Virus record (IMG/VR): IMGVR_UViG_3300044655_000392 | Span: 1-23,642 of that record | DNA length: 23,642 nucleotides | Direction: 5' to 3' (one strand) | Source of the DNA: a virus | Shown: positions 1-23,642 of the stretch, in pieces | Numbering within the stretch: position 1 is the first letter of the stretch | How the letters are laid out: each line of letters begins with the position of its first letter | Notes under the pieces: model-generated | Seen by the model: the letters and a program-made list of their open reading frames with translations, nothing else | Told to the model about the DNA's origin: nothing | Database searches by the model: none | Translations under genes and position numbers: made by a program

Positions 1-81
1 CTTGAATACGTGATTTGCTACTTTCCTGCGTTTTTGACAGGTTTTTGTACATGCGTGGCTATCAGTGCATTACCGCCTTAT

Positions 82-105
82 CAATCGTCTGTTATACAGC
101 GATTG
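82..105. other. Strong hairpin at the left edge, possible terminator or operator
   Basis: An inverted repeat pairs CAATCG (82-87) with CGATTG (100-105). An inner CTGT/ACAG stem (89-92 with 96-99) closes on a 3-nt loop, with one bulged T at 88. On the plus strand six Ts follow at 115-120, but 9 nt after the stem, which is longer than in a typical intrinsic terminator. On the minus strand, where the genes are read, no T-run follows. It lies just past the last gene of the leftward operon. Nothing else in positions 1-124 looks coding. Confidence 0.45.
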
Positions 106-124
106 GTGAGGTCGTTTTTTAGCT

Positions 125-298
125 TTACCCGTCAAATTTGTCGGTTTCGACGTACATCGCTAAATCATCACCAGTAAATTCAATTCTACCCATGCTAGTG
201 GTGATGACAATGATTTCGTTGTCGTAATCCACCTCAATTTCATCGATGGACTGACCTAACAAGTCGTAACAGATTTCTTCCGGTGTACGTTTAGCCAT
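125..298 (-). CDS. Small acidic hypothetical protein (57 aa), last gene of the late operon
   Basis: A 57-residue ORF begins MAKRTPEEICYDLLGQ and ends KFDG. It is acidic, with an alternating pattern of the type IEVDYDNEIIVITTSMGRIEF that suggests a short beta sheet after an N-terminal helix. The ATG lies 2 nt after the stop of the metallophosphoesterase gene. A GAGG ribosome-binding site sits about 7 nt upstream, partly within the end of that gene, so the two are probably translationally coupled. I do not recognise the family. Tight coupling, a good ribosome-binding site and an intact frame support a real gene. Confidence 0.7.
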   Translation of the reverse strand: MAKRTPEEICYDLLGQSIDEIEVDYDNEIIVITTSMGRIEFTGDDLAMYVETDKFDG

Positions 299-300
299 AT

Positions 301-1461
301 TTACCTCAACATATCAGAGTTAATTGTTAACCGGCTGACCTCACCGTATCGGCGATCATAACTTATTACCTTAGCATCTCGGCCTGATAGCCAACCGCCC
401 CTAGCAGAATACGCATCACCTGGTGCTAGTGTACGATGCTGTTCGACTATCATCAAGTTATTTTCTTTAATATCGATAGAATGATAATGCCCCATGTGGG
501 CGTAGGCATACTTAGTTCTGCCGAACATTTCCCTGAACTGTCCAGCAAACACTTCCGATACGTTTGCGACTTTACGCTTGTGGCCATGATGGAAGAACAA
601 CGCCACGTTACCGAACTCGTACGCATTGTACGGGTTAGGTGACTTATCCACAGTGACGCGTGGCTCGTTTTCATACAGCACGCTGAACCACTCGCGCAGC
701 CATATCTGACTGACCGGATCGTGGTTAGCGTCAGCCATGATAATGTGTAGCTTTTGGTGCTTGGCTAACAGCATGTCTATTATCGTGCGTAATACACGTA
801 TCGCAGAACGGACTAACTTAGCAAAGCGCGTGTCCACGTCGAGCAGATGTTTAGACGCAGGTGTTACGGCGTCCATACCGTCAAAGTGCAGGAAGTCCGA
901 TAGCTGTGCGAACACAGCCGTGTCAGCGTTAGGCGACTGAGCGATGGCCTGCTCAAACCACTTAATGACTAACGTCTCAGCGATGGCCACGTCCCAGTTC
1001 TCACCGGTCTCCTCGTCCCACGATAGCATTCCCAAATGATAATCAGTTACGACGTAGCAGTTCAGTAGGTTGTCATTAGACAGCGGGGGGGCGGGTAATG
1101 CAGACAGCCGTGGGATTTCCTCTTTCATGGCGTCAATCGACTGACGCATCATCTCTTGTAGCTTGGTGTCCTCGATGCGTGACTTGACCCACTGGCCCGA
1201 TGCTTTACCCTCGGCATTATAGTAGGTGCTGATACCCCGAACGATGAAGGGATCGGGTACCACGCGAACCATGTCGTTATCGGGTGCAAACCCGCTGATA
1301 GCGGCTTTACGCTTTACTATGCGTATTGAGTCTGCGACTGTGGTGTGGTGTAGTTTTAAGGCTCTAGCAGCAGGACGTATGCCGCCGTATTCATTGATAG
1401 CTTGGATTATTACTTTTTGTCTGTCGTTGGCGAACGCCAAAAAGCCATCTTCGATAATCAT
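301..1461 (-). CDS. Helix-turn-helix / calcineurin-like metallophosphoesterase fusion
   Basis: This 386-residue protein has two visible parts. Residues about 12-50 (VIIQAINEYGG, then AARALKLHHTTVADSIRIV) look like a helix-turn-helix DNA-binding unit. From about residue 135 the calcineurin-like metallophosphoesterase motifs appear in order: D140-x-H142, D189 in LSDFLH, the N246-H247-D248 metal-ligand box, the HHGH stretch near 291-294, and GHYH at 324-327. This is a complete metal-binding set, so a two-metal phosphodiesterase or phosphatase, possibly acting on DNA or nucleotides, is likely. The substrate cannot be read from sequence. The ATG overlaps the o-spanin stop as ATGA. It is placed last in the late operon, beyond lysis. 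A Fis/HTH-7-like resolvase head is an alternative description of the N-terminus. Confidence 0.82.
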   Translation of the reverse strand: MIIEDGFLAFANDRQKVIIQAINEYGGIRPAARALKLHHTTVADSIRIVKRKAAISGFAPDNDMVRVVPDPFIVRGISTYYNAEGKASGQWVKSRIEDTKLQEMMRQSIDAMKEEIPRLSALPAPPLSNDNLLNCYVVTDYHLGMLSWDEETGENWDVAIAETLVIKWFEQAIAQSPNADTAVFAQLSDFLHFDGMDAVTPASKHLLDVDTRFAKLVRSAIRVLRTIIDMLLAKHQKLHIIMADANHDPVSQIWLREWFSVLYENEPRVTVDKSPNPYNAYEFGNVALFFHHGHKRKVANVSEVFAGQFREMFGRTKYAYAHMGHYHSIDIKENNLMIVEQHRTLAPGDAYSARGGWLSGRDAKVISYDRRYGEVSRLTINSDMLR

Positions 1462-1643
1462 CTGCGTTCCAATTCAAGGATGTAAACGCCCAACTTAGCA
1501 GCGTTGTCCTTATCTAAGCAGATGCCGCCGTCAGCTTGCTTTTGTATCGTCAGGTGTGGTTTTGTCGGCTGGAGTGTTTGCTGGGTCTGACATGCTGTTA
1601 AAATGAGCAATATACCAATCAGCAGGGTTTTCTTCGAGTGCAT
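1458..1643 (-). CDS. Outer-membrane spanin lipoprotein (Rz1-like)
   Basis: A 61-residue protein has a lipoprotein signal peptide: KK, then LLIGILLILTAC with the lipobox cysteine at residue 18. The predicted mature peptide is about 44 residues, has a Pro/Gln/Thr-rich start, and ends in a helical LGVYILELERR. Small lipoproteins of this kind are the o-spanins that join with an inner-membrane spanin to fuse the inner and outer membranes at the end of lysis in Gram-negative hosts. The gene starts inside the upstream i-spanin-like gene in another frame and runs beyond its stop, the classic Rz/Rz1 overlap. Its stop overlaps the next start by 4 nt. Confidence 0.8.
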   Translation of the reverse strand: MHSKKTLLIGILLILTACQTQQTLQPTKPHLTIQKQADGGICLDKDNAAKLGVYILELERR

Positions 1644-1737
1644 CGCGCAACCTTTGGGCTTTCGCCTGTTCTCTTGCCACAGTCCACCTTACTACTAAAA
1701 GTAGCAGGCGGTCTATGATAGCTAAGAGTGAGGACAC
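1531..1737 (-). CDS. Putative inner-membrane spanin (Rz-like), short
   Basis: I place the start at a GTG at 1737, which shares one base with the holin stop codon, giving 68 residues. The open frame continues upstream to 1866, but that part only mirrors the holin gene. The protein has one N-terminal membrane segment (SSLLAIIDRLLLLVVRW), then a charged helix (AREQAKAQRLRDALEENPADWY) and a polar Thr/Asp-rich tail. An N-in anchor followed by a helical periplasmic part suits an i-spanin, and the o-spanin gene nested in another frame supports it. At 68 residues it is short for an Rz protein, so a different small lysis membrane protein is possible. Confidence 0.65.
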   Translation of the reverse strand: MSSLLAIIDRLLLLVVRWTVAREQAKAQRLRDALEENPADWYIAHFNSMSDPANTPADKTTPDDTKAS

Positions 1738-1907
1738 TACTTTTTGTCCGCTGTAAATACGCCTAGGGTGCCGATGGCGGCTAGACCCAAGGCTACAATC
1801 GCGTCGCCTTGCTCTGGTGATAGCGATACGCCAATGGCGGTTAGTAGCGCTACGATACCGCGCCATGTTGATGCTTCTTTAAGACGTTCAAGTAAATATG
1901 CTTTCAT
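1737..1907 (-). CDS. Holin, two transmembrane segments (56 aa)
   Basis: A 56-residue protein begins MKAYLLERLKEASTWRGIVA and ends VFTADKK. It has an amphipathic charged N-terminus and two hydrophobic segments (GIVALLTAIGVSLS and AIVALGLAAIGTLGVF) linked by a short PEQGD turn, followed by a basic tail. This is the layout of small two-segment phage holins that permeabilise the inner membrane to release the endolysin. Its ATG overlaps the endolysin stop as ATGA, and its TAG shares a base with the i-spanin GTG. Position between endolysin and spanins fits the role. Confidence 0.8.
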   Translation of the reverse strand: MKAYLLERLKEASTWRGIVALLTAIGVSLSPEQGDAIVALGLAAIGTLGVFTADKK

Positions 1908-2320
1908 AATGTTTTCCCCTTTTGAAAATCTAATAGTGACAGACCGCCGCTAAATTGGCAATGCGCCGATTCTTTGAACTTGCCAGCCCATCGGCCTGCC
2001 CATTCAAGTCCTACGCTTTCTGCGATATTACCGCAGGTTGCAAACAGTGCTTTATCGTTCCATTGGCATTTGCCGTTAACGATGGGGCAGAAGTCAAACG
2101 CTACTTTCCAGTTATGGAATGACTGACCTGCCTTAGCGTTAGTCACTATGTTACCTGGTGTCGTGCGGCCTTGATTGTAGAGCGCCGTTTGACTTGCTGC
2201 ATCACGATACGTGGAAGTAATCAGTACGTCAATGCCTTTCTTATCACATTCTTCGATAAAAGCCTTGCACATGGCAGCGACTTTAGGATGTAAATCGGAC
2301 AAACTACGGCTATTTACCAA
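1904..2320 (-). CDS. Endolysin, M15-family L-Ala-D-Glu / D-Ala peptidase
   Basis: The protein resembles M15-type (VanY/T5 endolysin-like) zinc peptidases that cleave peptide cross-links in peptidoglycan. Counting from a TTG start at 2320 gives 138 residues. The family start SLSDLHPKVAAMC is followed by TSTYRD, the zinc motif S67-x-H69 with D76 (SFHNWKVAFDF), and H120 in AHCQF. The glycine usual in SxHxxGxAxD is replaced by lysine, and a cysteine follows H120. No ATG is available. TTG or GTG codons at 2353 or 2347 would add about 10 residues, but those would overlap the membrane segment of the upstream gene more deeply. No signal peptide is visible, so export would be holin-dependent. Confidence 0.85.
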   Translation of the reverse strand: MVNSRSLSDLHPKVAAMCKAFIEECDKKGIDVLITSTYRDAASQTALYNQGRTTPGNIVTNAKAGQSFHNWKVAFDFCPIVNGKCQWNDKALFATCGNIAESVGLEWAGRWAGKFKESAHCQFSGGLSLLDFQKGKTL

Positions 2321-2570
2321 AGTATATTGTTCCCATAATAAGGCCACCAACAATTAACCACACCACACGCTCGACCCATGCGCCTGACGCATGCGTCACT
2401 TCGACCTTAGTCACGCGGCCCTCTAACACGCGGTGATGGTCGTCGTAGCTGTCCATGCGTTTGAATAACGTAATCATACGTTCTTCCATGCGGGCCAATG
2501 AAACAATCGCTTCGGATACTTTGTCCAGCTTTTCTTCTATGCGGTTAAGGCGCGTTGTTTGATCGTCCAT
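2310..2570 (-). CDS. Coiled-coil plus C-terminal membrane anchor protein, XhlA-like
   Basis: An 86-residue protein starts with heptad-like helices (TTRLNRIEEKLDKVSEAIV, then RMEERMITLFKRMDSYDDHH) and ends in one membrane segment (VVWLIVGGLIMGTIYFGK). The layout matches XhlA-type proteins, small coiled-coil membrane proteins found beside phage endolysin and holin genes that assist lysis. It directly precedes the endolysin, overlapping its likely start by 11 nt. Assignment rests on architecture and position, not on a diagnostic motif. A second holin or a structural anchor remains possible. Confidence 0.6.
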   Translation of the reverse strand: MDDQTTRLNRIEEKLDKVSEAIVSLARMEERMITLFKRMDSYDDHHRVLEGRVTKVEVTHASGAWVERVVWLIVGGLIMGTIYFGK

Positions 2571-2579
2571 ACTAAATCC

Positions 2580-4550
2580 TTATTGAGCTAATGCGTTTTG
2601 GTTTTGTTGTTCAGGCGCAAGGGCATTACGTGATGTTTGCATTGTAATCTGTCTTGCTACTTTAGGGTCTGCTAATGCGCGTAACACTTCATCTTGTTGA
2701 CTGGTAGGTAAAGACTTAATCAAATCCGCCATGCTTTTGCCTGATTGCATGCCTTTTTCAAGTGCAGCAAATGTGGCGCGGTTAACTTTAAATTCTAGCC
2801 CATCTAAAACTTTATTAGTTACTGTAGCTACACGGCTAAACAATGCAGGTAATCGCCATTTTGCAGCATCGCTACTAAGTATGTCTTTTAAGCCAATTGC
2901 GCCTTGTTTTGCTAAATCTGTCATTTCTGACGTACGTTTTAAATCGTCAGATATTTTTTGTAGCGGTAACATTTTATCGCCCATTAATGATTTAATATTT
3001 ACATTACCAGGCCCAAAAATATCAGTTACGGCTTTAACATCATTACCTTCAATAATAGCGCGGAATTTATCGTAAGATCCTTTGCGGTATAAATCACTTA
3101 ATACAGAGGACATTTTTTGCCGCTCTATGTCTTTTAGACCTTCAGAATAAGTAGATAGATATTGACGCCAACCTGTTCCGCCCGCCGTTTCAATTGCGTC
3201 GTCAATCAAAGGATTAATTTCAGATAATAATTTTGCGCCGTATTTAGCTGAGGCTTTTGGGTCGGCCTTATTAATTAACCGATCAATTACTTCGCCGACT
3301 GTATTTTTACGGATGTCATATAACGCTACAGGGTCTATAACTCCGCCATTTTTAGCAGTCCAGTCTTCAATTTTTCTTTTGACTGCCGTTAAGACGCGTT
3401 TATTAATATCGCTTACCCCTATAGCTGGGTCTGCTAACTTAGCATCAATAGATGACGTTATAGTAGATGTGTCTAATGAAGGCGCTGCGGCTTTAAGTTC
3501 AGCTTCACGCATAGGCGTAGTTATGGTGCCTAACGCCGCTTTAGTACCTTTTCTAGCTAACGCTGTTTCAGCTTGTGTAGCGCCGCCAGCAAGACTATTC
3601 AATATTGATTGTGCATCTTGCTTTGCTAACGCGGCTTTTTTACTAAACACATTACCTGTGTTTCGACCTGATGCTAATTCACCAAGCGCTTGTAGTTGTG
3701 TATTGTGAATATCAGCAGCGGCTTGTGCGCCAGTTAATTCAGGCGCCGCAGCTCTACCTGCCGCTGCTATTGCATTAACGTCTTCGCCTGCTACTTCACG
3801 AAGTATTTTACCCGCTTGTTTTTGGAAAAGTTTACCTGATGCTATGTCATATCCCCAACCTAAAGCCTTAGCTGCGGCAACGGTACTAGCTGGAATAATT
3901 GCGCCTAAAGCTGCACTCAAGGCTGCATTTTCTACGTTAGCGCCTAAATCTTTTGCGTTAGGATTAACTAAGCCTAACCCGCCGCCAACGGCAGTGCCTT
4001 GAAGCATTTGTTTGCCTAACGTAGCCGCAGGTGCAAGTTTATTTAATACGGCGCCAGGCGCAACAGTTGCGCCCATTCCACCTGCAATGTCCCACGATCT
4101 AGGGTCTAAGCCTATAGCTTCGCCGCCTCTATACAGCATTTCTTTGCCTGCGCGGGCTGCAATTCCTAAAGGGTCATAGCTAGATAGCTCAGTTGGCGCG
4201 GTCATGCCTTTTTGTTTCATGGCTTGAAGTTTATCCCACGTATTACCTATGCCGCCAATACCAGGTACGCCCGCTGCCATTGCAGCATTTTCAACCAATC
4301 TACCCGCGCCCATAGGTAACTCAGCAGCGCCTAAAACAAACCTCCCTGCTGGAGACCCGACCATTTTTTCACCTAACGTAGCGGGTGTTTGTCTAGCCGG
4401 TATTGAATCCGGCTTAACTTCAATAGTAGGCGTTTCGCTAGTTTCGCTTCGCATGCGACGTATTTCAGCCGCAAAAGCTTTTGCGTCATCTACGTTCCCC
4501 GCCGCATCAGCTTTTATTAATGCCGCATTTAACTGATCTAAAGTAGCCAT
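2580..4550 (-). CDS. Large probable ejection / internal virion protein
   Basis: This 656-residue protein begins MATLDQLNAALIKADAAGNV, followed by DDAKAFAAEIRRM, a short helical opening often seen in phage internal virion proteins. Next is a Pro/Gly-rich stretch, then an Ala/Gly-rich region with hydrophobic segments (roughly residues 180-230, including AALSAALGAIIPASTVAAAKAL). The remainder is long and helical with many charged residues and a Gln/Asn-rich C-terminus. No enzyme motif such as a lysozyme site is visible. Its position after the gp7-like gene, with another large helical protein between, matches the three-gene ejection block of P22-like phages, whose products leave the capsid first and form a channel across the envelope. 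The exact P22 equivalent is uncertain. Confidence 0.55.
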   Translation of the reverse strand: MATLDQLNAALIKADAAGNVDDAKAFAAEIRRMRSETSETPTIEVKPDSIPARQTPATLGEKMVGSPAGRFVLGAAELPMGAGRLVENAAMAAGVPGIGGIGNTWDKLQAMKQKGMTAPTELSSYDPLGIAARAGKEMLYRGGEAIGLDPRSWDIAGGMGATVAPGAVLNKLAPAATLGKQMLQGTAVGGGLGLVNPNAKDLGANVENAALSAALGAIIPASTVAAAKALGWGYDIASGKLFQKQAGKILREVAGEDVNAIAAAGRAAAPELTGAQAAADIHNTQLQALGELASGRNTGNVFSKKAALAKQDAQSILNSLAGGATQAETALARKGTKAALGTITTPMREAELKAAAPSLDTSTITSSIDAKLADPAIGVSDINKRVLTAVKRKIEDWTAKNGGVIDPVALYDIRKNTVGEVIDRLINKADPKASAKYGAKLLSEINPLIDDAIETAGGTGWRQYLSTYSEGLKDIERQKMSSVLSDLYRKGSYDKFRAIIEGNDVKAVTDIFGPGNVNIKSLMGDKMLPLQKISDDLKRTSEMTDLAKQGAIGLKDILSSDAAKWRLPALFSRVATVTNKVLDGLEFKVNRATFAALEKGMQSGKSMADLIKSLPTSQQDEVLRALADPKVARQITMQTSRNALAPEQQNQNALAQ

Positions 4551-4552
4551 AG

Positions 4553-5866
4553 TTAGTTATCCTGACTATATTTTTGTAATAGTGCGTCTATATTAGGATT
4601 AGCTGAAGGAATGTTTGCCCCAATTTCGGTTGAATAATCAGTATTCAACGCTTCTTTAGATTTTAGCTTCATATTTTTTAATTCCGCACGGTAATCTTTA
4701 AGAGACTGAATAAATTGATCTGTACCTTGGCTTTCTTGAAGCGTAGCCTTCATTGATTCTAAACGAGGCCATTCACGTTCAGTCATTGTACCTATTGCGC
4801 CAGCAGTGCCTCTAATAGCTTGCAAGCTGTTGATTGAAGCTTTAGATTGAAGACTTTTAATATAAGCTTCGGCATTAGCTGTATCAGTACGACCAGTAGG
4901 AAGTCTGCTTGCTATTGGCCCTGTTGCGTTAGCTAAACCTTTATGAAGTTTAGGTGCAGTTTCAGTCCCTATTAACTTATCAATGTTTTTAAGTTCTGCG
5001 TCTATAGATGCGTCAAACAGTTTAGCGTTTGTTTTATCTGCTGTTTTTAATTTATCTAGTTTATATTGTTGCGTAGCATTTAATGGTTTTACATACCCTG
5101 GTGCGCCTGTAGTTTCCGCTATTTTAACTCTACGTTCTTCCAAACCTAAGCGTTGTTTATCAAGTGCTATACGTTCCGCGTCAGCAGGAGATATGCCCAT
5201 TTTAGCCTCACTGCCTTGCACTACTTCGGCTTTATTTGTGACAGGGTTAATGCCTAGTACGCGTGTTGCGCCGCCTGTTGATTGAGTTTGATATGTAGAC
5301 AACTGGTCTTTAGCGGCTAACACGGCCATAAAGCCTTGGTCAGCTAACGCTTTAATGTTGGCAGGGCTAGGGTCGGCGGCAATTAAAGCTAGTTGTTCAT
5401 CGGCTTGCGCTTTGTCAATTACGCCATTAGTCACTAAATAACTTAACGCTCTTGTAGCCGCTTGCGGAGTAGGACTAGTTCTTACAAACCCAAACGCTTG
5501 GCCCATAATGTTTAGTTGTTTGCTTTTTCTTTCAAAATCAGCGGTCTTAGTTTTAGATTCTGTTTCGCCAATCGCTGCTTTTTCTTTAAGCGCTTCTAGC
5601 TGTGCTTTTTCATACGCTTGACCTATTTTAGGTGACACGCCATAAAGTCCTTTAACAAAGTCGGGCGATGTTCTGTCTTGTTGAGCAAAGTAGTTACGGA
5701 CAGCTTCATCTTCAGCGACGCCACGCGCGTACTCATCCATCTTCATTTGGTTGAGTTTGTTAGATTGCACAATGTTCTGCATTTCATACATCTTCGCCAT
5801 CTGATTGATGGGAGACTCTATTTGCACGGGCTTAATGCCTAATGGGATACTTGGGTCTAGTGCCAT
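4553..5866 (-). CDS. Probable ejection / internal virion protein (437 aa)
   Basis: A 437-residue, mostly helical protein. It opens with MALDPSIPLGIKPVQIESPI, then a Met/Gln/Lys-rich helix region (INQMAKMYEMQNIVQSNKL), long charged segments with coiled-coil character (about 80-120 and 225-255), and an Ala/Lys-rich C-terminal half. No catalytic motif or membrane segment is evident. It sits 2 nt upstream of the large ejection candidate and 27 nt after the gp7-like gene, so I place it in the same ejection group. That is inference from order and composition. Confidence 0.5.
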   Translation of the reverse strand: MALDPSIPLGIKPVQIESPINQMAKMYEMQNIVQSNKLNQMKMDEYARGVAEDEAVRNYFAQQDRTSPDFVKGLYGVSPKIGQAYEKAQLEALKEKAAIGETESKTKTADFERKSKQLNIMGQAFGFVRTSPTPQAATRALSYLVTNGVIDKAQADEQLALIAADPSPANIKALADQGFMAVLAAKDQLSTYQTQSTGGATRVLGINPVTNKAEVVQGSEAKMGISPADAERIALDKQRLGLEERRVKIAETTGAPGYVKPLNATQQYKLDKLKTADKTNAKLFDASIDAELKNIDKLIGTETAPKLHKGLANATGPIASRLPTGRTDTANAEAYIKSLQSKASINSLQAIRGTAGAIGTMTEREWPRLESMKATLQESQGTDQFIQSLKDYRAELKNMKLKSKEALNTDYSTEIGANIPSANPNIDALLQKYSQDN

Positions 5867-5893
5867 GATTAAATACCTTTACTAAAATATTAT

Positions 5894-6634
5894 TTAAGAC
5901 GCAGAGTAGTATTCGCCACTTGTATCAGGCAACATATCGTATGAAGCGCTGCCCCCGCCACCTTGAGGAAACATTTGATTCATCATTTGATTTTGATTGT
6001 ATTGATTGTAAGCGTTGCCTATCGCGTTAGACCATGCGTTAGCGCTACCCACGTAACCTGACGCCCGTGCATTACCAGCGTTCATATAGTTTTGACCGGC
6101 TTGATTAGCGTAGTTCTGACCTGATGCGCCCACTAGATTAGCAGCAGTCTGACCTGACCCCATTAGACTTTGTAGTGGGTTAAGTTGGTTAGCGCGGTTG
6201 GTTTGGTATCGGTTGAACGCGTTGGTGTACTCTTGTGACGCCATGTCCTGACCGTAACGTGTAGCACCGCGCAATGCAGCGCCTGACAACAACCCGCCTC
6301 TAGCGGCTGCCGTACGATCTAAAGCCTTCATGCCTTCAGCTATACGAAACGCATAGCCTGGGTCTTGTTGAAAGTCCTGCATGCTAAAGTCTTTAGCATA
6401 CTTACCGCCAGCACCCGCAGACAACCCTAAGTAGTCTAGCAGTTTGTTTTGTGCAGACAGCCCCGCCTCACGGAACGGCGCTTGCAGTTCAATGTTCTTC
6501 TCATACATCTCACGCTGTAGTTCTGTAGCGCGATCCGCTGACGCAGCTTGTATGTTGGCTGCTTTCTTAGCGGCTTTACCGCCTATGATAGCGCCAGCTA
6601 CATTACCTACTATACTACCGACTATACCGCCCAT
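5894..6634 (-). CDS. DNA transfer / ejection protein, P22 gp7-like
   Basis: This 246-residue protein begins with a Gly/Ala-rich hydrophobic segment (GGIVGSIVGNVAGAIIGGKA), a feature of virion proteins that insert in the host envelope. A helical region follows (AADRATELQREMYEKN-like). Then comes a conserved block, FQQDPGYAFRIAEGMKALDR, continuing AAARGGLLSGAALRGATRYG, that I associate with phage DNA-transfer proteins of the P22 gp7 type. The C-terminal third is Asn/Gln/Tyr/Gly-rich (NAYNQYNQNQMMNQMFPQGGG). The ATG has a GGAG site about 9 nt upstream. It overlaps the GNAT-like gene end by 13 nt. Confidence 0.72.
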   Translation of the reverse strand: MGGIVGSIVGNVAGAIIGGKAAKKAANIQAASADRATELQREMYEKNIELQAPFREAGLSAQNKLLDYLGLSAGAGGKYAKDFSMQDFQQDPGYAFRIAEGMKALDRTAAARGGLLSGAALRGATRYGQDMASQEYTNAFNRYQTNRANQLNPLQSLMGSGQTAANLVGASGQNYANQAGQNYMNAGNARASGYVGSANAWSNAIGNAYNQYNQNQMMNQMFPQGGGGSASYDMLPDTSGEYYSAS

Positions 6635-6990
6635 AATTGTTTCTCCAATCTAATAAGCCCATCATTACGGCTAACTTCATTAAACTTAAAATGTTTTGCT
6701 AACCGTAACGATTTAGCATTATCCTTCTGAATCTGTACTATAGCCGTTGGATAATCTTTGGCTATTGAATCTATTACTTTTGTAATCTCATGCTTTACAT
6801 TCCACTTGCCTTGTCTAGCTTGAGATACAAATAAATCAAATTCATTCTCTGCTACAATAAACACACCGCCATCAAAGTTAACTATTTTAGCATGCTGTTC
6901 TACTGCTTTCTTTGCTTCTGCGTCATACGTTACATTATCATATTTCTTATAATGGGCAACTATAACTTGCCAAACATCATCCGGTATCAT
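6622..6990 (-). CDS. GNAT-like acetyltransferase-related protein in tail region
   Basis: I start this gene at the ATG at 6990 (122 residues), 1 nt after the previous stop. A TTG at 7011 would only add residues overlapping the upstream gene. The C-terminal half reads like GNAT motif B: AIVQIQKDNAKSLRLAKHFK, then FNEVSRNDGLIRLEK, the N-x2-S-x-R-x-A-x3-F/G-F pattern of N-acetyltransferases. The canonical acetyl-CoA loop (Q/R-x-x-G-x-G/A) is not obvious; HEITKVIDSIAKDYP lies in its place, so activity is unsure. GNAT-like proteins are common next to phage tail genes and may modify tail or host proteins. Confidence 0.6.
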   Translation of the reverse strand: MIPDDVWQVIVAHYKKYDNVTYDAEAKKAVEQHAKIVNFDGGVFIVAENEFDLFVSQARQGKWNVKHEITKVIDSIAKDYPTAIVQIQKDNAKSLRLAKHFKFNEVSRNDGLIRLEKQLWAV

Positions 6991-6991
6991 G

Positions 6992-7489
6992 CTACTGCAC
7001 AAACTCCACAACGTCGCCTACATTTAGCCCATCCACAAACGTAACTGTTGTACCATTGGTTTCAACGTAATTTAAGCCTACAATTTGTTTAGACCCATTA
7101 ACTAATACGTTTAAGCTGTTATTGCCTACAGTATAGGTAAACCCTACTGTAAACGCTGTTTGGCCTGCTGTTGCTACTTGGTCATCTTGACTACCTGCGG
7201 CAGGTAGGCCTGTAATGTTGTCCATAGACCATAGTTGCACACCAGCAGATGTTTTTAGCACAAGTTTATACGCTACAGGACTTAACCATATCTCGCCTGC
7301 TGGTCGTCCAGCGGCGTCTAATACGATGGGGTTTGTGTTAGCTGTTATGCCTGAGCTAGTAGTGTAGGTTGCAAGCGGGGATGTTGTACCGGCTGCGTAG
7401 GAGTATAAAAGACCGCCAGTTAAAGGCACACCGTTATTATCAAAGAATTGCCAGCCTGCGCCGCCTAGAGGGGATAAGTTAAGTGCCAT
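6992..7489 (-). CDS. Small tail-associated structural protein
   Basis: This 165-residue, beta-rich protein opens GGAGWQFFDNNGVPLTGGLL, then YSYAAGTTSPLATYTTSSG and NPIVLDAAGRPAGEIWL. This is a recurrent phage tail module found in tail fibre and spike-adjacent proteins. The last 60 residues (VATAGQTAFTVGFTYTVGNN, then a VLVNG segment and VEFVQ) form a second repeat-like beta domain of a type also seen in fibres. No enzyme motif is present. It follows the membrane gene, overlapping its end by 11 nt, and lies between the tailspike and the ejection genes, so a tail accessory role is likely. Confidence 0.62.
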   Translation of the reverse strand: MALNLSPLGGAGWQFFDNNGVPLTGGLLYSYAAGTTSPLATYTTSSGITANTNPIVLDAAGRPAGEIWLSPVAYKLVLKTSAGVQLWSMDNITGLPAAGSQDDQVATAGQTAFTVGFTYTVGNNSLNVLVNGSKQIVGLNYVETNGTTVTFVDGLNVGDVVEFVQ

Positions 7490-7748
7490 ATATAACTCCT
7501 AATGTAACAATAGCCCCTAGTGTCGTGGCTAACCAATCATAAAAATCTACGGTATGACCAGGATGCTTGTAATCATACCACTCTTTTGCGCCAGCTACTA
7601 TAGCTACAAGCAGTAAAGCCCAGTAGCCTATAACATAATATGCTACAAAGGCTAGGATAGCGCCTACGACAAAGTGCGCTTGTAAATCGGCACGTACCGG
7701 AATACGTGGGCTAGACAGCTTGGCTAGTAGTGCGAATAGTTTTTCCAT
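7479..7748 (-). CDS. Small multi-spanning membrane protein of unknown function
   Basis: An 89-residue protein with about three membrane segments: LQAHFVVGAILAFVAYYVIG, then WALLLVAIVAGAKEWYDY, and DWLATTLGAIVTLGVIYG. Short loops carry KHPGHTVDFYDW. The pattern A-K-E-x-x-D followed by V-D-x-x-D-W-x-A-T-x-x-G-A resembles small YfiM/VanZ-like membrane proteins, although I cannot assign a function. It sits between tailspike and tail protein genes. An additional holin or a superinfection-related membrane protein are possibilities, unproven. Confidence 0.6.
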   Translation of the reverse strand: MEKLFALLAKLSSPRIPVRADLQAHFVVGAILAFVAYYVIGYWALLLVAIVAGAKEWYDYKHPGHTVDFYDWLATTLGAIVTLGVIYGT

Positions 7749-7752
7749 TATT

Positions 7753-9174
7753 TTACCTAACTATAAACCATGATATTGCAAACCCTGCTGAAGGTGCAGC
7801 AGAACTAAATACAGCTCTAAATCCAGTTGTAGATTTACTATCAATCATAATTGCAGGAGTCCATGTAGTTCCGCTTGTTCCTGCAATATAGGCTTGAACA
7901 AATACGTTATAGTCAGCATCAGTTTCTGTTCTAGTAAATGTTACAGATGATGTGGTTGCACCATTTGCTATTGCGATAAGCCCCGCTAAATTAGACCCAC
8001 GGACAGTAGCAGATTCGGACATAAGCCCTCTAGTTTGCAATCCTAAAACCGTACTGTAATTATTTACGATTGAGCCAGTTGTAGCCGCAGTTCTAATCAT
8101 TGCTCCCCTGAAACTATTTATATCAGGAGAAACTAATTGAGTTGTAGGTGTTGTCCCTGTTAATTTTTGATACCCGTCAAAAGTTATGTTAAAATTGCTT
8201 GTTGCAGAAAGGTATACATAATAATTTGCAACGCTAGTAGCTGTAAACTCACAATTTGAAAATGATATGATTCCGCCTGCATCGCCTTGTATAGCAATAG
8301 GGTTGTTAACAAACCAAGAAGAATTAAAACTTATTCCTGTAGCCCCGGAACTATTGAACTGTACCCCATACGTTGTGCTACCTTCAATATGAGCATTAGT
8401 AAATGATATTGGCCCTGAATTTGCTGCGCCAAAATAAATCCCTATTGGGCATTGGCCTGTAATATATGTATCCCAATGTTGACCTTGATTACCAGTTACA
8501 GGGCCTATGCTAAATTGAAGTCCATAAGTAGTACATGCTTGACAAGTAATATTGCTAAATGTAGATTCTCCACAAAATCCTTCACCCATTAAAATACCTA
8601 CGCCGCATTCATATATGTATATTGAGTCCCAATGAGAGAATTGAAAACAATTAGTTGTTAAACTGCTTCCTTGTTGATCTGTTTGGATTCCGTACCCTGC
8701 AAAACCATTAACCCATATATTTTGTATTGTTAACCCGTCAATACCCCAAGGGTGGTCTAATCTAATAGCTGTATTACTTGTATGCCCTGACGATACGCCA
8801 GCGCCAATAAACCTAATGTTTTTAATCGTAATGTTTTTACTGTAGCTAGGAATTGACGCGTTCCATCTAATTGCTTCAAAATTTCCGTTAACAGAAATAA
8901 CAGCTAAATACCCTTCACCTACTAAACTAGTGTTATAGTTTAAATAAATTGAAGATGTTATTTTATATGTGCCATTAGGAAAATAGACGGTGCCTCCCGT
9001 AGCTGATGAAGCGCTACCAAAATAATTTATAGCCGCTTGAATAGCTACGGTATCATCTGTAGTCCCATCGCCAGTTGCACCAAAGTCTTTAACTGAAATA
9101 GTCTCAGCAAACTTCTGTGCAATTGTCCGATTAGATGTCGTTACCTGTGTGTATTTTGGAATTAAAGTTGCCAT
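7753..9174 (-). CDS. Tailspike with pectate-lyase-type beta-helix
   Basis: This 473-residue protein has a short adaptor (MATLIPKYTQVTTSNRTIAQ) followed at residues 27-75 by SVKDFGATGDGTTDDTVAIQ and GGTVYFPNGTYKITSS, the signature start of pectate-lyase-superfamily phage spikes. The middle is a parallel beta-helix with repeated short Gly/Asn/Thr turns and several Ile/Phe-rich rungs. The last 110 residues form a separate beta-rich C-terminal domain ending ISWFIVR. Such trimeric spikes bind and often cleave surface polysaccharide. The catalytic residues cannot be placed from sequence alone. The adaptor is too short to be a P22-type head-binding domain, so attachment may use the neighbouring fibre or tail proteins. 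Confidence 0.85.
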   Translation of the reverse strand: MATLIPKYTQVTTSNRTIAQKFAETISVKDFGATGDGTTDDTVAIQAAINYFGSASSATGGTVYFPNGTYKITSSIYLNYNTSLVGEGYLAVISVNGNFEAIRWNASIPSYSKNITIKNIRFIGAGVSSGHTSNTAIRLDHPWGIDGLTIQNIWVNGFAGYGIQTDQQGSSLTTNCFQFSHWDSIYIYECGVGILMGEGFCGESTFSNITCQACTTYGLQFSIGPVTGNQGQHWDTYITGQCPIGIYFGAANSGPISFTNAHIEGSTTYGVQFNSSGATGISFNSSWFVNNPIAIQGDAGGIISFSNCEFTATSVANYYVYLSATSNFNITFDGYQKLTGTTPTTQLVSPDINSFRGAMIRTAATTGSIVNNYSTVLGLQTRGLMSESATVRGSNLAGLIAIANGATTSSVTFTRTETDADYNVFVQAYIAGTSGTTWTPAIMIDSKSTTGFRAVFSSAAPSAGFAISWFIVR

Positions 9175-9187
9175 GATGTATCCTTTA

Positions 9188-11212
9188 TTAGCCTAATCTG
9201 TAAAGCACGTAAGTATTTGCCGCTGTTCTGCGTAATCTAAATTGAGCAGATACACCAGTTGCAATGGTTAAAGTTCCTACTGAGGTCATACCTGAAGCGC
9301 CTACTGCTATGGTTATTATACCTGACGCGGAGTTAACTACAAACCAATCAAAACCAATGTTTGTAGTAGGAACTCTTGCAAAAGCAGTATCTAATGCGGT
9401 ACCTGTTGGAAGCGTAATTGTGTATATTGTACCAGTAGTATTAAGTATACCTGTTTGAACTTCAGCAGCGGTTAAAGTTGCTGCGGCTGCTTTTGATGTA
9501 GGGGCTGGCGCATATTGCCATAAAGTACCTGTTTCTACATACGTATTACCAGCAGCGTCAATACGCATACGCTCTGTGTAAGCAGTCGACCCTGTTCTTT
9601 GGCCAAAAACTATGTTTGGCGAAAACGAAGCATTAACTGTTATTGCGCCAATATATGCAAGATTTGTAGAGCCGGCGCCATCAATACCAATTAACCCTAT
9701 ATAAGACCCTGATGAAGCAGTGTTTGATGTATTTCGCACAATCAACGCAGCTGATGTTGAGCTAAAAGGTGCAAGCGCAGATGCTGAAGTTGCTGAGTAA
9801 GTCGTTGCTTCGCTTCGGCTTACCTCAACTAAGTATCCAGGACTTGTAGCCCCAATGCCTACATTTTGAGAACTATTAATATAAATAGCATTTGTACTAT
9901 TAGTAGCAAAGCCTACAGCATTAGCCGCAGGTAAATACATCCCGTTAGTAGGCACAGTAGAACTTGTTGGCCTAAAGCTAGTAGCTGTAGCAAACCCTGT
10001 AGTCGTAAAGTTTGTACCATCAAACTGCAAACCAGCAGACTGGTTTAATGTTGTTGTACCTTGGCCATAAGGTATGTAGTTTGTTGTAAACGTAACGCCT
10101 GGCGCTTTACTGTTAAATGTCGTCCAGTCCGCAGCACTTAACGCACCGCGATTAACGCTAGACGCTGTTGGCACATTCAATGTGATGACAGGTGTTGTGG
10201 TGCCGTTAGCAACGGTTGAACTTAAGTCAGTACCTGTCGTGCCTAGTGTTAAGGCCGCAACGCTTGTGACTGTACCGCCTGAACCTGTGGCAGACAACGT
10301 GCCGCCAGCAAAAGATACGCCAGTGCCTATCGTAACATTGCTAAACCCACCTGCGCCGTTACCATAAAGAATGGACGTGCCTGATGTGGCTGGTGCATAG
10401 TCTGTACCTGAGCTTGCGGCGCTAATAGCCGTGCCGTTACCCTTTAATAGCCCTGTGACTGTCGTAGACAGCGTAATGGCTGGCGTTGTTGTGGCTGTGG
10501 CCACAGTGCCAGCAAGACCATTAGCAGAGACGACAGATACGCTTGTGACAGTGCCTAGAGGGTTAGCTGTCCATTGGAATGCAGTGCCTGACCATTCTAA
10601 ATAAGTGTTAGATACCGTAGGCGCTACAATAAAGTCTGTCGTGTCCGCCGCTGTTTGATACGCAATACGATTAGCTGCACCGCCTACAAGATTAGTCGCT
10701 TTGCCTATTGTTATCGTGGCAGGGTCAGTCCATTGCGGTGCAGTACCGCTAGACGTATTTATATAGGTGCTTGCGCCTATGGCTAGTTTGGTTAGCGCAG
10801 TGCCTGACGCATAGTAAAGCGTATCGCCAGCCGTGTAGCTTGTTAGCCCTGTTCCTCCATAAGGCGTAGTAATCGCCGATGCGTTCCATGTACCTACGGT
10901 CAGTGTACCAACGCCTGTAATGCCTGTATATGCCCCTGATATACGTGCGGACGCTATGGTACCGCTGACAATCTGATTAGCATCAATAGCTATGGGTACG
11001 TCAACTACGCCTGTAATACTGCCAAAGTCATCCACTGTAATCTGTGGCACTGCGGTTGCAGAACCGTAAGTGCCTGGCGTAACGCTACCCGTGGCAGCGT
11101 AAGCTATCGTGTATAGGTTGTTAAAAAACCTAAACCATTCGTTCGATACAATGCCTGTCTGTGGATCGACAATGGTAACGCGTGGAGCGGGGATGCGGGT
11201 ATAGTTAAGCAT
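9188..11212 (-). CDS. Long repetitive tail fibre
   Basis: This 674-residue protein opens with an anchor-like stretch (RIPAPRVTIVDPQTGIVSNE, then WFRFFNNLY), a start seen in phage fibre or connector proteins. The body is Gly/Thr/Ser/Ala-rich and built of repeats: GTVTSVSVVSANGLAG and later GTVTSVAALTLGTTGTDLSS, each followed by a TTTPAITL-like beta unit, and a GLLKGNGTAISAASSGTDY unit. Residues about 410-470 hold the NVGIGATSPGYLVEVSRS segment common in fibres. The C-terminal 110 residues (AAAATLTAAEVQTGILNTTG onward) form a compact beta domain. It probably forms a trimeric receptor-binding fibre. No intramolecular chaperone domain is visible. It overlaps the gp10-like gene by 8 nt. Confidence 0.78.
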   Translation of the reverse strand: MLNYTRIPAPRVTIVDPQTGIVSNEWFRFFNNLYTIAYAATGSVTPGTYGSATAVPQITVDDFGSITGVVDVPIAIDANQIVSGTIASARISGAYTGITGVGTLTVGTWNASAITTPYGGTGLTSYTAGDTLYYASGTALTKLAIGASTYINTSSGTAPQWTDPATITIGKATNLVGGAANRIAYQTAADTTDFIVAPTVSNTYLEWSGTAFQWTANPLGTVTSVSVVSANGLAGTVATATTTPAITLSTTVTGLLKGNGTAISAASSGTDYAPATSGTSILYGNGAGGFSNVTIGTGVSFAGGTLSATGSGGTVTSVAALTLGTTGTDLSSTVANGTTTPVITLNVPTASSVNRGALSAADWTTFNSKAPGVTFTTNYIPYGQGTTTLNQSAGLQFDGTNFTTTGFATATSFRPTSSTVPTNGMYLPAANAVGFATNSTNAIYINSSQNVGIGATSPGYLVEVSRSEATTYSATSASALAPFSSTSAALIVRNTSNTASSGSYIGLIGIDGAGSTNLAYIGAITVNASFSPNIVFGQRTGSTAYTERMRIDAAGNTYVETGTLWQYAPAPTSKAAAATLTAAEVQTGILNTTGTIYTITLPTGTALDTAFARVPTTNIGFDWFVVNSASGIITIAVGASGMTSVGTLTIATGVSAQFRLRRTAANTYVLYRLG

Positions 11213-12644
11213 TAGTTCCGCTGATAAGTAGCTCAGCGCCCATAATGGCTATCTTAACTGGATCGGTGCCTGACACTTCATACACGCGGTCACGTAGCTT
11301 TTGTGTCATGCCAAGACGACGCCAAATAGTACGATAGCCATATTGACCTATGGCACCCATAGACTTCCAATGCTCATTAGACCAAGTGTGACCGCCATCG
11401 TCAGACCAACGTAACATGGCCTGTGGGTCGTTACCTTGTCCAACAACAAGCCCCACGCCTGACTCAGACTCTAGTTGCAGACTGTGTTGCGCTGTGCGTC
11501 GTAAGTTGTTTTGACCGCTAGGCAGCGCTCTCCATGAGCGTAACCATTTTTGTTCATCGCCATTATCGGCGTAAACGTCTAAATCAAACTTGTAGATGTT
11601 GCCATTTTCATAGTCGCCTACAAGTGTTGTGGATTGGAAGTTGCACTGACAATTTGAACGGTGACGTGTAAACTCACCGTTAGTTAAGTAGGCACGTTCA
11701 TGCCACGCGCCTGTAGCGACATCGTATACCCATGTGGCATTGCCGGTAGGGAACGATATAACGTAGAACGCATGGCCTTCTTGTTGGTATGTGTAAGCCA
11801 CAGCGTCGGATATGTCGGTGTAACCTTGCACAGCGTATTCGATAGCGTGTGTGGACACGCGTTGTGCAGCGTAGCCGTTAGACCTGTAAATAACGCCGAA
11901 GCCCCGTGGGTCGTTGCCTAGCCAAAACAATGAGTTATCTAGCTTTGCTACAGAATAAGGTGCGATACAGCCTGTCTCGTTAAACGCACCTTGAATTGGT
12001 ATCAACGGGAAATCGGTAGCACCGGAGTCATACCAAACCTCTGTCGTGTCCGTACCGAATACCCATAGCTCACGGTGGATAGAGTTAACGGCTACAACGC
12101 CGTCAGGTGAACCCTCAGCACTAGCAAAGTCTAGCGGATCGACAGATGTACCGTCTAATAGTTGTGTAATCCATATCTTTTGGCTGTCAGGCTCGTTGTA
12201 GACGAAATAGCCATCGAGATACGTAACAGTTCCAGCGCCAGTAAAGTCAGGGTCAGTGATTTCAGCAAATACGTTAGTAACTTCATTATAGATGTAACCT
12301 TTAGGGTTAGCGGCGATAAAGATTTGAATACCGTTATCAGCAAAGGTTACTGGCCCAGTGCCTAACACTTCACCGATGTATACGTAAGTGTAGTCAGGGT
12401 TAATTTTATAGAACCCTGTGCCTGATACGCAATACGCATCGGTACCGTTGGTTTGATGCGCCCACAAGCCACGAATAGGGCCAGTGCCTATGGTGACTAG
12501 TTTGGTTAAGCCAGGCGCACGGTTAAGGTAGCCTATCTCAAAGCCATTCTCAGGCGTAGCTTCAGGAAACAAGTTAACCATGCGGTTGTCCGCAGCGTTA
12601 ATTGAACGAGCTACATAAGATTGTCCAAGGATAGGCGTTTTCAT
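11205..12644 (-). CDS. P22 gp10-like tail factor (packaged DNA stabilisation protein)
   Basis: A 479-residue protein opens MKTPILGQSYVARSINAADN with RMVNLFPE, then LNRAPGLTKLVTIGTGPIRG, a well-known start of the P22 gp10 family. The body is a run of beta blades (WVFGTDTTEVWYDSG, SLFWLGNDPRG, ATWVYDVATGAWHER) suggesting a beta-propeller-like fold. In P22, gp10 plugs the portal channel with gp4 and the tail needle. Length matches P22 gp10 (about 470). Its ATG shares one base with the stop of the gp4-like gene, so the two are coupled. The family assignment is from recognised sequence features and synteny. Confidence 0.85.
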   Translation of the reverse strand: MKTPILGQSYVARSINAADNRMVNLFPEATPENGFEIGYLNRAPGLTKLVTIGTGPIRGLWAHQTNGTDAYCVSGTGFYKINPDYTYVYIGEVLGTGPVTFADNGIQIFIAANPKGYIYNEVTNVFAEITDPDFTGAGTVTYLDGYFVYNEPDSQKIWITQLLDGTSVDPLDFASAEGSPDGVVAVNSIHRELWVFGTDTTEVWYDSGATDFPLIPIQGAFNETGCIAPYSVAKLDNSLFWLGNDPRGFGVIYRSNGYAAQRVSTHAIEYAVQGYTDISDAVAYTYQQEGHAFYVISFPTGNATWVYDVATGAWHERAYLTNGEFTRHRSNCQCNFQSTTLVGDYENGNIYKFDLDVYADNGDEQKWLRSWRALPSGQNNLRRTAQHSLQLESESGVGLVVGQGNDPQAMLRWSDDGGHTWSNEHWKSMGAIGQYGYRTIWRRLGMTQKLRDRVYEVSGTDPVKIAIMGAELLISGTNA

Positions 12645-13357
12645 TAATAGTTACCTGCAAAAATATTGTATCGTTGACGAGTGCCTACAATGCTGTAAGG
12701 CAAGGACATAATGTCGTCAGGATTATTAATACGTTTCAAGTTACGTTTAGATGTCATAGCGATACGTTGCACAGTAGGAGAAGGCTCTACGCCAAACTCA
12801 GGTGCAATCTCACAAGCTAGGTTATATTTAAACGCACGTAGATAGCCTGGAGGGAAATGCAAATTAGTCGCTAATGTTGCGGGTTGGGTCAATTCTTCTA
12901 CCGATACAAAGTGCCACTCTAGGACTTTTGTAGGTTTTGGGTATACATACATCTCAACATCAGGGTAAGTCATGTTTACCCATATTACTTGAGGATAAGT
13001 AGACGTTACTGTTTTAACCGCAATACCATTGTATTGTTGTTGGTTAATAAACTTGATACCAAAAGAAATACCGCTTGATGGGTCTTTAAAGTATGATGAG
13101 TCTTCTAGCAACACGGGTCTATTGCCCACAAAGTCACCAGTAGGGCCTAGCGTCCTTGACAATTCATTAGGTGGCCAGCTAAATACTTGGTCTTGGGTTG
13201 AGAACACAGACAGACGCTCTGTGTTCCAGCTATCAATCATTTGATTTAACGCAACTAATGCGTCTTGTGAGGTTGCGGCAGATGGAGTTTCGCCTTCGGC
13301 TAATATGCCAAGTAATCGTAACGCTCCATTAATTTGATCGCCTGCGGTAGTGGCCAT
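12644..13357 (-). CDS. P22 gp4-like head completion / tail accessory protein
   Basis: This 237-residue protein begins MATTAGDQINGALRLLGILA, followed by ALVALNQMIDSWNTERLSVF, which matches the start of P22 gp4-like tail accessory factors. A helical N-terminal domain is followed by a beta-rich region and a C-terminal helical part (LKRINNPDDIMSLPYS). P22 gp4 binds the portal and starts the tail. This one is longer than P22 gp4 (about 166 residues). Position before gp10 and after the coat block is the P22 order. Confidence 0.82.
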   Translation of the reverse strand: MATTAGDQINGALRLLGILAEGETPSAATSQDALVALNQMIDSWNTERLSVFSTQDQVFSWPPNELSRTLGPTGDFVGNRPVLLEDSSYFKDPSSGISFGIKFINQQQYNGIAVKTVTSTYPQVIWVNMTYPDVEMYVYPKPTKVLEWHFVSVEELTQPATLATNLHFPPGYLRAFKYNLACEIAPEFGVEPSPTVQRIAMTSKRNLKRINNPDDIMSLPYSIVGTRQRYNIFAGNY

Positions 13358-13368
13358 AATACGGCTCC

Positions 13369-13548
13369 TTATTCTTTTCTACGTCGTTTAACATCCAGCG
13401 TATTGACGGGAGCCGCTTCAGCTTCTTTTTTAGCTGGCGTATCAGGATTATACTCTATCCATCCGTTTTGTGCATCCGCTTCTGCTTCTTCTTCCATAGT
13501 AGCTACTTTAGTACCATGAACAGGGTGTCGTAAATATATTGTAGGCAT
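13369..13548 (-). CDS. Small conserved phage protein (59 aa) before gp4-like gene
   Basis: A 59-residue ORF begins MPTIYLRHPVHGTKVATMEE and ends VKRRRKE. The segment YLRHPVHGTKVA followed by an acidic helix and GWIEYNP looks like a conserved small phage protein I have seen between coat and tail-completion genes, but I cannot name a function. The acidic middle and basic C-terminus suggest a bipolar interaction peptide. It has a weak purine-rich ribosome site (GGAAAAAAC). It lies between a terminator (13560-13591) and the gp4-like gene, 11 nt before the latter's ATG. Confidence 0.7.
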   Translation of the reverse strand: MPTIYLRHPVHGTKVATMEEEAEADAQNGWIEYNPDTPAKKEAEAAPVNTLDVKRRRKE

Positions 13549-13559
13549 GTTTTTTCCGA

Positions 13560-13591
13560 TAAATAAAGAGGAGGTTTTTAGGCCCCCTCTT
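13560..13591 (-). terminator. Rho-independent terminator after the 72-aa gene
   Basis: On the minus strand AAGAGGGGG (13591-13583) pairs with CCTCCTCTT (13574-13566), a 9-bp stem with one G-T pair and an 8-nt loop, followed by TATTTATC. The T-tract is imperfect. It sits between the 72-residue gene stop and the 59-residue gene, so it may attenuate the downstream tail genes relative to capsid genes. Confidence 0.6.
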
Positions 13592-13595
13592 TTCC

Positions 13596-13814
13596 TTAAG
13601 CAGTGATGCCTAAGTTTTTTAATACTGTGCGAAGTGCGTTAATTGCAGTTGCTAACTCAGTACCAGACGCAGTATTTGTTACTGCGGTGATTGCGGCAGC
13701 TTTAACAATAGGAGCAGTACCGTAAAATCCGATAGTACCGCCTGCATTGCCAAGAATAGCGCCATCTAATTGCTGGTCTTCGTATGCAACACCGATAGGT
13801 TTGGTATTAGGCAT
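13596..13814 (-). CDS. Putative head fibre / decoration protein (72 aa)
   Basis: This 72-residue protein begins MPNTKPIGVAYEDQQLDGAI, an opening typical of small phage head-associated proteins. The Gly-rich middle (LGNAGGTIGFYGTAPIV) is followed by a C-terminal helix (SGTELATAINALRTVLKNLG) like those of head fibre proteins. It has a good AAGGAAC site before the ATG. It lies in the coat block, isolated by terminators on both sides, which fits a high-copy head decoration protein. No biochemical role can be derived from sequence. Confidence 0.6.
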   Translation of the reverse strand: MPNTKPIGVAYEDQQLDGAILGNAGGTIGFYGTAPIVKAAAITAVTNTASGTELATAINALRTVLKNLGITA

Positions 13815-13821
13815 AATAGTT

Positions 13822-13853
13822 CCTTTTTAAAAGTTCCGCCCCAAAGGGCGGAG
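13822..13853 (-). terminator. Rho-independent terminator between the two small head genes
   Basis: On the minus strand CCGCCC (13851-13846) pairs with GGGCGG (13841-13836), loop TTTG, extended by flanking A/T pairs, and is followed by AACTTTTAAAAAG. The stem is strong and the T-run short. It lies after the 83-residue gene and just upstream of the ribosome-binding site of the 72-residue gene. Confidence 0.7.
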
Positions 13854-13871
13854 TTATTACTTTTTATTACA

Positions 13872-14123
13872 TTAAGCTACAACAGCAAATTGCCATTTTG
13901 TGCCATCAGAAATAAACAACTTACCTACGCCAGTAGCGTTAGTAGTAACGCCAATGGAGCCTTTAACGGCAGTTGTTGTAGTGCTGTTAGCAGTAACTGC
14001 TGTGCTTAAAAAGTAAATGCCAGCACCTGTTGAAGCGGTAAGAGTGTTACCACCCAATAGTTTTTCTGCATCTACGTTACCGTCAGATACTTGATATGGG
14101 CCTGCGCCGTTTGGAATTGCCAT
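13872..14123 (-). CDS. Small putative structural / head decoration protein (83 aa)
   Basis: An 83-residue protein, MAIPNGAGPYQVSDGNVDAE, then KLLGGNTLTASTGAGIYFLS and repeated Thr/Ala/Val stretches ending GKLFISDGTKWQFAVVA. It is compact and beta-rich with no cysteine or catalytic motif. A strong AGGAG site precedes the ATG. It directly follows the coat gene's terminator, in the place where decoration or stabilising proteins are usually encoded. Function is inferred from position and composition. Confidence 0.6.
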   Translation of the reverse strand: MAIPNGAGPYQVSDGNVDAEKLLGGNTLTASTGAGIYFLSTAVTANSTTTTAVKGSIGVTTNATGVGKLFISDGTKWQFAVVA

Positions 14124-14138
14124 GTTAATTCTCCTAAT

Positions 14139-14167
14139 TAAATTAAAGAACCCCCGCCAAAGCGGGG
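14139..14167 (-). terminator. Rho-independent terminator downstream of coat gene
   Basis: On the minus strand CCCCGC (14167-14162) pairs with GCGGGG (14157-14152) with a TTTG loop, then GTTCTTTAATTTA. This strong GC stem plus T-rich tail begins 11 nt after the coat stop and is the clearest terminator of the window. It should partly uncouple coat expression from the genes beyond. Confidence 0.8.
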
Positions 14168-14177
14168 ATTACCTAGA

Positions 14178-15392
14178 CTAACCCCAAATACGGGCAGCCA
14201 TTTGTGGACGAACAGCGCTATAGCCATATAGAACGTCAATACGGCAAGGTAAGCGGTCGTTGTTGATGTCATATTGACGGACAACACGTAGAGAGATACC
14301 GTTGTGTACTTGACGTGAAGCCATATCAACACCTTGTGGTAATAACAAGTCAGCAGTCGCAAAAGTGATTGCATCTTTGTGGTATACCAAGTTTTGAGCG
14401 TATTGAGTAGAAGCTGCACCAACGAATGTAACAGCAGCGCCGTCTTGTGGGAACGCGCTAACAGTAGCCAAAGCGTTGTTTGGGGTGTACAAAGCTGGTG
14501 AAATAGCAATGTTAGTCCAAGCGCCGCCTGAAGCAGTGTTAGCAGCAGTTACAGTGAATTGTTGTAATGAACCAGTTGACTCGCGAGTTTGTGGGTTGAC
14601 AGCGTAAACGCCAGCAACAGTAAACACGTCGCCTACAGTAACTGTAGCTGAACCTGTACCGCCATCGATGCTGATAGTAGATTGGCCTTCAGTAGTGATT
14701 GTGCCATTTACTAAGATAGTGTCGCTAGTAGAACGAGTACCAGTAGTGTGTTGTTTGATAGATTGAGACATATTAACTTCTTCGAAGCCTAATACGCCCA
14801 TGCCCATCATACCGTTACGGAATTGACGTGAAACAGTGTCAGTTGGGTTGAACAAACCTTTCATACCTTCAACTAGGCCCGCGTTGGCAGCTGGGTTAAC
14901 AGTTGCATAACGTGGAGACATAACAGCAGCGCCTTCGTTTAGTTTTTGTTGAGCTTGCAACAAAACTAATGAAGTTGATGGTGTAGTGCCTGGAGTACCT
15001 ACTGAGTTGTAGATTGATTTGTAAGCATTAGCAACGTCTGCATCAACGCTAGAAGCCAATTGTGAGATACGTGGTTTCAATACACGTTCTGCGAAATCGT
15101 CTAATTGCATTGTTAATTCAGCAGATGTGAAGTTAACGCCAATGTGTTTTTGTGATGCAACTGACAATGTTGTAAATTGTTCGTTGTCATCTTGCACTTG
15201 TAAAGCCGCGCCGTCAGTTACTAAAGCACGATCCGGTAAACGGATACGCAATGTAGAACCAATTTTAGCGCCTTCAACGGCAAAAGAATCGTCGTATTGA
15301 CGATTTACGTTACGTGTGATCACAAGGTTGTTTTCAAGAATTTCCAACGCTTTCCTTGTAATCATATCAATGGTTAAGATTGAGTTTGACAT
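14178..15392 (-). CDS. Major capsid (coat) protein, P22-type
   Basis: This 404-residue protein begins MSNSILTIDMITRKALEILE and includes GSTLRIRLPDR and SQKHIGVNFTSAELTMQLDD near residues 45-100, characteristic of the P22 gp5 coat family. An insertion-like beta-rich region at about 225-330 (TILVNGTITTEGQSTISIDG onward) matches the telokin-like extra domain of P22 coat. It ends VVRQYDINNDRLPCRIDVLY. It is slightly shorter than P22 coat (430). A strong AAGGAAC ribosome-binding site lies inside the last codons of the HNH gene. Encoded between scaffold/HNH and the decoration genes, it forms the T=7-like HK97-fold shell. Confidence 0.9.
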   Translation of the reverse strand: MSNSILTIDMITRKALEILENNLVITRNVNRQYDDSFAVEGAKIGSTLRIRLPDRALVTDGAALQVQDDNEQFTTLSVASQKHIGVNFTSAELTMQLDDFAERVLKPRISQLASSVDADVANAYKSIYNSVGTPGTTPSTSLVLLQAQQKLNEGAAVMSPRYATVNPAANAGLVEGMKGLFNPTDTVSRQFRNGMMGMGVLGFEEVNMSQSIKQHTTGTRSTSDTILVNGTITTEGQSTISIDGGTGSATVTVGDVFTVAGVYAVNPQTRESTGSLQQFTVTAANTASGGAWTNIAISPALYTPNNALATVSAFPQDGAAVTFVGAASTQYAQNLVYHKDAITFATADLLLPQGVDMASRQVHNGISLRVVRQYDINNDRLPCRIDVLYGYSAVRPQMAARIWG

Positions 15393-15393
15393 T

Positions 15394-15948
15394 TTAAAGT
15401 TCCTTTATATTAGCAGAAGTTTGATGAGGGCATACTCCACCGTTTTTATGTTTTCCGACTTGACAGTTCATACATAATACTTGGTATCCCGAAGGAAACT
15501 TATTTTTACGGAGCCAAAGATAAAATGCTGTTCCACTTCCGTGGTATAGCCCAGCTTTTCGTTCTTCAGCGCCGTTATTATGTATATGATCTATCGATAA
15601 AAACATAGATTCAGATTCACCGCAACAAGCACAAACGTATCCACCATAAGCGGTAAATACTTCATTTCTGCATTTATCTTGACTGCGTTTGGTTTTAGCT
15701 GCTTCCATTGCCCTAAAATCTGCAATTTCTTCAGGTGAGCCATTCGCTATCATTCTATTACGCGAATCACGTTTATGCTGTCGGTCTTTATCCCGATTTG
15801 CATCTCGCCAATCGCGCATGCGTTGGTTAACCTTATCCCGATTTCGTTCTCTGTATCTTGCTGCCGCTTCTCTATTGCGTTCCCGCTTTAGGTCTTCGGC
15901 ATCTTGATACGAAGATGCCATCATATATTTTTTATCTGAATTATCCAT
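15394..15948 (-). CDS. HNH homing-type endonuclease between scaffold and coat genes
   Basis: This 184-residue protein has a highly basic N-terminal half made of imperfect repeats of the RYRERNRDKVNQRMRDW type (about residues 22-65), probably DNA-contacting. The HNH nuclease core is at about 104-176: C106-x-x-C109, D120-H121 in LSIDHIHNNG, C159-x-N161-C162, H167 and C173-P-H. Zinc-binding pairs and the H-N-H residues are present, so it is likely active. It is wedged between scaffold and coat genes, ending one base before the coat ATG. Free-standing HNH genes in such places are usually homing endonucleases that spread by copying themselves into a cut allele. Confidence 0.85.
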   Translation of the reverse strand: MDNSDKKYMMASSYQDAEDLKRERNREAAARYRERNRDKVNQRMRDWRDANRDKDRQHKRDSRNRMIANGSPEEIADFRAMEAAKTKRSQDKCRNEVFTAYGGYVCACCGESESMFLSIDHIHNNGAEERKAGLYHGSGTAFYLWLRKNKFPSGYQVLCMNCQVGKHKNGGVCPHQTSANIKEL

Positions 15949-15964
15949 GTAATCATCTTACATG
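15946..15964 (-). promoter_or_regulatory. Hairpin containing the HNH start codon
   Basis: On the minus strand CATGTAA (15964-15958) and TTACATG (15952-15946) form a perfect 7-bp inverted repeat around a 5-nt loop GATGA. The HNH start codon is the last three bases of the stem, so it would be base-paired in mRNA, and the weak ribosome-binding bases lie in the loop. This could keep HNH translation low in the long late transcript. Structural pairing is visible; a regulatory effect is inferred. Confidence 0.5.
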
Positions 15965-15976
15965 AAATCATCAGAA

Positions 15977-16756
15977 CTATCTATTTCTTTTAGCTTCCCA
16001 TGCCTTAGCTTGTCTAGCTCTTTCAGCAGCAATCCAATCAGACGTTGACATTGACTTCATTGACCTAGGGTCAGTCGTGTCGTACGCTGGTGAACCGTTA
16101 CCTTTAGCCGTGACAGGCGAAATAGGCGCAGGTGCGCTAGTTGTTTTCTTAATTACCGGCTCGTTAGCAATTTTAGCTTCAAGTCGGCCAATTTCTTTAG
16201 CTTGTAAGATTGGCGCTAATCGAGCAATCCGGTCAGCTTCCTTAATATTAGTCCCTAGGTAATAAGCCAGTTCGGGGCCAACATCAGATGCCTGAATGGA
16301 TTGGGCCATCACGTCAGTAATAGGTACACTGGGGTTGTATGCAACTTGCTCGAAGTCATCATACTTAGCACGGGCTTCTTCTTCTCTGTCGTGGTAGGTC
16401 TCTAAGATATCACGCTGTTGCCTTTGTTGCTCTCGATGCTCAAGCAGTTGTTCAGCTTTTTGCACGGCCAATGCTTCGGCGTATGCTTCTACTGACTCAA
16501 ATTGCTCAGGCGCAGGGAGGTCTCTAGGCGTCGCAGGGGTTGAAGCCTGTGCAGCACGTTCTCTTTCCCATTTACGCTGTTCTCTTGCCAAGCGTTTGCC
16601 AATAGCCGCATCAAGTTCCTCTTGCGAGAATGTCTTTGCTGCTTGGCTTTCTTCCGACACTTCTACATCATTTGCTACAGTTTCAGGAGCTGTCGTAACT
16701 TCTTCGGCTGGCGCGGGTACTTCCGCTAATACTTCTACTTCTTGGTTATCACTCAT
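15977..16756 (-). CDS. Capsid scaffolding protein
   Basis: This 259-residue protein is highly charged: an acidic N-terminus rich in Glu and Pro (VEVLAEVPAPAEEVTTAPET), then FSQEELDAAIGKRLAREQRK with WERERAA (about 43-70), a long coiled-coil stretch (AEQLLEHREQQRQQRDILET), a Pro/Ala/Thr linker, and a basic C-terminal helix (SDWIAAERARQAKAWEAKRN). The FSQEELDAAIGKRLAREQRK motif is shared by many podovirus scaffolds. A short basic C-terminal helix-turn-helix is how P22 scaffold binds coat. It lies upstream of coat, but with the HNH gene between them. No protease domain is visible. Confidence 0.85.
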   Translation of the reverse strand: MSDNQEVEVLAEVPAPAEEVTTAPETVANDVEVSEESQAAKTFSQEELDAAIGKRLAREQRKWERERAAQASTPATPRDLPAPEQFESVEAYAEALAVQKAEQLLEHREQQRQQRDILETYHDREEEARAKYDDFEQVAYNPSVPITDVMAQSIQASDVGPELAYYLGTNIKEADRIARLAPILQAKEIGRLEAKIANEPVIKKTTSAPAPISPVTAKGNGSPAYDTTDPRSMKSMSTSDWIAAERARQAKAWEAKRNR

Positions 16757-16774
16757 TTTGTTTCCTTAGAAACC

Positions 16775-16791
16775 CTGGTGAAATGCACCAG
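16775..16791 (-). other. Short hairpin upstream of scaffold ribosome-binding site
   Basis: CTGGTG and CACCAG form a 6-bp stem with a 5-nt loop in the 52-base gap between the 88-residue gene and the scaffold. On the minus strand it is not followed by Ts, so it is a poor terminator in the reading direction; on the plus strand TACATTTTT follows. It may act as an mRNA-stability or processing element. Confidence 0.4.
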
Positions 16792-16808
16792 TACATTTTT
16801 AATATATT

Positions 16809-17075
16809 CTATTCGTAGACAACTGTAAAGGTGGCAGTGTTGGCTAATACTACATATAAGCCTTTGCTAAACCAAATACCTGATGGGAAGCTAAGATACT
16901 GAGTACCAGCAGCCACTGTAATGGTGTTAGCAATTTTAGGGTCGCTAGTGCTTGCTGATGCGCTATCGTATACAGTAATAGTGCCGCTTGATGTTGTTGA
17001 CACAAAAATGCCGTATAGTTTGCCCGCCCCGACTTTAGTTTGGTCTGTTGCAGCTAAATATTTATAGTTTGCCAT
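16809..17075 (-). CDS. Small beta-rich probable virion protein (88 aa)
   Basis: An 88-residue protein, MANYKYLAATDQTKVGAGKL, then YGIFVSTTSSGTITVYDSAS and GTQYLSFPSGIWFSKGLYVV. It is a compact beta-sandwich-like domain without charged catalytic residues. Such proteins recur beside phage structural genes, but no function is known to me. It starts 2 nt after the 259-residue structural gene and shares its style, so a shared structural role is likely. Confidence 0.6.
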   Translation of the reverse strand: MANYKYLAATDQTKVGAGKLYGIFVSTTSSGTITVYDSASASTSDPKIANTITVAAGTQYLSFPSGIWFSKGLYVVLANTATFTVVYE

Positions 17076-17077
17076 GA

Positions 17078-17857
17078 TTAATCCTGATAATTTTTAATTA
17101 AAACAATATTAAAAAATGCACTTGCTGAGTTATTTGCCGCAGAACCTATTGCAGAGGCGCCTACACAGTTTTTTTCTGAAATTATATACGGGTATGAAAA
17201 ATCATACTGCACTGACCCGTTGTTAAGCGTAGATACCGCACCCACACGAACAATTCCATCTTGGCCGTGTTGTTTTAAAAACGCCGTTACAGAAGTTGAC
17301 CCGGAGGCTTGCCCTGTAGTAATAACACCTGTAGTTAAGTAGCCTGTGTAACCCGCTGGAACGCAATAATGTGCGGTAGTGCGGTTATTATACCCTGTTG
17401 CGATAATGTCATATAATACAGCAGGGACGCCCGCAGTTACTACACCTGTGCCTGCATTAATATTACCCGCGTTTGCACCGCCTGATCCAGTTGAAGCTAC
17501 ATAAAATCCATTTACATAAAGATAACTGTTCGTTGTGTTAACTGCTGTTTGCCCATTTAAAGTTATGCTTTCGCTAACTTGATTATAGCTTCCATCAAGC
17601 CCTACTATAGTGACAGTTCTTGCGCCAGTACCTGCTGAAGTATCGTCCGTACTAGACGAGCTTATTTTAAGCACGGAAGCCACGGTTGGGTGAGGCACTG
17701 TGCCGCCATCAGGCCAAATTGATTCTTCAGCCGTATCTACGTCAGGATTGTACCCAAATACGGATATTGCGGAATGCCCTGGAATTTGCCCCCTAGCTAC
17801 TTGGAGTGCAAAATCTTCATTTTTGCCAAATTGAGTTTGTGAGGTAAAGACGTTCAT
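17078..17857 (-). CDS. Probable virion structural protein (259 aa)
   Basis: This 259-residue, Ser/Thr/Gly-rich, beta-strand protein has the opening FTSQTQFGKNEDFALQVARG, then QIPGHSAISVFGYNPDVD, and TVTIVGLDGSYNQVSESITL with NGQTAV. I associate this layout with a structural protein found near portal and scaffold genes in environmental podoviruses. No enzymatic motif is visible. The start overlaps the Dps-like gene stop as ATGA, and it ends next to the 88-residue gene. Confidence 0.6.
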   Translation of the reverse strand: MNVFTSQTQFGKNEDFALQVARGQIPGHSAISVFGYNPDVDTAEESIWPDGGTVPHPTVASVLKISSSSTDDTSAGTGARTVTIVGLDGSYNQVSESITLNGQTAVNTTNSYLYVNGFYVASTGSGGANAGNINAGTGVVTAGVPAVLYDIIATGYNNRTTAHYCVPAGYTGYLTTGVITTGQASGSTSVTAFLKQHGQDGIVRVGAVSTLNNGSVQYDFSYPYIISEKNCVGASAIGSAANNSASAFFNIVLIKNYQD

Positions 17858-18216
17858 GCTAAGAACCTCAATTTATACAAGGTTGATAGGTATAAACCTA
17901 TAATTTCGTCAATTATGTTCTGTATGGGAGAATCTGTTTCGTCGCATATTTTGTAACGATCAGCTTCTATTTCTTCTAATTGATTCTGTAAAAAGTCAAT
18001 AATGTTCGTAGTTTTTTTAGCTGACTGAAGCGTTATTGGCCCCATCAGACCATGACGGCCTTGATAGGCTTCAGCAAAGTTGTCTGCTAAGTCAATAACA
18101 TTGTCGTAAAAGCCACGTAATGCCTTATGCTTAGAGTAGCTTCTAGTGTTTAGATGTACGGAATGCGCTACATCCCTAGCTAAGAATAGTATTCCTACAA
18201 AGTCACAGGCTTTCAT
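17854..18216 (-). CDS. Dps/ferritin-like four-helix protein (DUF5856-like)
   Basis: A 120-residue all-helical protein with MKACDFVGILFLARDVAHSV, then SYSKHKALRGFYDNVIDLAD and NFAEAYQGRHG. The spacing H30-x14-D45-x3-E49 is the second half of the Dps ferroxidase pattern (H-x14-D-x3-E), and H21 sits 9 residues earlier where Dps places its first histidine (12 in E. coli Dps). Length is shorter than Dps (about 167). Dps proteins bind iron and protect DNA. Whether this one binds metal is unknown; the phage relative family called DUF5856 comes to mind. The start shares one base with the portal stop. Confidence 0.65.
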   Translation of the reverse strand: MKACDFVGILFLARDVAHSVHLNTRSYSKHKALRGFYDNVIDLADNFAEAYQGRHGLMGPITLQSAKKTTNIIDFLQNQLEEIEADRYKICDETDSPIQNIIDEIIGLYLSTLYKLRFLA

Positions 18217-20426
18217 TATATTTGTCCTTCGGGTGGCATCATTGGTTGTTCAGGTTGCATTTGTTCTTCAGGCATCATGCCTTCAGGTTGTTCCATCATT
18301 TCGTCAGGCATTTCTCTGCTTGGCGATTCGCCAATTAAGTCACCGCTGTCCATCATGCCGTGAACTGTACCCATAACGATGTCTTGGATTTGTTCAGGTG
18401 ACATGCTTGCCTGCACTGCGCTGATACGTTTAGTTTCAGCGTCGTATGCTTTAATGTTAGCCTCTTGTTCTTTTATTGCCATGTCTTGCGCTTCCATAGA
18501 CTTGCTGACGTTTTGCAACATGCCGTGTAATTGGTCTAGTTCTTGGCCCATAGCTTCAAGTTGTTGCTGTGCAGCTTGCAATGCTGGGTCTTCGTCGGCA
18601 TCGCTTAGTAGTTTAGGATCAATAGTCTTAGCAAAGCGTTTAGCCATCTCTTGTGCGCCAGGCCAGTCCATGTTTTTAACGAATAAATCGCCAGCCACTT
18701 GCCACAATTGTGGGTTGCCTTGCAATAGTTGGCTCATGGCATCAAGTGACTCTTGACGTTTAGTCATGTAGCTTGGGCCAGTCGATACGCATACATCGTA
18801 CTTACCAACGCTAGGATTGTAGATTTTTTCAATCACAATGCCTGACTCGTCAACAATTTTCTTCACTGGCTCCTCTTGTGATGGATTAATTTTAGCCCGT
18901 TTCACTTCGCCATCTACACCAATAATACGAGCAATACGCTCTGTATCGTAAATTTTAGGTATCATGTCCACTAATTGACGTCCACAGTGACGTATAGCAC
19001 GCGCTAAATTGTCAACATAGTGGTATGTGCCTGTGTCGCCTTGTTTTTCACGCGCTAAGATGGCACGGCCTGAGCGTTCGTTACTTGTAGCCCCTAAACT
19101 GGAGTCGTATTGACCAGTTGAGGACTTAATATCGTCAGATGCACCGGCTTTAGCCTGTAATAGACCGCTAGACGCCATAGGCGGTTGAGCGCGTTGTGGT
19201 AATGGCAATACCGCACCAGCACCGTCTGTTACATCAGGATTAACCTCTAAATACGGCCAGTTTGTCGTGTTGGCAGTCTTCCATTGTGTCTCGTAGCCCT
19301 CAAATTGACCGCCGTAACCTATGAATGGCGCTTTTGGTGCCAGTGCCAACATCTCGGCTTCTTGTGAAACCCAATAGTTGTACATACGTTGTGCGTCTTT
19401 TGCGTTACGAATCAAGCCTGACACGTATAAACGGCCATCTACTTCGTATTCGTTACCTACAACACGGATAACAGGTATAAATTTACCTGCCCAATCTTGT
19501 TCTTCTAGCACTTCAAAGCCGTTAGTTTTGAGCCATTTGACTTTTTTAACGTCTGCCATGCGTGATTTAAGCGGTTTTAAGCCTAAAGCCTTCAATTCTT
19601 TGTCTTCACGGCTGCCTTCTACGGCGCTCATGTTGCCCTGGTATAGATTTAGCTTGGTTGGCGTATGCTCGTAGTAAAAATACTCAGCAACACGCACTGT
19701 GTTCTCTGTCAACCACTGACTTAATGAGGAGTCGCCCACACCTTGCTGCATCATAGACGATATTGGCGCGGCATCAGGGAACTGACGCTCGTATTCTGCC
19801 TTCGTCATGTCTTCTGTGACAAAACACCACTCGGCATCGCTGCCGCATGGGTCTTGTATTGTAGGATCCATATAAACGCTAAAGGAATTGCGGATACGGC
19901 CAATGTATAGGTCTTGGTCAAATGAATTGTCGTCGCAATATTTAGTGAGTACACGGATGTAGCCTTCACCATAGGTGACTTGGTTTTCACATGCTGTGTC
20001 GTATGCGACATCTGCATCTGAAATATACTCAATATGCCTGATCACGCCCTCAAATATCTCCGCGACCTCTACGTCAGCGTTATCATCTACAGGGATTACC
20101 TTCACCGAAGGGCGATTTTGGCGTTGTTCATTAGTAACTTGATGAACATGTTGCGGTAACTTATTGATTGTTAAGCATGGTCTTGCATTGATAGTTTGAC
20201 CTTGAACTGAACCGCGGGTAGCCAGTACGTCCGCAGGCCATTGCCATTGGTTGTCCGGTGAGCCTGCCTCGAAGCGTAAGTCATCTAGCTCGTCTTCACG
20301 GCTCTCTGAATACGCAGAAACCGCCATAGTAAAGCGGCTTCGCATCGTTGCAAGCATGTCTTTTTTGTCGTTAGGCTTATTAGCACCTTCAGCGACAACC
20401 CCAACGGTGGTCATGTCATCATTCAT
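18216..20426 (-). CDS. Portal protein, P22-type
   Basis: This 736-residue protein is close in length to the P22 gp1 portal (725). Recognisable regions are SAYSESREDELDDLRFEAGS near the N-terminus, then LTINKLPQHVHQVTNEQRQN, and GEGYIRVLTKYCDD. Later there is SSTGQYDSSLGATSNERSGR and a helical C-terminal region (about 620-690) with coiled-coil character. The last 35 residues are Met/Glu/Pro/Gln-rich (EGMMPEEQMQPEQPMMPPEG), a flexible tail. The portal is the dodecameric vertex through which DNA is packed. The start overlaps the GroES gene by 8 nt. Confidence 0.9.
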   Translation of the reverse strand: MNDDMTTVGVVAEGANKPNDKKDMLATMRSRFTMAVSAYSESREDELDDLRFEAGSPDNQWQWPADVLATRGSVQGQTINARPCLTINKLPQHVHQVTNEQRQNRPSVKVIPVDDNADVEVAEIFEGVIRHIEYISDADVAYDTACENQVTYGEGYIRVLTKYCDDNSFDQDLYIGRIRNSFSVYMDPTIQDPCGSDAEWCFVTEDMTKAEYERQFPDAAPISSMMQQGVGDSSLSQWLTENTVRVAEYFYYEHTPTKLNLYQGNMSAVEGSREDKELKALGLKPLKSRMADVKKVKWLKTNGFEVLEEQDWAGKFIPVIRVVGNEYEVDGRLYVSGLIRNAKDAQRMYNYWVSQEAEMLALAPKAPFIGYGGQFEGYETQWKTANTTNWPYLEVNPDVTDGAGAVLPLPQRAQPPMASSGLLQAKAGASDDIKSSTGQYDSSLGATSNERSGRAILAREKQGDTGTYHYVDNLARAIRHCGRQLVDMIPKIYDTERIARIIGVDGEVKRAKINPSQEEPVKKIVDESGIVIEKIYNPSVGKYDVCVSTGPSYMTKRQESLDAMSQLLQGNPQLWQVAGDLFVKNMDWPGAQEMAKRFAKTIDPKLLSDADEDPALQAAQQQLEAMGQELDQLHGMLQNVSKSMEAQDMAIKEQEANIKAYDAETKRISAVQASMSPEQIQDIVMGTVHGMMDSGDLIGESPSREMPDEMMEQPEGMMPEEQMQPEQPMMPPEGQI

Positions 20427-20706
20427 TTAATATTCCGATCACGTCTTTTTCGTTCATAAGAAGATAGTCTTCGTCTTCGTATTTAAACTTCTGTCCTGAA
20501 TACTCACCGAACAGTATTGTGTCACCTACTTTAACTGTCATCGCTCTGACCGTGCCATTATCTAATATGGCGCCCTGGCCTGCTGCAACAATCACACCTT
20601 CAAACTTCTTCTCTGCTTGCTTGGCCAGTACAATGCCACTGGCCGTTGTTAGTTCTTCTTCTTTTTGCTTTACTACAATTCGTTCACCGAAAGGTTTTAA
20701 TTTCAT
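20419..20706 (-). CDS. groES: Phage-encoded GroES-like co-chaperonin
   Basis: This 95-residue protein is full GroES length. It begins MKLKPFGERIVVKQKEEELT and shows the mobile-loop region (TTASGIVLAKQAEKKFEGVI, with the IVL that docks on GroEL), then VGDTILFGEYSGQKFKYEDE and YLLMNEKDVIGILNE. These are the Cpn10 landmarks. A phage GroES can substitute for the host's to help host GroEL fold coat or other phage proteins. It is encoded right before the portal and overlaps the 46-residue gene as ATGA. No GroEL is present in the window. Confidence 0.9.
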   Translation of the reverse strand: MKLKPFGERIVVKQKEEELTTASGIVLAKQAEKKFEGVIVAAGQGAILDNGTVRAMTVKVGDTILFGEYSGQKFKYEDEDYLLMNEKDVIGILNE

Positions 20707-20843
20707 TTTTTGCCTTTTTTAGTTGATTCACGTTTAACAGAGTACGCAATAGCGACAGCTTGAGCTGGCTTTTTACCTGCGTCTATCTCGGCCTTAACAT
20801 TAGCACGGAAGGCTTCTTTACTAGATGATTTTTTTAATGGCAT
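20703..20843 (-). CDS. Conserved basic microprotein (46 aa) between terL and groES
   Basis: A 46-residue ORF begins MPLKKSSSKEAFRANVKAEI, then DAGKKPAQAVAIAYSVKRES and a Lys-rich end. It is strongly basic, with a helical centre (QAVAIAYSVKRES). I recognise this as a small protein recurring near phage packaging genes, but without assigned function. It has a strong GGGGAG ribosome site located in the last codons of terL, and its stop overlaps the GroES ATG. The charge suggests nucleic acid or portal binding, which is speculative. Confidence 0.75.
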   Translation of the reverse strand: MPLKKSSSKEAFRANVKAEIDAGKKPAQAVAIAYSVKRESTKKGKK

Positions 20844-20845
20844 AG

Positions 20846-22375
20846 CTAACTCCCCATCCAAGAGCTGGATGCTCCGCTACCATTAGCATACGACTTACGG
20901 GGCGCGTTGTCAACCCTATATTCTCGATGGGCTACTGGGAACGCAAATGTCACGCATAACGCATCGGCTGCGTCCGGGCTTGCCATGCCCCTGGCCTTCA
21001 TCTCTTTCTTACCTTCTAAGAATATCGTCCCGCTGCTGTTAGGCTTTTTCATCGGGCCTGTCAAGTCCGATTTTAATTTCCTATCCTCCGGTATGCTGGC
21101 GCTGCGTAACCACTCCCGCATCGCGCCCCACATCTCGGCCCGCTTGTTGCCCCACATTATCGAGTTCTTAGCCCGTGATCCGAAGTTCACACCGCGCACC
21201 TTGTACCGTTGCTCGGTTAGCCTGTCTAATATCCCGTACCCTAAGCCCCCCTCATCGATGACGGTCATTACTGGTTTGTATTCTTCTATGGCCTCAATTA
21301 CCCGGCCAACGACAGTCATTGTGTCCTCGCCTTGGTAGCGTTTTATGGCCACGATGTCACGGCCTTGGCGAACGACGATGACCGTGCTATCCGCCCCGCC
21401 TCTTGCAGGGTCGACCCCGATAACAATCGGCGCAGACGTATCCTTATATCTCTCACGTTTGAAAGCGTCCTCGACCAATGTCGGACTGATAAACTGGTCT
21501 TCACCTGCCGATGGAAACTCACCGTATACCTCGACCCGCGCCTGTGCAGAGTCTTCACCATACTCGGCAATAATCTGTTCATATACCGCTTTATCCGTAT
21601 CCTCGACCTGTCTCGCATCAATTTGTCGTCCATGCCAAAAGTCCCGTTTAGAGTTAAAGCACTCAAAGAAATACCCTTGGTTGCGACGCGGGTTGCTGAA
21701 CGCAAACCAATACCGATCTAATATGTTCTCTGTAAAGAAACCTGCGCCCACTGACCATATCGTGTCAGGTATACCGCTTGCCTCGTCAAATATCAACATC
21801 ATCCCGTCGTGGTTGTGGACACCGGCGTAACTGTCAGGATTCTCCTCCGACCACAGTTTGCCTTCTGCCGCCCAGTACCGCGTACCTTTTTTCAAGTCAC
21901 GCTCCACTAGCTCACACACCCATTTCGCCGGCACCAGCTTGGTCGCACTGATTTCCCACCAGTGTGAGTTTATTATCATGGCCTGCCACTTAGTCAACTC
22001 ACCCCAGGTGACCGACCTTAGTTGTGACTCACTGTTGGCGCTGACGACAACACTGCTGCCTATCCGTGTCGATAACATCCACATTATGAGCCATGACACT
22101 AGCGCCGACTTCCCAATACCCCGTCCGCTGGAGACCGCCTCACGCAGTGTCGACATGTCGACCTCGCCTCGGTTGTCCTTAATGTGCTTGGCTATTGTCC
22201 TTAACACCTCGCGCTGCCAGGTGCGTGGCCCTTTGAACTTAGCTAGTGGCGTGTTAGGTTGGCCCCACGGGAACGCGAACAGCACGAACGCTTCAGGGTC
22301 GTCCGCAACACGCGGATCCCACAGCCTTGACATGAGGAGTTGTTCTTCGTCCGAACTATATATAGGTAGTTGCAC
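20846..22375 (-). CDS. terL: Terminase large subunit
   Basis: This 509-residue protein has an N-terminal packaging ATPase: Walker A at 84-90 (GRGIGKS), the VVVSANSESQLRSV segment, and Walker B at 193-198 (MLIFDE). A C-terminal nuclease starts at G320-V-D322-PARGGADST, with further acidic residues in VIDEGGLGYG and near the end (DAADALCVTF). It powers DNA packing and cuts concatemers. The start is a GTG at 22375, 5 nt after the previous stop, with AGGTAAGG upstream; the first ATG, at residue 15, has no ribosome site. Confidence 0.93.
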   Translation of the reverse strand: MQLPIYSSDEEQLLMSRLWDPRVADDPEAFVLFAFPWGQPNTPLAKFKGPRTWQREVLRTIAKHIKDNRGEVDMSTLREAVSSGRGIGKSALVSWLIMWMLSTRIGSSVVVSANSESQLRSVTWGELTKWQAMIINSHWWEISATKLVPAKWVCELVERDLKKGTRYWAAEGKLWSEENPDSYAGVHNHDGMMLIFDEASGIPDTIWSVGAGFFTENILDRYWFAFSNPRRNQGYFFECFNSKRDFWHGRQIDARQVEDTDKAVYEQIIAEYGEDSAQARVEVYGEFPSAGEDQFISPTLVEDAFKRERYKDTSAPIVIGVDPARGGADSTVIVVRQGRDIVAIKRYQGEDTMTVVGRVIEAIEEYKPVMTVIDEGGLGYGILDRLTEQRYKVRGVNFGSRAKNSIMWGNKRAEMWGAMREWLRSASIPEDRKLKSDLTGPMKKPNSSGTIFLEGKKEMKARGMASPDAADALCVTFAFPVAHREYRVDNAPRKSYANGSGASSSWMGS

Positions 22376-22380
22376 TTACC

Positions 22381-22797
22381 TTACCTGCGGTTATATAACG
22401 TAAATAAGCTATTGCGTATGCCGGTAGGCATTAAATTATTAACATTGTTTTGATTGTTTTGATTGTTTCGGTTGTTAAGCCAAGCAAAAGGATTTGTGTA
22501 TCTTCTGTTATCCATCATTTGCTGTCTAATTTGTTGCAAGTATTGTTCCATTTGTGGGCTTCTTTGAATCGGTATTGATCCAAACATAGCTCTACCCATT
22601 TGCGGGGCATTACCGCCCATATTAGCTTGAGGTGCTTGTGGCGCTTGAGGTGCTTGTGGAGCTTGAGGCGCGTATTGCTCTTCTTCATCTTGATCGGGTG
22701 AATAAGGCCTATTGTAGAAGGGCGATTGTCGATTCTGCCCAAAATTCATGTTAGGTTGCATTGGAGATTGAAATTGTTTAAACCCTAGATTAGCCAT
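22381..22797 (-). CDS. Pro/Gln/Asn-rich low-complexity protein between terS and terL
   Basis: This 138-residue protein is low in complexity: an N/P/Q/M-rich start (SPMQPNMNFGQNRQSPFYNR), acidic DQDEEEQ, then five APQ-type units (YAPQAPQAPQAPQAPQANMG) encoded by an alternating 9-nt repeat at about 22625-22672. A short region (MEQYLQQIRQQMMDNRRYTN) could form a helix, and then comes an Asn tract (NNRNNQNNQNNVNNLM). It is likely disordered. It overlaps terS by 8 nt and ends 5 nt before terL, so it is made with the terminase. I cannot assign a function. Confidence 0.6.
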   Translation of the reverse strand: MANLGFKQFQSPMQPNMNFGQNRQSPFYNRPYSPDQDEEEQYAPQAPQAPQAPQAPQANMGGNAPQMGRAMFGSIPIQRSPQMEQYLQQIRQQMMDNRRYTNPFAWLNNRNNQNNQNNVNNLMPTGIRNSLFTLYNRR

Positions 22798-23194
22798 TGT
22801 CCACCACCGTCCCTTCTATAATTCTTGATTGAGCCTCTGCTAAGGCCTGAGTAATACTTATCTTTTGGTACACATCCACACTGATCTCGGTCTTGGCCGT
22901 CCACGCGTGTGCATGCTGTAGCACGGCTAGTGCCGACTTAGCGTCACCGTCCTTGGCTGACTTGATTAACACCTGGGCCATCTCCAGTTCACCGTCTGCC
23001 TTACCTTTCTGCGCCGCCATCTCCGCCACGGGGTCTAGCTGGCACAGTTGCCGGTACTCGGACGGCAACATGCCCGCAGCGAGGGCCAAAGAGTCATTCT
23101 TCAGACCCAGCTTGGCTGCGTCGTATATTTTCTGTAAACGCGATTCGGTGGCTTTTACCTCGCGTGGCGTAAAAGGTATCGATAGGAATGTCAT
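22790..23194 (-). CDS. terS: Terminase small subunit
   Basis: This 134-residue protein is helical: FTPREVKATESRLQKIYDAA, then a DSLALAAGMLPSEYRQLCQL segment resembling a helix-turn-helix DNA-recognition unit, then a charged oligomerisation helix (AEMAAQKGKADGELEMAQVL) and LVLQHAHAWTAKTEI-type end. Small terminase subunits bind the packaging site and stimulate TerL. Identification rests on length, helical DNA-binding N-terminus and place directly before terL. Its ATG lies only 6 nt from a near-consensus -10 box. No ribosome-binding site is visible, so the mRNA may be leaderless. Confidence 0.8.
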   Translation of the reverse strand: MTFLSIPFTPREVKATESRLQKIYDAAKLGLKNDSLALAAGMLPSEYRQLCQLDPVAEMAAQKGKADGELEMAQVLIKSAKDGDAKSALAVLQHAHAWTAKTEISVDVYQKISITQALAEAQSRIIEGTVVDNG

Positions 23195-23200
23195 TAGCGC

Positions 23201-23229
23201 ATAGTATTTGTTTACATGCGTGGTGTCAA
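23201..23229 (-). promoter_or_regulatory. Near-consensus sigma70 promoter for terS and late operon
   Basis: On the minus strand TTGACA (23229-23224) and TACTAT (23206-23201) are separated by 17 bases. The -35 box is perfect and the -10 box matches five of six. CGCAT and ATGCG near the spacer and -10 make an interrupted inverted repeat across it, possibly an operator. The predicted transcription start falls at or within a few bases of the terS ATG. It is the strongest promoter visible in the window. Confidence 0.75.
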
Positions 23230-23248
23230 GGGCGTAGATTGGGTAGTT

Positions 23249-23260
23249 GTTACATGTAAC
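23249..23260. promoter_or_regulatory. 12-bp palindrome upstream of the terS promoter
   Basis: GTTACATGTAAC is a perfect palindrome, 19 bases upstream of the -35 box, in the usual range for an activator or repressor dimer. The core TACATG recurs in the promoter spacer and at 48-53. It could also be a chance site. Confidence 0.45.
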
Positions 23261-23301
23261 GCAGAAAGCCGAAAAACTCGTTACTTACTACATCCTCTAG
23301 T

Positions 23302-23349
23302 GTCGGCTTAACCGCCCCGACTTTATTGTACGACTTTGAATAAAAGTCG
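23302..23349 (-). other. Two adjacent hairpins between pqqA and terS
   Basis: One perfect inverted repeat pairs CGACTTT with AAAGTCG (23331-23337 with 23343-23349, 5-nt loop). Nearby GTCGG (23302-23306) pairs with CCGAC (23317-23321). No T-run follows on the minus strand, so they are poor intrinsic terminators. They may protect the 3' end of a short pqqA transcript. A further GTAACG/CGTTAC pairing lies just downstream toward terS. Confidence 0.45.
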
Positions 23350-23362
23350 CAACTATTTTACA

Positions 23363-23434
23363 TTACTTGTTCATTACGTACATTGTCACTTCAAAACCGA
23401 AACGCATTTCTGTAGCTGCTGGTGTTGTCCACAT
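23363..23434 (-). CDS. pqqA: PqqA, pyrroloquinoline quinone precursor peptide (23 aa)
   Basis: This 23-residue ORF starts MWTTPAATEMRFGFEVTMY and ends VMNK. It carries the PqqA signature: an N-terminal W and P, then R-x-G-x-E-V-T-x-Y, with Glu15 and Tyr19 in the exact E-x-x-x-Y spacing that PqqE cross-links to make PQQ. Length and residue positions match the Klebsiella peptide of 23 residues. An AAGGAC ribosome site lies about 9 nt upstream of the ATG. No pqqB-E genes follow; terS follows instead. PQQ is the cofactor of methanol and glucose dehydrogenases, so the peptide could feed host PQQ enzymes. It might alternatively be a host orphan copy next to a prophage. Confidence 0.88.
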   Translation of the reverse strand: MWTTPAATEMRFGFEVTMYVMNK

Positions 23435-23457
23435 GATCGTAGTCCTTAATTGATGAT

Positions 23458-23471
23458 AAGCAATATTGCTT
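23458..23471. promoter_or_regulatory. 14-bp perfect palindrome upstream of pqqA
   Basis: AAGCAATATTGCTT is a perfect 14-bp palindrome about 24 bases upstream of the pqqA ATG. It could be an operator or an mRNA 5' element. No convincing -35/-10 pair could be placed beside it: the best, TTAACA followed by GACAAG at 17 bases, is weak. Confidence 0.4.
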
Positions 23472-23559
23472 GTCTGTAATATTCTGCCGATTGTTAAACA
23501 CTAGCCATAGAGATAATCATGATTTTGCTTTTTGCTAGTGGGCTGTTTGCATGTTGCAT

Positions 23560-23599
23560 AAAAAATAAAAAAATTCTTCTGACACCATCGTCCACGAAG
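23560..23599 (-). terminator. Probable intrinsic terminator upstream of pqqA
   Basis: On the minus strand CTTC (23599-23596) and GAAG (23579-23576) close an interrupted stem with TG and AC pairs and two bulged Gs. It is followed by AATTTTTTTATTTTTT (23575-23560). The long T-run is convincing; the stem is modest. It would stop leftward transcripts entering from the right and leave pqqA on a separate unit. Confidence 0.5.
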
Positions 23600-23600
23600 G

Positions 23601-23626
23601 CCCTTCCCCCAAGGCCCTACCCCCCC
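23601..23626 (-). other. G-quadruplex-type motif
   Basis: The minus strand carries four G-runs of 7, 3, 5 and 3 bases with loops TA, CCTT and AA. This fits the classical G3+N1-7 quadruplex pattern and stands out in an otherwise A/T-leaning phage sequence. A short GGCCTT/AAGGGCC-type hairpin is an alternative fold. Confidence 0.6.
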
Positions 23627-23642
23627 ATGCAAAATGCAAACA

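Follow-up and report, generated by a model that had tools for sequence, protein, structure and literature searches.

The window analysed here, which is the whole of a linear IMG/VR record (23,642 bases), carries a reading frame of only 72 nt ahead of a set of viral packaging genes, and this locus raised the question of whether the frame is a true pqqA gene, whether it belongs to the virus, and what a virus would gain from it.

The pqqA reading frame and its surroundings

The initial annotation had proposed a pqqA gene from a set of conserved residues and a good ribosome site, and all of these were recovered: W2, P5, R11, G13, E15, V16, T17 and Y19 were in place, E15 and Y19 had the E-x-x-x-Y spacing of PqqA, and the frame, with 23 residues and the Shine-Dalgarno sequence AAGGA, lay within the range expected of PqqA (about 22-29 residues with a ribosome site). 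The Pfam profile for PqqA, PF08042 (curated cut-off, 21.1 bits), scored 38.1 bits (E 7e-11) against the window record and 40.3 bits against the peptide alone, covering profile positions 1-19 of 19. The same Pfam search of 14 control genomes gave no match, and a DNA pattern for PqqA matched once in the window versus 0.00 times in 100 dinucleotide shuffles. PHROGs gave no PqqA match, and no solved PqqA structure matched the window peptide in sequence. The plus-strand reading of the interval was meaningless and was rejected. Judged by sequence, the minus-strand ORF is a real, full-length PqqA under selection.

The window comes from a podovirus whose packaging and head genes are of P22 type, comprising those for the large terminase, portal, scaffold, major head protein and head-closure protein, together with an endolysin gene. 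As had been claimed, pqqA lies upstream of the packaging operon and shares the direction of the putative terS and of terL, all on the minus strand, with a gap of 168 bases to the first gene of the operon. No ORF for pqqB-E was recognised in the window, in line with the earlier claim. The coordinates of the features are collected in Table 1.

Table 1. Features of the pqqA locus in the window
Feature	Coordinates	Strand	Remarks
pqqA	23363..23434	(-)	23 codons, MWTTPAATEMRFGFEVTMYVMNK; E15 and Y19 are the residues cross-linked by PqqE
Shine-Dalgarno AAGGA	23443..23447	(-)	8 bases ahead of the pqqA ATG; read from the sequence
Perfect palindrome AAGCAATATTGCTT	23458..23471	(-)	Interval between promoter region and Shine-Dalgarno sequence
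Sigma-70-like promoter candidate	23453..23480	(-)	ATTACA-16-TATCAT, 9/12; weak, uncertain
Hairpin just 3' of pqqA	23331..23349		CGACTTT/AAAGTCG stem; T tail on the plus strand only
Putative terS, first gene of the packaging operon	22790..23194	(-)	Assigned by position; no Pfam or PHROG match
terL, terminase large subunit	20846..22375	(-)	phrog_2, E 4e-45
G-rich intergenic element TGTTTGCATTTTGCATGGGGGGGTAGGGCCTTGGGG...GGTGTCAGAAGAA	23565..23642		Contig end; kept in L129, L131, L132, L133, L037 and L135

Several other genes of the window were observed in passing. A Q/N/P-rich ORF of 138 residues (22381-22797, minus strand) separates terS and terL, unlike in the relative L132, where terS directly adjoins terL. 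A GroES/Cpn10 co-chaperonin gene (20419-20706, minus strand; PF00166, 98 bits) lies between terL and the portal gene, and an HNH endonuclease-like gene (15394-15948, minus strand; phrog_2255), possibly a homing endonuclease, is flanked by the scaffold and major head protein genes.

As the window ends 208 bases past pqqA, relatives were used to read the DNA beyond it. The INPHARED collection held no near relative of the whole window. A scan with TerL gave 80 loci among the matches listed, and pqqA was present in all seven loci in which TerL was at least 95% identical and upstream DNA was available, lying 541-670 bases upstream of terL and just ahead of terS, so that the expectation of the peptide at the same place in related phages was borne out. 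In 28 further records pqqA was found nowhere; 27 of them belonged to a class with TerL identities of 79-83%, and the other was a close fragment (G008, locus L136, TerL 95%) that begins only 458 bases ahead of terL. As relatives of the 79-83% class lack pqqA, the wider phage lineage can do without it. Aligning the close relatives showed the codons of pqqA to be kept and the DNA on either side to be replaced or rearranged. The DNA separating pqqA from the G-rich element was hypervariable among them, and the element itself may be a cos, pac or promoter element.

The flank past pqqA could be read in L132 (record G004, 38.2 kb). Leftward small genes were followed by a gene for a DNA polymerase III beta-clamp-like (sliding-clamp) protein (PF02767, 48.5 bits) and then by genes for DNA-polymerase-like and primase/helicase-like proteins; a helicase, a methyltransferase and a nuclease were encoded elsewhere in the record, all except the clamp being recognised by eye from translations. 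No pqqB-E was present in the DNA beyond pqqA, and the stretches translated, which covered part of the record, contained no integrase recognisable by eye. The gene is thus bordered by phage genes on both sides, by the head, portal and terL genes seen in the window and, in this close relative, by replication genes past it. That the contig of the window might end in host chromosome was ruled out by relatives running into phage replication genes; the flank past pqqA is phage DNA, and the pqqA of the window is phage-borne, as initially suspected.

Recurrence, host and selection of viral pqqA

The 23-residue peptide was used as a tblastn query against INPHARED (50,697 phage records), and ten genuine phages were found to carry pqqA: P19250A, ctXG6705, MEP301, Venkman, MEP402, MEP401 and four Melnitz strains. 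The PqqA of P19250A was 100% identical to that of the window. Every genuine match with a known host was a phage of Methylophilales/Methylophilaceae. None of the ten records names the gene pqqA; in those opened it was unannotated or lay under an antisense hypothetical ORF (ctXG6705, Melnitz), most likely because it is only 72 nt long, and it goes unmentioned in the papers that describe MEP301, MEP401/402, Venkman and Melnitz. Two matches labelled "Acinetobacter phage" MD-2021a were rejected, as the one opened (L128, CAKLQF020000010.1) proved to be a whole-genome contig of a bacterium in which the pqqABCDE operon is complete.

IMG/VR contained the exact window peptide on at least 119 contigs and W2-type pqqA on at least 120. 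The exact peptide made up 21 of the 120 W2 matches listed, which by rough extrapolation would correspond to at least several hundred IMG/VR contigs. The suspicion that copies had been widely missed thus proved justified by both the IMG/VR contigs and the isolate records. A second class of viral PqqA (L358-L477), mostly of 24 residues and starting with M-x-W, was also found on at least 120 IMG/VR contigs and includes types unlike those of Methylophilaceae, such as MKWETPEYNDIRFGFEVTMYINNK. As the collections were sampled, the viral and host counts are those among the matches listed. Genes for pqqB-E were found near none of the viral pqqA copies (0/157 and 0/120 loci), in contrast to 68 of 118 bacterial loci.

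The TerL proteins of the window, P19250A, MEP402, MEP301 and the Venkman/ctXG6705 group gave no alignment of 200 residues at 1e-6, the sole similarity among them being that of the window to Venkman (24%, 3e-4), and the proteomes of these phages had few or no proteins in common, except for Venkman with ctXG6705. With Melnitz, which is T4-like, these five groups amount to at least six unrelated lineages carrying pqqA. Venkman (L125) and ctXG6705 (L123) have 20-21 proteins in common, and a megablast comparison of the first 24 kb of Venkman with ctXG6705 returned only an 85-base stretch over pqqA (90.6% identical), which reflects either recent exchange or a strong constraint on the DNA.

The codons of viral pqqA are under purifying selection, with a dN/dS of about 0.1. 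The 157 viral copies listed comprised 139 distinct DNA versions and 58 peptides, nearly all of 23-24 residues. Third codon positions were three to four times more variable than first and second positions, and dN/dS was 0.09, or 0.12 on codons unconstrained by the search pattern. R11 and F14 were invariant in the 139 versions though they lie outside the main search pattern. E15 and Y19 were likewise invariant, and a scan that left both positions free still returned E and Y in every copy; that they never vary is what would be required of a PqqE substrate.

The peptide also points to the host. An A-T-E-M-R signature was found in 29 of 30 copies from Methylophilaceae or from unnamed betaproteobacterial/Nitrosomonadales MAGs and in none of 55 copies from Pseudomonas, Marinobacter, Methylophaga and others, so that the variant in the window is, at the level of sequence, diagnostic of Methylophilaceae. 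Most viral versions (127/139) were nearest to the Methylophilaceae-type group. A difference of 3 in 72 nt separates the pqqA of the window from Methylotenera-type copies, and Methylotenera-type genomes encode a peptide identical to the phage one.

Among 150 sampled Methylophilaceae genomes, pqqA was found in 149 (mean 4.2 copies, maximum 12), with at least two copies in 141, and pqqE exceeded the cut-off in 140, mostly with one such match. The host therefore tends to have several precursor genes per modifying enzyme. For Methylovorus MP688, with its five pqqA copies, PqqA availability was reported to be a rate-determining step (Ge et al. 2015, as cited in PMC11317620). A methylotroph with five differently expressed pqqA copies has also been described (PMC9851590), and in Acetobacter PQQ rose by 29% when pqqAB was overexpressed (PMC7936290).

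Viral pqqA as an expression unit

Viral pqqA was antisense to both neighbours at 54 of the 140 loci at which both were visible, versus 3.3% of the other genes there. In the 46 gaps with an antisense upstream neighbour, TATAAT occurred in 29 (expected 8.5) and GTATAA in 22 (expected 2.9), the expectations being derived from mononucleotide shuffles and therefore somewhat generous. The enrichment of this -10 type element was confined to gaps with an antisense upstream neighbour, and no enrichment of a classical sigma-70 promoter (-35 plus -10) was found over all viral copies. An SD-like sequence was present at the same spot in viral pqqA copies as in the window, and strong terminator-like hairpins followed 33% of them versus 0.8% of shuffles.

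The leader between the -10 element and the ribosome site was also structured. In 112 viral copies the longest stem averaged 5.8 pairs, versus 4.8 ± 0.1 in dinucleotide shuffles, and stems of at least 6 pairs were found in 50% of the copies versus 24% of the shuffles. No such excess was seen 50-86 bases upstream of viral pqqA, and it was weaker in bacterial copies. Within the window lineage the stems vary (AAGCAA/TTGCTT, TATACAC/GTGTATA, TACGCA/TGCGTA) and the hairpin persists. RNAalifold predicted no pairs on the aligned leaders, probably because stems of unlike sequence and length fail to align, and single folds compared with shuffles were used instead. The leader hairpin may serve as a stabiliser of the mRNA 5' end or as an operator.

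Phage morons are single inserted genes, often opposite to their neighbours, with a -10 element of their own and often a terminator. Viral pqqA as a group resembles them in being a single gene between phage genes, often antisense, with the enriched -10 type element and, in 33% of copies, the strong terminator-like hairpin described above. The window lineage differs in that its pqqA has the same direction as the late operon and a promoter that is only a candidate. The hairpin just 3' of the gene is not a clear pqqA terminator, because its T tail lies on the plus strand only; with the weak promoter and a hairpin that lacks a T tail on the pqqA strand, read-through into terS is possible.

Proposed role, alternatives and significance

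In the PQQ pathway, PqqE together with PqqD cross-links PqqA, processing and the steps of PqqB and PqqC follow, and one peptide is consumed per PQQ. As each PQQ costs one peptide, a phage would need to bring only the consumable part of the pathway. We consider it quite probable (roughly 0.85) that phage-borne pqqA is a substrate-dosage auxiliary metabolic gene, which supplies the consumable precursor of PQQ and so sustains host methanol dehydrogenase during infection. Extra PqqA peptide would be made by the phage in the infected cell, its Glu15 and Tyr19 would be cross-linked by the PqqD/PqqE of the host, and a host peptidase followed by PqqB and PqqC would complete PQQ, which would keep methanol dehydrogenase (XoxF/MxaF), and with it the flow of carbon and energy, going in infected Methylophilaceae. 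Established PQQ biochemistry leads us to infer that the phage gene is expressed during infection, that PqqE uses its product, that PQQ rises and that the phage benefits. As expected of an auxiliary metabolic gene, viral pqqA is a homologue of a host gene whose pathway is present in the host. As the host is already multi-copy for pqqA, the marginal benefit of a phage copy is not self-evident.

The peptide might instead be made and modified by PqqE but put to another use, in lanthanide binding or uptake, as a signal, or as a decoy for PqqD/PqqE. In M. extorquens the solubility of lanthanides affects orphan pqqA copies, which have been proposed to act in lanthanide uptake (PMC11317620), and a PqqA-annotated RiPP family is co-expressed near defence systems (PMC11118758). 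We regard such a use as improbable, as the phage peptide matches substrate copies of the host residue for residue and lacks none of the residues known to be required, and PqqA supply itself has been reported as limiting in the host family, according to the citation of Ge et al. given above. A decoy in particular should lose E15 or Y19, and its role is unlikely because no copy has lost these reactive residues.

Hosts hold many orphan pqqA copies open to chance capture, and the gene could be a small host fragment that has simply not yet been lost. This is contradicted by its occurrence in at least six unrelated lineages under purifying selection, and by its being intact amid replaced flanks in all seven close relatives, so that a neutral passenger seems very improbable. 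A bacterial origin of the DNA itself, either at the contig end of the window or through misclassified IMG/VR contigs, was suggested by the short stretch past pqqA and by the two INPHARED matches from bacterial contigs, one of which was opened. It is refuted by the complete cultured phage genomes that carry pqqA, and is at odds with the phage replication genes into which the relatives run and with the absence of pqqB-E from all 277 viral loci; its likelihood is negligible.

Part of this picture has precedents. A viral pqqA was already reported in the T4-like population VP_266 of Lake Baikal (Coutinho et al. 2020, PMC7678222), which resembles the present case in its viral PqqA precursor, its predicted Methylophilaceae host and the proposed support of methanol oxidation. 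VP_266 is, however, a single metagenomic population that also carries methanol dehydrogenase, whereas the window represents a P22-like podovirus in which no dehydrogenase gene was recognised, and pqqA here recurs across six or more unrelated lineages, among them cultured isolates in which it was missed by their authors. The genes pqqA, pqqD and pqqE appear in a 2026 list of auxiliary metabolic genes from a reservoir (PMC13188868). Orphan pqqA genes of Methylophilaceae encode the identical 23-residue peptide, often stand alone away from pqqBCDE (five copies in MP688, PMC11317620) and likewise add dosage of a rate-determining substrate, but they are chromosomal, whereas the phage copies lie in phage operons or in antisense stand-alone units.

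In the papers searched, no account of a recurrence of viral pqqA among phages was found. New here are the P22-like locus and the presence of the gene in the checked cultured methylophages, together with the tally of unrelated lineages, the test for selection and the description of a structured unit that stands alone. The psbA gene of cyanophages, which encodes the D1 protein, replaces a fast-consumed part of a host energy pathway and leaves the rest to the host. Phage pqqA would likewise supply the consumed part only, although psbA encodes a large membrane protein and PqqA is a precursor of 23 residues that turns into the cofactor itself.

The absence of a PHROG match and of a pqqA label in the isolate records marks an annotation blind spot for a recurrent, selected phage gene. 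That pqqA is present in six or more unrelated lineages suggests that PQQ supply is a bottleneck at which phages commonly aim, an idea open to direct test in the cultured phage-host pairs available for several of them (MEP301, Venkman, Melnitz). On balance we lean slightly towards a broader view, in which pqqA is a hallmark of phages of PQQ-dependent methylotrophs, an auxiliary metabolic gene that was acquired independently many times and delivers a consumable cofactor precursor in place of an enzyme, is transcribed from a -10 element of its own through a structured leader, and has been missed because a gene of 23 codons is too short for gene callers. The Methylophilaceae, with OM43, LD28/Methylopumilus and Methylotenera, rank among the major oxidisers of methanol in coastal waters and lakes. 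If this broader view is true, methanol oxidation in infected lake and coastal Methylophilaceae would commonly be under viral cofactor control.
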